From contig JAKLGA010000001.1 of the NCBI GenBank assembly GCA_022710975.1, positions 744,001 through 808,000 on the forward strand: a stretch of DNA of 64,000 nucleotides. Reading direction: 5' to 3'. Origin of the DNA: Myxococcota bacterium (GTDB taxonomy: Bacteria; Myxococcota; B64-G9). A program made the position numbers and the translations under genes. Shown piece after piece: positions 1-64,000 of the stretch; position 1 is the stretch's first letter; each line of letters opens with the position of its first letter. The notes beneath the pieces are model-generated. The model searched no databases. It saw nothing but the letters and a program-made list of their open reading frames with translations, and had not been told where the DNA came from.

Positions 1-2
1 TG

Positions 3-239
3 GCCATCGGCTGGGAGGGGGCGGTCGCCAACCTGCCCGGGGCCTTCCCGCGCCTGAGCGCGATGTTCTACCTGAAGTCGCTGCTCGGCCTGGGGCCCGA
101 GGCGCAGGGGCTGCTGACGCTGCTCTTGCCGGCCACCGAGCCCGCCTCGGCGCTCACCAGCCTGGCGGTGCTGTGCGTGCTGGCCTGCCTGCTGCTCGGC
201 CTGGCCGTGTCGCTGGGCGCCCGCAAGGAGGCCGCGTGA
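3..239 (+). CDS. ABC-2 type transporter permease, C-terminal fragment
   Basis: This is the 3' end of a gene that enters from outside the window; 78 codons are visible before the TGA. The peptide begins with a WEGAVANLPG segment followed by SAMFYLKSLLG, the pattern of the last extracytoplasmic loop of ABC-2 membrane subunits. It ends with one strongly hydrophobic helix (about residues 50-72) and a short basic cytoplasmic tail (ARKEAA). In that family the subunit pairs with an ATPase to move substrate across the inner membrane; the partner and substrate are not visible. The family assignment rests on a short fragment. Confidence 0.6.
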   Translation, partial: AIGWEGAVANLPGAFPRLSAMFYLKSLLGLGPEAQGLLTLLLPATEPASALTSLAVLCVLACLLLGLAVSLGARKEAA

Positions 240-256
240 GCCCGGGCACGCATGGC

Positions 257-285
257 TTGTCAGCCGGGGAGGACTCGTCCACAAT
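257..285 (+). promoter_or_regulatory. Putative sigma-70 promoter for the tandem paralogue pair
   Basis: TTGTCA (257-262), a 17-bp spacer and CACAAT (280-285) match -35/-10 consensus at 5/6 and 4/6. Transcription would begin near 292, inside an upstream in-frame ATG at 284. This supports the ATG at 317 as the real start of the next gene. Confidence 0.4.
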
Positions 286-316
286 GGAGCCCGTGCATCC
301 CATCGCGAGGCGAGCC

Positions 317-1411
317 ATGCGTGAGAGGATCGCGGCCTGGGCCTGCTTGCTGCTCCTGCTGCTCGGCGGGCTGCTGCCCGGGGCGGCCTCCGCGCAGGGC
401 GCGCGGGCCAGGGTGGCGGTGTTCCAGATCCTGCCCGGGGGGCTCGAGCTCAGCGAGGAGAAGCTGGCCGCCCTGAGCTACCTGGCGGGCACCCGCTTCG
501 CCGAGGCGGCCAGGGTGGACATCATCGCCTGGGACGAGGTGTACACCTACCTGCGCAGCCAGGACCAGATCATGTGCCTCGACCGCACCTGCCAGCAGGA
601 CGTGGAGCGCAAGCTGGGCGCGGACTTCGGGCTGGCCGTGCAGATCCTGCCCATGGGCAAGAGCTGCCACCTGACCGCCACCCTGTATCCCCGGGGCCGC
701 GCGGCCAGCCTGCGCAGCGCGCTGGTCAAGGGCGGCTGCAGCGAGGACGCGCTGGTGGCCGGGCTGGAGCAGCTCATGGACAGGGTGGCCGCGCAGGGCG
801 CCCTGCGGCCACGGCGCGACGCGATCGGGACCGCGCCCGCGGAGCGCCAGACCGGCCCGGCCGGCGACGGCGGGGACGCGCCGCGCTTCCTGCTGATGGG
901 CTCGATGCTCTACTCCCCGGCGCCGCTCCTGGTCTACGACGCGGGTGGGCTCGAGCACGCCAAGTCCCCGGATCAATACGGGCCCTGGGTGGCGGCCGAG
1001 CTCCGCGTGGGCGAGTACGGCAGCCTGGGTCTCCAGCTCTCGGCCCTGTTCGGCACCGACAGGGTGGTCGTCATCCCGGCCCTGCGGCTGGGGGTGGTGC
1101 TGGAGCTGTTCGAACACTTCAGCATCTACGGGCGTCTCATGGCCGGGATGAGCTACTACTACCTCGACTCGGAGCCGGCCTGCGACCGCCCGCCCTGCCG
1201 GGACCACGTGGCCGCCGACTACCTGGGCTTCACCCTGGGGCTGGGCGGCGGCGCGCGCTACATGTTCCTCGAGCACCTGGGGGCCCAGCTCGAGCTGTCG
1301 GGCGGCAGCGACACGCTGTGGCTGGTGGACACCCGCGGCGCGGGCGAGCCCCGGGACAGCTTCAGTTTCCTCAAGCTCGAGTTCGCGGTCGGTGTGATCG
1401 CAGCCTGGTGA
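317..1411 (+). CDS. Secreted protein, first of two tandem paralogues
   Basis: 364 residues. The ATG at 317 gives a clean signal peptide (MRERIAAWACLLLLLLGG, then Ala-rich cleavage ASAQG) and lies downstream of the predicted promoter; an upstream ATG at 284 would give a poor signal. The N-terminal domain (about 28-165) contains RVAVFQILPGGLELSEEKL, CLDRTCQQDVERKLGADFGL and GGCSEDALVAGLE. The CxxxC plus 'LGAD' pattern resembles periplasmic domains seen next to PEGA/TPR proteins in myxobacteria. The C-terminal part (about 195-364) has alternating Gly/aromatic strands ending FAVGVIAAW, as in a small outer-membrane beta-barrel. The next gene is a full-length paralogue. Function unknown. Confidence 0.75.
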   Translation: MRERIAAWACLLLLLLGGLLPGAASAQGARARVAVFQILPGGLELSEEKLAALSYLAGTRFAEAARVDIIAWDEVYTYLRSQDQIMCLDRTCQQDVERKLGADFGLAVQILPMGKSCHLTATLYPRGRAASLRSALVKGGCSEDALVAGLEQLMDRVAAQGALRPRRDAIGTAPAERQTGPAGDGGDAPRFLLMGSMLYSPAPLLVYDAGGLEHAKSPDQYGPWVAAELRVGEYGSLGLQLSALFGTDRVVVIPALRLGVVLELFEHFSIYGRLMAGMSYYYLDSEPACDRPPCRDHVAADYLGFTLGLGGGARYMFLEHLGAQLELSGGSDTLWLVDTRGAGEPRDSFSFLKLEFAVGVIAAW

Positions 1412-1434
1412 TCGTCGAGAGGAGGGTTCCAGAG

Positions 1435-2706
1435 ATGCACAACGCTCATCGCGTGGCCTGGGTCTTGGTGCTCGGGGTGTTGCTCGTCGGCTCGAGCGCG
1501 CTCGCCCAGGTGGCCGTGGCGCCGTCCAGGGTGGCCGTATTCCGCGTGGAGCCCCGCGGGCTGGAGCTCAGCGAGGACCAGGTGGTGGCGCTGAGCGTCT
1601 ACCTGGCCGACGTGTTCCACGAGAAGTCGCGCTCCCAGACGGTGAACTGGCTGGAGATGGTGCCGCTGTTCGCCGCGGACGCGGACCCGAAGGCCTGCGT
1701 GGACCGCGACTGCCAGATGCCGCTGGAGGCGAAGCTGGGGGTGGACTACGGGCTGCACGTGCTGATCGTGCCGCTGGGCAAGGCCTGCGTGACGACCGGC
1801 ATCGTCTACCCGGCCGGCGGCGGCCAGAGCGCACGCACCGCCTCGGTGCGCGGGGGCTGCACGGGCGACGAGCTGGTCGCGGGCCTGGATTCGCTGGCCG
1901 AGCGCCTGGTGGCCTCGGGGCCGCTGCTGCCGCGGGACACCCGCGGCCGGGCCCGCTCGGCCTTCGGCGAGCTCGCCGCGGAGGAGGCCGGGCAGGGGAG
2001 CGCCGGGGCCGGCGGGGAGCCACCCGCGGCCGGGGCCGGCGGGGAGCCGCCCGCGGCCGGGGCCGGCCTGGAGCCGCCCGTGGACGGCGCCGGGGGGGAG
2101 CTGCCGCCGGCCGAGGCCGAGCCCGAGGATCCCTCGCTGATGGATGACTTCCCGCGCTTCATCTTCACCCTGGGGGCGTCCTACAGCATGGCGCCGCTGC
2201 TGACCCGGGACGGGGACTCGGGCTGGGAGGACGGGGTCAAGCAGCCCGACCAGATCGGGCCCAAGCTGGTGCTCGAGGCGCGGCTGGGCCGCTACTTCAC
2301 CGTGGGCGGCCACATCGCCGGCCTGTTCGGCGACCAGGAGACGCGCTTCGTGGAGGCGGCCGGCCGGTTCGGGTTCCACATCCCGCTGGTGTGGAAGCTG
2401 GCGCTGTACGGGAACCTGGGGCTGGGGCTGTCCTCCTGGACGGTGCACAAGAGCTGCTGCTGGGAGTCGCCCTACCCGGTCGACGAGGAGTTCGAGTACG
2501 TCGGTTTCTACGCCAACCTGGGCCTGGGCCTGCGGCTCATGTTCTTCAAGCACCTCGGCATCCACCTCGAGCTGGCGGGCTCGGTGTCGCCGATGTCCAA
2601 CCGCAACTCCTACTACCTCTACGACAGCAGCTGGAACGCCTACCAGGACGACGACATCGTGCTGTGGCGCCTGGAGCTGCTGCTCGGCCTGGTCACCGGC
2701 TTCTGA
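1435..2706 (+). CDS. Secreted protein, second of two tandem paralogues
   Basis: 423 residues, starting 23 bp after the previous stop with an AGAGGAGG ribosome-binding site. It has a signal peptide (HRVAWVLVLGVLLVGSSALAQ) and the same N-terminal domain as its neighbour (RVAVFRVEPRGLELSEDQVV, CVDRDCQMPLEAKLGVDYGL, GGCTGDELVAGLD). An acidic Pro/Gly/Ala linker with 9-residue repeats follows, then a barrel-like C-terminus (GFYANLGLGLRLMFFKHLG, ending LLGLVTGF). The pair probably forms one operon. The extended linker is the main difference between the two copies. It is likely periplasmic or anchored in the outer membrane; no enzymatic motif is visible. Confidence 0.75.
   Translation: MHNAHRVAWVLVLGVLLVGSSALAQVAVAPSRVAVFRVEPRGLELSEDQVVALSVYLADVFHEKSRSQTVNWLEMVPLFAADADPKACVDRDCQMPLEAKLGVDYGLHVLIVPLGKACVTTGIVYPAGGGQSARTASVRGGCTGDELVAGLDSLAERLVASGPLLPRDTRGRARSAFGELAAEEAGQGSAGAGGEPPAAGAGGEPPAAGAGLEPPVDGAGGELPPAEAEPEDPSLMDDFPRFIFTLGASYSMAPLLTRDGDSGWEDGVKQPDQIGPKLVLEARLGRYFTVGGHIAGLFGDQETRFVEAAGRFGFHIPLVWKLALYGNLGLGLSSWTVHKSCCWESPYPVDEEFEYVGFYANLGLGLRLMFFKHLGIHLELAGSVSPMSNRNSYYLYDSSWNAYQDDDIVLWRLELLLGLVTGF
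2002..2109 (+). repeat. 27-bp in-frame tandem repeat in the linker of the second paralogue
   Basis: Three close copies (2002-2028, 2029-2055, 2056-2082) and one degenerate copy (2083-2109) encode AGAGGEPPA-type nonapeptides. In-frame repeats of this kind can change copy number without breaking the reading frame. Confidence 0.7.
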
Positions 2707-2709
2707 CCT

Positions 2710-2780
2710 GCGTGCATCGTGCTGCGTGCATCGTGCTGCGTGCATCGTGCTTCGATGCACCATGCACCATGCACGACGCA
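2710..2780. repeat. Triple 14-bp direct repeat leading into a hairpin
   Basis: Three exact tandem copies of GCGTGCATCGTGCT (2710-2751) end in a perfect 8-bp stem, GTGCATCG (2740-2747), loop TGCTT, CGATGCAC (2753-2760). Inverted fragments (CATGCAC, GCACGACGCAC) follow up to 2780. It lies between the convergent stops at 2706 and 2786, so a bidirectional transcription end is plausible, although there is no T-tract. It contains no gene. Confidence 0.7.
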
Positions 2781-2785
2781 CGGAT

Positions 2786-3463
2786 TCATAGGAAATCCCT
2801 GTCCTCGGCCTCCAGATCCCCGCGCGTGAACCGGTACAGGTGGGGCGGGCGGCCGCCCTGCTCCCCGGGCGCGTCGCGGACCACCCCGCAGCGCTCGAGC
2901 AGCCCGATGCGCAGCAGCTTGGTGCGGAAGTTGGCCCGGTTGAGGCGCCGGCCGAGGATGGCCTCGTACACCCTCTGCAGCTCCTCCAGGCGGAAGGCCT
3001 CGGGCAGCAGGAAGGCGGCGAGGTTGGTGTAGCGCAGCTTGCCGCGCAGCCGCACCAGGGCGGCCTCCAGCACCTGCGCGTGGTCGAAGGGCAGGCCGCC
3101 CGGCGTCACCTCGCGCAGGGCGGTGAAGGCCGCCCCGCGGGCCGGCGTGGGCAGGGGGGCGCGGCACAGGCCCAGGTAGACCACGCTGACCGTGCGGCCG
3201 CGCGGATCCCGGTACAGGCCGTCGAAGGTGGCCAGCTGCTCCAGGTGCACGCCGGCCCCGGCCGCCGCGGGCAGGCCGGCCTTGCTCGCCAGCGCCCGCC
3301 GGGCCCCGTCGAGCAGGCTTTCGTCGGCCTGCAGGGCCACCCCGGGCAGGGCCCGGGCCCCGCGGAAGGGCGCCTCCCGCCTGGGGTGCAGCAGCACCAT
3401 GAGCCCCTCCGCCCCGAGACCGAACAGCGCCACGTCCACCGCCAGCACCGGCCGCTCGAGCAT
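2786..3463 (-). CDS. NrtR-like transcriptional regulator (Nudix-like sensor plus winged helix)
   Basis: 225 residues. The ATG at 3463 has GGAGGT five bases upstream; the longer frame to 3538 starts in the AT-rich intergenic region and adds no domain. The N-terminal two thirds is a Nudix fold (PVLAVDVALFGLG, LPGVALQADES, ARRALASKAGL). The catalytic Nudix box is degenerate: the usual RExxEE acidic residues are RR and SK, so it probably senses a ligand rather than hydrolyses one. The C-terminal winged helix (YTNLAAFLLPEAFRLEELQ, VYEAILGRRLNRANFRTKLL) matches the NrtR DNA-binding domain. It is divergent from the radical SAM operon with a palindrome between them, so it likely controls that operon and itself. 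In known NrtR proteins the ligand is ADP-ribose or a related nucleotide; here it is unknown. Confidence 0.85.
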   Translation of the reverse strand: MLERPVLAVDVALFGLGAEGLMVLLHPRREAPFRGARALPGVALQADESLLDGARRALASKAGLPAAAGAGVHLEQLATFDGLYRDPRGRTVSVVYLGLCRAPLPTPARGAAFTALREVTPGGLPFDHAQVLEAALVRLRGKLRYTNLAAFLLPEAFRLEELQRVYEAILGRRLNRANFRTKLLRIGLLERCGVVRDAPGEQGGRPPHLYRFTRGDLEAEDRDFL

Positions 3464-3515
3464 GCCCACCTCCGCTGAAAAGTTCCATACAAATAAAACG
3501 TTGCATGGTGTCTTA

Positions 3516-3528
3516 TTCTTGTCAAGAA
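3516..3528. promoter_or_regulatory. Perfect 13-bp palindrome, candidate NrtR-like operator
   Basis: TTCTTG-T-CAAGAA is a perfect inverted repeat with a single central base. It lies between the divergent regulator and the radical SAM operon, nine bases upstream of the plus-strand -35 element. It also overlaps a minus-strand TTGACA (3525-3520), which lacks a good -10 at 17 bp. The position suits autoregulation plus control of the operon. Confidence 0.55.
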
Positions 3529-3537
3529 ATATATTCA

Positions 3538-3566
3538 TTGACAGCGACGTCTAGAAAGATTAGAAA
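3538..3566 (+). promoter_or_regulatory. Putative promoter of the radical SAM operon
   Basis: A perfect TTGACA (3538-3543), a 17-bp spacer and TAGAAA (3561-3566) sit in an unusually AT-rich gap. Transcription would start near 3573, upstream of the GGAGGG ribosome-binding site and the ATG at 3593. Confidence 0.55.
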
Positions 3567-3592
3567 GTAATTAAACAAGCCGGAGGGCGGCC

Positions 3593-5008
3593 ATGAGCTT
3601 CGAATCGCGGGCGCTGGAGACGGGGACCGGGGGCTTCGCCGTCGAGACCGAACGCGGGCGTCCTCGCCCCGCGGAGGTGTTCGCGGCGGGGCTCCGGCAT
3701 CACCACCTGGCCAACACGGCCTACCCGATCGCCCACCGCCGGACCATCTGGGCCCACCGGCGGCCGGTCGAGGAGCACGCCCGCCTGCTGGTCCAGTCGC
3801 TCACCCACAGCCCGGAGGTGAGCCTGTACGTGCACGTGCCCTTCTGTGAACGGCGCTGCGCCTTCTGCGAGTACACCGTGCTGGACCGGCACGACGCGGC
3901 CCTGGAGGCGGCCTACTTCGCCGCGTTGAAGACCCAGCTCGCGCGCCTGACCGAGGGGCTGGGTCTCGCGGGCAAGCGCCTGCGGGGGCTCGATCTCGGC
4001 GGCGGCACGCCCTCCCTGGTGGAGCCCGCGCGCCTGGGGGAGATCGTGGCGTGGGTGCTCGCGCGCCTGCGCCCGGCGCCGGGCTTCGGCATGAGCATCG
4101 AGACCACCCCCAAGATCGCGGCCCTGGCCCCGGCGCGGCTCGCGGCCTACCGGGCCTTCGGCATCGAGCGCATCAGCCTCGGGCTGCAGACCGTGAGCGC
4201 CGGGCTGCTGCACGCCTACGGCCGGGAGGTGCAGCAGGTGGATCACAACCGGCGGGCCGTGGAGAACATCCGCGCGGCCGGGTTCCGCACCCTCAACGTC
4301 GATCTGATGTACGGCTTCGCCCGGCAGGGCCTGGACGACTGGGCGGAGAGCCTGCGGGCGGCGGTGGCGCTGGGGCCCGAGGTGATCACCCTCTACCGCA
4401 TGCGCTACAAGGGCACGCGCGTGGAGGGCGAGGCCGCCGAGGCGGCCCTGTCCCAGGCCGTGGCCATGGCCGAGCTGGCCGGGCGGACGCTGGCGGAGGC
4501 CGGCTACCACGCCCCGCCGGGCAAGAACGCCTACGTGCGCAGCGCGCGCGATCCGGGCACCAGCGCCTACCTGACCAGCCGGGTGGTGGAGAGCGTGCCC
4601 TACCTCGGGTTGGGGCTGGGCGCGCAGACCTTCACCAACCACCTGCTGGCGTACAACCACGGCGCGGCCACCAAGCAGCTCGAGCCCTACCTGCGCGCGC
4701 TCGACGCGGGCGAGCTCGGCATCCAGGACCTCTACCACCTGCCGCCCTCGGAGGGCATGGCCAAGATGATCTCGGTGTCCTTCTACTTCGGCGCCGTCAG
4801 GCTCGACACCTTCCAGCGCCGCTTCGGGGTCGCGCTCGAGGAGCGCTTCCCGGCCGAGGTCGAGTTCGTGCTCGGCCGAGGGCTGATGGAGCGCGCGGGC
4901 TCGGCGTTGCGGTTGACCGCGGCCGGGGCGCAGAGCTTCCCCGGGGTGATCGCGCTGTTCTACTCCGCGGCCGTGCAGCGCCACCTGCTGGGGCTGGAGG
5001 GGGGCTGA
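3593..5008 (+). CDS. HemN/HemW-like radical SAM protein
   Basis: 471 residues. The radical SAM cluster motif CERRCAFC places the [4Fe-4S] ligands at Cys85, Cys89 and Cys92, after the family lead-in LYVHVPF. The HemN-family signatures LGGGTPSLV, MSIETTP, RISLGLQTV, NVDLMYGF and ITLYRMRYKG follow in order. The C-terminal HemN-type domain (about 360-470) includes PPSEGMAKMISVSFYFGAV. Relatives include oxygen-independent coproporphyrinogen oxidase, the haem chaperone HemW and haem-degrading HutW/ChuW enzymes. I cannot tell which activity applies, and the neighbours do not suggest haem synthesis. First gene of a four-gene operon; the next ATG is one base past its stop. Confidence 0.85.
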   Translation: MSFESRALETGTGGFAVETERGRPRPAEVFAAGLRHHHLANTAYPIAHRRTIWAHRRPVEEHARLLVQSLTHSPEVSLYVHVPFCERRCAFCEYTVLDRHDAALEAAYFAALKTQLARLTEGLGLAGKRLRGLDLGGGTPSLVEPARLGEIVAWVLARLRPAPGFGMSIETTPKIAALAPARLAAYRAFGIERISLGLQTVSAGLLHAYGREVQQVDHNRRAVENIRAAGFRTLNVDLMYGFARQGLDDWAESLRAAVALGPEVITLYRMRYKGTRVEGEAAEAALSQAVAMAELAGRTLAEAGYHAPPGKNAYVRSARDPGTSAYLTSRVVESVPYLGLGLGAQTFTNHLLAYNHGAATKQLEPYLRALDAGELGIQDLYHLPPSEGMAKMISVSFYFGAVRLDTFQRRFGVALEERFPAEVEFVLGRGLMERAGSALRLTAAGAQSFPGVIALFYSAAVQRHLLGLEGG

Positions 5009-5009
5009 C

Positions 5010-5750
5010 ATGCCGCGCCACGACTTCGCCCAGCTCCTGTTCGGCGGGCCGTGCAACCTGCGCTGCCGGGACTGCGTCGGCCGTGCGCTCGCCTGGGAGG
5101 TGCCCGACACCCTGGGCGCCTGGCCGCCGCCCGGGCTCCTGCGCTTCGGCGCGCGCCTGCGGGCCGAGGGGCTGCGGGAGCTGAGCCTCAGCGGGGTGAA
5201 CACCGATCCGCTGCTGTACCGCCACCTCGGACGGCTGCTCGGCTGGCTGCGGGCCGAGCACCCGGGCGTGCGCCTGTCGCTGCACACCAACGGGCGCCTG
5301 CTGCTCGCCCGCCGGGCCGAGCTCGAGGGCCTGACCCGCCTGAGCCTGTCCGTGCCCTCGCTCCGGCCGGCCACCTGCCTGGCGCTGACCGGCTCGCCCG
5401 AGGTGCTGGACCTGCCGGCCCTGGTGCGCGCGGCGCTCGTGCCCGTCAAGGTGTCGGTGCTGCTCGGGCCCGAGAACCGGGCCGAGCTGCCCGAGCTGCT
5501 GGAGCGGGCGCGGGCGGCCGGCGTGCGCCGGGTGGCGCTGCGCCAGCGGGTCGGCGCGCGGGACGCCTACGACCCGCTGCCGGCGCACCGGCCGGTGGGC
5601 CTCTTCGCCGGCAACCCGGTCTACGATCTGGACGGGCTCGAGGTGAGCGTGTGGGACTTCGCCCGGACCACGCTCCGCGCGCTCAGCCTGCTGCCCGACG
5701 GCCGGCTCGAGGACGGTTACCTCCTGCCGGGGCTGCGCGCGGCTGCGTGA
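5010..5750 (+). CDS. Short radical SAM protein
   Basis: 246 residues, with a strong GGAGGGGGG ribosome-binding site overlapping the upstream gene. The cluster motif CNLRCRDC gives Cys15, Cys19 and Cys22 very near the N-terminus. A partial TIM barrel follows: LRELSLSGVNTDPLL, VRLSLHTNGRLLL, LTRLSLSVPSL, VKVSVLLGPEN. There is no SPASM or other auxiliary Cys cluster. It is tightly coupled to the HemN-like gene, so the two likely act in one pathway. The substrate is unknown. The compact size and the NTDPLLYRH segment resemble small activase- or TatD-associated radical SAM proteins, but I cannot assign it to either. Confidence 0.8.
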   Translation: MPRHDFAQLLFGGPCNLRCRDCVGRALAWEVPDTLGAWPPPGLLRFGARLRAEGLRELSLSGVNTDPLLYRHLGRLLGWLRAEHPGVRLSLHTNGRLLLARRAELEGLTRLSLSVPSLRPATCLALTGSPEVLDLPALVRAALVPVKVSVLLGPENRAELPELLERARAAGVRRVALRQRVGARDAYDPLPAHRPVGLFAGNPVYDLDGLEVSVWDFARTTLRALSLLPDGRLEDGYLLPGLRAAA

Positions 5751-5787
5751 GCGGTGTATCATGGCGCCTGACGAGGAGGGCGCGGCG

Positions 5788-6435
5788 GTGCGCAAGGCGG
5801 ACAAGGCCCGGCGGATCGGCGAGCTGCTGGACGAGCTCGTGCCCAGCCCGGACATCCCGCTCGTCCACCGCGATCCGTTCAGCCTGCTGGTGGCGGTGGT
5901 GCTGTCCGCACAGACCACCGACGCCCGGGTCAACCTGGTGACCCCGGGCCTGCTGGCGCGCGCGCCCACGCCGGCCGCCCTGGCGGCGCTGCCCGAGGCC
6001 GAGCTGTGCGCCCACATCCGCAGCCTGGGCCTGGCGCCCACCAAGGCCAGGCACCTGCGGGCCATGGCCCGCGAGCTGGTGGTGCGCTTCGGTGGGCAAG
6101 TGCCCCGCGAGCTCGAGGCGCTGGAGAGCCTGCCCGGGGTGGGCCACAAGACCGCCAGCGTGGTGCAGGTGCAGGCCTTCGGCCTGCCGGCCTTCCCCGT
6201 CGACACCCACATCCACCGGCTGGCGGCCCGCTGGGGGCTCTCCGACGGCAGCCGCGTGGAGCGCACCGAGGCCGATCTCAAGCGCCTGTTCCCGCCCGAG
6301 GAGTGGGGCCGGCGCCACCTGCAGCTCATCCTGTTCGGCCGGCGCCACTGCCCGGCCCGCGGTCACCTGCCCGCGGCCTGCCCGATCTGCTCCTGGGCCG
6401 CTCCGCGCAGCCGCCGCCGAGAGGAGGCGCCATGA
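5788..6435 (+). CDS. nth: Endonuclease III-like DNA glycosylase/AP lyase
   Basis: 215 residues from the GTG at 5788, which has GAGGAGGG eight bases upstream; an in-frame ATG at 5761 has no such site. The helix-hairpin-helix LPGVGHKTA carries the expected catalytic Lys121, and FPVDTHIHRLAARWGL carries the catalytic Asp139. FSLLVAVVLSAQTTD is the usual N-terminal signature. In this family the enzyme removes oxidised pyrimidines and cleaves the abasic site. The iron-sulphur loop is unusual: only three Cys (188, 198, 201) remain, spaced C-x9-C-x2-C, and the fourth ligand is missing. The stop overlaps the next ATG (ATGA), so it is co-translated with the B3/B4 gene. Confidence 0.85.
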   Translation: MRKADKARRIGELLDELVPSPDIPLVHRDPFSLLVAVVLSAQTTDARVNLVTPGLLARAPTPAALAALPEAELCAHIRSLGLAPTKARHLRAMARELVVRFGGQVPRELEALESLPGVGHKTASVVQVQAFGLPAFPVDTHIHRLAARWGLSDGSRVERTEADLKRLFPPEEWGRRHLQLILFGRRHCPARGHLPAACPICSWAAPRSRRREEAP

Positions 6436-7118
6436 GCGCTCCGACCCTCGAGCTCGATCCCGCCCTCGACCCCTGCCCGGTGAAGCCCGCCCTGGTCTGG
6501 GCCGAGGGGCTGGCGGCTGCGCCCCCGGCCGGCGGCCCGCCCGGCACCCCGTCCTTCTTGGCCGAGGTGCTGGCCGGGGCCCGGGCGGCCGGCGAGGGCT
6601 TCTGGCCCCGGGGGGTGCGGGAGCGCGTGCGGGCCATGCTGCGCCACGGCAAGTACCGGCCCTCGGGGCGGGCCAAGCCGGCCAGCGAGTTCCTGCTGCG
6701 CGCGGCCCTGGAGGGGACCTTCCCCGCGGTGAACGGGCCGGTGGACGTGAACAACGCCATCAGCCTGGCCTCGGGCCTGCCCGGCTCGATCTTCGACGCC
6801 GAGCTCTGCGGCGAGCGGCTGCTCGTGCGCCGCGGGCTGCCCGGGGAGCGCTACGTGTTCAACCAGGCCGGCCAGGTCATCGAGCTGGAGGATCTGCTGC
6901 TCGTCTGCCGCCGCCGGGGCGAGGGCTGGGAGCCGTGCGGCAACCCGGTCAAGGACTCCATGGCCACCAAGATCCGCCCCGGGACGCGCCGGGTGGTGGG
7001 GGTGCTGTTCGCGCCGGCGGACGAGCCGGGCCCCGCGCTGCTCGCCTGGGCGGAGCGCTACGCCGGGCTGCTGGGCTCGCACTGCGGGGCGGGCCAGACC
7101 GGCTGCCGGGTGCTCTAG
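6432..7118 (+). CDS. B3/B4 (tRNA-binding-like) domain protein
   Basis: 228 residues, last gene of the radical SAM operon; its ATG overlaps the nth stop and has GAGGAGG upstream. The central DVNNAISLASGLPGSIFDAE is the signature of the B3/B4 domain of phenylalanyl-tRNA synthetase beta, followed by a barrel core (LLVRRGLPGERYVFN, GQVIELEDLLLVC, GNPVKDSMATKI). In PheRS this domain edits mischarged tRNA, so a trans-editing role is possible. Stand-alone members are also common and uncharacterised. The N-terminal 60 residues are proline-rich and family-unspecific. The stop overlaps that of the convergent gene by four bases. Confidence 0.75.
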   Translation: MSAPTLELDPALDPCPVKPALVWAEGLAAAPPAGGPPGTPSFLAEVLAGARAAGEGFWPRGVRERVRAMLRHGKYRPSGRAKPASEFLLRAALEGTFPAVNGPVDVNNAISLASGLPGSIFDAELCGERLLVRRGLPGERYVFNQAGQVIELEDLLLVCRRRGEGWEPCGNPVKDSMATKIRPGTRRVVGVLFAPADEPGPALLAWAERYAGLLGSHCGAGQTGCRVL

Positions 7119-7573
7119 GGCCGGCGGGGATCCTTGCCTAGACGGTTGACGACCCGCTCGAACAGGTGGTGGACCACCTCGCCGGCCAGGTAGCGGGCCC
7201 ACTCCTCGGCCAGCTGCTCCTCGCGGGCCACGGCCATGCGGCGGATGCTCTGGCGGGGCCGGCCCCGGGTGAGCTCCTGGAAGAGCAGCGCCTCCAGCTC
7301 CTCGTGCAGCGCGCGCTGCACGTCCGCCGGCAGCTCGCGCCGAAGCTCCTCGTGCAGCTCCTCCCACAGGTCGTCGCTCATGGCGTCGGCCAGCCGGGCC
7401 GCCTGCACCGGCGGCATGACCTCCTGGAGGTCCTCGTCGAGCTCCTCCTGGAGCTCGCGGGACAGGGTCTCCGCCAGGTGATCGGCCCAGCGGTCGCGCA
7501 GGTTCTCCCCCAGTTCCTGCACCAGCATGTCCGCCCAGTTCCGGGCGGCCCTGGCGCGCTCTTCCAGCCGCAT
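7115..7573 (-). CDS. Hypothetical helical acidic protein
   Basis: 152 residues, not recognised. It is almost entirely charged amphipathic helix (LAETLSRELQEELDEDLQEV, LWEELHEELRRELPADVQ) with no signal peptide, membrane segment or metal motif, and probably forms a cytoplasmic helical bundle. The stop overlaps the end of the B3/B4 gene by four bases on the opposite strand. Upstream is a 195-bp divergent gap shared with the potassium transporter. Regular third-position GC and the small overlap support a real gene. Confidence 0.55.
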   Translation of the reverse strand: MRLEERARAARNWADMLVQELGENLRDRWADHLAETLSRELQEELDEDLQEVMPPVQAARLADAMSDDLWEELHEELRRELPADVQRALHEELEALLFQELTRGRPRQSIRRMAVAREEQLAEEWARYLAGEVVHHLFERVVNRLGKDPRRP

Positions 7574-7713
7574 GACGACCTCCCCTTCGGCTCGCTTCGA
7601 GAGACCGCTGAGCTGGCCAGGTGCGCGGCGCTACCGGACCCAGGATCCCACGCCCGCCCCCGGTTGCCTAGAGGGGGTCCAGCCCCGGGCCCTGACCGGG
7701 CGCCCGGTCCGGC

Positions 7714-7743
7714 TTGTGGCGCGCGCGTGGCCTGGCGTATGAT
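7714..7743 (+). promoter_or_regulatory. Putative promoter of the potassium-transport operon
   Basis: TTGTGG (7714-7719), an 18-bp spacer and TATGAT (7738-7743, 5/6 match to -10). Transcription would start near 7750, leaving a short leader with GGGAGA before the ATG at 7769. The remainder of the gap from 7574 shows no other clear element. Confidence 0.45.
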
Positions 7744-7768
7744 GTCGGCCCAATCCCCCGGGAGATGC

Positions 7769-9832
7769 ATGCCGTCGCTCTTGAGCCTCCGCGTCCGGCG
7801 CCACGAATCAGCCCGGCTGGTGTGCGCCACGGGGCTGGTGGTGCTGGCCCAGGCGGCGGTGGACAACCCCGGCGGCCTGCTGGGCTTCGCCCGGCAGGTG
7901 ACGCTCTTCGGCGCGGTGTACTCCGGGCTGGCCGCGGGACTGGCCGGGCTGCTGACCTGGGCCTGGCAGTCCCACACCACCTGGGCGCGGCGGCTGAGCC
8001 CGCTGATCTACGGCGTGCACCTGCTGGTGTTTGTGCCCGCGCTGGCGGACGATCCGGCGGTGGCCGGGCTGGTGGTGGTGTGGATGGGCGGGCTGCTGCT
8101 CGGGCGGGTCTTCCCCTGGCTGCCGCCGGAGGCCAGCCAGGCGGTGGAGCCCGACCCCCGGCGGGAGCGCCTGCGCACCTGGCTGCAGGTGAACGGGCCG
8201 GCCGCCCGCCACCTGCTGGGCATGGCGGTGGTGGCGACCGTGGCCGTGGTCGGCTTCGCCCTGGTCACCGGCCCCTGGGTGCTGGCCGCCTGCCTGGCGC
8301 TCGACGCGCTGGCCCTGGCCCTGGCCAACGCCTTCGTGTGGCGGCTGTTCCGCGCCGGGCACCGCCTGGCGCTCGTGCTGTTCGCGCTCGAGCTCGGCTG
8401 CCTGGCCCTGGCGCCGTGGCCGACGCTCATGCTGGCCATGCTGGCGGTCGTCCTGGCCCTGTGCTGGGCGGTCCTGTGGTTGCAGGGCAGCATGGCCCGG
8501 GAGCTGGCGGACTTCTTCCTGCGCCGGCCGGCGGCCCTGGCGGTGCTCTCCTTCGCCGCGGTGATCGCGCTCGGCACGCTGCTCCTGTCCTTCCCCCTGG
8601 CGGCCGCCGGCGGCCAGCGCCTGGCGGTGCTGGACGCGCTGTTCACCGCCACCAGCGCCACCTGTGTGACCGGGCTCACGGTGCTGGACACGGCCAGCGC
8701 CTTCAGCCCCTTCGGGCACGCGGTCATCCTGGGGCTCATCCAGGTGGGCGGCCTGGGCATCATGGTGCTGTCCACCTTCGCCACGCTCCTGGTGGGCGGC
8801 AGGCTCGGGCTGAAGGGCGGGCAGGCGCTGAGCGAGAGCCTGGGCACCTCGGGCGCCATGCGCGCGGACCGGCTGGTCATGTTCGTGGTGCTGTCCACCC
8901 TCGGCATCGAGGCCGTGGGCGCCCTGGCCCTGACCTCGAGCTTCCTGTGGCACGGCTTCGCGCTGGGGGAGGCCATCTGGCGGGGGGTGTTCCACGCGGT
9001 CAGCGCCTTCTGCAACGCGGGTTTCTCCCTGCAGGGCGACAACCTGATCGCCTTCCAGCGCGATCCCGTCTTCCTGCTGGTCGTCTCGGCGCTCATCACC
9101 CTGGGGGGGATCGGTTTCCTGGTGCTCACCGGGGTGTGGCTGCGCCTGCGCACCGGCCGCCCGGGCCCGCTGTGGATGAGCGTCCAGGTGGTGGGCTGGG
9201 CCTCGCTGGCGCTGGTGCTCCTGGGCGCCCTGCTGATCGGCTGGAACGAGTGGAACGCCTCCCTGGCCGGGCTGCCCTGGGGACACAAGCTGGTCAACGC
9301 GCTCTTCCACAGCGTGACCACCCGCACGGCCGGCTTCAACTCGACAGACATGGGCGCGCTGGGCGCGGGCACGCCCTTGCTGATGATGGTGCTCATGTTC
9401 ATCGGCGGTTCGCCGGGCGGCACGAGCGGCGGCATCAAGACCACCACCCTGGTGATCCTGCTCGGCTGCGTGCGGGCCATCTCCCGGGGCGAGAACCGGG
9501 TCGTGCTGTTCCGCCGCCAGGTAGGCCAGGCGGCCATCTTCCGCGCGGTGGTGATCCTGCTCCTTGCGCTGGGTATCTGGCTCGTGGCGCTGCTGGTCCT
9601 GCAGATGACGCAGCGCCTGCCCTTCGAGGCCCTGGCCTTCGAGGTGGCGAGCGCGCTGGGCACGGTCGGGCTCAGCCTGAACACCACCCCGCTGCTCGAT
9701 CCGACCGGAAAGCTGATCATCGCCCTGGTCATGTTCGCGGGCCGCCTGGGCCCGCTCACCTTCGCCCTGCTGTGGAGCCGCACCCGGGAGGGGCACGTCG
9801 GGTACCCCGAGGCGCCCATCCCGGTCGGCTAG
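7769..9832 (+). CDS. trkH: TrkH/KtrB-family potassium transporter subunit with N-terminal membrane extension
   Basis: 687 residues. The ATG at 7769 has GGGAGA in the right place; upstream in-frame ATGs do not. Residues from about 249 form the TrkH/KtrB core with four pore loops: TATSATCVTGLTV (about 294), SAFCNAGFS (about 411), TTRTAGFNS (about 519) and SALGTVGLS (about 629), the conserved Gly residues forming the K+ filter. About 240 residues precede the core, with several extra hydrophobic segments (for example ARLVCATGLVVLAQAAV, LLGMAVVATVAVVGFALV); KtrB-type proteins usually lack these. It is an inner-membrane channel-like transporter that works with the RCK subunit encoded next. Confidence 0.9.
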   Translation: MPSLLSLRVRRHESARLVCATGLVVLAQAAVDNPGGLLGFARQVTLFGAVYSGLAAGLAGLLTWAWQSHTTWARRLSPLIYGVHLLVFVPALADDPAVAGLVVVWMGGLLLGRVFPWLPPEASQAVEPDPRRERLRTWLQVNGPAARHLLGMAVVATVAVVGFALVTGPWVLAACLALDALALALANAFVWRLFRAGHRLALVLFALELGCLALAPWPTLMLAMLAVVLALCWAVLWLQGSMARELADFFLRRPAALAVLSFAAVIALGTLLLSFPLAAAGGQRLAVLDALFTATSATCVTGLTVLDTASAFSPFGHAVILGLIQVGGLGIMVLSTFATLLVGGRLGLKGGQALSESLGTSGAMRADRLVMFVVLSTLGIEAVGALALTSSFLWHGFALGEAIWRGVFHAVSAFCNAGFSLQGDNLIAFQRDPVFLLVVSALITLGGIGFLVLTGVWLRLRTGRPGPLWMSVQVVGWASLALVLLGALLIGWNEWNASLAGLPWGHKLVNALFHSVTTRTAGFNSTDMGALGAGTPLLMMVLMFIGGSPGGTSGGIKTTTLVILLGCVRAISRGENRVVLFRRQVGQAAIFRAVVILLLALGIWLVALLVLQMTQRLPFEALAFEVASALGTVGLSLNTTPLLDPTGKLIIALVMFAGRLGPLTFALLWSRTREGHVGYPEAPIPVG

Positions 9833-9858
9833 CCCCGGGGGAGCGAGGAGGCCACGTC

Positions 9859-10509
9859 GTGGGTGACTACGCCATCATCGGTCTGGGACAGTTCGGCAAG
9901 GCGCTGGCCCGCAGCCTGGCGCGGGCCGGTCAGTCGGTCATGGTGCTCGACCGGCACGCCGAGGAGGTGCAGGAGATCTCCTCCGAGGTGGACGCGGCCG
10001 TGACCGTGGACGCGACCGACGAGAAGACGCTGCTCGAGCTCGGCCTGCAGAAGGTGTCCACCGCGGTGGTGACCATCGGCCTGGAGTCGATGGAGGCCTC
10101 CATCCTGACCACGGCGCTCCTGCGCCAGATCGGCGTGCCGCGGGTGGTGGCCCGGGCGGTCAGCGAGCTGCACGAGCGGGTGCTGCGCTCGGTCGGGGCG
10201 CACGTGGTGATCAACCCGGAGCAGGAGATGGGCCACCGCCTGGCCCAGCGCCTGATCCAGCCGTCCATCAAGGATGCGCTCGAGATGGGCCGCGCGGTGG
10301 TGGCCGAGGTGGACGTGCCGGCCCAGCTCGCGGGCAAGAACCTGCGCGAGCTCGACATCCGCAACCGGCTGGGCGTCTCGGTCGTGGCCATCCGCCGGGG
10401 CGAGGAGGTGCTCACCAACCCGGGCGCCACCGAGGCGCTGAAGCCCGGCGACATCCTGGTGGTGTTCGGCGAGCGGGACGACGTCCAGCGCCTGGCCACG
10501 CTGGTGTAG
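9859..10509 (+). CDS. trkA: TrkA/KtrA-family RCK regulatory subunit
   Basis: 216 residues from a GTG with GAGCGAGGAGG upstream. The N-terminal Rossmann fold has the nucleotide-binding GLGQFG motif, the acidic residue after strand 2 (MVLDRHAEE) and VTVDATDEKTLLELGL. A RCK_C domain follows (about 130-216; LRELDIRNRLGVSVVAI, LKPGDILVVFG). It has one RCK unit, so it resembles KtrA or half of TrkA. It is a cytoplasmic gating ring that binds nucleotide and controls the channel encoded 26 bp upstream. Potassium uptake and osmotic adaptation follow from family knowledge. Confidence 0.9.
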   Translation: MGDYAIIGLGQFGKALARSLARAGQSVMVLDRHAEEVQEISSEVDAAVTVDATDEKTLLELGLQKVSTAVVTIGLESMEASILTTALLRQIGVPRVVARAVSELHERVLRSVGAHVVINPEQEMGHRLAQRLIQPSIKDALEMGRAVVAEVDVPAQLAGKNLRELDIRNRLGVSVVAIRRGEEVLTNPGATEALKPGDILVVFGERDDVQRLATLV

Positions 10510-10518
10510 GCACACGCC

Positions 10519-11589
10519 ATGACGCTGCGCACCCGACTGCTGCTCGGCTACGGCTACCTGGTGGCCCTGCTGATGGTGAGCGCGGTCTCCTCGGCGGTGG
10601 CCTTCCAGGGCCTCGGCCAGGGCATCGAGAAGATGCTGGACCAGAACTACGCCAGCGTGGACGCGGCCCAGATCATGCTCGAGGCGCTCGAGCGCCAGGA
10701 CACCGCCACGCTGCAGCTCCTGCTCGACCCCGCCGGCAGCCGCGACGGGCTGGCCGCGGCGGACGAGGCCTTCGGCAAGGGGCTGTCGCGGGCCAGGAAG
10801 AATATCACCGAGCCCGGCGAGGCCGAGGTGGTCGCCCGCCTGGAGGCGGCCCACGTGGCCTACCTGCCCAGCCGCAGCGCGCTCCTGGCCGCGCCCGGCG
10901 CCCAGGCCCTGGCGAGCTACCGCGCCTCGACCGCCCCGCGCCTGCGCGAGGTCCAGGCCCAGGCGCGGGCGCTGCGGGAGCTGAACGAGGCCGCCATGCG
11001 GCGCGCGGATCAGGACACCCGGGGTCGGGCCGTGCGCGGCTCGGCCTGGCTGGGGCTGGTGGTGCTCCTGGCCGTCGGCTCCATGGCCTGGCTCACCCGC
11101 AAGCTGCAGCGCGACTTCCTCGCGCGCCTGGGCCACATGGGCGGCTTCGCCCAGGCCATCGCCGGGGGCGAGCGCCGCCGAAGGCTGCCCGTGGGCGAAC
11201 CGGACGAGCTCGGGCTGGTGGCCCGCCTGCTCAACGAGACCCTGGACGGCCGGGACAGGCTGCAGGGCGAGCTCGAGGGGCGGCTCAACCTGCACCGGGA
11301 CCTGGTGCTGGGGCTGGTGCGCGCGCTGGGCGCGGGCGCGGTCCTGTGCGGTGAGGACGGGGAGCTGCTGGCGGCCGGGTCGCCCGCGCCGGCCGCGGAG
11401 TGGCTGGCCGCGGTCCAGCTCTGGCTGCAGGGCCCGGGGCGGGTGCAGCTCCGCGCGGCCGAGACGGGCGAGGGTCCGCGCGAGGTGGTGGCGGCGCTGC
11501 CCGCGGGGCCGGGCCAGGGCGCGCGGGCCGAGCTCCTGTGCACCGCGGCCGGTCGGGCCGTGGGCTGGCTCGTGCGCCCCCCCGCCTGA
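10519..11589 (+). CDS. KinB-like membrane sensor without a kinase domain
   Basis: 356 residues, nine bases after trkA. TM1 is at about 10-32. A periplasmic four-helix sensor follows with the KinB-type stretch NYASVDAAQIMLEALERQDTA. TM2 is at about 174-192 (AWLGLVVLLAVGSMAWL). A HAMP-like linker (about 193-245) contains EPDELGLVARLLNETLD. The last 110 residues look like a degenerate PAS module (GAVLCGEDGELLAAGSP). There is no HisKA His, no ATPase domain and no receiver, although KinB relatives are histidine kinases. In this operon it may relay an envelope or osmotic cue to the potassium system, or be a decayed kinase; that is inference. Confidence 0.7.
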   Translation: MTLRTRLLLGYGYLVALLMVSAVSSAVAFQGLGQGIEKMLDQNYASVDAAQIMLEALERQDTATLQLLLDPAGSRDGLAAADEAFGKGLSRARKNITEPGEAEVVARLEAAHVAYLPSRSALLAAPGAQALASYRASTAPRLREVQAQARALRELNEAAMRRADQDTRGRAVRGSAWLGLVVLLAVGSMAWLTRKLQRDFLARLGHMGGFAQAIAGGERRRRLPVGEPDELGLVARLLNETLDGRDRLQGELEGRLNLHRDLVLGLVRALGAGAVLCGEDGELLAAGSPAPAAEWLAAVQLWLQGPGRVQLRAAETGEGPREVVAALPAGPGQGARAELLCTAAGRAVGWLVRPPA

Positions 11590-11591
11590 GA

Positions 11592-13835
11592 TCAGCGCGG
11601 CCCGCCGCAGCCGGCCCTGCTCGGGCCGGCGGCCTCCAGCGCCTCGGACAATAAGTTGCCGGTCAGGATCTCGGGCAGCACGCGCACGGCCTCGTCCCCG
11701 GCGCAGGCGGGGTAGACCAGGTACATGGGCACCCCGGCCCGGCCGTGGCGCTTCAGCCAGGCGTGGATCACCGGATCGTAGCGGGTGAAGTCGGCCTTGA
11801 GGGTGGCGATCCCCCGCTGGCGCACCAGGTCGCGGATGGGCGGCGTCTCGATCACCAGCCGCTCGTTGGCCTTGCAGTTCATGCACCAGCCCGCGGTGAA
11901 GTCCACGAACACGCTCTTGCCCTCGCGGCGCAGCTCGCCCAGGCGTCCCTCGGAGAAGGGCTCCCAGGGGAGCCCGTCCGCGCTGGCGGCCTCCGCGCCG
12001 GCGGGGCCACCCGTGGCGGTGGGCGTCAGGTCCAGCAGCAGCCAGCCCGCCAGCGTCGCCAGGGCCGCGAGCGGCGCCAGGCGCGCGAGCCGCCGGGGCC
12101 AGCGATCCGCGCCGCTCACCAGCAGCCCGTACGCCCAGGCCAGGCCGCCCAGCGCCAGGGCGAACCACAGCACCCCCTGGGCCGCCGCCTGGCCATAGGC
12201 CTCGCCCAGCACGTCGAGCAGCCAGACCGCGGTGGCGAACAGCAGGAAGGCCATGCCGCGCATGATCCGGTCGTAGCGCTCGGTGACCCTGGTGGGCAGG
12301 ATGCGCGTCCAGCCGATCCAGGCGCCGAGCAGCAGGAACGGGGAGGCCAGGCCGAGCCCGACCGTCATCAGGAACAGCACCACCTGGTAGGCGGGCGCGG
12401 TGAAGGCGTAGCCCATGGCCGGCCCCAGGAACGGCGCCGTGCAGGGCGTGCCCAGGAAGGTGACCAGCAGCCCGGTCAGGAAGCTCTCCAGCAGGGGGCT
12501 CGCCCGCCGCACCTGGCGCAGGCTCTTGAGATCGTCGGCGTGCGAGGCGGCCTGGAGCGGGAAGACGTGCAGCATGCCCAGGCCGAGCACGAGCAGCAGC
12601 GCGATCATGAACACCAGGAACCAGGGGTTCTGGAACTGGAAGCCCCAGCCGACCTCGTGGCCCACGGCCTTGAGCACCACGACCAGCAGGCCCAGGCTGG
12701 CCATGGTGGCCAGCACCCCGGCGGCGTAGGCCACGCTGTTCGTCCACAGCAGGCGCCGCCGCTCGGCGGGATCCTCGGTCCGCTGGGCGGTGCGCACCAC
12801 GTGCAGCAGCTTGGGCACCACCACCGGGATCACGCAGGGCATCACGTTGAGGATGAGCCCGCCCAGGAAGGCGAACACGAGCAGCAGCCACCAGGGCCGC
12901 TCGGCCTCCGGCGAGCCCGGACCGGGCGGGACCCCGGGCGCGGCCCGCGCCTGGTCGGGCCCGGGCGCCTTCGCCGGCGGTGCGTGGGCCGCCAGCTCGA
13001 AGGGGCGGGACGGCTCGTCCGGGGCGCGCGCGCCGAGCAGCAGGCCGCCGGCCTGGGGCAGGCAGGCCGGGCCGGCCAGCTCCACGTCGGCCACGAAGCC
13101 CTTGCCCTCGACGGAGGGGACCACGCTGTAGGCCACGAGCTTGCACGCGCCGCTGGTGGTCCAGCGCGGGACCAGGGCCTCGGCCCGGGCCAGCCCGGGC
13201 AGGTGGTAGTGCAGGTGCACCCGGCCGGCCTGGTAGCCGAGCTCCTCCAGCCAGCCGTCGGAGGGCGGCAGCGGGCTGGAGAGCTGTTCGGCCGCCCCCT
13301 TGAAACGCGGGGCCCAGGCCGAGGGCTTGGAGGCCTCGGCCAGCGCGAGCCGCAGGCTGGGGGCGGCCCGGCCGGTGACGCAGGAGGTCTTGCAGGCCAG
13401 CCAGCTCACCTCGGCCCGGACCTCCAGCGCGCCTCCCTCCGGCGGGGCCTCGTGCACGAAGGCGGCGGCCGGGATCAGCACCGAGCCCTCGTAGCCGAAG
13501 CTCAGCTCCTCGATCGACTCGGCGTCGAACACCCTGGGCGCCGGGAAGCGCGGCTCGAGCACCTTGGCCAGGCGCTCGTCCGTGCGGAAGGCGACCTGCG
13601 TGGGCTTCCCGGTGTTGCCCGGGTAGGTCCAGTAGATGTGCCAGCCCGGGGCCATCTCGAGCAGCAGGCCGACCTGGAGCTCCTCGCCTGCGGCGGCCGG
13701 GTCCACGTCCGCCACGAGCTGGGCGCGCACGGGGTGCCTGTCGTCGAGGGGCTCGTCCGCCCGGGCGGGGGACCGGGCAGCCAGGAGCGCGGACAGGGCC
13801 AGGCACAGGGAGGCGGCGACCCGCGTGGTGCTCAT
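11592..13835 (-). CDS. dsbD: DsbD/ScsB-type thiol:disulfide interchange protein
   Basis: 747 residues with a signal peptide. The order is an N-terminal DsbD-alpha-like domain (PGWHIYWTYPGNTGKPT, with Cys in SWLACKTSC), a transmembrane domain with the paired Cys motifs NVMPCVIPVV and GTPCTAPFLG, and a C-terminal thioredoxin domain with GWCMNCKANE. In the family it passes reducing equivalents from cytoplasmic thioredoxin to periplasmic disulfide partners. The longer N-terminal domain and the GWHIYW motif fit the ScsB/DipZ subgroup better than classical DsbD. AAAGGA lies upstream of the ATG. The C-terminal tail ends RAGCGGPR with an extra Cys. It is divergent from the sigma-54-driven gene. Confidence 0.9.
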   Translation of the reverse strand: MSTTRVAASLCLALSALLAARSPARADEPLDDRHPVRAQLVADVDPAAAGEELQVGLLLEMAPGWHIYWTYPGNTGKPTQVAFRTDERLAKVLEPRFPAPRVFDAESIEELSFGYEGSVLIPAAAFVHEAPPEGGALEVRAEVSWLACKTSCVTGRAAPSLRLALAEASKPSAWAPRFKGAAEQLSSPLPPSDGWLEELGYQAGRVHLHYHLPGLARAEALVPRWTTSGACKLVAYSVVPSVEGKGFVADVELAGPACLPQAGGLLLGARAPDEPSRPFELAAHAPPAKAPGPDQARAAPGVPPGPGSPEAERPWWLLLVFAFLGGLILNVMPCVIPVVVPKLLHVVRTAQRTEDPAERRRLLWTNSVAYAAGVLATMASLGLLVVVLKAVGHEVGWGFQFQNPWFLVFMIALLLVLGLGMLHVFPLQAASHADDLKSLRQVRRASPLLESFLTGLLVTFLGTPCTAPFLGPAMGYAFTAPAYQVVLFLMTVGLGLASPFLLLGAWIGWTRILPTRVTERYDRIMRGMAFLLFATAVWLLDVLGEAYGQAAAQGVLWFALALGGLAWAYGLLVSGADRWPRRLARLAPLAALATLAGWLLLDLTPTATGGPAGAEAASADGLPWEPFSEGRLGELRREGKSVFVDFTAGWCMNCKANERLVIETPPIRDLVRQRGIATLKADFTRYDPVIHAWLKRHGRAGVPMYLVYPACAGDEAVRVLPEILTGNLLSEALEAAGPSRAGCGGPR

Positions 13836-13962
13836 GCCGGCTGGTCCTTTCTGGAGCAGGGCGGCCCCGGGGCTGCTCCGACCCGGTGCATCCCCGGCCC
13901 GCTCCCTGGAGTATCGGGTCGGTCCACGGCCGGGTCAACCGTCGGTTTCGGCCCGCGCGCGG

Positions 13963-13979
13963 CTGGCACGCCGTTTGCT
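13963..13979 (+). promoter_or_regulatory. Perfect sigma-54 promoter
   Basis: CTGGCACG-CCGT-TTGCT matches the -24/-12 consensus YTGGCACGNNNNTTGCW at every fixed position. Predicted transcription start is near 13990, which is 34 bases upstream of the ATG at 14024 and leaves room for the GGAGG site (14013-14017). Sigma-54 genes need an enhancer-binding activator; none is encoded nearby. Confidence 0.8.
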
Positions 13980-14023
13980 GGACCTCTGCCCGGGGCCTGG
14001 ACGCGCCCTCCCGGAGGTGCAGG

Positions 14024-14503
14024 ATGAACGCCGTCGCCTGCAGTCGCATCGAGCTCGCCATGACCGCGCTCGCCCACAACCAGTCGCTGATCACCTTCGT
14101 GGACGGCAAGGCCAACTCGCTGCTGCTGATGAACTCCATCTTCCTGGCCACGGGCGCCGCGGCGGCGCGCTCGGCCCTCGGCCTGATCGGGCTCTCGCTG
14201 GCGGCCCTGGCGCTGCTGCTGTGCGTGGCGGTGATCGCGGCGCGCGGGGTGGGGCTCACCTGCCGCGATCCGGCCCGGCTGGTGTTCTACCAGGACATCC
14301 TGCTGCGCCGCAGCCCCGGGGATTACCTGGCCGACCTCCGCGATCAGCCGGAGGAGGCTGTGCTGGAGAGCACCGCCCGGCAGGTGTACGGGCTGGCGGG
14401 CATCGTGGAACGCAAGTTCCGCGCCTACCGCCGGGCGCAGCACGTCACCCTGCTGGCGGCCGGCACCTGGGTGGCCAACCTGCTCCTGCCGCTCCTGCCC
14501 TGA
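14024..14503 (+). CDS. Pycsar-effector-TM-like membrane protein
   Basis: 159 residues. The N-terminal helix ends in LITFVDGKANSLLLMNSI, which fits the D-x-KA-x-x-LL-x-x-N pattern of the Pycsar effector transmembrane domain (PF18967, formerly DUF5706). Two membrane helices (about 37-53 and 57-76) and a final hydrophobic helix (about 146-158) surround a cytoplasmic helical part. In Pycsar defence such proteins sense cUMP or cCMP made by a partner cyclase and permeabilise the membrane. No partner cyclase is adjacent, so this may be a stand-alone signalling relative. A perfect sigma-54 promoter precedes it. Confidence 0.6.
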   Translation: MNAVACSRIELAMTALAHNQSLITFVDGKANSLLLMNSIFLATGAAAARSALGLIGLSLAALALLLCVAVIAARGVGLTCRDPARLVFYQDILLRRSPGDYLADLRDQPEEAVLESTARQVYGLAGIVERKFRAYRRAQHVTLLAAGTWVANLLLPLLP

Positions 14504-14506
14504 CGG

Positions 14507-15115
14507 TCAGCCCCGCTTGCGCCCGCGCTTGCCCGCCTGGGTGCGCCGGTCCGGCCGGGCGGGCGGCGCCTCGGGCGGCAGCGGGGGCAGCTTGATGCGC
14601 GGGTCGGTGTCCTCGAATACCTTCATGCTCCGGCCGTCGTGATCCTCGAAGGCCAGGGTGGGTCCGCTGTCGGTGACGGTGTTCGCCTCGAGGTCGGTCG
14701 GTCCGAGCTGGGCCAGCCGCTTGAGCAGCGGGCCCGAGCGGTCCTTGAGGTCCTGCAGCAGCACGTCGAAGCGCTGGGCCATGGTGTTGGGCATGTCCTC
14801 GGTGTAGGACACGTAGAAGATGAACGTGTCGAGGGTGCGGTAGAAGTCGTCCAGCATCTGGGCCGCGTCCGGCGGGAACAGCACCAGCATGTCGAGGTCG
14901 GACTCGTAGTAGCGGGCGCTCATGACCCGCAGCAGCGGCACCCGGATGCGCTCCTTGGACCATAGCTTCAGCAGCAGATCGCGGCGGAACTCGAGGTCGA
15001 ACACCACCCGGTCGATCTCCCGGGCCAGCAGGTGGGCCAGGCGCTCGAGCCGCTCCTGGTCGTCCAGCCAGATCTTCTCTTCCCGCCGCTTGCCCTTGGC
15101 CGTCGTGCGCGTCAT
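14507..15115 (-). CDS. Hypothetical protein with basic C-terminal tail
   Basis: 202 residues, starting at the ATG at 15115 (GGAGG about ten bases upstream); the frame extends 31 codons further without support. Not recognised. The first 130 residues look globular and helical with few Cys (LLAREIDRVVFDLEFRRDLL, SARYYESDLDMLVLFPPDAA, LDTFIFYVSYTEDMPNTM). The C-terminus is Pro-rich and then strongly basic (RRTQAGKRGRKRG). No signal peptide, so probably cytoplasmic, perhaps nucleic-acid binding. It is convergent with the Pycsar-TM-like gene, with three bases between the stops. Confidence 0.6.
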   Translation of the reverse strand: MTRTTAKGKRREEKIWLDDQERLERLAHLLAREIDRVVFDLEFRRDLLLKLWSKERIRVPLLRVMSARYYESDLDMLVLFPPDAAQMLDDFYRTLDTFIFYVSYTEDMPNTMAQRFDVLLQDLKDRSGPLLKRLAQLGPTDLEANTVTDSGPTLAFEDHDGRSMKVFEDTDPRIKLPPLPPEAPPARPDRRTQAGKRGRKRG

Positions 15116-15267
15116 GCCTGTTCGTCCTCCAGCTCCTCGACATCCTAGGCGAATCCAGACCGGCTTGTCCACGCGGGCGGGGCCGCGGGTGGCCGTGAGG
15201 GCCGTCACGTCACCCCGCAGGGCTTCCCGGTGTAGTATGGGTGGGCCGAGAACGACAGGAGGCTGCC

Positions 15268-17556
15268 ATGGGCTCCGCGCGCGTGGTTCGTTGGGGGTGG
15301 CTCGCGGCGGGCTGGCTCGTCCTGGGCTGCGACTTCTCGCCGGGCCTCGACGATCACTCGGACGCCGGCCTCTACCCCCCCTGCGCGAGCGATCAGGACT
15401 GCCTGGAGTCCTGCGTCTGCCTGGGGGGCTCGGTGTGCGTGCCGATCGAGAGCGGCGACTCCTGCGCCCGGGAGTGCGACGCGGACGCGGACTGCCGGGC
15501 CACGGCCCAGAACGCCCAGGCGATCTGCCACCGCGGGGTGTGCGAGCTCGAGGGCTGCAGTCCGCCCTACCTCGACTGCGACGGGCTGGCGGAGAACGGC
15601 TGCGAGAGCGACCCGGACATCGATCCGGCCAATTGTGGCGGCTGCGTGGGCTCGGGCGGGCAGGCGTGCGAGGTGTCGGCGGGCGAGGCCTGCGTCCTGG
15701 GCACGTGCACCTCCGCTCCCTGCCCCTCCGGCTGGAACGACTGCGACGGGGACTCGATCTGCGAGTCCGATCCCTTGACCGACGGCCTCAACTGCGGGGG
15801 CTGTGCCTTCGAGGCCGGTGAGGTCTGCGAGCCTGCGCGCCTCGAGCTCTGCGACCAGGGCGTGTGCAGGGTGAACTCCTGCGAGTACGACTGGAACGAC
15901 TGCGACGACAACCTGCTCAACAGCTGCGAGTCGGACCCCATGACCGATGCGCTGAACTGCGGAGCCTGCCTGGTGAACGGCGGCCACCTGTGTGTCCCCG
16001 GCGTCGAGGTTTGCGCGGACGGCGCGTGCGTGTGCGCGGAGGGCTTCGCGGACTGCAACGGGGAGGGCTCATGCGAGCCCCTCGGCACGCCCACCGCCTG
16101 CCTGGGCTGCGAGGACGATTGCACCACCCTGGATAGCGTGGATCCCGCCGGCGTGGGGTGCGATGCCGGGCGCTGCGTGATCTTCGCTTGTCTGGGGTTC
16201 TACGCCGACTGCGACGGCGACCCCGAGGACGGCTGCGAGGCCTACCTGCTCGACGATGCCGAGAACTGCGGCGCGTGCGGCCACATCTGCACCCCCGCGA
16301 ACGTGAGCTCCGCCGTCTGCTTCCTGGGCGAGTGCAACTACGACGGCGGTTGCCTGCTGGGCTTCGACGACTGCGACGGGGACCGGCGCAACGGCTGCGA
16401 GGCCGATCTCGCGCAGGACCCCCAGAACTGCCACTTCTGCGGGAACGAATGCTCGAACGGCCAGGTGTGCGGGCCCAACGAGTGCGATGTCTCGACCTGC
16501 CCGGCTGCCATGGCGGACTGCGACGGCGACGGGTCCTGCGAGACCACCCTGAGGACCCTCACGGATTGCTCGTTCTGCAATGACAACTGCTGGCTGTCCC
16601 CCGCGTACCTCGATTGCGATGGGGGGATGTGCTACCCGGTGTGCGCCGCGGACCAGGGCTGCACCGTGTCGCCCTGCGGCGGCGGACTCCTGGAATGCGA
16701 CGGGATCGTCGGCGAGCAGGGCCAGGCCTGCGAGACCTCCATGAGCGACCTCCAGTGCGGGAGCTGCGCCCACGACTGCTGGCAGGACCCGGCGTTCTGG
16801 GCCGGGGTCTACGAGTTCACCATCTACCCGATCTGCGCCGTGGCGGACGGCGGGCGGTGCGCGCCCGCGACCTGCCAGCAGCTCCGGGCCGAGTGCGATC
16901 GCCTGTCCGCGGAGGTGTGCGAGACCCACCTCGACTGGGTCACCGACTGCGGTCAGTGCGGCGTGAGCTGCCTCATGTACTCGACGCCCGCCTGCCTGCA
17001 GGACGGTTCCTGCACCATGATCTGCGAGGACGCGGTGTGCCGGCCCTTCACCTGCCCGCCGGGCCGGGTGGACTGCATCTTCGAGGACAACGTCTTGTGC
17101 GAGACCGAGGTGACCCCGGAGTTCGACTGCCTGGCCTGCGACGGCCGTTGCCCCTCGGGGGAGATCTGCCTGGACGGCGAGTGCAAGCCCAGGGACACCG
17201 TGGTCTGCGACGGGCTCACCTGCGCTCCCGGCGAGGTGTGCTGCCTGGGCAACGACATGGCGCACTCGCTCCAGTGCGTGGACCCGGTGGTGGCTGACAA
17301 CTGCCTGGTCACCCTGAGCTGCACCGGCCCCGCGGACTGCCCGCAGGGCCAGGCCTGCTGCGAGAGCTCCGTCGGGGGACTCGACCGCTCCGTGGCCTGC
17401 CGCCCGGCGATGGAGTGCAGCGCCACCGGCATCCTGTGCGGCGAGGACCTCGACTGCGCCGGCGATCTGGGGGTGGTGACCTACTGCTGCCCGAACCCGC
17501 TGCTGCCCGGCTTCTCCACCTGCCAGCTCACCCCCTGCGATACCACCTGGCCCTGA
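15268..17556 (+). CDS. Large Cys-rich repeat lipoprotein
   Basis: 762 residues, ATG with a perfect AGGAGG five bases upstream. The signal ends in a lipobox (WLVLGC, Cys22), so it is a lipoprotein. The rest is Cys-rich repeats of the form DCDG-x-x-x-NGCE-x(8)-NCGGC, for example LDCDGLAENGCESDP then ANCGGC, and DCDGDRRNGCEADL then QNCHFC. At least six full copies are visible before about residue 450, then looser Cys-rich modules. Similar repeats are typical of surface proteins in Myxococcota. Many disulfides would make a rigid stalk. There is no catalytic motif and the partner is unknown. Confidence 0.85.
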   Translation: MGSARVVRWGWLAAGWLVLGCDFSPGLDDHSDAGLYPPCASDQDCLESCVCLGGSVCVPIESGDSCARECDADADCRATAQNAQAICHRGVCELEGCSPPYLDCDGLAENGCESDPDIDPANCGGCVGSGGQACEVSAGEACVLGTCTSAPCPSGWNDCDGDSICESDPLTDGLNCGGCAFEAGEVCEPARLELCDQGVCRVNSCEYDWNDCDDNLLNSCESDPMTDALNCGACLVNGGHLCVPGVEVCADGACVCAEGFADCNGEGSCEPLGTPTACLGCEDDCTTLDSVDPAGVGCDAGRCVIFACLGFYADCDGDPEDGCEAYLLDDAENCGACGHICTPANVSSAVCFLGECNYDGGCLLGFDDCDGDRRNGCEADLAQDPQNCHFCGNECSNGQVCGPNECDVSTCPAAMADCDGDGSCETTLRTLTDCSFCNDNCWLSPAYLDCDGGMCYPVCAADQGCTVSPCGGGLLECDGIVGEQGQACETSMSDLQCGSCAHDCWQDPAFWAGVYEFTIYPICAVADGGRCAPATCQQLRAECDRLSAEVCETHLDWVTDCGQCGVSCLMYSTPACLQDGSCTMICEDAVCRPFTCPPGRVDCIFEDNVLCETEVTPEFDCLACDGRCPSGEICLDGECKPRDTVVCDGLTCAPGEVCCLGNDMAHSLQCVDPVVADNCLVTLSCTGPADCPQGQACCESSVGGLDRSVACRPAMECSATGILCGEDLDCAGDLGVVTYCCPNPLLPGFSTCQLTPCDTTWP

Positions 17557-17560
17557 GCCG

Positions 17561-18937
17561 TCAGCCGCGCGGCGCGTGCTCCACGACCTTCAGGTAGGGG
17601 CCGAGCATGAGGGTCCGCATCTTGCCCAGCACCCGGCGGCGCACGGGCGGGAGCCGCATGGCCAGCCCGGCCAGGCCGTTGCGCAGGCGGGCGCCCCAGG
17701 CGTCCTGGGGGAAGTCGTAGATGCCGTGCGCGCGGTAGTGGCGGTGATCGGCCTGGAACAGCGCGCTGGTCAGGTAGACGAAGTCGCGGAACAGCTTGGT
17801 GCCCGCGTGCGCCGGGAACAGGCGCGGGGTGCGCAGCCCCCGGTCCAGGGCCTGCACCAGGTCGCGCGCGGCCTGGGCGAGCAGCGCGTCCAGCTCCGCC
17901 GAGGTGGCCACCTCGTCGGTGACCACGCCAACCAGGTGGGCCTTCTGGAGCTGGGTGTAGGCCTCCAGGATCTGGCGCAGCCCCCCGAGCTGCTGCAGCG
18001 GCCCCGAGATCAGCCACAGCACCTGCTTGCCCTCCAGCAGCGGCTGGTGGCCGAGGAAGAAGGTGCGATCGAAGAAGGCCTTGAAGCGGGCGGACAGGTA
18101 GCGATCCCGGACGGCGCCAGCGAACACCAGGGCGTCCGCGCCGAGGACCTTCTGGCGGTAGAGCTCGCCGAAACCGTCCCGGTGCACGCACTCCCCGTTC
18201 CAGGCGCAGCGCAGGCAGCCCAGGCAGCCCTTCAGCTCGAGCTCGCGCAGCCGGAGCTCCTCGACCCGGCAGGGCAGCGCGTCCGACAGCACCCGCTGCA
18301 TGGACTCCACGTGGGGGCTGTCCGGCCCGGCGTCGGTCACCAGGGTCACGCGGCGGGTGTCCGCCCTGGCCGCCGGGGCCGGCACCGCGGGCCGGTGGAC
18401 GAGCGCCGGGGGGGAGAGCGGGGCGAAGCGCCTGGGCTGCGGGGCCCGCTGCGCGACGGAGCGCAAGGCCGCGTCGAGCCAGCCCTCGAGGCTGCGACGC
18501 GCGCCGGCCTTCAGCAGGTCGTCCATGCCGGCCGAGTAGCCCGGCAGGAAGCGCAGCCCCAGGTCCTCGCTGACGGCGTGCAGGTACTCGTGGGCGGCGT
18601 GGTCGAAGAAGTGGATCGAGGTGGTGAGCGCCGTGGCGTAGCGTCCCCGCAGCGCCTCGGGGGGGCCGGCCGCGAAGAGCAGCTCGACCAGCCGCTTGAG
18701 CTGGGAGGGGACCAGGAAGTAATAGACCGGTGTGCACCAGAGCACCAGGTCGGCCTCGCCCAGCCGGGCGAGCAGGGCAGACCGGGCCGACGGGTCGCGT
18801 TCGAGCCCGCGGATCTCTTTGGAAACATGGAAGAAGTCCAGATTGTGCGCCGGAAGGCGCCTGGCGAGGTAGCGGACGTATTGCAGGCTGACGCTCTGCT
18901 CGCCCTTGGGGCTGCCGTTGAGCACCAGGACCCTCAT
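17561..18937 (-). CDS. Tandem flavodoxin-fold NAD(P)H oxidoreductase with Cys cluster
   Basis: 458 residues, ATG with GGGAGG upstream. Two flavodoxin-like modules are fused. The first (1-165) starts MRVLVLNGSPKGEQSVS, a typical FMN phosphate loop, followed by DLVLWCTPVYYFLVPSQLK. The second (about 215-370) has TLVTDAGPDSPHVESM and ADALVFAGAVRDRYLSARFKAF. Between strands of the second module lies GCLGCLRCAWNGEC, a Cys cluster like that of iron-sulphur flavoproteins, so it may bind FMN and an Fe-S centre. The last 80 residues are basic and unassigned. A redox role in the cytoplasm is likely; the substrate is unknown. It lies downstream of the cold-shock gene but beyond its terminator. Confidence 0.8.
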   Translation of the reverse strand: MRVLVLNGSPKGEQSVSLQYVRYLARRLPAHNLDFFHVSKEIRGLERDPSARSALLARLGEADLVLWCTPVYYFLVPSQLKRLVELLFAAGPPEALRGRYATALTTSIHFFDHAAHEYLHAVSEDLGLRFLPGYSAGMDDLLKAGARRSLEGWLDAALRSVAQRAPQPRRFAPLSPPALVHRPAVPAPAARADTRRVTLVTDAGPDSPHVESMQRVLSDALPCRVEELRLRELELKGCLGCLRCAWNGECVHRDGFGELYRQKVLGADALVFAGAVRDRYLSARFKAFFDRTFFLGHQPLLEGKQVLWLISGPLQQLGGLRQILEAYTQLQKAHLVGVVTDEVATSAELDALLAQAARDLVQALDRGLRTPRLFPAHAGTKLFRDFVYLTSALFQADHRHYRAHGIYDFPQDAWGARLRNGLAGLAMRLPPVRRRVLGKMRTLMLGPYLKVVEHAPRG

Positions 18938-18954
18938 CGCTGCCTCCCGAAACG

Positions 18955-18978
18955 AAAAAGGCCGGGCGAAGCCCGGCC
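18955..18978 (-). terminator. Rho-independent terminator of the cold-shock gene
   Basis: Read on the minus strand: GGCCGGGC, loop TTC, GCCCGGCC, then TTTTT (18959-18955). It is a perfect 8-bp GC stem with a T-tract, 24 bases after the cold-shock stop and upstream of the next gene's start at 18937. Confidence 0.85.
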
Positions 18979-19002
18979 CTGCGAATTCGAATCTCCGGCC
19001 GG

Positions 19003-19209
19003 TCAGGCAGTGACCGAGCGGACGTTCTTCGCCTGCAGGCCCTTGGGGCCCTGGACGATTTCGAACTCGACGGGATCACCCTCATTCAGGGTCTTGTAGC
19101 CCTCACCATCGATGGCAGAGAAGTGGACGAAGACGTCGTCGCCGCCCTCCTGCTCGATGAACCCGTAGCCCTTGGTGTTGTTGAACCACTTCACTTTTCC
19201 CTGCGACAT
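19003..19209 (-). CDS. csp: Cold-shock family RNA-binding protein
   Basis: 68 residues, the normal length for CspA-type proteins. It begins [19 protein letters not shown], carrying RNP1 (KGYGFIE) and RNP2 (DVFVHFSAI), the aromatic patch that binds single-stranded RNA or DNA. The C-terminus ([13 protein letters not shown]) is typical. Cytoplasmic RNA chaperone. The frame extends upstream but the ATG at 19209, with AAGGAG before it, gives the conserved start. It is flanked by its own promoter-like region and a strong terminator, so it is probably monocistronic. Confidence 0.95.
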
Positions 19210-19278
19210 CCTACCGCTCCTTCTTCTGGCGCCCTCCGCCCCCATGGGTTCTCTCAGCGCTGGAGGAACGCCCGCAAC

Positions 19279-19326
19279 ACGCCGGCGACAGGCCGGCGTA
19301 CATCCGATCGAGAACCGGGTTGTCAA
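19279..19326 (-). promoter_or_regulatory. Cold-shock promoter region with inverted repeat
   Basis: A minus-strand TTGACA (19326-19321, preceded by TTTT) is followed 17 bases later by a weak ATGTAC. ACGCCGGC (19279-19286), a 5-base loop and GCCGGCGT (19292-19299) form a perfect 8-bp inverted repeat over the expected start site near 19290. It could be an operator or a hairpin at the 5' end of the roughly 80-base leader. Confidence 0.45.
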
Positions 19327-19384
19327 AAATCGAGGCGACGATGGAACACTCCGACTCCGATGTCAAGAACTCCCTCCCGCAGGC

Positions 19385-20296
19385 TCACAGGTGCTCGGCA
19401 CAGCAGCGGAATCCGGTGCTGTAGTCCCAGTAGCCGGCGGGGTGGGCCGTGGTGGTGTACAGGCAGCCTTCGCCGTTCAGGCGGGTGTCGACGTAGTACC
19501 CGCCCTTGAAGGTGCCGGCCGGGTCGTCGACCCACTCGTGCAGGTTGCCCATGAGATCGAGCACGCCCTCCGGGGTCGCGCAACCCGGGTGGGCGCCGGC
19601 CGGGGCCAGGCCGTCGGCCAGCTGGTTCAGGCAGGGGTGATCCAGCTCGGACCAGATCCAGGCCGCGCTGGTGCCGAAGTACTCCACGGCCGGGTGCACC
19701 GCCCGGGCGTCGTTGCACAACCCGTCCTGGCGAGTGTTCCCGTAGGGGTAGGTGCGTCCCTCGCTCCCGCGGCAGGCCAGCTCCCACTCGGCCCGGGTGC
19801 ACAGCCGCTTGCCGGCCTCGGCGCAGGCCTGTCCGGCCTGCAGCCTGCTCACGTACCCCTGGGGCACCGCGCCCGGGGCGCTGCGAGCGACCACCCGCGC
19901 CGCGCCCGGGTTGAAGTAGGGCGACCTGGGCCCGGGGCCGTCCGCGCTGAGCTCCTCGAGAAAGGCCTCCCACCGGTCGATGCACGCGCTCCCGCCGGGG
20001 ACGGGCGCCATGCCGGCAGGGCAGCCGCCCAGGCCAGGCGGCTCCTCGAGCCCCGCGTTGGGCTGGGGCACCTCCTCGCCCGTGCAGGGGGCGTCCTCGA
20101 GGTCGGCTGTCTCGTCTCCACCCACGTCCTCGCGCGCGCCGTCGTCCGCGTCCGGGGCGCCGTCCCCCGCGTCCTCGCCACCGTCGTCGCCCCCGTCGTG
20201 AGCGTCCTGCCCCGGGTCGGCCGGGTCGCAGCCGGCGGCGAGCAGCCAGGCCGCGGCCAGCAGCCCGGGCAGGAGGAGCAAGGCGCGGCGCGGCAT
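19385..20296 (-). CDS. FGE/SUMF1-domain lipoprotein
   Basis: 303 residues. The signal peptide ends in a lipobox (LLAAGC, Cys23). An extremely acidic Asp/Gly/Ala linker (about 24-72) follows, then a formylglycine-generating-enzyme-like domain (about 85-303): CPAGMAPVPGGSACIDRWEA, GKRLCTRAEWELACRG, YPYGNT, GVLDLMGNLHEWVDD, FKGGYYV, GFRCC. Members with this fold are C-type-lectin-like and mostly non-catalytic when secreted; true FGE Cys usage cannot be shown here. Probably anchored in the outer membrane. It is the last gene of the likely ParA operon, 28 bases after the upstream stop. Confidence 0.8.
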   Translation of the reverse strand: MPRRALLLLPGLLAAAWLLAAGCDPADPGQDAHDGGDDGGEDAGDGAPDADDGAREDVGGDETADLEDAPCTGEEVPQPNAGLEEPPGLGGCPAGMAPVPGGSACIDRWEAFLEELSADGPGPRSPYFNPGAARVVARSAPGAVPQGYVSRLQAGQACAEAGKRLCTRAEWELACRGSEGRTYPYGNTRQDGLCNDARAVHPAVEYFGTSAAWIWSELDHPCLNQLADGLAPAGAHPGCATPEGVLDLMGNLHEWVDDPAGTFKGGYYVDTRLNGEGCLYTTTAHPAGYWDYSTGFRCCAEHL

Positions 20297-20324
20297 GGGG
20301 GGCCTCGGCGGACGGGCAGGGAGC

Positions 20325-20813
20325 TCAGCGCGCCGCGCGCTTGGCCGGGCGGCCTTCGTCCGGGCCCTGCTCGCGCGGCGCGTCCAGGAAGGGCTCGTCC
20401 GCCGCGCTCAGCTTGGCCACGACCATGTCCAGGGCGGCCACCAGGGCGTCCTCGGTGCAGTCGGCGCGGGCCGTGACCACGTCCTCGTCGGCCTCCTCGG
20501 AGGCCTTGCGGGTGGCGGCCAGCACGGTGCACTGGCTGCCCAGCTTGAGGATCTCGACCCGCATGGACACCTCGGCCTGGGTGACCTTGTCGGAGGTGAG
20601 CACCCGGTAGAGGCCGGCCTCGGTCAGGCGCGCGGCCAGGTAGGTGCGCAGCCCGTCGAGGAGGTCCTTCTTGAGCACCAGGCGCTTGGCGACGATCGGC
20701 TCGAGCTTCAGCCAGGGGCGGACCTTCGGCTGGTCGCCCGCAGCCGCCAGGCCGAGGCCGGCCACGCAGGTGAACGCCAGGACGCACAGCGCGATCGCTC
20801 TCCTCGCCCGCAC
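20325..20813 (-). CDS. Small secreted protein related to the 0.3-2.7 kb paralogues
   Basis: 162 residues from a GTG at 20813 with GGAGG nine bases upstream. A signal peptide (AIALCVLAFTCVAGLGLAAAG) precedes a single domain. VEILKLGSQCTVLAA and DCTEDALVAALDMVVAKL align with QILPMGKSCHLTAT and GCSEDALVAGLEQLMDRV of the first tandem paralogue, so it is the same N-terminal domain without the barrel. The CxxxC pair seen in the tandem paralogues is absent. It is likely periplasmic. It sits 18 bases after the coiled-coil gene, so it is probably co-transcribed. Confidence 0.7.
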   Translation of the reverse strand: MRARRAIALCVLAFTCVAGLGLAAAGDQPKVRPWLKLEPIVAKRLVLKKDLLDGLRTYLAARLTEAGLYRVLTSDKVTQAEVSMRVEILKLGSQCTVLAATRKASEEADEDVVTARADCTEDALVAALDMVVAKLSAADEPFLDAPREQGPDEGRPAKRAAR

Positions 20814-20831
20814 GGGAACACCTCCTCCGGC

Positions 20832-21881
20832 TCAGAGCTTGGCCGCCTCGACCATGCGCTTGATCTCGGCCAGCGCCAGGCGGCTCTCCTGCAGGGCCTG
20901 CACCTCGGCTTCCAGGCTCTGGACGCGGGCGAGCTGCTCGTCGCGCTCGGCGGTGCGGCGGGCCACCCGCCCGGTCAGCTCGGCCACCTCGGCGGCGCGG
21001 GCCTGCTGCAGCCGGGCCTGCTCCTGGAGCCGGGCCTCCAGCCCCGCCAGGCGATCGTCGCGCTCCACCAGGGCGGCTTCGGCCTGCCCGATCAGCCGGG
21101 TCTGCTGCTCGTCCAGGGCCTTGAGCTCGGCGATGCGCGCCAGGGCCTGATCGCGCTCCGCGGCCAGGGACTCCGACTCGGCCATCAGGCCGCGGGCCAG
21201 CTCCACCCGCTCGCGGGCCGTGGCCTCGGCGGCCTCCAGACGGTGCTGCACCTCGGCCACCTGGGCGCGGAGCTGCTGGACCTCGTGCCGGGCGCCCGCC
21301 AGCGCTCCCTCCAGCGCGTCCCGCTCCTCGGCCAGGGCGCGCAGCCGGGCGCGGAAGCCATCCACCATCTGGCGGGTGGCCTCGGTCGCGGCCCGCGGCT
21401 CGAGCGGCTCCTGCTCGGCCCCGGAGCGCTCGGCGGCCTCCAGGCGATCGCGCAGGCGCGCGATGCGCTCCTGTCCCCGGGCCAGGGTCTCGTCCGCGCC
21501 GGGGGCCGGTCCGGCCCCCGCCCCGGCGACCGCGGCGGCGATGCTGTGGGCCAGCTCCGCGCGGGACAGCTCCTCGGGCGCGGTGGCGGGCGCCGGCCGC
21601 GCCTGCCGGGCCTTGACCGCCTCGGCCAGGGGCTCGGCGGGCTTGGCCTTGCGGGAGCGCGACTGCATGTGCGCCCGCAGGCGCTCGGCCGCGGCGGCCG
21701 CGTCCTCCGGGGCCTGCGCGGCTGGAGCCTCGCCCGGGGCCACATCGGCCGCGGGGGCGGGCGGGGCCTCGGCCGGCGCGCTGGCGGGCTGCGCGGGTGG
21801 CGCCGAGACCACGGCGGCGGCCTTCTTCTGGCCCCCCAGGGGCCGCAGGCGGGGGACGTTCTGGTCGAATGCGTTCTTCAT
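20832..21881 (-). CDS. Coiled-coil protein of the ParA operon
   Basis: 349 residues; the ATG overlaps the parA stop by four bases. The N-terminus (MKNAFDQNVPRLRPLGGQKK) is a short conserved-looking basic head. It is followed by about 120 Ala/Pro-rich residues, and then by a continuous coiled coil from about 140 to 349 (LRDRLEAAERSGAEQEPLE, LEARLQEQARLQQARAAEV). Soluble and cytoplasmic, with no membrane segment. In orphan ParA systems a partner with a basic N-terminal peptide stimulates the ATPase; the head here could play that role. This is inference from position and shape. Confidence 0.75.
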   Translation of the reverse strand: MKNAFDQNVPRLRPLGGQKKAAAVVSAPPAQPASAPAEAPPAPAADVAPGEAPAAQAPEDAAAAAERLRAHMQSRSRKAKPAEPLAEAVKARQARPAPATAPEELSRAELAHSIAAAVAGAGAGPAPGADETLARGQERIARLRDRLEAAERSGAEQEPLEPRAATEATRQMVDGFRARLRALAEERDALEGALAGARHEVQQLRAQVAEVQHRLEAAEATARERVELARGLMAESESLAAERDQALARIAELKALDEQQTRLIGQAEAALVERDDRLAGLEARLQEQARLQQARAAEVAELTGRVARRTAERDEQLARVQSLEAEVQALQESRLALAEIKRMVEAAKL

Positions 21882-22849
21882 GCGATCGGCTCCTCGACCC
21901 TGGGCGGCAGGCAGCGCGGCAGGACCTCGGCCACCAGCCGGTCGATGTCCTCCGCGCCCTTGCTCCCGGGCAGGAAAGCGGAGATGGGTACCCCCTCGCT
22001 GGACGCCTGGGCGAACTTGGTGCACTGCCGGACCACCGTGCCGAGCAGGTAGTCCTTGTAGTGCTCCTCCAGCGCCGTGCGCGCCTGGCGCGCGATGCGG
22101 GTGGTGGGGTTGAAGTTGTTGATGACCACGCAGACCTGCTGCAGGGCGAGCTCCAGGTCGCGCTCCAGGTCGGCGATGGTCTCGAACAGCAGCCGCAGGC
22201 CGTGGAAGGACAGGAAGTCGGCCAGCACCGGGATGATCAGGTCGTGGGCGGCCAGCAGCGCGTTCAGGTTGAGCAGCCCGAAGGACGGCGGGGCGTCCAT
22301 GACCACGAAGTCGAAGGGCTCCTGCAGCTCGTCCAGGCTGAGCCGCAGGCGGAACTCCCGGGCGTGCAGCGGCATGAGCGCCAGCTCCACCGTGCTCATG
22401 CGCAGGTTGGAGGGCAGCAGGGCGAGCTCGGTCAGCGGCAGGCGCTGGATGACCTCCGCGACCGGCGTGCGCTTGACCAGCACGTCGAACAGCGTGAGCT
22501 CGTAGCGCTCGGCCTCCAGCCCCAGGCACTTGGAGGCGTGGCCCTGCGAGTCCAGGTCGACCAGCAGCACGCGGTGGCCCATCTCCGCCAGGCGGTAGGC
22601 GTAGGCCGAGGACAGGCTGGTCTTGCCCGTGCCGCCCTTGAAGTTGAGGAAGAGCTGGCGCCGCTGGGGCCGGGCCGCGGGCCGGAGCGCCAGGGCCTGC
22701 CGGTAGCGGCTGAGATCGGCCGGCGTGTAGCGTTCACCGGCGGCCTCGCGGGCGGGCAGCTGGTGCTTGCGCTCGGCGGCGCGGAGCTGCTTGTCGGTCA
22801 GGCCGAGGATCTCGGCGAAGCGGCCGCGGCTGTAGCTGATGCGCTCCAC
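21878..22849 (-). CDS. parA: ParA-family ATPase with N-terminal MerR-like helix-turn-helix
   Basis: 323 residues. Residues 1-60 form a MerR-like winged-helix segment (FAEILGLTDKQLRAAERKHQ, RYTPADLSRYRQAL). The ParA core begins with the deviant Walker A FKGGTGKTS, then VDLDSQGHASKCLGL, FDFVVMDAPPSFG (Walker B), and NNFNPTTRIARQARTALEEH. Such ATPases bind DNA non-specifically and position cargo in the cell. No parB or parS is nearby and the chromosome's own parAB is not visible, so this is an orphan ParA. Its partners are probably the two flanking coiled-coil proteins. Confidence 0.9.
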   Translation of the reverse strand: MERISYSRGRFAEILGLTDKQLRAAERKHQLPAREAAGERYTPADLSRYRQALALRPAARPQRRQLFLNFKGGTGKTSLSSAYAYRLAEMGHRVLLVDLDSQGHASKCLGLEAERYELTLFDVLVKRTPVAEVIQRLPLTELALLPSNLRMSTVELALMPLHAREFRLRLSLDELQEPFDFVVMDAPPSFGLLNLNALLAAHDLIIPVLADFLSFHGLRLLFETIADLERDLELALQQVCVVINNFNPTTRIARQARTALEEHYKDYLLGTVVRQCTKFAQASSEGVPISAFLPGSKGAEDIDRLVAEVLPRCLPPRVEEPIA

Positions 22850-22867
22850 GCTTCCTCCAGGCTCGCC

Positions 22868-24430
22868 TCAGGGCAGGAACAGCTTGCCGCCGCGGCGCAC
22901 CACCTCGCCGGCGCGCACCCAGGTCTCCAGCGGGTGCTCGAGCGCGTCGGGCGGCTGGCCCAGCTCGCGCCCCAGGGCCGCGGGGCTCAGCCCCCCCAGC
23001 GAGGAGCGCAGCACCCGGCGCACGTCCTCCAGGGCGGGGCTGGCGGGCCGGCCTCGCCCGGCCGGGGGCGCCTGGCCGGGCAGCTCCAGCTCGCCGCGGG
23101 TGGCCAGGTAGCCCGTCAGGCCTTCGACGGCCGCGCGGCGCGCGTCCTCGGCCAGCTCCAGCAGCCCCTCCGCCCGGGGACCGAGCGCCTGGACCGCCGC
23201 CCGGCCGGCGGCCGCGCGCACGTTCGGCTCGGGATCGAGCAGCGCGCCGAGCAGGGCGCAGATCGCGGGGATCTGGCGCGTGCCCGCCAGGGCCGCGCAG
23301 GCCACCCGGCGCACGGCCGGCTCGGGATCCGCCAGCAGGCGGGCGGCCAGCGCGCCCGGGTCCCAGGCCCGCACGCCGGCCGCGTGCACCGCCACGCGGC
23401 GGCGCACGCCGGGGTCGGGGTCGAGCGCCAGGCGCTCGAGCAGCGCGCGGAAGCCCTCGGCCTCCTCCCCGCGCAGGCTGGCCGCCAGCTCGGCGGCCGC
23501 GTCCAGGGCGGCCGCGCGCACCTCCCCGGCCTCGTCCGCCAGGAAGCCCTCGATCGTGGGCAGCAGGGCCGGCTCGCCGGCGGCCCCCAGCGCGCGCACC
23601 AGCCCGGCCCGCAGCTCCGGCTCGCGGGCGGCCGTGGCGGCCAGGAACGGCGCCGCCGCCGCGCCCCCCAGGCCGAGCAGCTTGGCCGCGGCCCGCAGGC
23701 GGGCGTCGGCCGGGCCGGGCGCCTCGAGATCGGCGAGCAGCCGCTCGGCCAGCGGCAGATCGGCGGGCCCGGCCACGCGCGCCAGCAGGCTCGCGCGCTC
23801 GGCGGAGGCGGGGGGCGCCTTGGCGTCCGCCGGCGCGGCCGGCGCCTGGTCGGGTCCGCGGCGGGCCTCGGCGCGCGCCAGCAATTCCTGGAGGCTCTGC
23901 ACCTCGGAGCGCAGCTCGGCGATGAAGGCGGCCAGATCGATCTCGGTCGGCTCTCCGCGCGCGGCCTGGGCGTGCACCTCGAGCAGGCGCTGGAACAGGC
24001 GGTCGTGGGCGGACTCCAGGGCGCGCAGCCGCTCGCGGGCGTCCTGCAGGCGGGCCTGCTGGAGCGTGCGCTCCCGGGTGTGGACCTCGAGCGCCAGGAT
24101 CGCGGCGCGCAGCTCGTTGGCCTGCAGCACCCGCGCGGCCTCCTGGCGGGCCTGATCCTGGCCGCGGGCGGCCTCCAGCGCGCGGAGCTGCTCGCCCAGG
24201 CGGGCGCCGTGCTCCGCCAGGCCGGCCCGCTCGTGCTCGGCGCCGGCCAGCGCCGCCTCGGCCTCGGCGGCCCGGGCCACGGCGGCCTCGACCTCGGCCC
24301 GGCCGGCCTCGGCGGCACGGCGCAGCATGGCCACCTCGGTCTGCAGCTGCTCCACCCAGCACTCGAGGAAGGCGATGCGCGCCTGCGGCTCCTCGGTCGC
24401 GGGGGCCTGCTTGTTCTTGGGGTGGTCCAT
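22868..24430 (-). CDS. Coiled-coil and HEAT-repeat protein
   Basis: 520 residues, first gene of the ParA operon. Residues about 15-205 are a long coiled coil (FLECWVEQLQTEVAMLRRAA, FIAELRSEVQSLQELLARAE). Residues about 215-430 contain HEAT-like helical pairs (LRAGLVRALGAAGEPALLPT, VRRVACAALAGTRQIPAICA). The C-terminal 90 residues carry a small helix-rich domain that looks like a winged helix (LGRELGQPPDALEHPLETWV, GEVVRRGGKLFLP). Cytoplasmic. HEAT arrays bind proteins, so it is a candidate cargo adaptor or scaffold. No close family is recognised. Confidence 0.75.
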   Translation of the reverse strand: MDHPKNKQAPATEEPQARIAFLECWVEQLQTEVAMLRRAAEAGRAEVEAAVARAAEAEAALAGAEHERAGLAEHGARLGEQLRALEAARGQDQARQEAARVLQANELRAAILALEVHTRERTLQQARLQDARERLRALESAHDRLFQRLLEVHAQAARGEPTEIDLAAFIAELRSEVQSLQELLARAEARRGPDQAPAAPADAKAPPASAERASLLARVAGPADLPLAERLLADLEAPGPADARLRAAAKLLGLGGAAAAPFLAATAAREPELRAGLVRALGAAGEPALLPTIEGFLADEAGEVRAAALDAAAELAASLRGEEAEGFRALLERLALDPDPGVRRRVAVHAAGVRAWDPGALAARLLADPEPAVRRVACAALAGTRQIPAICALLGALLDPEPNVRAAAGRAAVQALGPRAEGLLELAEDARRAAVEGLTGYLATRGELELPGQAPPAGRGRPASPALEDVRRVLRSSLGGLSPAALGRELGQPPDALEHPLETWVRAGEVVRRGGKLFLP

Positions 24431-24458
24431 CGCCTCCCGGGTGTCCTGTCTTGGGGCT

Positions 24459-24487
24459 CATATATTCGAATTCCTTGGGGATTGCAA
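24459..24487 (-). promoter_or_regulatory. Putative promoter of the ParA operon
   Basis: On the minus strand TTGCAA (24487-24482), a 17-bp spacer and TATATG (24464-24459) in an AT-rich patch. Transcription would start near 24452, just upstream of the ATG at 24430. Confidence 0.5.
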
Positions 24488-24500
24488 TAGGCAGCTCGGG

Positions 24501-24506
24501 TTGACA
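24501..24506 (+). promoter_or_regulatory. Candidate -35 element for a leaderless NFACT-R transcript
   Basis: A perfect TTGACA lies 33 bases before the ATG at 24539, and no Shine-Dalgarno sequence is present. Transcription would begin at or next to the ATG. No good -10 hexamer is visible, so the assignment is weak. Confidence 0.3.
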
Positions 24507-24538
24507 CGTCCGCGCAGGGTCTGCTTTGCTGCCAGCCC

Positions 24539-24934
24539 ATGCAGGCGAGCAAGGGCGTCCTCCGCTTTCTGTCCGCAGACGGGCTGGAGATCCTGGTCGG
24601 GCGCACGGCCGCGGACAACGACGCGCTCACCTTCGAGCTGGCGGGGCAGGACGACTTCTGGCTGCACGCGGCCGGGGTGCCCGGCTCGCACGTGGTGCTG
24701 CGCAACCCCGGGCGCCTCCCGCGCCCGCCCAGGCAGAGCCTGCGCCAGGCCGCGGCCCTGGCGGCCAGGCACAGCAAGGCGCGGGACGGCGGGCAGGTGG
24801 CGGTGCACTGGACGCTGCGGCGCTACGTCCACAAGCGCCGGGGCGCGCCGGCCGGCGAGGTGACGCTCGATCGGTTCCAGGTCGTGCGCGCCAGCCCGCG
24901 CGAGGCGCCCGGGCTCACGGCAGATCCTGGCTGA
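24539..24934 (+). CDS. Stand-alone NFACT-R (DUF814) domain protein
   Basis: 131 residues. FLSADGLEILVGRTAADND followed by DDFWLHAAGVPGSHVVLRN is the hallmark of the NFACT-R domain, normally the C-terminal part of RqcH/NEMF/FbpA proteins. The NFACT-N, HhH and coiled-coil parts are absent, so this is the isolated domain. In full-length proteins the family acts on stalled large ribosomal subunits and binds tRNA; a nucleic-acid or ribosome role is plausible here. It lacks a Shine-Dalgarno sequence and may be leaderless. The 3' end overlaps the convergent gene by 20 bases. Confidence 0.8.
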   Translation: MQASKGVLRFLSADGLEILVGRTAADNDALTFELAGQDDFWLHAAGVPGSHVVLRNPGRLPRPPRQSLRQAAALAARHSKARDGGQVAVHWTLRRYVHKRRGAPAGEVTLDRFQVVRASPREAPGLTADPG

Positions 24935-25940
24935 TCTCCCTGGGCAGGGCGTCGAGCGGGGTGAGCACCAGGGCGCGGTGTTCCTCGAGCCGGGCGGGGC
25001 CGGTCAGCCGGGTCACCAGCCGTCCGGCGAACACCCGCCAGGTGCCCTGCTTGACCAGGAACTCGGCCCGGCCCAGGAAGGCCGCGCCGCGGGTGGCCGG
25101 CTGGGGGCGCTCCTCGTCGTCCAGCGCCTGGCCCTCCTCGTGCGCGCCCAGGCGGTACTCCAGCACGGCCAGCTGCTCGCCGTCGGCGAGCGGCGCGAGG
25201 GACACGAGCTTCACCTGGTTCCACCTGAGGGTCTTGGAGGCGGTGAAGCCCTCGTCCAGACCGAGCAGATCGACGTCCGTCGACCAGGTGTCTCCCGGGC
25301 GCACGGGCCGGGCCGGCAGCTCGAAGAACAGCCCCAGGGCCAGGCGCTGGAGGGAGGGCAGCTCGTAGGCCAGCACGCCGCCGTGCTCGTCCAGCGCGCC
25401 CTTGAAGCTCACGCGCGTCTCCACCTCCGCCAGCTTGGCCACGTTGGGATCGCGCACGGACAGCGTGTCCCGGCCGTACATGCGGGCGCTGAAGGTGCCA
25501 CCCGGGTTGGGCAGCAGCACCAGCACCTGGGGCGCGGGCCCGGCCGGGCGGTAGCCGCTCAGGCGCCGGGCGGTCTCGGCCGGCAGCTCGCCCTTCTCGG
25601 CCAGGGCGGGGATGGGGATGGACAGGCCGTCCCCGGGGAAACGTTCCAGCCCTGCGCGGAAGGCCAGCGCACCCTTCTCAGGCACGCGCCAGGCCAGGCG
25701 CACGGCGCCCTCCGGGATCGGCTCCTCGCCCGTGGGCTGCGGATCCTCCTCGGGGGCCGGCGCCTCCGCCGGGAGCGCCTGCGCGGGTGCGCCGGCGTCG
25801 GGCTCGGCGGGCGCGGGCCGGGCGTCGGGCGGGCGGACCAGCGGCTCCATCTCGAACCTCGGCGGCTCCGACTCGCAGCCCGCCAGGGCCCCCAGCAGCA
25901 GCAGCGCGGTGGCCAGGCGGCCGGCCTGTCCGGTCTTCAT
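24915..25940 (-). CDS. Lipoprotein of unknown function
   Basis: 341 residues. The lipobox GALAGC places Cys at residue 22. A Pro/Glu/Ala linker (about 30-75) precedes a mostly beta domain (RLAWRVPEKGALAFRAGLER, RPGDTWSTDVDLLGLDEGF, TWRVFAGRLVTRLTG). The pattern resembles periplasmic lipoproteins that hold two related beta domains, but I do not recognise the family. The ATG overlaps the stop of the upstream nucleotidase by four bases, so the two are co-translated. Probably anchored to the inner or outer membrane. Confidence 0.7.
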   Translation of the reverse strand: MKTGQAGRLATALLLLGALAGCESEPPRFEMEPLVRPPDARPAPAEPDAGAPAQALPAEAPAPEEDPQPTGEEPIPEGAVRLAWRVPEKGALAFRAGLERFPGDGLSIPIPALAEKGELPAETARRLSGYRPAGPAPQVLVLLPNPGGTFSARMYGRDTLSVRDPNVAKLAEVETRVSFKGALDEHGGVLAYELPSLQRLALGLFFELPARPVRPGDTWSTDVDLLGLDEGFTASKTLRWNQVKLVSLAPLADGEQLAVLEYRLGAHEEGQALDDEERPQPATRGAAFLGRAEFLVKQGTWRVFAGRLVTRLTGPARLEEHRALVLTPLDALPREISQDLP

Positions 25941-27394
25941 GCTTCCTCCGCTCCGGCCTGGGGCGCCGGGTCGTGCGGCAGGCCGCCGTGCGGGGCCCGC
26001 AGGTAGCCGAACGGGGTCTGCCACAGGAAGTTGGAGGGCCGCGAGGTGTACACGTCGGCGTACCGCTCGATCTGCCGGGCCAGGTGGCTCTTGTCTCCGC
26101 CCGCGCGCATGAGCAGCCCCCAGCGCGGGTGGACCAGCTCGCTGTACTCCCTGGCCAGCGGGGCGATGCGCTCGTCCAGGTCCTCGAGGTTCGACCGCAG
26201 GCGCTGCAGCTCGGCCTGCAGCTCGGGCTTGGGGCGCTCGCCCGCCGGGCCGTAGCCGAGCTCCGCCCGCTGCAGCGCCAGGCGCAGCCGGGCCTGGCGC
26301 TCTTCGAGGGTGGTCTTCTCCGCCATCCAGGCGTCGAGCTGGGCCTGGTGCTCGCGGAAGCCCTCCAGCGCGGTGATCTCCTCCTCGAGCTGCCGCAGGA
26401 TGAGCGCCGTCCGCCAGCGCAGCAGGCTCTTGGACACGTGCACGTCGGCGAAGATGTGATCGCCCACGTACAGGATCTCCTCGCCGTCCAGCCCCAGGTG
26501 CTGCTCCACCAGGCCGGCGTGCCCGCCCAGGTACGTGCCGCCCTGGCGCAGCCTCCCCACCAGGGGCCGCAGCCGTCCGTCCGCGTCCACCACCTCGAAC
26601 ATGGGGTGGCGGGTGGCGAAGAACTCGGGTTTCCGGGCCTGGACGATCTTGAGGTCGAAGAGCGTCTCCCAGGTCTGGCCCGCGGGCAGGTGGCGGTCGA
26701 GCACGTAGGCCAGCATGGCCCGGGTGTAGTCCCACTCGGAGTTGGTGATCAGCAGCAGCTTCTTGCCGGCCGCCTTGAGGTCCAGGAGCGCGAGCGGCAG
26801 GTCCTCGTCCAGCACCACGTAGCGCTCGGGCGCCGCCATGATCTCGGCCTTCAGCTCGCCCTCGGCGTGGGCCGCGTCCAGGCTGGAGCGCACCACGGCG
26901 TACAGGCCGGCGTACCCCAGCGGTCCGGGCAGCCGGCCCTGGTCGAGCCGCTCCACGAGCTGGGCGTACATGCAGGCCTCGCTCAGCGAGAAGAGCGTGT
27001 TCTGGAAGGCCCAGCGGGGTTCGGCCAGATCCACCAGCACCCGCCCGTACACCTTGCGGCGCGCCACGTGGTCCAGGCGCACGGCGCCGTGCACGGCCTG
27101 GTGCACGTAGCCGAAGCGGTTGGCCTTGACCAGGTTGCCGAGCTCGAGATCCAGCACCAGGCCCAGGCTGACCGCCCCGGGGTCGAACTCGAGGTCGGCC
27201 ACGGGGAAGCCGCGCTCGGCCAGCCGCTTGCGGAGCTCGGCGTAGGCGCGGCGCTCCCAGGCCTCGGGGTGGTAGTGGATGAGGGTGTAGTCCATGTCGA
27301 AGCCGATGGCCTTGATGGCGCGCATGTTGAGCGTGCGGTTGCAGTACAGGCGCCGGCCGGGCGGGGGAGTGGACGGGGAGGGGTTGGGGCTCAT
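25937..27394 (-). CDS. HAD-IG family 5'-nucleotidase
   Basis: 485 residues. The HAD motif I is FDMDYTLI (nucleophile Asp and general-acid Asp), after a YCNRTLNMRAIKAIG lead-in typical of HAD-IG nucleotidases. KLLLITNSEWDYTRAML supplies motif II, and ILYVGDHIFADVHVSKSL supplies motif IV with its acidic pair. A helical C-terminal region (about 350-425) is coiled-coil-like, followed by HPRWGLLMRAGGDKSHLARQ. Relatives include cytosolic purine 5'-nucleotidase and bacterial homologues that dephosphorylate IMP or GMP. Cytoplasmic. The first 23 residues are Pro-rich, so a start at the internal Met is possible. Confidence 0.9.
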   Translation of the reverse strand: MSPNPSPSTPPPGRRLYCNRTLNMRAIKAIGFDMDYTLIHYHPEAWERRAYAELRKRLAERGFPVADLEFDPGAVSLGLVLDLELGNLVKANRFGYVHQAVHGAVRLDHVARRKVYGRVLVDLAEPRWAFQNTLFSLSEACMYAQLVERLDQGRLPGPLGYAGLYAVVRSSLDAAHAEGELKAEIMAAPERYVVLDEDLPLALLDLKAAGKKLLLITNSEWDYTRAMLAYVLDRHLPAGQTWETLFDLKIVQARKPEFFATRHPMFEVVDADGRLRPLVGRLRQGGTYLGGHAGLVEQHLGLDGEEILYVGDHIFADVHVSKSLLRWRTALILRQLEEEITALEGFREHQAQLDAWMAEKTTLEERQARLRLALQRAELGYGPAGERPKPELQAELQRLRSNLEDLDERIAPLAREYSELVHPRWGLLMRAGGDKSHLARQIERYADVYTSRPSNFLWQTPFGYLRAPHGGLPHDPAPQAGAEEA

Positions 27395-27445
27395 GGGGAC
27401 TGTCTAGCGCAGCCCACCGCGGGCGGTCAATCCGGCGGGTGGCCG

Positions 27446-30400
27446 TCAGGGCAGGTAGCCGTCCAGGCCGCGGGCCAGGAGCTGGAAGGCGTCGTTGCCG
27501 TCCATGTCATCCTGCCAGATGACCGCCAGGGAACCGGTCCCGTCGAGCGCCGCGCCTGGCGCGAGCTGCTGGCCGTCGGCGATGCGGTTGACGGTCCGCT
27601 CGGCCACCCCCGCGGCGCCGCTGGCGCCGAAGCCCGCGGCGCGGATCTGGTAGGTGCCGTTGCCGTCGCCGTCGTCCTGCCAGGCGAGCGCGAAGGCGCC
27701 GCCCGCGCCCACCCCCAGGGCGGGCCGCAGGTGCTGGCCACCCGCCACCTCGTGCACCCGCCGGTCGGCGAAACGCTGGCCCCCGCCGGCCTCGAAGCCG
27801 CGGGCCAGGATCTGGAAGTTGCCGTCCCCGTCCTGATCGTCCTCCCACGCCACCACGAAACCGCCCCCGGCGTCCGCGCCCACCGCGGGGTTCTTCTGCT
27901 GGCCCGCGGACTGGGTGTTGACGGTCAGGCGCGCGAAGCGCTGGCCGCCGTCGTCGCCGAAGCCCCGGGCGTGGATCTGGTAGGCGCCGTTGCCGTCGCC
28001 GTCGTCCTCCCAGACCACCACGCAGCCGCCGTCCGGGAGCGCGGCCACGGCCGGCCGCTGGCGGTTGCCGGCGTCGTCGGCGTGGACGCTGCGCTCGGCG
28101 AAGCGCTGGCTGCCGTCGGCGGCGAAGCCGCGCAGCCAGATCTGCATGTCCCCGTCCCGATCCCGGTCGTCCTCCCAGGCCACGCAGAAGCGGCCGTCCG
28201 GCGCCACGGCCACGGCCGGGTTCTCCTGCTGGCCCGTGTCCACGGCGTTCACCGTCAGGCGCGCGAAGCGCTCCGCGCCGCCGGCGGTGAAGCCCCGGGC
28301 GTGGATCTGGAAGCTGCCGTTCGCGTCCGTGTCGTCCTGCCAGGCCACCACGAACGAGCCATCCGCGGCCATGCCCGCGGCCGGCGCGAGCTGCTGGCCG
28401 GCGCCGTCGGCCGAGGCCAGGCGCTGGCCGAACGCCTCGCAGCCGCCGGGCTCGAAGCCGCGCATCATCACGTCGAAGTTGCCCGCGCCGTCGGCCGTCG
28501 AGGAGTCGTCCTCCCAGACCGCCACGAACCCCCCGGCCTCGCGGCCGGCCAGCACCGGCTGGAGCTGGTCGCCGTCCGCGTCGGTGTTCACGGTCTGGTC
28601 GACGAAGGCCCGGCCGCCCTCCCGGCGCTCGTCGAGCGGCGCCGTGGAGAGATCGTAGTCGAAGTGGAACTGGTGGGCGCCGGCGGCCGGATCCGCGCTG
28701 TAGTCGCCGCAGTAGAGGGCGGGCTCCCCGCCCGCGAAGAGGGTGGTGTTGCCGTCCTCGACGGTGAAGGTCCGGGCGTACACGCGGTTCTCGCGCGGGG
28801 TGAACACCAGCTCCCGTATCCAGCCGTTGCCGGTGTACGTGCCCGCCTTGCAGCCCCGGACGCCCTCGAACTGGTAGTCGGTCAGGATTGTGTGCACCGG
28901 GTTGCCGGCCAGCCCGTGGCGCAGCTTGTACTCCGAGTCGTTGATGTGGCCGCTCAGCACCAGGAACACGTTGCTGTGGCGCGCGGCCAGCTCGTCCCAG
29001 ATCGTCTGGCCGGAGCCGCCGATGAGCAGCCAGTCCGCCGCGGGGCAGCTCTGGTTGAGGCCGCCTCCGTGGGTCTGGATGCAGTGGCTGACGAGGATGA
29101 CCCGCCGATCCGGGTGCGCGGCGATGAGCTCCTCGGCCCAGCACAGCGGGCCCTTGCGCGGGCCGTACTCCAGGCTGATCACCATGAACTTGTAGGGCCC
29201 GGCCTCGAACAGGGCGTAGCTGTTCGTGCTGCTCCCGCCGTACGCGCCGCCGTACCAGGGCTCGCCCGCGTAGCGGCTGGGAGGGAAGAAGGCCGGGTCG
29301 TTCATCAGGGTGTTGCCGCGGGCCCAGGAGTCGTTGGCCCCCCGGCTGTCGTGGTTGCCGGGCATGATGCTGTAGGGCATGCTGGCCGCGTCCAGCAGGT
29401 CGAAGGCCGCGTCGGCCACCTCCCACTGGGAGCGGTAGTTGTTGTTGGTGATGTCGCCCAGGTGGATCACGAAGCGGATGTCGCGCTCCGCGCGGTGGTC
29501 GAGCACCCAGCGCAGCTGCTTGAACAGGGTGTTGTTCGGCCCGGCCGCCTGCTTGCTGGTGTAGTACTGGGTGTCGGGCAGCAGCACGATGGAGAAGGGC
29601 TCGCACGCGTCCCCGCAGGCGGGCCCGCACTGGCCGCTCGCGTCGCAGCGTTCGTCCGCGGGGCAGGCACCGCAGTCGAGGCTGCCGCAGAGCGGATCCG
29701 GGCCGCAGGCCCGGCCCTGGCAATCGGGGCTGCACGCGGGCAGGCACCGGCCCTGGCCGTCGCACTCCTCGCCCGCGGGGCAGGCGCCGCAGTCGAGGCT
29801 GCCGCACAGCGGATCGAGGCCGCACACGAACGTCCAGCAGTCGGGGGCGCACTGCTCGTCGCACTGGCCGTCCGGCGTGCAGACCCAGCCGGCGGGGCAG
29901 GCGCCGCAGGCGGCGCCGCACAGCGGATCCAGGCCGCACTCCAGGCCGGCGCAGTCCGGCGCGCAGGCGGCGCACTGGCCGCTCACCTCGACGCACACCA
30001 GGCCCGCCCCGGCGTCGCAGGCGCCGCACGAGCCGCCGCAGCCGTCCCCGCCGCACGCGCGGCCGGCGCAGTCGGGCACGCACGCGGGCAGGCAGCGGCC
30101 CTGATCGCTGCACTCCAGGCCCTGGCCGCAGACGCCGCAGTCGAGCGTCCCGCAGGCCGGGTCCAGGCCGCACTCGTGGCCCTGGCAGGCGGGCACGCAG
30201 GCCGGCAGGCATTGGCCGTCCGGGGCGCACTCCTCGCCCGCGCCGCAGGCGCCGCACGAGCCGCCGCAGCCATCGTCGCCGCACACCCTGTCCAGGCAGC
30301 TCGGCGTGCAGCCCGCGTCGCCGTCGTCGCCGTCCGGGGGCTCGAGCACCGAGCCTCCGTCGCACCCGCCGGCCAGCAGCAGGAGCGCGGCCGGGAGGGC

Positions 30401-30463
30401 CAGGGAGCGGAGGAATCCGCAACGGGGAGCGGGCCGCATCGAGGCGAGGGATGGCGTGTCCAT
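27446..30463 (-). CDS. Multidomain lipoprotein: Cys-rich modules, metallophosphatase, propeller repeats
   Basis: 1005 residues from the ATG at 30463; an internal ATG at 30439 would give a shorter signal peptide. The lipobox is LLAGGC. Cys-rich modules (about 42-255) repeat CGLDPLCGSLDCGACPAGEEC. A calcineurin-type phosphatase follows (about 265-560), with DTQYYT, HLGDITNNN, MPGNHDSR, LVSHCIQTHGGG and LSGHIND, which supply all expected metal ligands. The C-terminal 370 residues hold about seven repeats of roughly 48 residues ending in VVAWQDDTD-type motifs (x-V-x-W-x-DD), probably a beta-propeller. Surface-exposed phosphoesterase is likely; the substrate is unknown. Confidence 0.85.
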   Translation of the reverse strand: MDTPSLASMRPAPRCGFLRSLALPAALLLLAGGCDGGSVLEPPDGDDGDAGCTPSCLDRVCGDDGCGGSCGACGAGEECAPDGQCLPACVPACQGHECGLDPACGTLDCGVCGQGLECSDQGRCLPACVPDCAGRACGGDGCGGSCGACDAGAGLVCVEVSGQCAACAPDCAGLECGLDPLCGAACGACPAGWVCTPDGQCDEQCAPDCWTFVCGLDPLCGSLDCGACPAGEECDGQGRCLPACSPDCQGRACGPDPLCGSLDCGACPADERCDASGQCGPACGDACEPFSIVLLPDTQYYTSKQAAGPNNTLFKQLRWVLDHRAERDIRFVIHLGDITNNNYRSQWEVADAAFDLLDAASMPYSIMPGNHDSRGANDSWARGNTLMNDPAFFPPSRYAGEPWYGGAYGGSSTNSYALFEAGPYKFMVISLEYGPRKGPLCWAEELIAAHPDRRVILVSHCIQTHGGGLNQSCPAADWLLIGGSGQTIWDELAARHSNVFLVLSGHINDSEYKLRHGLAGNPVHTILTDYQFEGVRGCKAGTYTGNGWIRELVFTPRENRVYARTFTVEDGNTTLFAGGEPALYCGDYSADPAAGAHQFHFDYDLSTAPLDERREGGRAFVDQTVNTDADGDQLQPVLAGREAGGFVAVWEDDSSTADGAGNFDVMMRGFEPGGCEAFGQRLASADGAGQQLAPAAGMAADGSFVVAWQDDTDANGSFQIHARGFTAGGAERFARLTVNAVDTGQQENPAVAVAPDGRFCVAWEDDRDRDGDMQIWLRGFAADGSQRFAERSVHADDAGNRQRPAVAALPDGGCVVVWEDDGDGNGAYQIHARGFGDDGGQRFARLTVNTQSAGQQKNPAVGADAGGGFVVAWEDDQDGDGNFQILARGFEAGGGQRFADRRVHEVAGGQHLRPALGVGAGGAFALAWQDDGDGNGTYQIRAAGFGASGAAGVAERTVNRIADGQQLAPGAALDGTGSLAVIWQDDMDGNDAFQLLARGLDGYLP
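27450..28610 (-). repeat. Run of about seven ~145-bp coding repeats (propeller blades)
   Basis: Each unit encodes QRFARLTVN, GQQ-NPAVA, GGFVVAWEDD and QIHARGF-type stretches. Similarity is visible at the DNA level (for example the GTCGTCCTCCCA/GCCACCACG blocks), so recombination between units could change blade number. Confidence 0.65.
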
Positions 30464-30493
30464 GCGGCCGAATGTAGCATGGAAGCCTGCGGG

Positions 30494-30522
30494 TTGCCTC
30501 CTGGGCCAGATGCTGGTATCCA
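30494..30522 (+). promoter_or_regulatory. Putative promoter giving a leaderless transcript
   Basis: TTGCCT (30494-30499), a 17-bp spacer and TATCCA (30517-30522) are seven bases upstream of the ATG at 30530, with no Shine-Dalgarno sequence. The -10 sits in a small hairpin, TGCTGG-TAT-CCAGCA (30511-30525). Confidence 0.35.
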
Positions 30523-30529
30523 GCACCCC

Positions 30530-31105
30530 ATGCGGATCTCGCGCTGGGTGCTGGTCTTCGCGCTCGCGGCGGCCGGGGTGGCCTGCGACGCCGAGCCGGC
30601 CTGCGACAGCTTCTGCGACAAGCTGGCCGCCTGCGGCCCGCCGGCCGGGCGCGGCTGCCAGGCCGCCCTGCAGGCCGACGACCTCACCTGGGAGGAGCTC
30701 CTGGCCTGCCGCTTCGGCGCCTGCGTCGAGTACTGCGAGATGTACGACGTGGTGCTGCGCCCGGAGCTGATGGCCACCCTGGACCACTGCGTGCGCCGGA
30801 CGGCCTGCCCCGCCTTCTCGCTGGACGCCTGCTTCGCGGCCGCCGCCCAGGTGGTGGACCCGGCCGCGCTGGTGGCCCTGACCGACGTGGCCTGCGGCCG
30901 GCAGCTCGCCTGCGGCCAGGTGGCCTCGGCGGCGGACTGCCGCCAGACCTGGCTGGCCGACCCGTACGTGCAGGGGCTGGTGATCTACGCCCAGGGCGTG
31001 CTGGCGTGCGGCGGCGAGTGCATCCGCCTGCTCCCCTGCGAGCGGCTCGACATGGACCGCATGGGGGAGTGCCTGACCCGCTGCGGGGTGCTGTTCGGGG
31101 CCTGA
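30530..31105 (+). CDS. Small Cys-rich lipoprotein
   Basis: 191 residues. The signal peptide MRISRWVLVFALAAAGVAC ends in a lipobox-like AGVAC. The mature part has about 19 Cys, including CDSFCDKLAAC, CRFGACVEYCEMY and CGGECIRLLPC, separated by short helices. The spacing resembles small Myxococcota lipoproteins with helical disulfide bundles, but no function is known. It is divergent from the metallophosphatase lipoprotein. The ATG follows predicted promoter hexamers by seven bases, so the transcript may be leaderless. Confidence 0.75.
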   Translation: MRISRWVLVFALAAAGVACDAEPACDSFCDKLAACGPPAGRGCQAALQADDLTWEELLACRFGACVEYCEMYDVVLRPELMATLDHCVRRTACPAFSLDACFAAAAQVVDPAALVALTDVACGRQLACGQVASAADCRQTWLADPYVQGLVIYAQGVLACGGECIRLLPCERLDMDRMGECLTRCGVLFGA

Positions 31106-31133
31106 CCGGGAGGGCGCACCTGCCTGCCCCGGT

Positions 31134-31162
31134 TTGACAGCCAGGCCCGGCCGCGGTACGCA
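31134..31162 (+). promoter_or_regulatory. Putative leaderless promoter of the first FHA gene
   Basis: A perfect TTGACA (31134-31139), a 17-bp spacer and TACGCA (31157-31162) sit seven bases before the ATG at 31169. There is no Shine-Dalgarno sequence. Confidence 0.45.
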
Positions 31163-31168
31163 CACGCC

Positions 31169-31720
31169 ATGGATTCGACCAGCCAGGGGCCGGCGCTGCC
31201 GCGGGTGAGGGACTTCCTCCAGGACTCCCGCGCCCTGGAGGAAGACGCCTTCCGCGCCCGGCACGGCGCGGCCTTCCTGCTCATGCTGGCGGCGACCGAC
31301 GAGCTCAGCCAGCCCGGCGACGTGCCCCAGTGGACCATGGGCGGCGGCGCGCCCGCGCCCCGCCAGGAGGCCGCCCAGTCGGATCTGGACCAGGCGGTCC
31401 TGCCCGTGCGCCACCGCCGCGCGGACTCCAGGAAGGCGCTGCTGTCGGTCGGCCGGGCGGACAGCTGCGACGTGGTCGTGCCCGACCTGTCCGTGTCGCT
31501 GGTGCACGCCTTCTTCCGCGAGGAGGCCGAGGGCGGGTTCAGCCTGGTGGACGGCGGCTCCAAGAACGGGACCTTCGTGGAGGGCAAGCGGGTCGCGCCG
31601 CAGGGCAAGGGCGCGCCGGCGTCGGTCGGCGCGGGCAGCGAGGTGCGCATCGGCAACGTGCGCTTCATGTTCCTGACCTGCTCGCTGTTCCGGCACCTGC
31701 TGCGGCAGTTCGTCGGCTGA
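31169..31720 (+). CDS. FHA-domain protein (first of two paralogues)
   Basis: 183 residues. A 55-residue conserved head (FRARHGAAFLLMLAATDELSQPG) precedes a FHA domain (about 85-170) with the phosphothreonine-binding residues in LLSVGRADSCDVVVPDLSVS, LVHAFF and GGSKNGTFV (Gly-Arg, Ser, His, Ser-Lys-Asn). FHA domains bind phosphothreonine, usually made by Ser/Thr kinases; no kinase is in the window. Cytoplasmic. It is the first gene of a FHA-acyltransferase-FHA cassette, and its paralogue lies 1.05 kb downstream. Confidence 0.85.
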   Translation: MDSTSQGPALPRVRDFLQDSRALEEDAFRARHGAAFLLMLAATDELSQPGDVPQWTMGGGAPAPRQEAAQSDLDQAVLPVRHRRADSRKALLSVGRADSCDVVVPDLSVSLVHAFFREEAEGGFSLVDGGSKNGTFVEGKRVAPQGKGAPASVGAGSEVRIGNVRFMFLTCSLFRHLLRQFVG

Positions 31721-31737
31721 GCCGGGAGGAGAGCGGC

Positions 31738-32772
31738 GTGGCCGGGGTGCGCGACACCTCCATCGACGTGGTGCGTGGGCTGGCCGTGCTCATCATGCTG
31801 CCGGCCAACGCGGCCCCGCTGCTGGCCGAACCGCACCCCTTCGCCTTCCGCCTGGCGAGCAGCTTCGCCGCGCCGCTGTTCGTCTTCCTGTCCGGGCTGA
31901 TGGCCGGCATGAGCGCGGGCCGGGGCCGCCGGGCCGGCTACCTGTGGCAGCGGGCCCTGTGGGTGCTGTGCTTCGCCGCCCTGGTGGACGTGGCCATCTG
32001 GCGCATCGTGCCCTTCACCACCATGGACGTGCTGTACCTGATGGCGGTGGCCATGCTGGTGCTCGGGGCGCTGCGCCGCCTGCCGGCCTGGTCCCTGCTG
32101 GCGCTCGCGACCCTGGTGTTCGCCCTCACGCCGCTCCTCCAGGCCTGGCTGGGCTACTCGGCGGCGCCCCTGGAGATCGGCCTGAGCGGGGCGATCCAGA
32201 TGGCGCCCGAGCAGCCCGTGTCCGTGCTGCAGCACTGGCTGGTGGATGGCTGGTTCCCGCTCTGCCCCTGGCTGGGCTTCGGCCTGCTGGGCGGGGCGGC
32301 CGGCCGCGCGCGCCTGGCGCGGGCGACCCCCACGGGCCTGCCCCGGGCCTGGTCCCTCGGGTTGTCCGCCGCCCTGGTCGCGGTGGGGGGCGGGCTGTGG
32401 TGGTCCTTCCCCGGGGCCGCGCTCACCCGCGAGGGGTACAGCGAGCTGTTCTATCCGCCGGCGCCGGGTTTCCTGCTCGTGGCCGCGGGGGCCATCGGCC
32501 TGCTGCTCGAGGCCGCCTCGGCCTGGGCCCGCGGCCGGGCCTGGGCTCCGCTGCGCGCGCTGGGCGAGGCCTCCCTGGCCTGCTACGTGGGGCACCTGGC
32601 GCTGCTGGCCTACCTGCTGCCGGTGCTCTTCGACGCGCTGGACGGCGCCGCCTTCGCCGTGGTAGTGCTGGGACTGGAGGGCGTCGTCATCGGCCTGGGC
32701 TTCGCGCTGCGCCCGCTGCGGCGCGCGCTGCGTTCCCCGCCCTTGCCGGTGAGGATGCTGGTCGGGAGCTGA
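31738..32772 (+). CDS. Multispan membrane acyltransferase-like protein (DUF1624/HGSNAT type)
   Basis: 344 residues from a GTG with GGGAGGAG seven bases upstream. It starts RDTSIDVVRGLAVLIMLPAN, the pattern of membrane acyltransferases of the DUF1624/heparan-alpha-glucosaminide N-acetyltransferase group. It has about ten membrane helices, for example APLFVFLSGLMAGM and LLALATLVFALTPLL, with a PLCPWLGFGLLGG motif in the middle. In such families an acyl group is moved across or onto an envelope substrate; the substrate here is unknown. It lies between two FHA genes with 17- and 2-base gaps, which suggests phosphothreonine-dependent control. Confidence 0.75.
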   Translation: MAGVRDTSIDVVRGLAVLIMLPANAAPLLAEPHPFAFRLASSFAAPLFVFLSGLMAGMSAGRGRRAGYLWQRALWVLCFAALVDVAIWRIVPFTTMDVLYLMAVAMLVLGALRRLPAWSLLALATLVFALTPLLQAWLGYSAAPLEIGLSGAIQMAPEQPVSVLQHWLVDGWFPLCPWLGFGLLGGAAGRARLARATPTGLPRAWSLGLSAALVAVGGGLWWSFPGAALTREGYSELFYPPAPGFLLVAAGAIGLLLEAASAWARGRAWAPLRALGEASLACYVGHLALLAYLLPVLFDALDGAAFAVVVLGLEGVVIGLGFALRPLRRALRSPPLPVRMLVGS

Positions 32773-32774
32773 GC

Positions 32775-33323
32775 ATGGCTGCGCAGATCGAGCGTCAACC
32801 GCTGCCCTGCATCGAGAGCTTCGCCAAGGACGTCAAGGAGCTGGACCCGCCCGGCTTCCGCGCCCGGCACGGCGGGGCCTTCCTGCTCATGCACGGCTCG
32901 GACGCCCAGCTCAGCCGGCCCGGCCAGCTCCCCCAGTGGACCGTGGTGAGCGACGACGTGCAGGGCTACCACGGCGCCCGGGATCTGGCCAAGAACTACG
33001 TGGTCATCGCGCTCAAGCAGCGCCGCCCTTCGCGCCTGGGGCACATCGCCGTCGGCCGGGCGGAGACCTGCGATCTGGTGGTGCCCGACACGTCCGTGTC
33101 GCTCTACCACGCCTTCTTCCGCGAGGAGCAGGACGGTGGCTTCGTGCTCCAGGACGCCGGCTCCAAGAACGGCACCTGGGTCAACGATCAGCGGGTGCCC
33201 GCCCAGGGCAAGGGCCCGCCCGCGCGGGTCGAGTCCGGCTCCGAGGTGCGCATCGGCAACATGGAGTTCCTGTTCCTGGGCTGCAACGAGTTCCGCGAGC
33301 TGATCAGCAAGCTGGTCAACTGA
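32775..33323 (+). CDS. FHA-domain protein (second of two paralogues)
   Basis: 182 residues, two bases after the acyltransferase stop. It shares the head FRARHGGAFLLMHGSDAQLS and the FHA core with the first paralogue: IAVGRAETCDLVVPDTSVS, LYHAFF, AGSKNGTWV, GSEVRIGNMEFLFL. The head is not a known domain and appears only in this pair within the window. All phosphothreonine-contact residues are present. The two copies probably arose by duplication around or before insertion of the membrane gene. The stop is two bases from the stop of the convergent gene. Confidence 0.85.
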   Translation: MAAQIERQPLPCIESFAKDVKELDPPGFRARHGGAFLLMHGSDAQLSRPGQLPQWTVVSDDVQGYHGARDLAKNYVVIALKQRRPSRLGHIAVGRAETCDLVVPDTSVSLYHAFFREEQDGGFVLQDAGSKNGTWVNDQRVPAQGKGPPARVESGSEVRIGNMEFLFLGCNEFRELISKLVN

Positions 33324-33325
33324 GC

Positions 33326-35374
33326 TCACCGCGAGCGCAGGCGCTGGCGGGTGACGAGCAGCGACTGGGGGTGGCTCGCGCCCGGCAGCAGCACGTCCAG
33401 GCGCAGCTCGCTGCCCGGCTCCCCGCGGATGAGCTCCACCGCCCGGGCCAGATCGAGCTCGGACACGTCGATGCCGTCGATGCGCAGGATCTCCGCCCCG
33501 TCGGGCAGCCCGGCCCCGGCGGCGGGGGAGTCCGGGAACACCTCTCCGACCCGCAGGCGCCCGTCCTGGAAGGAGAGCTGGGCGCCCATGCCGCCGTAGC
33601 GGAAGGCGCCCCGCCCGTCCCCGTCGTCCGGCTCCAGGCGCACCACCCCCAGGTCGCGCTCCCCGCCCGCGGGCACCTCCTGGCCGGTCAGCATCTCGGT
33701 CACGTAGCCCGGCCGGCTGAACTCGAGGCTCAGCCGCTCGGCCGCGGCGGCCACCCGGAAGCGGCCGTCCGGGCCGGTGCGGCCCGCGGAGCGGACCAGG
33801 CCGCCCGTGCCGTGGCGCACGCTGACGCCGGACAGCGGGGCGCCGGTGCGCTCGTCCACCACCTGGCCGACGAACTCCCCGCCCGGCCCGAGGGCCAGGT
33901 CGCCGAGCTCGGTGCGCCGGCCGGCCAGCACACTCACGCCCGCGCGCCGGGCCGGGGTCACGCCCGGGGCCTGGACCTCCAGCATGTACTCGCCTGGAGC
34001 CAGCCGGGCGAGCTCGAAGCGGCCGGCGGGGTCGCGCACCGCGCGCTGGGTGAAGGGGATGCCGCCGCCGCCAGGCGCGCGGGCGCGGCTGAGCAGCACC
34101 GAGAACTGGGGCACGGGCTGTCCGCCCGCGGAGGAGACCACCCGCCCGGCCAGGCTGCCCGGCTCCCCGAGCACGAGCGTCACCGGCCCGTCGCCGAGCC
34201 GCACGCGCACCGGGTCCGAGGGGCCGTGCTCCGGGTGGCTGGCCCACAGGCGCAGCCGCTCGGTGGCGAACGGACCGGGCACGAAGAACGCGCCGCCGGA
34301 GCGCGCGTACGCGGCCGGCACCTCGGGGCCGACCTGGCCGTCGGGCAGGGCGAACACGGCCGCGCCGGGCACGGGCGCGCCGCCGCGGTCCACCACCGTC
34401 CCGGACAGGCCCGGCACGCCCGCGAGCACCAGGCTGAGCTCGAGGCGCTGGCCGGTCTCCAGGCGTCCCTCGCGCGGGGGCGGCGGGGCGTAGCCGGCCA
34501 GGCGCGCCGTCAGGCGGAAGGCGCCCGGCGGGATGCGCTCGAACAGGGCCTGGCCGGCCTGGTCGCTCGCCGCGCGCAGCGCCCCGCGGCGGCCCTCGGC
34601 CAGCAGCACGAGCTCGACCCCGGAGAGCGGGCGTCTGGCCTCGTCCCGCACCGACACGGCCAGGCTGGCCGCGGCGCCCAGCTCCACGTCCAGGCCGTCC
34701 AGGCGCTCGCCGCCTCGCAGGAACACCTCCTGGCTCTCGGCCGGCGGGTGCGGGTCGAGCTCCGCCACCACCTGCATCCGCCCCGGCCCGAGCTCCTCGA
34801 GCCGGTAGGACCCGTCCGCGCCGGAGGGCGCCTCCAGCTCCAGGCTGAAGGGCTCCCCCTCGCCAGGGGACTCGAGGTACAGGGCGCTCAGCCGGGCGCC
34901 GGCCACGGGCTGGCCGTACAGGCGAACGGTGCCCGCCACCTGGGCCGAGCGGTGCAGGACGAGGTCGGCGTCCGCGAGCGGCAGCCCCGGCCTGACGCGC
35001 ACCGACAGCTCGGCCTCCCGGCGCCGGCCGCTGGCGGCGAAGCCCGGGGCCGTGGCCGCGAGCGTGCAGTCGCCCTCGGGCAGGCCGGTGAAGGCGTAGG
35101 CGCCGCGCCCGTCCGTGCGGCTCGCGCGCCGCCCGCCGGCCTCGCAGCGCAGGCTCACCTCGGCGCCGGGGATGCCGAGGTCGCTGGCCGCGTCCAGGAC
35201 GGTGCCGGCCAGGTCGGCCTCCGCCGCCGCGGGCTGCGCGCCGTGGCCCTCTTCCCCCGCGTCGAGGGCGGGGTCCGTCCAGGCGCGGTAGGCCTGCACC
35301 CCCGCCAGCAGCGCGGCCAGGGCCGCGAGGACGAGGGCGCCGGTCCAGCCGGCTCGCGCGGTTCGGGATGTCAC
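33326..35374 (-). CDS. Carboxypeptidase-regulatory-like repeat protein with C-terminal PDZ
   Basis: 682 residues with an N-terminal membrane anchor (GALVLAALAALLAGVQAY). At least six Ig-like carboxypeptidase-regulatory repeats follow, with motifs such as DGRGAYAFTGLPEGDCTL, DGSYRLEELGPGRMQV and AGRFELARLAPGEYML. The C-terminus (about 590-675) is a PDZ domain (VGEVFPDSPAAGAGLPDGAE, ILRIDGIDVSELDL). No protease or peptidase catalytic residues are visible, so it is an adhesin-like or scaffold protein facing the periplasm. Its role is unknown. Confidence 0.8.
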   Translation of the reverse strand: MTSRTARAGWTGALVLAALAALLAGVQAYRAWTDPALDAGEEGHGAQPAAAEADLAGTVLDAASDLGIPGAEVSLRCEAGGRRASRTDGRGAYAFTGLPEGDCTLAATAPGFAASGRRREAELSVRVRPGLPLADADLVLHRSAQVAGTVRLYGQPVAGARLSALYLESPGEGEPFSLELEAPSGADGSYRLEELGPGRMQVVAELDPHPPAESQEVFLRGGERLDGLDVELGAAASLAVSVRDEARRPLSGVELVLLAEGRRGALRAASDQAGQALFERIPPGAFRLTARLAGYAPPPPREGRLETGQRLELSLVLAGVPGLSGTVVDRGGAPVPGAAVFALPDGQVGPEVPAAYARSGGAFFVPGPFATERLRLWASHPEHGPSDPVRVRLGDGPVTLVLGEPGSLAGRVVSSAGGQPVPQFSVLLSRARAPGGGGIPFTQRAVRDPAGRFELARLAPGEYMLEVQAPGVTPARRAGVSVLAGRRTELGDLALGPGGEFVGQVVDERTGAPLSGVSVRHGTGGLVRSAGRTGPDGRFRVAAAAERLSLEFSRPGYVTEMLTGQEVPAGGERDLGVVRLEPDDGDGRGAFRYGGMGAQLSFQDGRLRVGEVFPDSPAAGAGLPDGAEILRIDGIDVSELDLARAVELIRGEPGSELRLDVLLPGASHPQSLLVTRQRLRSR

Positions 35375-35436
35375 GGAGGTCCTCCCGGGCTCCGAGGATG
35401 GTCCGGGAGTCCGGGGCTGTCAACCCGGCCGGGCGC

Positions 35437-35673
35437 TCAGCCCGGGCGGTGCGTGCCCAGGAGGGGCTGGCACGTCCCGTGGCACGTCTTCACCCCGAGC
35501 AGCGTGTAGATGGGGCACGTGCCCAGGATGCCGGTCACCACCGGGATGAGGCCCAGCAGCGCCCAGGGGCTCTGGGGACCGACGAACAGCAGCGACAGGA
35601 CGCCCAGCCCCAGCAGGATGCGGACGACCCGCTCGACGCGGTGGATGTTCAGCGGCGCGAACTTGCTCGTCAT
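35437..35673 (-). CDS. DUF2892 inner-membrane protein (YgaP-like)
   Basis: 78 residues. MTSKFAPLNIHRVERVVRI leads into two hydrophobic helices (ILLGLGVLSLLFVG and ALLGLIPVVTGILG), then CPIYTLLGVKTC, a pattern typical of DUF2892 proteins fused to or partnered with rhodanese domains. A C-terminal Cys pair (CHGTC) may handle sulfur species. The ATG at 35673 lies 15 bases after GGAGAGGA. No rhodanese is adjacent. Confidence 0.8.
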   Translation of the reverse strand: MTSKFAPLNIHRVERVVRILLGLGVLSLLFVGPQSPWALLGLIPVVTGILGTCPIYTLLGVKTCHGTCQPLLGTHRPG

Positions 35674-35800
35674 GGTTCTCTCCTCTCCTGGCTCGGTTCA
35701 CTGCTCGGTCGGCGGGGCGCGCCGCTGCCTGACACCGCGGCCGCCTTGCGCGCCAGGGGGAGTTCTGGTCTGCTGCCCTCGAACTGCAAGGAGGAGGGGC

Positions 35801-36577
35801 ATGGGCAAGCGCATCCTGAACGTCCGGATCAAGTCACGGGACAAGGACAAGGACTGGCGCATCGGGGACGCGCTCGGGAAGGGGGCCGCACGCCTGCGCC
35901 GGCCGCCCAGCGCGTGCGATCTGCGCAAGAGCATCCGCGGGTGGGAGGTGTGCGACCAGGGCGACACCGGCGCCTGCATCGGCTTCTCGCTGGCGCGCGG
36001 CGTGCTGCACTACCACCTGGTCAAGGCCCGCAAGATCCGCCCCGGCGACCGGCTCTCGCCGCGCTTCATCTGGATGGCGGTCAAGGAGACCGACACCTAC
36101 ACCGACTACCCGACCACCTTCATCGAGCCCGAGGGCACCGAGGTGAAACAGGCCCTGCGGGTGGTGCGCAAGTACGGCTGCGTGCTCGAGCGCGAGCTGC
36201 CCATGAGCGGCAGGCTCTCGCGCCGGACCATGGACGACTTCTACACCCGGGCCGCCCGGCTGCGCATCGCCTCCTACCGCAACCTGGACAGGGATCTGGA
36301 CGACTGGCGGCGCTGGCTGGCCTTCCGCGGGCCGATCATGATCAGCCTGAACGTGGACCGGGCCTTCGAGCAATGCGATCGCACGGACTGGTGGCTGAGG
36401 AGGTACCGGCCGCGCAAGGACGACGGCGGCCACGCCGCCTGCCTGGTGGGTTACGGCCCGGGCTACTTCATCCTGCGCAACAGCTGGGGCAGGTCCTGGG
36501 GCAAGGGCGGCTATGCCCACGTGACCGACGAGTACGCGCGGGCGGCCTTCGAGGACGCCTACGGGGTGGTGGTGTAG
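35801..36577 (+). CDS. C1-family (papain-like) cysteine peptidase
   Basis: 258 residues, ATG with AAGGAGGAGGGG upstream. The catalytic Cys is in CDQGDTGACIGFSLA (oxyanion Gln and nucleophile Cys), the His in GGHAACLVGYG and the Asn in FILRNSWGRSWGKGGYA. The usual Trp after the nucleophile is Ile. There is no signal peptide and no propeptide; the domain starts near residue 20. A cytoplasmic protease or peptidase is therefore likely. The next gene starts directly at its stop, so the two are co-transcribed. Confidence 0.85.
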   Translation: MGKRILNVRIKSRDKDKDWRIGDALGKGAARLRRPPSACDLRKSIRGWEVCDQGDTGACIGFSLARGVLHYHLVKARKIRPGDRLSPRFIWMAVKETDTYTDYPTTFIEPEGTEVKQALRVVRKYGCVLERELPMSGRLSRRTMDDFYTRAARLRIASYRNLDRDLDDWRRWLAFRGPIMISLNVDRAFEQCDRTDWWLRRYRPRKDDGGHAACLVGYGPGYFILRNSWGRSWGKGGYAHVTDEYARAAFEDAYGVVV

Positions 36578-37321
36578 GTGCTGGCCCGCGCCAGCATGCG
36601 CCGGGTGGAGCTCGGCGGGGTGCCGGCCTGGCTGGTGTGGCTCGGGGACGCCCGCGAGGCGGGCCGGCGCGGGGCCGTGCTCCACTACCACGGCTTCGGC
36701 GCGGACGCGCTGCGGCACCTGCCCGAGCTGCGGCGCCTGGCCCGGGCGGGCTTCCTGGCGGTGGGCGTCGACGCGGTCGGGCACGGCACCCGGCGCTTCC
36801 CCGACTTCGAGGCGCGCTTCGCCGCCCACCTGGCGGAGCAGGGCTTCCACGAGGTCGTGGAGCGGTCGGTCGCGGAGGTCCCGGGCATCGTGGACGCGCT
36901 CGTGGCCGAGGGGCTCTCGGACGGCGCGCGCCTGGGGCTGGCCGGGGTGAGCATGGGCGGCTTCATCGCCTACGGGGCGGCGCTGCGCGAACGGCGGCTC
37001 CGCGCCGTGGTGGCGCTGCTCGCCTCCCCCGTGTGGCCGGGCTTCGGGGAGCGGAGCCCGCACGCCCAGGCGGCGCGCTTCCCGCCCGTGGCCCTGCTCA
37101 GCCAGCTCGCGGGCGGGGACGAGCTGGTCCGGCCCGGCCCGGCCCGGGAGCTGCACGCGCGCCTGGCGCCCCTGTACGCGGCGCACCCGGAGCGGCTGCG
37201 GCTGGTCGAATTCCCGGGCGCGCCGCACCTGATGCCGCCGCGGCCCTGGAGACAGGCGGTGATGGGGATGGTGGCCTGGCTCGAGCGCTTCGTACCCGAG
37301 GCGCCGCCCGGCTCTGCCTAG
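36578..37321 (+). CDS. Alpha/beta hydrolase
   Basis: 247 residues from a GTG directly after the previous stop; an in-frame ATG at 36596 is the alternative. The nucleophile elbow is GVSMGG. An HG-type oxyanion motif (LHYHGFGAD) precedes it. The acidic residue is probably Asp in AGGDELVRPG, and the catalytic His is in FPGAPHLMP. GVDAVGHGTR is typical of the dienelactone hydrolase/prolyl-oligopeptidase-like group. Cytoplasmic esterase or peptidase; the substrate is not predictable. It forms an operon with the C1 peptidase. Confidence 0.8.
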   Translation: MLARASMRRVELGGVPAWLVWLGDAREAGRRGAVLHYHGFGADALRHLPELRRLARAGFLAVGVDAVGHGTRRFPDFEARFAAHLAEQGFHEVVERSVAEVPGIVDALVAEGLSDGARLGLAGVSMGGFIAYGAALRERRLRAVVALLASPVWPGFGERSPHAQAARFPPVALLSQLAGGDELVRPGPARELHARLAPLYAAHPERLRLVEFPGAPHLMPPRPWRQAVMGMVAWLERFVPEAPPGSA

Positions 37322-37337
37322 ATCGCTCGCTGCCGCC

Positions 37338-37694
37338 CTACGCCTTGTGGCAGCCGTTGCACTTGGTGGGTGCCTTGGGGTTCTTGGCCTTCTCGTGGCA
37401 ACCCTTGCAGTTCTTGTGGAAGGCGTCCTTGATGCCGGGCGCCTTGCCCTCGGCCTTCTTCTGGTGGCAGGTGTCGCACTTCACGTTGAAGTTGCCGTCC
37501 TTGGCCGCGTGGTGGCACTCCTTGCACTCGATCTTGGCGTCCACGTGGGCCTTGTGGTCGAAGGCCGACACGGGCTTGCTGGACTTGTAGCGGGACAGGT
37601 CCACGCTGGCCGGTGCGTCCGCAGCCAGCGCCACCGCGCCCAGGAACATCGCGGCCATCACCAGCGAACCGAAGATCTTTGTGCGCCTGCTCAT
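37338..37694 (-). CDS. Periplasmic tetrahaem cytochrome (class III/c7-like)
   Basis: 118 residues. The signal peptide (KIFGSLVMAAMFLGAVALAA) directs export. Four CxxCH haem sites are present: CKECH, CDTCH, CKGCH and CNGCH. FDHKAHVDAKIECKECHH carries the His ligands typical of class III cytochromes. Four haems in about 95 mature residues match cytochrome c3/c7-type electron carriers. Periplasmic electron transfer is expected; the redox partner is not encoded nearby. Lys-rich, as usual for these carriers. Confidence 0.9.
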   Translation of the reverse strand: MSRRTKIFGSLVMAAMFLGAVALAADAPASVDLSRYKSSKPVSAFDHKAHVDAKIECKECHHAAKDGNFNVKCDTCHQKKAEGKAPGIKDAFHKNCKGCHEKAKNPKAPTKCNGCHKA

Positions 37695-37807
37695 GTCTCT
37701 CCTCCGTGTGGGATGCCTCGAACTCCGGATGGTAGCACTCCCGAACTCCCGCGAGAAGAGACGTGTGCGCGCCGGGGGGCATTCAGCGGCGCAGGTGGCT
37801 GGAATGC

Positions 37808-37836
37808 TTGAATCTCCCGGGGGCCTGTCCTAGTGT
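37808..37836 (+). promoter_or_regulatory. Putative leaderless promoter of the RND efflux operon
   Basis: TTGAAT (37808-37813), a 17-bp spacer and TAGTGT (37831-37836) lie eight bases before the ATG at 37845. There is no Shine-Dalgarno sequence. The rest of the 150-bp gap from 37695 shows no operator. Confidence 0.35.
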
Positions 37837-37844
37837 GCCGGCGA

Positions 37845-39215
37845 ATGAGGGTGCGCTCGACTCACCGCCGGATCGCCAGCCTCCTGGGCATCGCCGCGTG
37901 CGCGGCGTGCGTGGCGCCCGCGCTCGCGGCCGATCCGCGGGTGCTGACCCTGGACGAGGCGCTCGAGCTGGCCTTCCGCCAGAACCCGTCACTGGCGGCC
38001 GCGCGCCATCAGGTGGAGGCCGCCGAGGCGCGCGAGGACACGGCCTTCGCCGGTTACCTGCCCGGGCTCAACCTGGACGCCGCCTACGCCCGCCAGACCG
38101 GGAACTACGTGCCGCGGCCCGGGCTGGGGGGCTTCGACGCCTCCGCGCTCGGCACGAGCACCGAGTCCTACAACGTCTTCAACTTCTCCCTGAGCCTGCG
38201 CCAGCCGATCTGGGACTTCGGCCGGACCCTGGGCGCCAACGACGCCGCCGAGGCCGGCAGCCGGGCGGCACGCCAGGGCCTGCGCGGCGCGCGCCTGGGG
38301 CTGTGGACCCTGGTGGTCAACCGCTACTGGGCGGTGCTGGCCTCCCAGCAGATGCTGCAGGTGGCGGACCGCACCCTCGCCCAGGCGCAGCGCTACGCGG
38401 CCCGGGCCCGGGCCCTGTTCGAGGCCGGCCTCCGGCCCAAGATCGACGTGCTGCGCACCGAGTCCGACGCCCTGGGCGCGGAGGCCGCGCGGGTCTCGGC
38501 CGAGGACGCCCTGAAGCTCAGCGAGTCCGCGCTGCTGACCGCGCTCGGCTCGAGCGAGCGGTTCGACTTCCAGGTGGTCGAGCCGCCCGAGCCCGCGGAC
38601 GGGGCCGCGGCGCCCGGCCTGGAGGCGGCCCTGGCGGAGGCGCTGGCCGCCCGGCCCGAGGTGGCCGAGCTGCGCGCCCGGCTGGAGGCCCAGGAGGGCG
38701 TGCTGCGCGCGGCGCGGGGCGGCTACTACCCCAGGCTGGACGCCCAGGCCTCCTTCTCCTACGCCGGCATCGACCTGACCGAGCTGGTCTGGAACTGGAG
38801 CCTGGGCATCGGGCTGTCGGTGCCGCTGTTCGCCTTCCTGTCCAGCGCGCACCAGGTCGAGGAGGCCTTGGCCCAGCGCGCGATCCTGGAGGCGAACCAG
38901 GAGACGCTGGCGCTGTCGGTGCGCATGGAGGTCGAGCAGGCGCTGGCGAGCGTGGCCGACGCCGGGGCCCGGCTGCGGCCGGTGGGCGCGGCGGTGGACA
39001 CGGCCCGCGAGGCGCTCAAGCTCGCCGAGGGACGCTACGAGGCCGGCACCGGCAACCAGGTCGAGCTGCTCGACGCCCAGGCCGCCCTGGCCAACGCCGA
39101 GGCGAACCAGATCCGCGCGCGCTACGACCTGGCGCTGGCCTGGACCGCGCTCCGGCGCGCGCTGGGGCGTTTGCCGGAGCGTTTTCACGACGGTGGGGCG
39201 GGAGGGAGTCCCTGA
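37845..39215 (+). CDS. tolC: TolC-family outer-membrane efflux protein
   Basis: 456 residues with a signal peptide (IASLLGIAACAACVAPALAA). The OMF pattern appears twice: LTLDEALELAFRQNPSLAAAR in the first half and LAEALAARPEVAELRARLEA in the second. Long helical hairpins alternate with short strands (QPIWDFGRTLG, FSLSLR), and the end has EGRYEAGTGNQVELLDAQAAL. It forms the outer-membrane duct of a tripartite pump. The stop overlaps the next ATG. The operon order OMF-MFP-RND is complete here. Confidence 0.9.
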   Translation: MRVRSTHRRIASLLGIAACAACVAPALAADPRVLTLDEALELAFRQNPSLAAARHQVEAAEAREDTAFAGYLPGLNLDAAYARQTGNYVPRPGLGGFDASALGTSTESYNVFNFSLSLRQPIWDFGRTLGANDAAEAGSRAARQGLRGARLGLWTLVVNRYWAVLASQQMLQVADRTLAQAQRYAARARALFEAGLRPKIDVLRTESDALGAEAARVSAEDALKLSESALLTALGSSERFDFQVVEPPEPADGAAAPGLEAALAEALAARPEVAELRARLEAQEGVLRAARGGYYPRLDAQASFSYAGIDLTELVWNWSLGIGLSVPLFAFLSSAHQVEEALAQRAILEANQETLALSVRMEVEQALASVADAGARLRPVGAAVDTAREALKLAEGRYEAGTGNQVELLDAQAALANAEANQIRARYDLALAWTALRRALGRLPERFHDGGAGGSP

Positions 39216-40312
39216 TGCAAGCGAGCCCGCGTCGGATCGCACTCCTGGGCGCCGCGCTCGGCCTGCTCGCGCTGGCCGGCTGCGCCAGCCAGGCGGCGCC
39301 GGAGAAGCGGGACCGGCCCGCGCCGCTGGTCCAGGTGCGGAGCGTGGCGCCCGAGGACCACGAGCTGCGCCGCGCCTACCTGGTCACCCTGCTGCCGGCC
39401 GAGCAGGTGCAGGTGGTCTCGCGCGCCTCGGGCTACGTGGTCGCCTGGCTGGTCGATCGGGGCGACCGGGTGCGCCGTGGCCAGCGCCTGGCGCTCATCG
39501 AGCGCGAGGAGATGAACGAGCAGCAGCGCCAGGCCGCGGCCGGGCTGCAGGCGGCCCGCGCCAACCACGAGTACGCGCGCACCAACCTGGAGCGCCTGGA
39601 GCGGCTGCTGGCCCAGCAGCTCGTCTCCCAGGCCGAGGTGGACAACGCCCGCACGGCCGCGAACCTGGCCCAGGCCCAGGTCGACGCCGCCCAGGCCGGG
39701 CTCGGCCTGAGCGAGACCCGCGCCGGTTACGCCAACATCACCGCGCCGTTCGACGGCGTGGTGCTCGAGCGGCTGGTGGACGTCGGGGCCATGGTCGGCC
39801 CGGGCGGCGCGCCGCTCTTCCAGCTCGGCGCCATCGGGCGGGTGAAGGCCCTGGCCGCGGTACCCCAGGCCGATCTGCGCTTCATCACCCTCGGCACGCC
39901 GGTCAGCCTGCGCCTCGAGGGGCTCGACGGGGCGCTGCCCGGCGCCGTGCGGCGCTTCGCCCCGGCGCTCGATCCCGCCACCCGCACCATGGAGGTCGAG
40001 CTGGAGTTCGAGAACCCGGCCGAGGCGCTGAAACCGGGCATGTTCGGGCGGGCCGAGATCGTGCTGGAGCGGCTCTCGCAGGCCATCCTGGCCCCGCCGC
40101 TGGCGGTCAGCCGGCGCGACCAAGGCGGGGTGGCCTTCGTGGTCGCGGACGGCAAGGCCCGCCAGGTCGAGCTCCAGCTCGGAGCGACCCTGCCGGACGG
40201 CCGCATCGTGATCACCGCCGGGCTCCGGCCCGGGGACGTGCTGATCGTCGTCGGCCGCGAGCTGGTGCGCGACGGGCAGGCCGTGCGCACGGTCGAGGCC
40301 CAGAAGCTCTGA
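39215..40312 (+). CDS. RND periplasmic adaptor (membrane fusion) lipoprotein
   Basis: 365 residues. The lipobox is LALAGC, so it is anchored to the inner membrane by lipid. The order is barrel-sandwich (ASGYVVAWLVDRGDRVRRGQ), a helical hairpin (about 105-160, NEQQRQAAAGLQAARANHEY), the second half-motif (ITAPFDGVVLERLVDVGAMV) and the beta-barrel and membrane-proximal domains (LGTPVSLRLEGLD, LKPGMFGRAEIVLE). It links the OMF to the RND pump. GGAGGGA lies nine bases upstream of the ATG, which overlaps the tolC stop by one base. Confidence 0.9.
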   Translation: MQASPRRIALLGAALGLLALAGCASQAAPEKRDRPAPLVQVRSVAPEDHELRRAYLVTLLPAEQVQVVSRASGYVVAWLVDRGDRVRRGQRLALIEREEMNEQQRQAAAGLQAARANHEYARTNLERLERLLAQQLVSQAEVDNARTAANLAQAQVDAAQAGLGLSETRAGYANITAPFDGVVLERLVDVGAMVGPGGAPLFQLGAIGRVKALAAVPQADLRFITLGTPVSLRLEGLDGALPGAVRRFAPALDPATRTMEVELEFENPAEALKPGMFGRAEIVLERLSQAILAPPLAVSRRDQGGVAFVVADGKARQVELQLGATLPDGRIVITAGLRPGDVLIVVGRELVRDGQAVRTVEAQKL

Positions 40313-40327
40313 CCGGGCGAGGGACCC

Positions 40328-43300
40328 ATGCTCACCCGCGCCGCGCTCAAGAACCCCGTCGCCGTCCTGATGATCGCGCTGGCCCTGTGCGTGCTCGGGG
40401 TGACCTCGCTGCGGCGTATCCCCGTCGACCTGTTCCCCACCTTCTCCATGCCCATGGTCATCGTCGGCGTGGTCTACCCCGGCGCCGGACCGAAGGACGT
40501 GGAGTCGTCCATCACCTACCCGCTCGAGCGCGTGCTCACCTCGGTGCCCAACGTGAACTACGTCGAGAGCACCTCCCGCCAGGGCATCGCCGTGCTGCGC
40601 GTGTTCTTCGACTGGGAGGCCGACGTCGACGTGGGCGCGAGCGACTGCGTCCAGAAGATCCAGCAGGTCATGTCCAGCCTGCCGCCCGGGACGCAGCAGC
40701 CCTTCGTGGTGAAGATGGACATGTCCAACATGGCCGTGCTCAGCCTGGCCCTGTCGGGCGGGCTGGACGACCGGGGGCTGTACGACCTGGCCTACAACGT
40801 GCTCATGCCCCAGCTCGAGCGCATCCAGGGCGTGTCCACCGTGTCGATCAGCGGCGGGCGCATCCGCCAGATCAACGTGCTGGCCGAGCGCGAGGCGCTG
40901 GCCGCGCGCGGGCTGTCGGCCGGCGATCTGGTCAGCGCCATCGGCAGCGCCAACTTCCTGATGCCGTCGGGCAACCTGCGCGTGGCGGAGGTGGACTACA
41001 ACCTGTTCACCGCCACCCAGATCGACGAGGTCCAGCGCCTGGGCGACGTGCCCGTGCGGGTGGGCGGCCAGGACGCCTACCCGGTGCTGGTGCGCGACGT
41101 GGCCACCCTCGAGGACGGCGGCGAGAACGTCACCAACGTGGTGCGCATCAACGGCAAGCGCGGGGTGGGCCTGTACGTGCGAAAGCAGCCCGGCGCCAAC
41201 ACGGTCGAGGTGGTCGACCGGCTGCTGGCGGCCCTGCCCGGGCTGACCGGTCTCCCGGCCGGGGTGAGCCTGGAGCCGGTCTTCGATCAGAGCCTGTACA
41301 TCCGCAACTCCATCGGCAGCCTGACCGACGAGGCGCTGCTGGGGGCCGGGCTGTCCATCCTGATCATCTTCCTGTTCCTGCGCATGGTGCGCTCCACCCT
41401 GGTCATCGCGCTGTCCATCCCGCTGTCGATCCTGACCACCTTCCTGCTGCTGTACTTCCTGGGCGGGCAGACGCTCAACACCTTCACCCTGGGCGGGCTG
41501 GCGCTCGGCGTAGGCCGCCTGCTGGACGACTCGATCGTCGTGCTGGAGAATATCTACCGCCACCGGGCGCGCGGGGAGCCGGCCGAGCAGGCCTCGCTGG
41601 AAGGCGCCCGGGAGGTGGCCATGCCGGTGCTGGCCTCGACCATCGCCACCATCGTGGTGTTCTTCCCGGTGGTGTTCCTGGCCGGCATCGCCAAGGCGCT
41701 GTTCATCCCGCTCACCCTGGCGATCGTCTTCTCCCTGGCCGCCTCCTACTTCGTGTCCATGACGGTCATCCCGGTGCTGTGCGTGCGCTTCCTGCCCCCG
41801 CCCCGGGAGCCGCGGCGCGACGCGCCGACGCGCGGCGAGCGCTTCATGGCTCGCTGGGCCGGGCTGATCACGGGCCTGGAGCAGCTGTACCGGTGGCTGC
41901 TGACCGTCGCGCTCGGCCACCGCGCGGTGGTGATCGCGCTCATCCTGCTCGGCCTGGGCGGCGCGGCCGCGCTCGCGCCGCGGCTGGGCACGGAGTTCTA
42001 CCCCGCGACGGACGAGAGCCAGCTCCGGGTGGTGGTGCGGGCCCCGGTCGGTACGCGGGTGGAGCGCACCGCGGCCCTGACCCGAAATCTGCAGGCGGTG
42101 GTGCGCGAGACCCTGGGCGCCGACAACATCCTCTCGTTGATGGCCGACGTGGGCGCCCGCCAGAGCGGCGGCGGGGGCATGTTCTCGCAGAACACCGGAC
42201 CGCACTCGGCCCAGCTCCGCATCCAGCTCGTCCCGCCGACCCGGCGCCCCTTCACCGACATCCAGGCCGCGGACAAGCTGCGCCGGGTGCTCGGGGACAA
42301 GCTGCCCGGCGTGAGGGTGTTCATCGACACGGGCGGCATCGTCCAGCGCATCCTGTCCTTCGGCTCCGAGCAGCCCATCGACGTGGAGATCCTGGGTTAC
42401 GATCTGGAGGCCGCCCGGGGGTACGCGGCGCAGATCCTGGCCGCGGTCGAGTCCACCCCCGGGGCCACGGACGTGCGCCTCAGCCGCGAGGAGGACTACC
42501 CCGAGCTCGACATCCTGGTCGATCGCGAGAAGGCCGGCCGGCTCGGGCTGACCACGCGCGACGTGGCCCAGACCGCGCTGACCTCGGTCTCGGGCAACCT
42601 GAACTCACCCTCCATCTACACCGATCCGATCACCGGCAAGGAGTACCAGATCATCGTGCGCTTCCGGGAGGCCGACCGGCAGACCCTCGCCGACCTCGAG
42701 GACGTGCCGCTGGTCGGGCGGGGCGGCAACCTGGTCAGCCTGCGCTCGGTGGCGGACGTGGTCCCGGGCGCCGGCCCGGTCCAGGTGGACCGCAAGTACC
42801 AGCAGCGCATCATCCACGTGACCGCCAACGTGAAGGACCGGCCGCTGGGCGACGTGGCCGGCGAGATCGAGCGCAAGCTGGCCGACCTGCCCAGGCCGCC
42901 GGGCTTCGACGTGCGCCTGGGCGGCCAGACCGCCCAGCAGAAGGAGAGCTTCGAGAGCCTGGCCGGCGCGCTGCTGCTGGCGCTGATGCTGGTCTACATG
43001 ACCATGGCCTCCCAGTTCCGCTCGCTGCTCGACCCGTTCATCGTCATGTTCTCGGTGCCGCTGGGGGTGATCGGCGTGGTGCTGGCGCTGTGGCTGACCG
43101 ACACGTCGATCAACATCATGTCCGCCATGGGCGTGATCATGATGGTGGGCATCGTGCTGTCCAACGGCATCCTGCTGGTGGAGTTCGCCAACGTGCGCCG
43201 CCGCCAGGGGCTGGACCGGCGGGAGGCCATCCTCGAGGCGGGCACCGTGCGCCTGCGGCCCATCCTCATGACCGTGCTGACCACCCTGCTCGGGCTCCTG

Positions 43301-43462
43301 CCCATGGCCATCGGCATCGGCGAGGGCTCGGAGTCGAACGTGCCGCTGGCCCGCGCGGTGGTGGGCGGGCTCATCGTCTCGACCTTCTTCACCCTGATCC
43401 TGATCCCGATCCTCTACACGCTCTTCCACCGCCGCGCGCCCGCCCCGGCCTCCGCCCGCTAG
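40328..43462 (+). CDS. RND-family (HAE1-like) efflux transporter
   Basis: 1044 residues, the normal RND length. It starts MLTRAALKNPVAVLMIALA with the expected first helix, followed by VDLFPTFSMPMVIVGVVYPGA. The proton-relay Asp pair is in LGVGRLLDDSIVVLEN (TM4), and PLGVIGVVLALWLTDTSINI and SNGILLVEFANVRRRQG cover TM10-TM12. Two large periplasmic loops are present. It is the inner-membrane, proton-driven pump of the tripartite system. The substrate is not predictable; no regulator gene is adjacent. The stop overlaps the convergent gene by four bases. Confidence 0.92.
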   Translation: MLTRAALKNPVAVLMIALALCVLGVTSLRRIPVDLFPTFSMPMVIVGVVYPGAGPKDVESSITYPLERVLTSVPNVNYVESTSRQGIAVLRVFFDWEADVDVGASDCVQKIQQVMSSLPPGTQQPFVVKMDMSNMAVLSLALSGGLDDRGLYDLAYNVLMPQLERIQGVSTVSISGGRIRQINVLAEREALAARGLSAGDLVSAIGSANFLMPSGNLRVAEVDYNLFTATQIDEVQRLGDVPVRVGGQDAYPVLVRDVATLEDGGENVTNVVRINGKRGVGLYVRKQPGANTVEVVDRLLAALPGLTGLPAGVSLEPVFDQSLYIRNSIGSLTDEALLGAGLSILIIFLFLRMVRSTLVIALSIPLSILTTFLLLYFLGGQTLNTFTLGGLALGVGRLLDDSIVVLENIYRHRARGEPAEQASLEGAREVAMPVLASTIATIVVFFPVVFLAGIAKALFIPLTLAIVFSLAASYFVSMTVIPVLCVRFLPPPREPRRDAPTRGERFMARWAGLITGLEQLYRWLLTVALGHRAVVIALILLGLGGAAALAPRLGTEFYPATDESQLRVVVRAPVGTRVERTAALTRNLQAVVRETLGADNILSLMADVGARQSGGGGMFSQNTGPHSAQLRIQLVPPTRRPFTDIQAADKLRRVLGDKLPGVRVFIDTGGIVQRILSFGSEQPIDVEILGYDLEAARGYAAQILAAVESTPGATDVRLSREEDYPELDILVDREKAGRLGLTTRDVAQTALTSVSGNLNSPSIYTDPITGKEYQIIVRFREADRQTLADLEDVPLVGRGGNLVSLRSVADVVPGAGPVQVDRKYQQRIIHVTANVKDRPLGDVAGEIERKLADLPRPPGFDVRLGGQTAQQKESFESLAGALLLALMLVYMTMASQFRSLLDPFIVMFSVPLGVIGVVLALWLTDTSINIMSAMGVIMMVGIVLSNGILLVEFANVRRRQGLDRREAILEAGTVRLRPILMTVLTTLLGLLPMAIGIGEGSESNVPLARAVVGGLIVSTFFTLILIPILYTLFHRRAPAPASAR

Positions 43463-45567
43463 ACCCGGCAGCCCTGGGCGGCGGCGAGGAAGGCCTCGTC
43501 GACCTCGTCCACCTCGCCGGTGCGGTCGAGATCCGCCCCGCCGCACCAGGCGTTGCGCTCGCGGCAATCCTCGCCCGCGTGCGCGTCCCTGGCCGCCTGC
43601 CACAGGGCCGTGTCCGCCGCGTCGACCGCTCCGCTCCCGTCCAGGTCGGGCCGCGCGCAGCCGAGGACGGCCCAGGTACAGTCGAGCAGCGCGGGCGCCG
43701 TGGCGCACAGGGGCAGCGCCCGGAGCAGGCGCGCGCCGCCCAGCACCACGTGGTGCGGGCGATCGACCGGCTGCCAGGGGTGCTCGGCCTCGGGCACGCC
43801 GCGCGCCTCGTAGCCGTCCGCGCTGCGCCGCAGGGGCGGCGTGTCCCCGTAGGCCTCGGTGTAGCGCTGCTTGACCGAGTCGCTGTCGCCCTCGTACTCG
43901 CGCGCGACCTCGGCGCGGATCTCCTCGTCCGTCAGCAGCGGCGCGGGCTGGGTGTCGGCCAGCGCGGGCCAGCCCTCGATGGCCGCCGTCTGCCCCTCGA
44001 GCAGGCCGAAGTCGGCGAGATCCCCGACCGGGGTGCTCTCCAGCCCGGCCCAGGCGTCGAACAGGGCGGCCTGGGCCAGGCGCTCGGCCAGCCGGTCGGG
44101 CCGGGTCCGGGTGTAGATGATGTCCGCGAAGACCCGCATCAGGTGGGTGAGGTCGCCCAGCACCCCGCGCGCCCGCGCGCCGAGCTCGCGCTCGCCGGCC
44201 AGGTCGGCGTACTGGACCAGCGCGTGGACCGCCAGGGTGATCTCGTAGAAGTCGTCCTGGAAGCCGCCGATGAACGTCTCGGCCATGCCCGGGGAGCTGG
44301 CCTCGAACTGGCGCACCAGCTCCAGCCAGGGGGTGCCGAACACGGTCATCTGCTCCATCTCGTCCCAGTCGTAGCCGCAGAAGGCCTCCTCCAGGCGGGT
44401 GCAGGTCCGCTCGGCGACGACCTCGCAGCTCACGTCCTGGCCGAGGGCGGCGACCAGCAGGTACTCGATGGAGCCCGGCGCGCGCACCGCGGGCAGCGGC
44501 GTGGACAGCCCCGAGGAGGAGATGGCCCGCGACAGGAAGGCCATCTCGCAGTCGGCCAGGGTGCCCAGATCCTCGTCCTCGGTCTCGCCGTCCGGGCGCA
44601 CCGTGCCGCTCGGCTCCAGGTGGTCGTAGGGGTGGTGCTCGCTGACCGTGAGGATGGCGTCGTGCGCGGCGATGGAGTCGCCGATGCGCCGGCCTGCCTC
44701 CAGCGCCCGCTCGGCGGCCGCGCGCAGCTCCGCCGAGGCCTCCCGGTCGCGCGCCACGCCCAGCGCGGCCACGTAGCCCAGGGACAGATCGGGGAAGTTG
44801 TCGCGCGAGTTGTGGTTGCCCCAGTAGGCGCCCTCCCAGGGGTAGGGCGCGGGGGTGCGCATGATCGAGGCGCAGCAGTCGCTGGAGCGCAGGTGGACCG
44901 GCAGGGCCGAGAAGCTGTAGGTCAGCGCGTACTGCCCGACCTCGCGGGCCGGCATGTAGGCGAACAGGATGTCCTCCGGATCCTCGCGGTGGGTGACCCG
45001 CACGCCCCGGTAGAAGGTGGCGATCATCTCGGCCTCGAGCGCGGGATCCGGCGGCTCGGGGGGCGCGGCCGGCGCGCCCTGTCGGCTGCGGCTCACCGTG
45101 CCCGCCGGGCCGTCCACCACCCGCGTCCAGCCGGGGTAGACGAAGCGGCCGGTCAGGCCCGGGTGGCCGGACACGGCCTCGAAGAAGACGAGCCCGTTCA
45201 GCATGCGCAGCAGCGCCAGCTCGAGCGTGCGGGTGCGGAACAGGCGGTAGGCGTGCCAGGTGGTCCAGACCGAGACGCCGATGTCGTTGTTGTCGTTCGG
45301 GCCGGGCACCACCTCGAACTCGTCGCCCGTCCGGGCCACCCCGACCTTGTCGAGCACCACGCCGAAGGTCGTGTCGCCCACCAGCATGAAGCGCTGGTAG
45401 GCCACCACCGTGCGCTCCACGCGCTCCTTGTAGTAGAGCTTGAAGGCGCGCGCGGCCGCCTCGGGATCGGCCACCGGCCGGGGCAGGCCCTGGCTGTCCG
45501 CGCAGGCGGCGCAGGTGGCGAGCAGCCCCAGCGCGCACAAGATCAGGCCTCGGGGTGGAATCGGCAT
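43459..45567 (-). CDS. Large lipoprotein with C-terminal dockerin-like calcium repeats
   Basis: 702 residues. The lipobox LATCAAC gives Cys22. Most of the protein (about 40-620) is mixed alpha/beta with motifs such as YYKERVERTVVAYQRFMLVG, YPWEGAYWGNHNSRDNFPDL and RVFADIIYTRTRPDRLAERL, resembling DUF3160-type secreted proteins; that assignment is tentative. The end carries two EF-hand-like loops, DLDGSGAVDAADTALWQA and DLDRTGEVDEVDEAFLAA, spaced as in type I dockerins. Surface lipoprotein; no catalytic motif is certain. Confidence 0.7.
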   Translation of the reverse strand: MPIPPRGLILCALGLLATCAACADSQGLPRPVADPEAAARAFKLYYKERVERTVVAYQRFMLVGDTTFGVVLDKVGVARTGDEFEVVPGPNDNNDIGVSVWTTWHAYRLFRTRTLELALLRMLNGLVFFEAVSGHPGLTGRFVYPGWTRVVDGPAGTVSRSRQGAPAAPPEPPDPALEAEMIATFYRGVRVTHREDPEDILFAYMPAREVGQYALTYSFSALPVHLRSSDCCASIMRTPAPYPWEGAYWGNHNSRDNFPDLSLGYVAALGVARDREASAELRAAAERALEAGRRIGDSIAAHDAILTVSEHHPYDHLEPSGTVRPDGETEDEDLGTLADCEMAFLSRAISSSGLSTPLPAVRAPGSIEYLLVAALGQDVSCEVVAERTCTRLEEAFCGYDWDEMEQMTVFGTPWLELVRQFEASSPGMAETFIGGFQDDFYEITLAVHALVQYADLAGERELGARARGVLGDLTHLMRVFADIIYTRTRPDRLAERLAQAALFDAWAGLESTPVGDLADFGLLEGQTAAIEGWPALADTQPAPLLTDEEIRAEVAREYEGDSDSVKQRYTEAYGDTPPLRRSADGYEARGVPEAEHPWQPVDRPHHVVLGGARLLRALPLCATAPALLDCTWAVLGCARPDLDGSGAVDAADTALWQAARDAHAGEDCRERNAWCGGADLDRTGEVDEVDEAFLAAAQGCRV

Positions 45568-45721
45568 GCGCGACCTCCCATGGACGATGGCCTCATGCTA
45601 CACCACCGCCCACCTGCCCGGGGAGCCCACGTCATGCCCCGACCTCGGGCCGCCGTCCCGCGCCACCCGGCGCGAGCCCCGGGTCCACGGGCAGGAGGCC
45701 TGATGGTTCGGAGGGGAAGGC

Positions 45722-47119
45722 TCAGTCGCAGATGAACCCGGCCGTCTCGGAGATCAGCGTCCCGTCGACGGCGTCCAGCGCGCAGGTCCAGCCGAGGCCC
45801 CAGTCCACGAGCACCTCCACCCGGTAGGCCAGACGCAGCTCCAACGCGTCGGGCCGGGTCCCGCTCGGTTGCGCCCACACCAGGGGAACCTCGGGCTCGA
45901 GGGTGAGCTCCGAGAGGTCGGAGACCGTGGCCGTGTGTAGCCCGTCGGCGCACCAGTACTCGAGCTCCAGGCCGAGCAGGCGCTCCCGGGCTTCCTGCCC
46001 TGTCAGCAACGGGTTGCGGGGCACGGGGACCAGCGGCACCACGCCCGTTCTGGCCTCGTGCAGGCCGGCATACTCCTGGGCCACGAGCAGCTCGACCGTG
46101 CCATCGAAGCTCGGATCCGCTGAGGCCACAGAGAGTCCACAGTAGTCCTGCGCGAGGATCACCCGGCAATAGGGATCGTTGCAGCTCAGCTCACCAGGCG
46201 TGAAGGCGAGGCCGGCCGTGCGGAAGAACTCCCCGTCGGCGGTCAGCAGCTCCTCGGACCGCGCCAGGGCGTCGCTCTCGTCGAACACGCCCTCGCCCAG
46301 CCGGATGTAGGGTCCGCTGCTCCGGCGCCAGAGTCTCGGGGTCCAGGTGATGCCGGTGGTGCTGATGTCGTAGTCGAACGCGCCGAGCCCCCAGCGGGCC
46401 TTGAAGGCGGCCAGGCGGTCCTGGAAGGTCTGCTCGGCGTCCGCGGGCTCGACGTACAGCGAGGGGTAGCCTTCGGGGATGCCCTGGTTGTCCAGCAGGA
46501 TGCCCTGGCAGCCGGCCGCGGGCAGGCAGGCCTCCTCCACCAGCGCGGTGCCGCTCGCCGGCCAGCCGAGGTAGTCCTCGACGCAGCCGTGGAGGCAGGC
46601 GTGGCTGCAGCTGTACTCCTGGATCTGCTCCTGGCCGTTGCAGAAGAGGTGCACGTGCCAGGAGACCTGGAGCGCCCCGTCCTGGCAGGTGGCCATGAAG
46701 CCGCACTCGAAGTCCGGCACGTCCAGGCAGTCCGGGGGGAAGTCGGGCGCCTGGCAGCCGCAGTCGCACTGGCCCTCCGCGGTGCAGGCGCAGCCGGCCT
46801 GGCAAGCCCCGCACGAGCCGCCGCAGCCGTCCGGGCCGCAGGCCAGCCCCGCGCAGGCGGGCTGGCAGCCCACGCACTGCCCGTCCCGGCAGGTCCCGTC
46901 GGCGCAAGGCTCATCCGCGGATGGGTAGGAGCACACGCCCTGGCTGCAGGCGCCCGGCGCGTGGTAGGTGCGCAGCGTGATCCCGTCCACGCAGGTCGGG
47001 GGCGATGGCCTGTCGCAGACCACCCCCGCGCAGGCATCCGCCTCCCGACCGTAGTCGAGGCAGGCCGGCAGACACAGGCCGAGCACCCCCAGCGCGATCC
47101 CCAGCGCCCTCGGATTCAT
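45722..47119 (-). CDS. Cys-rich lipoprotein
   Basis: 465 residues. The signal ends LCLPAC (lipobox, Cys20). Residues about 25-130 are Cys-rich, with CAGLACGPDGCGGSCGACQAGC and CDCGC, the same module type as in the 27.4-30.5 kb lipoprotein. The remainder is a unique mixed domain with Cys pairs (SCSHACLHGCVEDY, SCNDPYC, DYCGL) and no recognised motif. It ends ISETAGFICD. The 154-bp gap between it and the preceding minus-strand gene (45568-45721) contains nothing I can name. Confidence 0.7.
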   Translation of the reverse strand: MNPRALGIALGVLGLCLPACLDYGREADACAGVVCDRPSPPTCVDGITLRTYHAPGACSQGVCSYPSADEPCADGTCRDGQCVGCQPACAGLACGPDGCGGSCGACQAGCACTAEGQCDCGCQAPDFPPDCLDVPDFECGFMATCQDGALQVSWHVHLFCNGQEQIQEYSCSHACLHGCVEDYLGWPASGTALVEEACLPAAGCQGILLDNQGIPEGYPSLYVEPADAEQTFQDRLAAFKARWGLGAFDYDISTTGITWTPRLWRRSSGPYIRLGEGVFDESDALARSEELLTADGEFFRTAGLAFTPGELSCNDPYCRVILAQDYCGLSVASADPSFDGTVELLVAQEYAGLHEARTGVVPLVPVPRNPLLTGQEARERLLGLELEYWCADGLHTATVSDLSELTLEPEVPLVWAQPSGTRPDALELRLAYRVEVLVDWGLGWTCALDAVDGTLISETAGFICD

Positions 47120-47211
47120 GGCACGCCTCCTGCTGTCAGCCTGCAGCCTCCGCGGAGAATCCGCAAGCCGTGAGCCTGGAGCGCGGACGGCGGGCGTGGT
47201 ATCGGTCGGGC

Positions 47212-48069
47212 ATGTCGTTGCCCACCCTGGCCGAGCGGGCGCTGAGCGGGCTCGCCTGCAAGCTGGACGAGCTCGCGGGCGGCATCACCCGGGTGCGCCT
47301 GTCGAGCCGCACCACGCGCCTGAACCACATGCAGGTCGCGCTGTACCGGGTGGGGGAGCTGCTGGTGGACACGGGCTTCGCGCGGGCGCGCGCGCTCAGC
47401 CTGCGGGCGCTCGAGGGTCAGCGCCTGGCGGCCATCCTGCTCACCCACCACCACGAGGACCACAGCGGCGCCGCGGCCGCGCTCGCCGCCCGGCACGCCT
47501 GCCCGGTGTACCTGCGCCGGCCCGAGGTCCGCCGGACCGAGGGGCTGGACGCCATCAAGCCCTACCGCCGCCTGTGGTGGGGCGAGCCCGGGGAGTACGG
47601 CCCGCTGCCCATGCCGGAGCGGATCGACGCGGGCGGGCGGGCGCTCCGCGCCGTGCCCATCCCCGGGCACTCCGCGAGCCATACGGCCTTCCTCGACGAG
47701 CTGAGCGGCGCCGTGCTGGTCGGCGATCTCTACATCAGCGGCGGGGCCACCGCGGTCATGTCCCACGAGGACCCGTACGAGTCGATCGCCTCGCTCCGGC
47801 GGGTGGCCGACCTGGAGCCGGCGCGCATGCTGACCGGCCACGGCCTCTCCATGGAGCGGCCGGCGGCGGCGCTGCGGGAGAAGGCCGCGCGCATCGAGGC
47901 CGCGGCCGGGGAGATCCTGCGCCTGCACCGGGCCGGGCTCCCGGAGCGGGAGATCTGCCGGCGGGTGTTCCCGGGCGGGCGGGCCAAGGACCGCTTCCTC
48001 GAGCTGCTCACCCAGGGCGAGTTCTCCCGCCTGAACCTGGTGCGCGCCTGCATCCGCCGGGCGCCCTGA
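47212..48069 (+). CDS. Metallo-beta-lactamase-fold hydrolase
   Basis: 285 residues. The metal motif is THHHEDHSG (HxHxDH form), with further ligands in IPGHSASHT, LVGDLYIS and TGHG. The C-terminal 75 residues add a helical winged-helix-like tail (GLPEREICRRVFPGGRAKDR), as in glyoxalase II-like/LACTB2-type hydrolases. It could act on a thioester, lactone or nucleic acid end. Cytoplasmic. The only start-site support is a TATCGG seven bases before the ATG; no Shine-Dalgarno sequence is visible, so it may also be leaderless. Confidence 0.8.
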   Translation: MSLPTLAERALSGLACKLDELAGGITRVRLSSRTTRLNHMQVALYRVGELLVDTGFARARALSLRALEGQRLAAILLTHHHEDHSGAAAALAARHACPVYLRRPEVRRTEGLDAIKPYRRLWWGEPGEYGPLPMPERIDAGGRALRAVPIPGHSASHTAFLDELSGAVLVGDLYISGGATAVMSHEDPYESIASLRRVADLEPARMLTGHGLSMERPAAALREKAARIEAAAGEILRLHRAGLPEREICRRVFPGGRAKDRFLELLTQGEFSRLNLVRACIRRAP

Positions 48070-48218
48070 CCCCGGCGATCGCCGCCTGGCCCCCCTGCCG
48101 CGAGCCATCGGCTCCTTCGCCGTTTGCCCTCCCCTCGAGGAAAGATCCTCCGACCGCTGCCTCTCACGAAGGCAGAGGAGCGAGGGACGGCTCGCGGACG
48201 AACGAATCGAGACGGTGG

Positions 48219-48407
48219 CTACAGGTACTTCTTCAGGCCGTAGCGCTCGGCCAGCGCGCGGCGCTCGGCCTCGCCCAGGGACAGCAGGTAGGCCTTGAAG
48301 CCCGGGCACCAGCCCGCGTGCCAGCGCCACAGCCGGCCCAGGAAGGACCTCGGGTCGCGGTCGTACTTCGCCCGGAACTTGCACTTCACGCACGCGTGCT
48401 CCGCCAT
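48219..48407 (-). CDS. Small CxxC protein of unknown function
   Basis: 62 residues. It begins MAEHACVKCKFRAKYDRDP, with a CVKC pair, followed by FLGRLWRWHAGWCPGFKAY and a helical end (AERRALAERYGLKKYL). The ATG has GGAGG five bases upstream. The CxxC plus distal Cys suggests a small metal or redox site. No signal peptide. The 149-bp gap to the convergent gene at 48069 holds an imperfect CTGCCT/AGGCAG hairpin and nothing else recognisable. Confidence 0.7.
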   Translation of the reverse strand: MAEHACVKCKFRAKYDRDPRSFLGRLWRWHAGWCPGFKAYLLSLGEAERRALAERYGLKKYL

Positions 48408-48448
48408 GCCTCCATCGGTACCGCAGCCGGGCGGAAAAAGGAAGGGCG

Positions 48449-49375
48449 CTAGCTCCTCCGGAAGTGGCGGGCCTGCTCGGAGGCGAAGGCGCGGCCCAGG
48501 TCCTGGCCGTGCGCCGCCAGCCAGGCGAGCACGCTCGTCCTCCCGCGGGGCGGCGTGTGGGACACGAGCAGCTCCGCGCGCAGGCCGGCCAGCTCCGCCC
48601 GGGTGAGCACGGGCTCCCCGAGGAACAGGCCGAGGAAGCCGAGCGCCGCCAGCGACAGCCAGCCCGGCACGTGCACGATGCGCGGCCGCACCCCGATGGC
48701 CCGGGCCACCGCGCGCACCAGCTCCTCGAAGCTGATCGTGTCCGGACCGGCCGCGTCCAGCGTGAGCGCGGGCTCGGGCGAGCAGGCGGCCTCGGCCACC
48801 AGCTCGCCGAGCTCGTCGAGCGCCACGGGCTGCACCCGGTAGCTGCCCGAGCCGGGCATGGCGAACACCGGCAGGCGCCGCAGGAACCAGGCGATGTTGT
48901 TCACCAGCACGTCGCGCGCGCCCACCACCAGGGTGGGCCGCACGATGGCGTGCGGCAGGCCCGCGGCGGCCACCAGGCGCTCCACCTCGGCCTTGCCGCG
49001 GTAGTAGGCGAGCGGGGAGGCGGGGGAGGGGTTGCTCACGCTCAGGTGCACCACCCGCTCCAGCCCGGCGGCGCGCGCGGCCCGCAGCAGGACCCCGGTG
49101 TTGCGGATGGCCTGCTCGAAGCCCACCCCCCGGCGGGCGTAGCGCACCCAGTAGGTGTTGACCAGCAGCCGCGCCCCGCGTAGCGACGCCGCCAGGCGCC
49201 CCTCGTCGCCGAACTGCAGGGGCTGGACGTCGATCGGGCCATCGAAGGGGTGGAGGGGCGTCGCGCGGTTGGTCAGCGTGCGGAGCGCGAAGCCGCGGGC
49301 GTGGAGCGCCCGGGCGATGGCCGAGCCCGAGTAGGAGAACGCGCCGGTGACGACCGCGAGCGGGGGTGTGGTCAT
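48449..49375 (-). CDS. NAD(P)-binding atypical SDR (NDUFA9/NmrA-like)
   Basis: 308 residues. The Rossmann motif is VTGAFSYSGSAIARAL (GxxxxSG form). HLSVSNPSPASPLAYYRGKAEVE holds the YxxxK pair, and LPHAIVRPTLVVGARDVLVNN the substrate-side loop. The C-terminus adds SFEELVRAVARAIGVRPRIVH and a hydrophobic stretch (LSLAALGFLGLFLG), as in NDUFA9-like or NAD-dependent epimerase relatives. The substrate is unknown. Cytoplasmic or membrane-associated. Confidence 0.85.
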   Translation of the reverse strand: MTTPPLAVVTGAFSYSGSAIARALHARGFALRTLTNRATPLHPFDGPIDVQPLQFGDEGRLAASLRGARLLVNTYWVRYARRGVGFEQAIRNTGVLLRAARAAGLERVVHLSVSNPSPASPLAYYRGKAEVERLVAAAGLPHAIVRPTLVVGARDVLVNNIAWFLRRLPVFAMPGSGSYRVQPVALDELGELVAEAACSPEPALTLDAAGPDTISFEELVRAVARAIGVRPRIVHVPGWLSLAALGFLGLFLGEPVLTRAELAGLRAELLVSHTPPRGRTSVLAWLAAHGQDLGRAFASEQARHFRRS

Positions 49376-49393
49376 GGGTTCAGCCGCCCTGGC

Positions 49394-50470
49394 TCAGTGG
49401 GTGCCGGCGGGCAGGCAGGGGAGGGTCTCGGGGAAGGCGGACACCAGCTCGCCGAGGCCCGGGGGCAGGGGCAGGTCCTTGAAGGTCACCCGGAGCAGGT
49501 CGCGGTTGGCCGCCTGGGTCCAGTCCTGGAAGCGGCCGGTCACGTCGCCCTCGAGCTCGGCCTGGATGTCCAGCATGCGCACCGGCGTGCCGCAGGCGGG
49601 ATCGAGCCGCCCCAGCGCGACCTCCCGCGCCGGGCGGTGGGTGGAGGTGCGGAACACCACCTTGCCTGCCTTCAGCAGGTAGACCAGGTTCCACTTGCTG
49701 AAGTCCCCCTGGCTGACCGCGTCGAGGATCCCGAAGGCCCGCGCCACCACCGGCTCCCGGCTCGCCGGCGCGCCCGCGGCGGCCGCGGCCCGCGTGAAGC
49801 GCGCGAGCGACCTGGGGCCCTCGGGCAGGGGCCTGTCGCCGCCGAAGCCCCGGTGCCCGCGCAGGGAGGTGAGCGAGTCGTCGTAGGTGTTGTTCGCGAG
49901 CGCGCGCACGGGCAGGGCGTCGCCCGCGCGGATCTCGAGCTTGCCCCCGAGGAGCTCGAACACCGCGCACTCCGCCCGCCGGTCGCACACCAGGTAGTGC
50001 CCCTTGCCGTACACCCGCTCGATGCGCACCCCGGGCGCGGCCGCCACCACCTCCTCGACCCGGGCGAAGGAGTCGAGCACCCACTGGACCCACTGCAGCT
50101 CGTTCAGCGCAGGGCGGTCGTCCACGGGCTCGTTCTGGCCGCTCTCCAGCCACAGCGTCTCCACCATCAGCCCGGCCTCGTTCATCCCGCCCACCGGCAG
50201 CTCGCGGCCGTACTGGTTGAAGGTCAGGCTGGCGTAGCGCGAGTACCACTGGTGCGGCCTGGACAGCGTGGGCAGCGGGAGCGAGGCCTTGGCCACCCCG
50301 CGCTTGTTCCAGATCACCAGGGCTGCGCCCTGGTCCCAGTCGTAGCTCTTGGCCACCGCCACCTCGCCGTCCTGCTCCAGCAGGAAGGCGGTGCAGGCGC
50401 GGGTGTCCGCAGGGGAGAGGGCGGGGAGCGCGAAGGCGAAGAGCGCGCCGACCAGACGCGGGTGTCTCAT
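49394..50470 (-). CDS. Secreted Ntn-type linear amide hydrolase (choloylglycine-hydrolase family)
   Basis: 358 residues. A signal peptide ends at TRA, leaving Cys26 (CTAFLLEQDGEV) as the N-terminal nucleophile expected after cleavage. VAVAKSYDWDQGAALVI carries the Arg/Asp-type family pattern, and GGMNEAGLMVETLWL and ALANNTYDD the conserved Asn region. These enzymes cut linear amides such as bile-acid or acyl-homoserine-lactone conjugates. Because it is exported, the substrate is extracellular or periplasmic. It is 18 bases downstream of the SDR start but on the same strand. Confidence 0.85.
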   Translation of the reverse strand: MRHPRLVGALFAFALPALSPADTRACTAFLLEQDGEVAVAKSYDWDQGAALVIWNKRGVAKASLPLPTLSRPHQWYSRYASLTFNQYGRELPVGGMNEAGLMVETLWLESGQNEPVDDRPALNELQWVQWVLDSFARVEEVVAAAPGVRIERVYGKGHYLVCDRRAECAVFELLGGKLEIRAGDALPVRALANNTYDDSLTSLRGHRGFGGDRPLPEGPRSLARFTRAAAAAGAPASREPVVARAFGILDAVSQGDFSKWNLVYLLKAGKVVFRTSTHRPAREVALGRLDPACGTPVRMLDIQAELEGDVTGRFQDWTQAANRDLLRVTFKDLPLPPGLGELVSAFPETLPCLPAGTH

Positions 50471-50563
50471 GTCCTGGTTCCTCCGTGGGGCCTGGGACAG
50501 TTTCGCCCCGCCGGGGTTCCGCGTCCACCCCGTTCGCGATGCGGAACGGCGCCGCCTTGGGCT

Positions 50564-51592
50564 TCACGGTCTCACGAAGTGGCAGGTGTACCCGCCCGGG
50601 TTCTTCTGCAGGTAGTCCTGGTGGTACGCCTCGGCGGGGTAGAAGGGTCCGGCCGGCTCGATGGCCGTGGTCAGCGGGTCGGTCCAGCGGCCGGAGCGCT
50701 GCACCTCGGCGCGCACCCGCTCGGCGACCTGCTGCTGCTCTGGCGTGCGGGGGAAGATGACCGAGCGGTACTGGCTCCCGCGGTCGTTGCCCTGGCGATT
50801 CAGGGTGGTCGGATCGTGGATGCGGAAGAAGTACAGCAGCAGCTGCTCGTAGCGGAGCACGCGGGGATCGAAGACCACCCGCACGGACTCGGCGTGGCCG
50901 CTGCGGCCGGTCCTGACGTCCTGGTAGGTGGCGTCCGGGAGCGTCCCGCCGGTGTAGCCGACCTCCGTCTCGAGCACGCCGGGCAGCCGCCGCAGCAGCT
51001 CCTCCATCCCCCAGAAGCAACCCCCGGCCAGGACCGCCTCCTCGCGCGCCTCCCGGGCCGCCGGCCCGGCCGCGGCGGCGAACCGCGCGGCGAGCTCCGG
51101 GTAGCCCTCCTCGGCGAGCCGCTCGGCGGGCACGAAGCGCAGCGCCGCGGAGTTGATGCAGTAGCGCTGGCCCGTGGGCGCGGGCCCGTCGTCGAACAGG
51201 TGGCCCAGGTGGGAGTCTCCCTGGCGCGAGCGCACCTCGACCCGGGTCATGCCGTGGGCGCGATCCTCCCGGGTGGTCACGGACTCCTCCGCGAGCGGCC
51301 GGGTGAAGCTGGGCCAGCCGCTGCCCGAGTCGAACTTGTCGAGCGACGAGAACAGCGGCTCGCCGGTGACCACATCGACGTAGATCCCCGGGCGGTGCTC
51401 GTCCCAGAACTCGTTGGCGAAGGGCCGCTCCGTCCCGCACTGCTGGGTGACCTGGTACTGGAGCGGAGAGAGCAGCTCGCGGAGCCGCTCCTCGTTCGGC
51501 TTCTGGTACCTCTGCATGGAGTCCTCCGGCCTGGCCTGCGCGCCGAGGAGCAGCGCGGTCGCCAGGAGAGAGAGCTGGAAGCGTCGCCTCAT
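50564..51592 (-). CDS. msrAB: Exported MsrB-MsrA fusion methionine sulfoxide reductase
   Basis: 342 residues with a signal peptide ([18 protein letters not shown]). The MsrB domain comes first (about 27-160; [33 protein letters not shown] with the catalytic Cys). The MsrA domain follows (about 185-342; [19 protein letters not shown] with its catalytic Cys, and HPGYTCHF-like YTCHF at the end). The fusion repairs both diastereomers of oxidised Met in exported proteins. MsrB zinc-binding CxxC pairs are missing, as in the zinc-free subgroup. The electron donor would be an envelope thiol system such as DsbD. Confidence 0.92.
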
Positions 51593-51780
51593 GCGGTCCT
51601 CCCGTCAGCCTGGGAAATGCTCGGCATCGGATCGCGGGCTGTCAATCAGGATTCCGCCTATCTTTTTTGCGCGCCATGAATTGGCAATTGCATCAATCGG
51701 TTGGCCTCTCGATGTCCGGGGGTTCCAAGACCACACGCTTCTGGTATGGTGACCCCGAGCCCACGCACAGGAGGTCGAGC

Positions 51781-52314
51781 ATGCTGCCCGTCGCCCCGCT
51801 GATGATCGAGCACCGGCTGATCGAGCGGCTGATCCGCCGGCTGGGTGTCGAGGTGGAGCGCATCCGCGCGCGCCAGGAGGTGGACCCCGTGTTCATCGAG
51901 CGCGCGGTCGACTTCATCCGCACCTACGCGGACAGGTGCCACCACGGCAAGGAGGAGGACATCCTGTTCCGTGACCTGGCCAGGAAGCCGCTCAGCCCCG
52001 AGCACGCCCGGATCATGCGGGAGCTCACCGAGGAGCACGTCCAGGCCCGCGGCATGGTGCGGGCGCTCATGGAGGCCACGCAGCGCCACGCCCAGGGAGA
52101 TCGGTCCGCGCTGGAGAGCATCGCGGAGCTGCTCGCCCAGCTCGCGGCCTTCTACCCGGTGCACATCAAAAAGGAGGACCGGGGCTTCTTCGTGCCGGTC
52201 ATGGCCTACTTCACCAAGGAGGAGCAGGCCGCCATGTTCGCCGAGTTCTGGGAGTTCGATCGCCAGCTCATCCACGAGAAGTACAAGCAGGTGGTGGAGG
52301 AGCTCCTGGCCTAG
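51781..52314 (+). CDS. Hemerythrin-like protein
   Basis: 177 residues. The ATG at 51781 has a perfect AGGAGG; upstream in-frame ATGs precede the promoter-like region. The hemerythrin ligands appear in order: MIEHRLIERL, RCHHGKEEDILF, LTEEHVQARG and YPVHIKKEDRGFF (His, His-x-x-x-Glu, His, His, Asp/Glu). DUF438/hemerythrin HHE proteins bind a di-iron site and sense oxygen or nitric oxide, or act in iron storage. Cytoplasmic. The stop overlaps the convergent gene by four bases. Confidence 0.9.
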   Translation: MLPVAPLMIEHRLIERLIRRLGVEVERIRARQEVDPVFIERAVDFIRTYADRCHHGKEEDILFRDLARKPLSPEHARIMRELTEEHVQARGMVRALMEATQRHAQGDRSALESIAELLAQLAAFYPVHIKKEDRGFFVPVMAYFTKEEQAAMFAEFWEFDRQLIHEKYKQVVEELLA

Positions 52315-52985
52315 AGGTACCGCGACCTGGCCAGCCAGCGCTCGTCCGGGTAGTACACGAACACGAGTCCCCCGTTCGCCAGGGCCTCGATGAGCGCTCG
52401 CGCCACCTCGGGCCGGACCGCCGGGCAGCCCCAGCTCCGCCCCAGGCGGCCGTGCACCCGGGCGAACTCCCGGCTCACGTAGTCCGCGCCGTGGATCACG
52501 ATGGCGCGGCGCTCGGCCCGGTCGTTGAAGCCGGGCTCCAGCCCCAGGAGCTTCAGCGACAGGCCGTGTTTGCCCTGGTAGGTCGCGCCGGCCTCGAACA
52601 ACCCCAGGCTGGAGGCCAGTGAGCGGCCCCGGTTGGAGAAGCGCGTGGCCAGGTTCTCTCCGCTGCCCTTGCCGTGCGCGACCAGCTCGTGGAACAGGAG
52701 CCGGCGCCTCCCGAGATCGAAGATCCACAACCTCCGCGTGGTCGAGGGCCGGGAGTAGTCGATCACCGCCAGGATCCGCTTCGCGCCCCGGCCCTCGGCC
52801 CGCGCCCGTGCCTCGGCCCGCAGCGCGAGCCCGAGCACCTCGGGCCGGAGCTCCGGGGCCTGGCGGGCGAGCTCGGCCTGCAGCGCCTCCCGATCCTCCC
52901 CGGGGCCGGCCCAGGCGGGCAGGGCCCAGGCGGTCAGCAGGGCGGCCAGGGCGAGGGTCGTGGTGCACCCAGGGACGCGTCGCAT
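52311..52985 (-). CDS. Murein L,D-transpeptidase catalytic-domain family protein (YkuD_2)
   Basis: 224 residues with a signal peptide (TLALAALLTAWALPAWA). IVIHGADYVS and GRSWGCPAVRP supply the His and the catalytic Cys of the YkuD_2 domain (PF13645). Upstream, RILAVIDYSRPSTTRRLWIFD and HGKGSGENLATRFSN match the family. It is periplasmic and would act on peptidoglycan peptides. The C-terminus is short. It is preceded by a nine-base gap from the VanW gene on the same strand. Confidence 0.85.
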   Translation of the reverse strand: MRRVPGCTTTLALAALLTAWALPAWAGPGEDREALQAELARQAPELRPEVLGLALRAEARARAEGRGAKRILAVIDYSRPSTTRRLWIFDLGRRRLLFHELVAHGKGSGENLATRFSNRGRSLASSLGLFEAGATYQGKHGLSLKLLGLEPGFNDRAERRAIVIHGADYVSREFARVHGRLGRSWGCPAVRPEVARALIEALANGGLVFVYYPDERWLARSRYL

Positions 52986-52994
52986 GGCTCCATC

Positions 52995-53741
52995 CTACGG
53001 CAGCGAGCCGCGGGTTCCCAGGGCGGGCCGCAAGTAGCGCGTGCGCGCGAGGATCTCCTCGTGGCCCCCCTCGCGCCGCAGGGTGGTGACTTGGACGCCT
53101 CCCGGGGCCGGCGCCTCCGCGAAGCGGATCTGTCGCTCCTCGATCGGCCGGGTGCAGCACAGGCTGGCCTGCAGCCGGTCGGCCTCGAGCACGAAGCGGA
53201 ACAGGATCGGCGCGCCCAGGCCGTTGCGCAGGCGCAGGTCCTTGCGGCCGAAGACCACGGTGGCGTCTGCGCCCAGCGGGCAGAAGCGGGTCTCGGCGGT
53301 GTAGAGGTCGACCGAGTGCGCGTGGCGCTCGAGCACCTCCAGGCCCGCGCGCAGCGCCAGGTGGTACAGGATCCCGGAGAGCTGGCACAGCCCGCCCCCG
53401 ACCTCGGCCGTGAGCCGCCCGCCCACCAGGGCGCGGCCCTCGACGAAACCCCGGCGCCGGGCCGGGGGCCCGACCAGGTGCCAGAAGGAGAAGCTCTGGC
53501 CGGGCAGGACGGGCCGGTGCTCGAGGGCCAGGATGGCCCGGCCCAGGTTGTGCACCTTGTTCTCCGAGAGCGCGGTCCGGGGGATGGGCTGGCTCTCGCG
53601 CAGGCGGTGGGTGTAGGCGCCGAGCTCGGCCGGGTGGAGGGCCCGGCGGGTCGAGGCGCAGCCCGAGAGCGTCCGGCCTACGTCCAGGGCCAGCCAGCCG
53701 AGCTGCCAGGGGAGCCGCCGGAGGTCGCTCAGGAGCCGCAT
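52995..53741 (-). CDS. VanW-family protein
   Basis: 248 residues. The core is ENKVHNLGRAILALEHRPVL, FSFWHLVGPPARRRGFVEG and GGGLCQLSGILYHLALRAGL, the VanW signature, followed by HAHSVDLYTAETRFCPLGAD. VanW proteins are envelope-associated and of unknown function, sometimes in glycopeptide-resistance clusters; no such cluster is here. No signal peptide is visible in this reading. The ATG overlaps the methyltransferase stop by 13 bases, so the two are co-transcribed. Confidence 0.85.
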   Translation of the reverse strand: MRLLSDLRRLPWQLGWLALDVGRTLSGCASTRRALHPAELGAYTHRLRESQPIPRTALSENKVHNLGRAILALEHRPVLPGQSFSFWHLVGPPARRRGFVEGRALVGGRLTAEVGGGLCQLSGILYHLALRAGLEVLERHAHSVDLYTAETRFCPLGADATVVFGRKDLRLRNGLGAPILFRFVLEADRLQASLCCTRPIEERQIRFAEAPAPGGVQVTTLRREGGHEEILARTRYLRPALGTRGSLP

Positions 53742-54481
53742 GTACGCGCCCTCAGCTCGACGAGCTGGAAGGAGGCCAGCCGCGCCAGGGGGCCGCGGCA
53801 CAGGAGCCGATCCAGGGGCAGCAGCGGCAGGCGCAGCCAGGCGGGCAGCCGGTGGACCGGGAGCAGCATCAGGCCGTCGACCCCGACCAGCTCGAAGCCC
53901 GGTCCGGACAGGGCCATGAGCTCCTCCGGGGACAGGGCGGTGGCGCCGTGCCAGCCGCGCGGGGGCGGGCCGCGCAGCCGCCGGCGCAGCGCCGAGGGGA
54001 AGTCGAGCACCAGCCGGCCGCCGGGCCGGAGGATGCGCCGGCACTCCCGCAGCACCCGGGCGATCTTCGAGCGCCCGAGGTGCATGAGGAGGTGGAGGCA
54101 GAGGACCGCCTCGAAGGACCGATCCTCGAAGGGCGTGCGCTCGGCGTCGGCCGCGACGAGCGGCTTGTCCGGCCAGCGCGCCCGGGCGCGGGTGAGCATG
54201 CTCTCGCTGGCGTCGAGGCCGTGGGTCGCGAGATCCAGCAGGCGGCCGGTGCCGCAGGCGAGATCCAGCACGGGGCCGGGGCGGGCGGCGGCCAGGGCGC
54301 GCGCGAGCGCAACACGCTCCAGCCGGTCGAGGTACTGGCCGTAGCTGCTGCGGGTGAAGCGCACCTCGTCGTAGCGTGCGGCCAGATCGTCGTAGTAGGC
54401 CCGCACCGCGGCGTCCTCGGGAGCCGGAGGATCCGGGCGCTCGGGGCAGGGCGGCTCGCTTTCCGGGTCGAGCATGTCCAC
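53729..54481 (-). CDS. Class I SAM-dependent methyltransferase
   Basis: 250 residues. Motif I is VLDLACGTGRLLDLA; motif II region LDASESMLTRAR and AADAERTPFEDRSFEAVLCL follow, with the post-motif LRPGGRLVLDFPS. AYYDDLAARYDEVRFTRSSY is the usual lead-in for this fold. It methylates a small molecule, lipid or protein that cannot be named. Cytoplasmic. It is the first gene of a likely methyltransferase-VanW-transpeptidase run. Confidence 0.85.
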   Translation of the reverse strand: MDMLDPESEPPCPERPDPPAPEDAAVRAYYDDLAARYDEVRFTRSSYGQYLDRLERVALARALAAARPGPVLDLACGTGRLLDLATHGLDASESMLTRARARWPDKPLVAADAERTPFEDRSFEAVLCLHLLMHLGRSKIARVLRECRRILRPGGRLVLDFPSALRRRLRGPPPRGWHGATALSPEELMALSGPGFELVGVDGLMLLPVHRLPAWLRLPLLPLDRLLCRGPLARLASFQLVELRARTCGS

Positions 54482-54730
54482 GGACGTAGCAAGGCCGGTG
54501 CCAGCGGAGTGGTTCGTCCAACTGGTTGATTCGAAAGGGCGTGGGTGCCTTGCGGAGGGCCGCCGTGGCTCCGGACCCGCGTCTCCTGGGCCGTGAGGAC
54601 ACGCCGGGGCAGGCGCGCCCGTCCCAGTTTCTCCGGGGTCGTGGTACTCGAGGGGGTGATGAAACGTCCATCCGACGCCTCGACCCGCTGGCTCGTCCGC
54701 CCCTGGTGGTCTATCGCCTGATCGTGGCGC
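54482..54730. other. 249-bp gap with no recognisable gene
   Basis: The gap lies upstream of the methyltransferase gene and downstream of the cyclase operon. It has lower GC than its surroundings in places (for example CAACTGGTTGATTCG) and probably holds the methyltransferase promoter. No open frame with a ribosome-binding site or RNA gene is apparent. Confidence 0.5.
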
Positions 54731-55141
54731 CTACCGCAGCCCCAGCTCCTCCGCCGGAGGCAGCCGCCGGCGGAGCTGGGCCAGCCGCCTGAGGAAGCTC
54801 CGGCCGAGCCACACGCCCAGCCCCACCAGCCCGAGCCCCAGGCCGAGGATCAGGTACGGCTCCCAGGAGAGCGGACCGCCCGGCTGGCCGAGATCCCGCA
54901 GCCCGAAGCCCAGCGCGGCCGCCGCGCCGCCCAGCAGGAGGAGCAGCCGGAGCCCGCCCGCGAACAGGGTGACGAAGTACCCCACCCGCCGGTTGGTGCG
55001 CAGGTGCTCCCACTGGACGGCGTGGGGCAGGGCGCGCACCTCAGGGCGGTCGAGGAGGGCGAGCTCGTCGGGGCCGAGCAGCTCGCTCCGCCCGAGGCGC
55101 TCGAGCCGCTCGCGCAGGGTGGGGGATGGCTCCGGGTGCAA
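54731..55141 (-). CDS. Small membrane protein of the cyclase operon
   Basis: 136 residues from a TTG four bases after the upstream stop. A soluble N-terminal part (RLERLGRSELLGPDELALLD) precedes two hydrophobic segments (YFVTLFAGGLRLLLLLGGAA and LILGLGLGLVGLGVWLG). Not recognised. The TTG start and close spacing suggest translational coupling to the previous gene. It probably sits in the inner membrane alongside the CHASE2 cyclase. Confidence 0.6.
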   Translation of the reverse strand: MHPEPSPTLRERLERLGRSELLGPDELALLDRPEVRALPHAVQWEHLRTNRRVGYFVTLFAGGLRLLLLLGGAAAALGFGLRDLGQPGGPLSWEPYLILGLGLGLVGLGVWLGRSFLRRLAQLRRRLPPAEELGLR

Positions 55142-55145
55142 GGTC

Positions 55146-55715
55146 CTACTTCTTCCGCTCCACCCGCTCCAGGAAGGGGTCGTCGACCCGCAGGGACCAG
55201 CGGCCGTCCTGGACGGTGATCACCGCCCGGCCGGGCTTCCAGCCCTGCCGGAACATGGGGTGGGACAGGGAGAACTCGGCCTTCAGGGTGATCACCACCC
55301 GCCGGGCCGCGGCGTCGGTGACGACCTCGGTCGCGGTGATGCGGCTCCAGCGCCGCTCGACCGACAGCAGCCAGTGGGCGAGCGCGCGGGCCTCGGCCTC
55401 GTCCTGCGGGTGGTGGTGGACGGCCTCGAAGGGGAACGACCGGCCCGGCTGCCCGGGCTCGGCGCCCTCCAGCGTGGCGAACCACTGCTCGGGGACGAGC
55501 GGGTCCTCGGCCAGGTTCGCCCGCTCGAACGCGGTCAGGTAGAGGAGGCCCGGGAAGGGGCACTCCTGCCGCTCGATGACCGGGTCCTGGTAGTGCTTGC
55601 GGATCTCCGCGGAGGCCTTCTCGACGGCAGCCTGCATGGGATCCTCCGGGGGCGCGGCCAGCGCCAGCGCGGGCAGCAGGGCCAGCCAACCCATGCAAGC
55701 CAGCGCGATCTTCAT
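55146..55715 (-). CDS. Secreted protein of the cyclase operon
   Basis: 189 residues. A signal peptide (MGWLALLPALALA) is followed by a mixed domain (AEIRKHYQDPVIERQECPFP, VTDAAARRVVITLKAEFSL, VITVQDGRWSLRVDDPFLER). The ATG has GGAGGG upstream and overlaps the cyclase stop by four bases. The short beta-rich C-terminus resembles NTF2-like or lipoprotein-type domains, but I do not recognise it. Likely periplasmic, facing the CHASE2 sensor. Confidence 0.65.
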   Translation of the reverse strand: MKIALACMGWLALLPALALAAPPEDPMQAAVEKASAEIRKHYQDPVIERQECPFPGLLYLTAFERANLAEDPLVPEQWFATLEGAEPGQPGRSFPFEAVHHHPQDEAEARALAHWLLSVERRWSRITATEVVTDAAARRVVITLKAEFSLSHPMFRQGWKPGRAVITVQDGRWSLRVDDPFLERVERKK

Positions 55716-57493
55716 GGCGTCCCTCCTGGAGTCTCCGGCGGGAGGGCCTGGTAGATGCGGTGGCGGCCCTTGATGCCCTTGAGATCGAAGAAGCCGAGGT
55801 AGCGGGACGAGATGCCGGCCTCCCTGGGCAGGACGTCGTGGGCCGCCTCGCTGAGCAGGACGCGGTCCCGGAGCGGGAACTCGGCCCGGGTCAGGCCGCC
55901 CTCGTCCTCGATCAGCCCCTCGGCCTTCAGGCCCTCGATGCGGCACACCATGTTGACCGGGTCGCCCTCGATGTCGGCCTGCCCGCGCACCTCCACCCGG
56001 TTCACCTCGCCCAGGTGGACGGCGAAGCGCACGTGGATCTGCTCCAGCTCGGGTCGCCCCGCGTTGCGCCGGGCCAGCTCCGCGAGGCTGCGCTGGGCGG
56101 CCCGCACGGCGTCGGAGACCGTGGCGAAGCCCTGCAGCAGCCCGTCCCCGGTCCCCTTGCTGAAGCGCAGCCCGAGCGGCTCGCTGCCGGCGAGGACGAT
56201 GGTGCGCAGCTCCTCCTTCAGCCGGGTGGCGAACTGGTTGCCCTGGACGTTGCTGAGCTCCGTCGAGCCGCACATGTCCACCACGAACAGGGCCAGGACC
56301 TCGCGGGGGATGGGCGCCGGCGGGCTGGCCGCGGACGGGCGCTGGGCGCCCCGCCGCCCCCAGGGGAGCAGGCCGCCGGCGGACGCCAGGGCCGCTGCCG
56401 CGGCGAGCGGCAGGGGCGGCAGCCAGGCGGACGCGGCCAGGAAGGCCAGCAGGGAGGCCGCGGCCACGAGCGCCAGCGCGCCGGCCAGGAGCGCGGCGCG
56501 CGCCCAGGCCGCGCGCCAGCGCGAGCTCAGCCCGGCCAGCAGCAGGGCCGACAGGAACATGAGCCCCAGCCGTTCGGGCCAGCGGGCGTGCCAGATGCCC
56601 CCGTGCAGCAGGGTGTGGATGATGTGGGCGTGGGACTCCACGCCGCTCAGATCGTCGAACTGGCCGCCGGGGTCCGACCAGGGTGTGGCCAGGCGGTTCT
56701 TGGCCGCCAGGGTCTTGCTGCCCACCACCACCAGCCGGTCCTTGAACAGGCTCGCGTTGGTGCCGAAGCGATCCTCGAGCACGTCCCAGAAGGACAGGGC
56801 CGGGAAGGTCCCGTCCGGCCCCAGGAAGTCGATGCGCAGCAGCCCTGCCCGCGGCTCGGCCAGGAAGCGCTCCGGCACGCCGCGGACGACCTCGGCGGGC
56901 TCCCGGCCCTCGAACAGGGCCACGGCCTCGACCGCCAGGGGGTAGTACCGCTTCCCGCCCACGTCGGTCCACAGCGCGATCGTCCGCAGCACCCGGTCCG
57001 TGTCCCTGCGCACCGTGGACAGCCCGGCCCGGAGGTGGGGCTGGAACAAGGGCAGCGGGCCATGGAAGATGGCGGCCTCGGCCCCGCCCTGGCTGAGGGT
57101 CCCGAAGTAGGATCCGACCACGAGGGGTCCGGACCGCTCCAGGAGCTGCAGGCCGGCCCGGTCCTTCTCCTCGCCCAGGGAGGCGTCGGGCACGAAGTCC
57201 AGCACGACGGCCTTCGCACCGGCCTGCCTGATGGCGGCGGCCGCCTGGAAGACCTCGAGCCAGGAGATGGGTCCCTGCGCAGGGCTGCGCGAGGCGCGGA
57301 GCTGGGAGGCCTCGTCGATGGCCACGAGCGCCACGTCGCCGGCCGGCGGCTGGGGGCCGCGGAGCCTGAAGAACACGTCCAGGAGCTGGTCGTCGAGCCG
57401 GGCGCAGGAGCCGGCCGACGAGATCAGCCCTGCCAGCGCGGTCGAGACCGCGGCCAGCGCGAACACCCAGCCGAGCTGTCGGAGCGGCTTCAT
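55712..57493 (-). CDS. CHASE2-domain adenylate/guanylate cyclase
   Basis: 593 residues from the ATG at 57493. The frame runs 12 codons further into tRNA-derived sequence, so the longer start is unlikely. TM1 is at about 5-25. A CHASE2 periplasmic sensor (about 35-310) contains FFRLRGPQPPAGDVALVAID and GKRYYPLAVEAVALFEG. Three membrane segments follow, then a class III cyclase domain (about 390-575): LALFVVDMCGSTELSNVQGN (first metal-binding Asp), LRFSKGTGDGLLQGFA and HLGEVNRVEVRGQADIEGDPVN. It makes cAMP or cGMP in response to an envelope signal. The two downstream small genes are probably co-expressed. Confidence 0.88.
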   Translation of the reverse strand: MKPLRQLGWVFALAAVSTALAGLISSAGSCARLDDQLLDVFFRLRGPQPPAGDVALVAIDEASQLRASRSPAQGPISWLEVFQAAAAIRQAGAKAVVLDFVPDASLGEEKDRAGLQLLERSGPLVVGSYFGTLSQGGAEAAIFHGPLPLFQPHLRAGLSTVRRDTDRVLRTIALWTDVGGKRYYPLAVEAVALFEGREPAEVVRGVPERFLAEPRAGLLRIDFLGPDGTFPALSFWDVLEDRFGTNASLFKDRLVVVGSKTLAAKNRLATPWSDPGGQFDDLSGVESHAHIIHTLLHGGIWHARWPERLGLMFLSALLLAGLSSRWRAAWARAALLAGALALVAAASLLAFLAASAWLPPLPLAAAAALASAGGLLPWGRRGAQRPSAASPPAPIPREVLALFVVDMCGSTELSNVQGNQFATRLKEELRTIVLAGSEPLGLRFSKGTGDGLLQGFATVSDAVRAAQRSLAELARRNAGRPELEQIHVRFAVHLGEVNRVEVRGQADIEGDPVNMVCRIEGLKAEGLIEDEGGLTRAEFPLRDRVLLSEAAHDVLPREAGISSRYLGFFDLKGIKGRHRIYQALPPETPGGTP

Positions 57494-57495
57494 GC

Positions 57496-57555
57496 GACGC
57501 GCCTGGCGTGATTCGAACACGCGGCTCACGGATTCAAAGGCCCATGCTCCATGCG
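57496..57555 (-). pseudogene. Degenerate copy of the 3' part of tRNA-Arg
   Basis: Positions 57496-57525 are identical to 60009-60038, covering the acceptor 3' strand, the T-arm and part of the variable region of tRNA-Arg(TCT). Similarity then decays through the anticodon arm (the TCT position reads TTG and the stem cannot pair). The 5' half is not recognisable. A functional tRNA is excluded. Its position on the 3' side of the intact gene resembles a duplicated integration site. Confidence 0.8.
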
Positions 57556-57596
57556 CGTAGCGTGCCGTGCCCGAGAGGAGAAATCAACAGACCTGA

Positions 57597-58976
57597 TCAC
57601 CATGATCCGAATAGGCGCTGGCCGACCACGACGGCGTAGTCGCGCACCGACACCAGCAGCCACTCGGGCCGGGTGGCGTGGGCCGCGATGCGCGGGTTGT
57701 AATTGCCGTTCGTGCCGGCCGGCGACGCGGTGGCCGGCACGCAGGGGCCGCTCGCGCCGTCGGCGCCGATGAGCGCGGCCCAGTCCTCTGCGTCCTGGGC
57801 GTGCAGGGCCGCGGCGAAGAGCCCCGCTGCGGGGTTGTAGGCCAGGGCGAGACCATCGTAGGCGCCGCAGCCCGGCGCCAGCGGAAACGGCTCCCCCTGC
57901 GGGCTGCCGTCCGGGCCGAGGAACAGGCCCCGGGCCGCGCCGTCCCACCAGGCGGTGAGGAAGCGGCCCAGGAGGGGATCCCACTGCGCCTGGGCGGCCC
58001 AGGTTCCGGCGGCCTGGCCCAGCACCTGCGGCGGGCCCAGGATGGCGCTCGTGCCCTTCTCGACGAGGAGGGCGTGGACCGCAGCCCCGGTGGCATCGGC
58101 GAACGAGTGCGCGACCAGGTAGGCGTTGCCCCCGGGCGGCAGGGCGATGGCCGGGTCCGCGTTCCAGTCGGCGGGCGACAGCGCCAGGGCCGGACCGAGC
58201 AGCGCCCCGGCCGCGCCCACCCGCTGGGCGGTGAGGGCCCCGGTCCCCAGGGTCCAGACCACCAGGCACTCGGGGACATCCGTGGCGCAGGCGATGGCCG
58301 CGGCCACCTCCTGGTAGGAGGCGCCGCCGCCCAGGCCGAAGTCCGGGCCGAGCATGCGGGCCGCGCCCCCGTCGAGGGCGACCAGGCGGCCGCGCAGCTC
58401 CGCCTGGTCGGGGTTGGCGCGGGTGTCGTGCCAGACCACCAGGAAGCCAGCCGCCGCTGGGCACCAGGCCACGCTCGGGGTCTGGGTCCAGGCGTCGGTC
58501 TCGGGGATCTCGAACGGGGCGCCCACGGGGCTCCCGTCGCTGTCCAGGAAGGCGCCGCCCACCGGGGCGTTCCCGTGTACCACCAGGTAGACCTCGTGCA
58601 GCGGGTCGAAGGCCACGTCCGCGTGGCGCTTGCCGCCGGGCACGGTGGGGATCTCGAAGGTTGGGCCCAGGCGCTGGATGGCGAGCGATTGCGCGCCGTC
58701 GTCCGCGGGGTCGCCCGCGTCGCCGTCCGGGCCCCCGCCCTCGTCGGGGGCCCCGTGGTCCTCGTCCGTGGCCTCGACTCCGTCGTCTGCGATCCCGCCG
58801 TCGTCCTCGGCCCCGTCTGGTTCCCCGAGGGCCTCGTCGTCCGAGGCGTCCTGGCCGGCGTCGAGGTCCACGCTGCCCGCCTCCCGGCAGCCGCCCAGGC
58901 TCCCGGCGAGCGCGAGCGCCAGGAGGACGCCCGGCAGGGCGCTCACCACCGCAACCTGTGCGATCCTCCGTGGCAT
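57597..58976 (-). CDS. Lipoprotein with propeller-like repeats
   Basis: 459 residues. The lipobox is GSLGGC (Cys30), followed by an Asp/Glu/Gly-rich linker (about 35-95). The remainder carries WCPAAAGFLVVWHDTRANPD, CATDVPECLVVWTLGTG, DPLLGRFLTAWWDG and YNPAAGLFAAALHAQ, spaced about 45-50 residues apart, a pattern of beta-propeller blades like those in the metallophosphatase lipoprotein. Probably extracellular and surface-anchored; no catalytic site. It lies inside the 2.5-kb segment bracketed by tRNA-Arg and its decayed copy. Confidence 0.75.
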   Translation of the reverse strand: MPRRIAQVAVVSALPGVLLALALAGSLGGCREAGSVDLDAGQDASDDEALGEPDGAEDDGGIADDGVEATDEDHGAPDEGGGPDGDAGDPADDGAQSLAIQRLGPTFEIPTVPGGKRHADVAFDPLHEVYLVVHGNAPVGGAFLDSDGSPVGAPFEIPETDAWTQTPSVAWCPAAAGFLVVWHDTRANPDQAELRGRLVALDGGAARMLGPDFGLGGGASYQEVAAAIACATDVPECLVVWTLGTGALTAQRVGAAGALLGPALALSPADWNADPAIALPPGGNAYLVAHSFADATGAAVHALLVEKGTSAILGPPQVLGQAAGTWAAQAQWDPLLGRFLTAWWDGAARGLFLGPDGSPQGEPFPLAPGCGAYDGLALAYNPAAGLFAAALHAQDAEDWAALIGADGASGPCVPATASPAGTNGNYNPRIAAHATRPEWLLVSVRDYAVVVGQRLFGSW

Positions 58977-59015
58977 GCTACGCGCCTCGGCCTCCAGGGC
59001 GGGTCCAGCGCTCGG

Positions 59016-59744
59016 TCATGCAGTGGCGATCCTGACCCGGATGACCAGCTCGCCGCCGTCCGGAAGCTCGAAGTGCAGCATGGTCGTGCCCACCTGGACC
59101 GGGCTGACCTCGAAGGTGTCTCCGTACGGCCTCTGGATTCGGAGGCAGCCCTGGCAGTCGGCCCAGACGCGGCGGGCGCCGGGCACCGCCAGGGTGTAGG
59201 GCGTCTCATCGACGGAGAGCGTGAAGCCGATCACGGCGGGCAGGGCCAAGATCTCGATGCGGATGGCCGAGCCGTCTGCGCGGACGATGTTCAGCGCGGT
59301 GGTGCCTCCACTGGTTGCGCGTAGCCACATCTCGTCGCCGCGCTGCTCGACGGTGAGGACCTCCTCCGAGGCGACGGCGAACGCGCGGACCGACGGGAGG
59401 TGAAGCCGCGCCGTGGCGCCTGGCGCGATTGTCACCTGCGCGGGGAACACCTCCAGCAAGAGCCTGCGCCCGGTCTGGCCCGCCGCGCTCGGCGACGTCA
59501 CCTCACAAGCGCCAGGGCGCTCTCCGCGGAGCAGCCACCCTTCGGAGGTCTGGAAGGGGAGAGCCACCTCGGGCGAGGTGCTGTGCCATGCCTGGCCCGC
59601 GGGCGGACCGAGGGGCAGCAGGTCACCGACCTGCATCGAGTACCGCTCGAGGCTCGGAGTCGGAACCGGCGGAGCGGCTACCATCAGGTCGATCCAGAGC
59701 ACGAGCGCTACGGCGGCATCCGCACGCTTGGTCATCCTGCGCAT
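59016..59744 (-). CDS. Secreted protein with pilus-secretin N-terminal-like domain
   Basis: 242 residues from the ATG at 59744; the frame extends further without a ribosome-binding site. A signal peptide (ADAAVALVLWIDLMVAAPP) precedes VTIAPGATARLHLPSVRAFA, SEEVLTVEQ, WLRATSGGTTALNIVRADGS and IRIEILAL. That order matches the N-terminal domain found in CpaC/RcpA pilus secretins (PF13629). No secretin barrel follows; instead a short domain (TLAVPGARRVWADCQGCL) ends the protein. It is also inside the tRNA-bracketed segment. The role in secretion is uncertain. Confidence 0.6.
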   Translation of the reverse strand: MRRMTKRADAAVALVLWIDLMVAAPPVPTPSLERYSMQVGDLLPLGPPAGQAWHSTSPEVALPFQTSEGWLLRGERPGACEVTSPSAAGQTGRRLLLEVFPAQVTIAPGATARLHLPSVRAFAVASEEVLTVEQRGDEMWLRATSGGTTALNIVRADGSAIRIEILALPAVIGFTLSVDETPYTLAVPGARRVWADCQGCLRIQRPYGDTFEVSPVQVGTTMLHFELPDGGELVIRVRIATA

Positions 59745-59924
59745 GGCGCTGCAAGTATAGCCGAGCCGCCTGGGTGGAGTCGACGGCGGGCCGCCGGTGA
59801 GCAAAGCGTGTGGCAGCGAGCGGCCGATGGCAGCGCCCCATCGTGCGCGACCTGGCAACCGCCCGACGCCCCAGGGCCAGCGTGGCTCCAGCTCGGCGTC
59901 ACTTTAGCGTGCGGGAAACGCGCC

Positions 59925-59990
59925 TGAGAGGACTCTCACCCCGGCCCCCGATGTCCGGGGGCCGGGGCTGCTCGGCCCGGGTGCCGGGCC
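59925..59990. repeat. Three perfect inverted repeats in tandem downstream of tRNA-Arg
   Basis: TGAGAG/CTCTCA (59925-59938, 2-base loop), CCCCGGCCCCCG/CGGGGGCCGGGG (59939-59967, 5-base loop) and GGCCCGG/CCGGGCC (59974-59990, 3-base loop) follow one another within 66 bp. All arms are perfect. They end 21 bases from the tRNA-Arg 3' end. They could be a tRNA-operon terminator cluster without a T-tract, a structured RNA or part of a recombination site. Confidence 0.75.
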
Positions 59991-60008
59991 TCGCTGCCTC
60001 TGGAGTGA

Positions 60009-60038
60009 GACGCGCCTGGCGTGATTCGAACACGCGGC
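60009..60038. repeat. 30-bp direct repeat, intact copy (tRNA-Arg 3' end)
   Basis: This is identical to 57496-57525. The two copies bracket 2.48 kb holding two secreted-protein genes. No integrase or transposase lies in between. Confidence 0.8.
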
Positions 60039-60084
60039 CCACGGCTTAGAAGGCCGTTGCTCTATCCAGCTGAGCTACAGGCGC
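60011..60084 (-). tRNA. tRNA-Arg (TCT)
   Basis: The acceptor stem GCGCCTG/CAGGCGC pairs perfectly. The anticodon loop CTTCTAA gives TCT (anticodon at 60050-60048), and the T-loop is TTCGAAT. CCA is not encoded. It is six bases downstream of tRNA-Pro on the same strand. The 3' end is duplicated at 57496-57525. Confidence 0.95.
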
Positions 60085-60090
60085 ATGCAA

Positions 60091-60165
60091 TCGGGGCGGG
60101 CGGATTTGAACCGCCGACCTCCTGCTCCCAAGGCAGGCGCGCTGACCAGACTGCGCTACGCCCCG
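60091..60165 (-). tRNA. tRNA-Pro (TGG)
   Basis: The acceptor stem is CGGGGCG/CGCCCCG. The anticodon stem-loop CCTGC-CTTGGGA-GCAGG gives TGG (60130-60128), and the T-loop is TTCAAAT. CCA is not encoded. First tRNA of a two-gene unit with tRNA-Arg. Confidence 0.95.
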
Positions 60166-60177
60166 ATCCGGTCGGGC

Positions 60178-60207
60178 AGGATAGTCCACCCCGAGGGGAG
60201 CGATCAA
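60178..60207 (-). promoter_or_regulatory. Putative promoter of the tRNA-Pro/tRNA-Arg unit
   Basis: TTGATC (60207-60202), an 18-bp spacer and TATCCT (60183-60178), 13 bases upstream of the tRNA-Pro 5' end. Confidence 0.45.
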
Positions 60208-60220
60208 GCCCGGCGTCGCG

Positions 60221-61135
60221 CTAGCGCTGGTTCAGCTTGAAGTCGAACTTGAGTACGGCCACGGCCTCCACCGGGTGTCCGCCTGCCACGAACGGCTTGA
60301 AACGCCAGGTGCGCAGCGCCTCCTGGACGCCCTCCTCGAACAGCGGATCGGACTTGAGGAACGTGGTCTCGCGGATCTTGCCCTGGGTGTCGATGAGGAT
60401 CTCGGCCAGGAGCGTGGCCTCCGAGCTCATCCTGAGCGCCCTGTCGGGGTACTCGGGCTGGCTGCCCTGGGTCCGCCGGCTGAGGGCCAGCGCCTGGGGC
60501 AGGAAGAGGCGCCGGGGCGGTATGGCCTGGCCCCCCTGGGCGCCCACCTGGCGGGTGAGCTTGAGGAAGGCGTGCGAGAAGTCCGCGCCCTGCCGCCGGG
60601 CCGCGCCCGGGTTGCTCACCATGCTGACGGGCTGGGTGCGGGCGTCCACCCCCAGGGCGGCACCCCTGGCCACGTCCTCGGGGTCGAGGGCGAGGAGCAG
60701 CACCTGGCGCCGCTCGGCCAGGGCCACCAGGCCAGGCAGCTCCTGCTGGAGTCCCGGGCCGAGGACGAGCACGTCGTAGCCCCGGTCCGCCGTGGCCAGC
60801 TCCGCCTCGCGCGCCGAGCGCACGGAGAGCCTGCGCACCTCCGTGGACACACCGGGGAAGTGGTCCTTCAGCTTGGCCCGCAGGAGCTCCTCCGAGCGCT
60901 CCGCCGCGAGCACGCTCGGCTGGCTCCCGGCCTGGGCGACCACCCCCACCACCAGCTTGTCCTGGCAGCGCTCGGTGAAGAAGCGGTCGTAGGGCAAGGC
61001 CTTCATGAACACGTCCACGACCTCGGGGCCTGGTCCCTCGGCGGCCAGGGATGGCGCCACGCTCGTGATCGCGAGCGCGCAGGCGGCTAGCCCGAGGCAG
61101 GCCTCCCTCCAGGGCCATCTTCGTCTCTTGCTCAT
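60221..61135 (-). CDS. YfiR-like domain fused to a TonB C-terminal domain
   Basis: 304 residues with a signal peptide (LGLAACALAITSVAPSLAA). The N-terminal part (about 36-190) fits the YfiR/DUF4154 pattern: VDVFMKALPYDRFFTERCQD, LVVGVVAQAG, DVLVLGPGLQQELPGLVALA, SMVSNPGAARRQGADFS. The C-terminal part (about 225-304) is TonB_C: QPEYPDRALRMSSEATLLAE, ILIDTQGKIRETTFLKSDPLF, WRFKPFVAGG. YfiR regulates diguanylate cyclases from the periplasm; TonB_C normally contacts outer-membrane receptors. The fusion lacks a transmembrane TonB helix apart from the signal. Probably periplasmic; partner unknown. Confidence 0.75.
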   Translation of the reverse strand: MSKRRRWPWREACLGLAACALAITSVAPSLAAEGPGPEVVDVFMKALPYDRFFTERCQDKLVVGVVAQAGSQPSVLAAERSEELLRAKLKDHFPGVSTEVRRLSVRSAREAELATADRGYDVLVLGPGLQQELPGLVALAERRQVLLLALDPEDVARGAALGVDARTQPVSMVSNPGAARRQGADFSHAFLKLTRQVGAQGGQAIPPRRLFLPQALALSRRTQGSQPEYPDRALRMSSEATLLAEILIDTQGKIRETTFLKSDPLFEEGVQEALRTWRFKPFVAGGHPVEAVAVLKFDFKLNQR

Positions 61136-61231
61136 GCGCTCTCCTCACCCGGCGACAACATGAGGACGTGTTAAATCCATAAGATACCTGGCGGCTCCTG
61201 TCTATTACCCATTGGGGTGAGCAAGGATCGA

Positions 61232-61260
61232 TTGCTAACGGTTGGAGAACGTGGCATAAC
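61232..61260 (+). promoter_or_regulatory. Putative promoter of tRNA-Leu
   Basis: TTGCTA (61232-61237), a 17-bp spacer and CATAAC (61255-61260) lie 13 bases before the tRNA-Leu 5' end. No terminator separates it from the downstream genes, so it may also serve them. Confidence 0.45.
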
Positions 61261-61273
61261 ACGCCGGCGCCAC

Positions 61274-61353
61274 GCGAGAGTGGCGGAATGGTAGACGCGC
61301 CAGACTTAGGATCTGGTGCCTCCGGCGTGGGGGTTCGAGTCCCCCCTCTCGCA
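61274..61353 (+). tRNA. tRNA-Leu (TAG)
   Basis: The acceptor stem GCGAGAG/CTCTCGC pairs perfectly. The anticodon stem-loop CCAGA-CTTAGGA-TCTGG gives TAG (61307-61309), and a long variable arm and T-loop TTCGAGT are present. CCA is not encoded. It is 30 bases upstream of the next coding region with no terminator between. Confidence 0.95.
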
Positions 61354-61383
61354 TGTCCCTCCAGGGCCAGGAGGATGATCATC

Positions 61384-62391
61384 GTGGGCCCTCTGTGGCT
61401 CGGTCTGCTCGCGCTCCTGGAGCCCGCGGCCCAGCCGGCCCCGGCCTGGGAGGGGACTGTCCTGGCCGCCGCCCAGGACGACCCCCAGGGCGAGGACTGG
61501 GGGGACGACCTCCTCGGCCCCAGCGCCCCGAAGAAGAAGCCGACCCCGAAGCCCGGCGACAAGAAACCGGACGGCAAGAAACCGGGCGACAAGAAACCGG
61601 GTGACAAGAAGCCCGGCCCCGAGGAGCACGAGGCCGATCTCGAGGACAGCCCGTTCCTGGACATCCCTCCGGTGGACCTGGTCCCACCTCCGGAGCAGCC
61701 CGCCGACAAGCCGGGGGCCCCGGCCCTCGAGGAGCCTCCCGAGCCAGGCCGCGCGGAGAAGCCGGGTCCCAGGAAGAAACCAGCGCCGGCCGAGGAGCCA
61801 GCGCCGGCCGGGGAGCCTGCGCCGGCCGAGGAGCCTGCCCGCCCTCCGGAGCCTTCCCCCTCGAAGGATTCCTCCCCGCGGGCGGAGCCCGCGGCCAGCT
61901 CCCCGGAGGAGGAGGACAAGGACCCCAACTTCCTGGTGGACCTCGACGGCGGGGTGATGATCCTGCGCGGGGCGCGCTTCCAGGGGCTGGCCGGGTTCGG
62001 CCTGGGCTGGAACCTGGGCAAGGTGCTGGGCTGGCCCGGGCTGTTCCTCAAGGCCGACCTGGACATGGTGATCGGCCGGAGCGCGCTGGGGGCCGAGTAC
62101 CTCATGTTCGACGCCCTGTTCGGCTTCCTGGCACGCTTCCACCTGGGGCCGGTCTGCCTGCTGGTGGATCTGGACTTCGGGCTGCGGCACCTGGCGGTGA
62201 CCCAGGAGGCCGCCGGGACCCCCACGCCCGTGGCCGGCTTCGGCGCCTCGGGCGGGCTGGGGCTGGAGGTGCCGCTGACCGACTTGTTTTCCTTGCACCT
62301 GGGGGCCGATGCCAGGTACATGCGCGATCCGCTGACCCAGCGGTTCGAGTTCTCGACCGCGCTGATGGCCGGCGTGGGTTTCGTCTTCTAG
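61384..62391 (+). CDS. Outer-membrane-type protein with Lys/Pro-rich linker
   Basis: 335 residues from the GTG at 61384, which is nine bases after AGGAGG (61369-61374); the ATG at 61375 directly abuts that site, so it is unlikely to be used. A signal-like N-terminus (GPLWLGLLALLEP) precedes a long charged linker (about 30-180) with KKPGD and EEPAPA repeats. The C-terminal 150 residues alternate hydrophobic strands (GLAGFGLGWNLGKVLG, FEFSTALMAGVGFVF), ending in Phe as outer-membrane barrels do. Function unknown. It is upstream of tig and clpP and may share the tRNA-Leu promoter. Confidence 0.7.
   Translation: MGPLWLGLLALLEPAAQPAPAWEGTVLAAAQDDPQGEDWGDDLLGPSAPKKKPTPKPGDKKPDGKKPGDKKPGDKKPGPEEHEADLEDSPFLDIPPVDLVPPPEQPADKPGAPALEEPPEPGRAEKPGPRKKPAPAEEPAPAGEPAPAEEPARPPEPSPSKDSSPRAEPAASSPEEEDKDPNFLVDLDGGVMILRGARFQGLAGFGLGWNLGKVLGWPGLFLKADLDMVIGRSALGAEYLMFDALFGFLARFHLGPVCLLVDLDFGLRHLAVTQEAAGTPTPVAGFGASGGLGLEVPLTDLFSLHLGADARYMRDPLTQRFEFSTALMAGVGFVF
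61552..61611 (+). repeat. 15-bp in-frame tandem repeat
   Basis: Four units of the type CCGGGCGACAAGAAA encode PGDKK pentapeptides in the linker of the outer-membrane-type protein. Confidence 0.75.
61783..61836 (+). repeat. 18-bp in-frame tandem repeat
   Basis: Three units of the type GCGCCGGCCGAGGAGCCA encode APAEEP hexapeptides in the same linker. Confidence 0.75.
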
Positions 62392-62430
62392 AAGCTCCTC
62401 GAGTTTCTGGAGGAGAGGGAGAATCGACGG

Positions 62431-63789
62431 ATGAAGACCACGGTGGAAGTGAACGATGCCCTGCACAGGACGCTGACGGTCGAGATCCCCTGGAACATGC
62501 TCCAGGAGGAGCTCGAGCGCGAGTACCAGGAGCTCGCCAAGAAGGCCGCGCTGCCCGGCTTCCGCAAGGGCAAGGTGCCCCACGGCGTGCTCAAGCAGCG
62601 CTACGGTCGCCAGGTGAACGACGAGGTGCTGGCCCGGCTGATCCAGGACTCCTACGAGGCCGCCCTGGTGCAGAACAAGGTCTACCCGGTGGCCAAGCCG
62701 GAGCTGACCCGGGGCGAGCTCAAGGAGGGTGAGCCCTACACCTACGTGGCCCGGGTCGAGGTGCGCCCGGAGATCGAGCTGAAGCAGCTCTCGGGCTTCA
62801 CCTTCGCCGAGAAGAAGGTGGAGCTCCAGGCCGAGGCCGTGGAGCACGAGCTCGAGCACCTGCGCGACGGACGCGCGATCCTCAAGCCGGTCGAGGGCCG
62901 GGAGGAGGCCCAGAAGGGCGACACCGCCATCCTGGACTACCGCGCCACCCGGGACGGCAAGCCGGTGCGCGGCGGGGAGCGGCAGGACCACCCCCTGCAG
63001 CTCGGCGGCGGCAACGCCGTGCCGGGCTTCGAGGAGGCGGTGCTGGGCATGAAGGTCGGGCAGCACAAGGAGTTCGAGCTGGTCTTCCCGGCCGAGGGCG
63101 TGGCGCCCGACCTGGCCGGCCAGACCGTGCGTTTCCATGTCGAGCTGAAGGCGCTGAAGCAGCGCGAGGTGCCCGCGCTCGACGACGAGTTCGTGCGCGA
63201 TCTGGGCGAGGAGGGCGTGAGCACGGTGGCCGAGCTCGAGGCCAAGATCCGGCGCACCCTCACGGAGCGGGCCGAGGCGCAGCTGCGGCGCGAGCGGCGG
63301 GACGAGCTCATCGACAAGCTGATCGAGGCCAACCCGTTCCCGGTGCCGCCCGCGCTGGTGGAGCGCCAGCAGGACGCCATGGCCCGCGAGATGCAGACCT
63401 TCCTGAGCATGCAGGGCCTCGATCCCAAGGAGCTGTCCCAGGGGTTCGAACGGTTGAAGAAGGACATGGCCGGGCGGGCCGAGCGCGAGGTGAAGGCCGC
63501 GCTGCTGCTGGCCGCGGTGGCCGCCCGCGAGAAGATCGAGGTGAGCGACGAGGATCTCGGGAAGCACATCCAGGAGCGCGCCGCCCGCTCCGGGCAGAAC
63601 GCCGCCCAGGTGCGCGCCTACCTCGACGAGCCCGAGCACCGCGAGGAGGCCCGGTTGGGGCTCCGGCGGGAGAAGGTGCTTGATCATCTGATGAAACTGT
63701 CTAACATGGAGCCCGCCGCGGCGGCCGCGGGCGCGCCGGCGACTCCCGCCGCGGACGAAGCGCCCGAGGCCCGAGGAGACAAGGCATGA
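62431..63789 (+). CDS. tig: Trigger factor (ribosome-associated prolyl isomerase)
   Basis: 452 residues, the usual length. The ribosome-binding loop is in [12 protein letters not shown]. The N-terminal domain ([18 protein letters not shown]), an FKBP-type PPIase middle domain ([38 protein letters not shown]) and the C-terminal helical chaperone domain ([20 protein letters not shown]) are all present. The Ala/Pro-rich tail ends [10 protein letters not shown]. It binds nascent chains at the ribosome exit. The stop overlaps the clpP ATG, giving the standard tig-clpP order. Confidence 0.95.
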
Positions 63790-64000
63790 CCCTGGTACCC
63801 ATCGTCGTCGAGCAGTCTCACCGCGGCGAGCGCGCCTACGACATCTACTCCCGGCTGCTCAAGGACCGCATCATCTTCCTGGGCACCGAGATCGACGACC
63901 TCGAGGCGAACCTGGTCATCGCCCAGATGCTCTTCCTGGAGTCCGAGGACCCCGACAAGGACATCAACCTGTACATCAACTCCCCCGGCGGCAGCGTCAG
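63786..64000 (+). CDS. clpP: ATP-dependent Clp protease proteolytic subunit, N-terminal part
   Basis: The gene runs off the right edge; 71 codons are visible. It begins [20 protein letters not shown], then [18 protein letters not shown] and [12 protein letters not shown], all ClpP hallmarks. The catalytic Ser, His and Asp lie beyond the window. It forms the barrel that degrades substrates fed by ClpX or ClpA. Its ATG overlaps the tig stop by four bases, so it is translationally coupled. Confidence 0.95.

Follow-up and report, generated by a model that had tools for sequence, protein, structure and literature searches.

A putative integrase-less remnant of a tRNA-Arg-targeted element in a Myxococcota bacterium

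A segment bracketed by tRNA-Arg(TCT) and a copy of its 3′ part

Genomic islands targeted to tRNA genes are bounded by an intact tRNA gene and, downstream and in the same orientation, a fragment of its 3′ part (PMC4383910). The Islander criteria require that the fragment include the tRNA end and lie outside conserved protein domains and other tRNAs, and that the interval measure 2-200 kb and contain an integrase gene (PMC4383910). Att-flanked units without integration or transfer genes are known as CIMEs (PMC5704250), and 15 integrase-less islands at ssrA have been reported in Dehalococcoides (PMC3146451). Here we analyzed a segment of about 2.5 kb from a poorly sampled bacterium, which is probably an att-flanked, integrase-less (CIME-like) remnant of a tRNA-Arg-targeted element. 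The segment belongs to a known kind of feature and introduces no new principle.

The window, the whole 64,000-bp stretch of DNA that was analyzed (G000:C1:744001-808000), belongs to a genome of 7.13 Mb in 29 contigs. An intact tRNA-Arg(TCT) gene is located at positions 60009-60085 of the minus strand (ARAGORN and Rfam, 71 bits), and its 3′ half is a putative attL-like site. On its resident side are tRNA-Pro(TGG) (60090-60166, minus strand), tRNA-Leu(TAG) (61274-61353) and a gene (62431-63789) that, from reading its sequence, we take to be trigger-factor-like. The opposite boundary adjoins a CHASE2-domain gene, presumed to be a resident flank (55712-57493, minus strand; Pfam CHASE2, E 3e-32). 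Between the intact tRNA and the 3′ copy lie two genes for putative secreted proteins.

This organization shares with Islander-class islands, which carry a tyrosine integrase (PMC4383910), a tRNA gene followed downstream by its own 3′ fragment in the same orientation, a fragment that contains the tRNA end (identity runs through nt 77), an interval above 2 kb (spacing of 2513 bp) and a fragment outside conserved domains, upstream of the CHASE2 ORF start and at a place where no tRNA is called. Unlike those islands, the segment is very short and its interval has no integrase gene, and for the latter reason it is not classed as an active island. It resembles CIMEs (PMC5704250) and the ssrA islands of Dehalococcoides (PMC3146451) in that its cargo, two exported-protein genes only, sits between att-like sites without integration or transfer genes, but differs from them in having no autonomous neighbour at its tRNA, which is tRNA-Arg and not ssrA. 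The locus is thus comparable to CIMEs in layout, strict CIME status requiring attL and attR that function in excision, or in accretion with an element sharing their specificity, where the sites considered here are putative.

The 3′ copy and its boundary with CHASE2

The 30-bp exact repeat that the initial annotation placed about 2.5 kb downstream of tRNA-Arg was recovered: the 30-mer GACGCGCCTGGCGTGATTCGAACACGCGGC at the tRNA 3′ end (60009-60038) occurs again, exactly and in the same orientation, at positions 57496-57525, against a mean expectation of 0.00 in dinucleotide shuffles allowing up to 3 mismatches. Without gaps, the repeat extends over 60 nt at 87% identity (57493-57552 against 60006-60065). 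Aligned in register with tRNA-Arg, the copy matches at all 30 positions of nt 48-77, at 20/27 of nt 21-47 and at 6/20 of nt 1-20, the last being chance level. Of the seven mismatches in nt 21-77, none lies outside nt 21-47 (hypergeometric P 0.003). We therefore delimit a 5′-truncated tRNA-Arg copy (nt 21-77) at 57496-57552 on the minus strand, made of an exact core (57496-57525) and a divergent part (57526-57552), as a putative attR-like site. The original description of a decayed copy needs qualification, since divergence is found in nt 21-47 but not on the 3′ side.

A copy that is complete at its 3′ end and truncated at its 5′ end is the pattern left by integration into a tRNA gene. Because homology does not cover the entire tRNA, the copy does not represent a complete tandem tRNA gene. 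Its anticodon stem pairs poorly and, as read from the sequence, its anticodon is no longer TCT, which makes it unlikely to be a working tRNA; the tRNA search of the window called none at this position. Further repeats within the segment resemble the background of GC-rich DNA. A detail that the initial annotation did not mention is that the copy ends right before the CHASE2 start codon: the ATG (57493) stands just past the tRNA 3′ end of the copy, and an AGGCG lies about 8 nt before it, with AGG at ribosome-binding-site spacing.

Two exported-protein genes without an integrase

Both genes originally described in the bracketed DNA correspond to ORFs on the minus strand. Cargo gene 1 (57597-58976) encodes a putative lipoprotein of 459 aa with a lipobox-like LGGC and an acidic linker, and cargo gene 2 (59016-59747) a putative exported protein of 243 aa with a candidate signal peptide. 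A sigma-70-like promoter candidate lies directly upstream of cargo gene 2 (59754-59783, minus strand), as a consensus match only (one found, 0.1 expected). Cargo gene 1 has no Pfam, NCBIfam or PHROGs match and belongs to no named family; its distant homologues (31-46% identity) occur in 8 other genomes among the 195 of the phylum, all in other families. Cargo gene 2 has a weak, sub-threshold similarity to T2SS-T3SS_pil_N (Pfam, 19.7 bits for a cutoff of 23), no NCBIfam or PHROGs match, and marginal matches only across the 195 phylum genomes (E about 3e-4 to 9e-4). Neither gene has a match in the 8 family genomes. Cargo gene 1 was not found in plasmids or viral contigs, nor cargo gene 2 in phages, and no tRNAs stand beside the distant cargo homologues. 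AlphaFold models of the two proteins computed without alignments (mean pLDDT of 37 and 43) were set aside.

Codon usage of the lipoprotein gene is ordinary for the host (47th percentile) and that of the second gene lowish (16th), so that a foreign origin of the cargo is not evident: the genes are either long resident or derived from a donor of similar composition. As initially annotated, no integrase lies inside; the segment has no PF00589 match, no convincing tblastn integrase match and no recognisable phage or transfer gene. Candidate integrase remnants amounted to noise, the best (E 0.04 over 33 aa) lying largely at or outside the left edge.

tRNA-targeted integration in the genome and comparison with relatives

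We surveyed the 46 tRNA genes called by ARAGORN at 47 Rfam hits, each being searched against about 0.7 Mb of its own genome (mostly 20 kb downstream per tRNA, more for some). Cognate 3′ copies outside tRNA genes were observed for Arg(TCT), Asp(GTC) and Ser(TGA) only; the remaining matches were cross-matches, in which other Ser and Ala tRNAs hit either the Ser copy or tRNA-like pieces in the Asp island. Both tRNA-Asp(GTC) and tRNA-Ser(TGA) have a PF00589 tyrosine integrase directly downstream. The Asp(GTC) copy is an exact match of 22 bp at C1:854209-854230, 41.7 kb from its tRNA. It marks the far end of an island of about 41.7 kb (G000:C1:812476-854230, L161-L163) just right of the window, in which a 380-aa integrase adjoins the tRNA. 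This island also contains a tRNA-Ser-like gene (L162:17390-17474, G000:C1:849590-849673) with a TGA-type anticodon loop, scoring 36.9 bits with Rfam and not called by ARAGORN, and, about 170 bp past it, a 45-bp piece (849841-849885) 96% identical to tRNA-Ala(GGC).

The Ser(TGA) copy begins in the anticodon arm and continues to the 3′ end over 56 bp at 89% identity (C4:138639-138694), 4.2 kb from its tRNA, and closes an element of 4.2 kb (C4:134383-138694, L184). Its variable arm carries paired changes (GGCCC/GGGCC against GCACC/GGTGC), so its 5′ part points to an origin in another functional tRNA-Ser, one that the element carried. Like the tRNA-Arg segment, this element (here taken as C4:134471-138694) is small and has a 3′-anchored copy reaching into the anticodon arm with a divergent 5′ side; unlike the segment, it keeps an integrase catalytic domain and has little other plausible coding sequence. 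Integrases also adjoin tRNA-Met (C2), tRNA-Leu(TAA) (C24) and tRNA-Ala(GGC) (C28), with no copy in the downstream DNA examined. The search for recombinases encoded elsewhere that the initial annotation advised gives five tRNA-adjacent integrases, all at other tRNAs. Judging by these sites, integration targeted to tRNAs is common in this genome, and every other cognate copy is associated with an integrase. The integrases beside tRNA-Ala(GGC) and tRNA-Leu(TAA) (L179:3585-4622 and L187:18991-19998) are similar to each other, with no att copy found for either; the second is placed 5′ of its tRNA.

Comparison genomes were family-level relatives from other genera; a trigger factor query for sister genomes among genome contigs returned only distant Clostridia. 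The neighbourhood formed by trigger factor and the Leu, Pro and Arg tRNAs is partly kept in family members. Among the six family relatives with tRNA-Arg(TCT), none has a second copy in the 4.5-13.5 kb examined downstream. In several relatives a co-directional gene starts about 20-100 bp from tRNA-Arg, a layout that resembles the present locus minus the segment, where CHASE2 would begin only a few bp past the tRNA; the resemblance is suggestive only. Relatives lack both copy and cargo, but their flanks differ too. Since flanks differ between genera, no empty site can be claimed, and since the CHASE2 gene likewise has only domain-level matches in the family, the absence of copy and cargo there is weak evidence.

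Origin of the segment

In the course of events that we infer, comprising the integration, the position of the crossover and the loss of the integrase, a tyrosine recombinase would have inserted a small element at the 3′ end of tRNA-Arg(TCT), of which 57526-60008 is what remains. Recombination within the shared T-arm/acceptor sequence would have rebuilt a whole tRNA at 60009-60085 and displaced the original 3′ end to 57496-57525. The tRNA-like sequence at 57526-57552, whose attP-like part is GGAGCATGGGCCTTTGAATCCGTGAGCC, would have been carried in by the element ahead of the displaced end. An element-derived 5′ part next to a displaced original 3′ part would confine mismatches to the former. 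The integrase would since have been lost, leaving two exported-protein genes between two att-like sites, in a remnant that is immobile or, at most, CIME-like and mobilizable in cis. The integration remnant proposed initially is thus supported by the layout, by the two integrase-associated parallels at Asp and Ser in the same genome and by the absence of copy and cargo in family-level relatives, but not by foreign composition, which was not seen.

The main rival reading is a duplicate of tRNA-Arg, tandem or ectopic and made without a recombinase, that is now missing its 5′ third and has decayed in part, with two ordinary resident genes happening to lie between it and the intact gene. The host-like codon usage, the lack of an integrase and a similarity extending back to the D-loop, by which much of the tRNA gene is represented, are compatible with this reading. 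We nevertheless consider it rather unlikely, because nt 1-20 match at chance level, the mismatches gather in one half, and even decay without gene conversion or selection would not give 30/30 beside 20/27; moreover, none of the six relatives has a nearby second Arg(TCT) copy. The situation that the initial annotation named as incompatible with integration, an old whole tandem tRNA in a segment carried by all relatives, is not what we found. That the 3′ part of the copy is, whatever its origin, a co-opted leader selected as the CHASE2 translation start region fits the position of the start codon directly after the copy and the spacing of AGG. However, about 10 bp and not 30 would be enough for a ribosome-binding site, and such selection accounts for persistence, not origin, making this explanation improbable.

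Most doubtful of all is present-day mobility, in which an integrase acting in trans would still exchange a non-autonomous two-gene cassette of 2.5 kb at tRNA-Arg(TCT). The five tRNA-adjacent integrases and the exact core would agree with it, and the cassette would then be a very small integrase-less tRNA-targeted element. Against it, the known integrases are at other tRNAs, no second cassette copy was found in this genome, and no matching attP was detected, the exact core being absent from the viral contigs searched and the copy from the phages. There is one tension in the data: the 30-bp core is perfect, yet the cargo looks at home in the host. Any one of three processes could account for it, namely a recent insertion that came from a close relative, gene conversion, or selection acting on the CHASE2 leader.

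Island finders built to require an integrase pass over remnants of this kind. As this locus shows, a candidate remnant can be identified from anchoring at the 3′ end, from the polarity of mismatches and from comparison with integrase-bearing sites elsewhere in the genome. The locus further suggests that family-specific genes for exported proteins may owe their place in this lineage partly to tRNA integration.

The T-stem of tRNA-Arg (60009-60085) reads GCGTG/CACGC where most family members have GCAGG/CCTGC. A foreign 3′ half supplied by an element would give such a difference; the displaced copy has the same T-stem, so the change may predate the insertion event.
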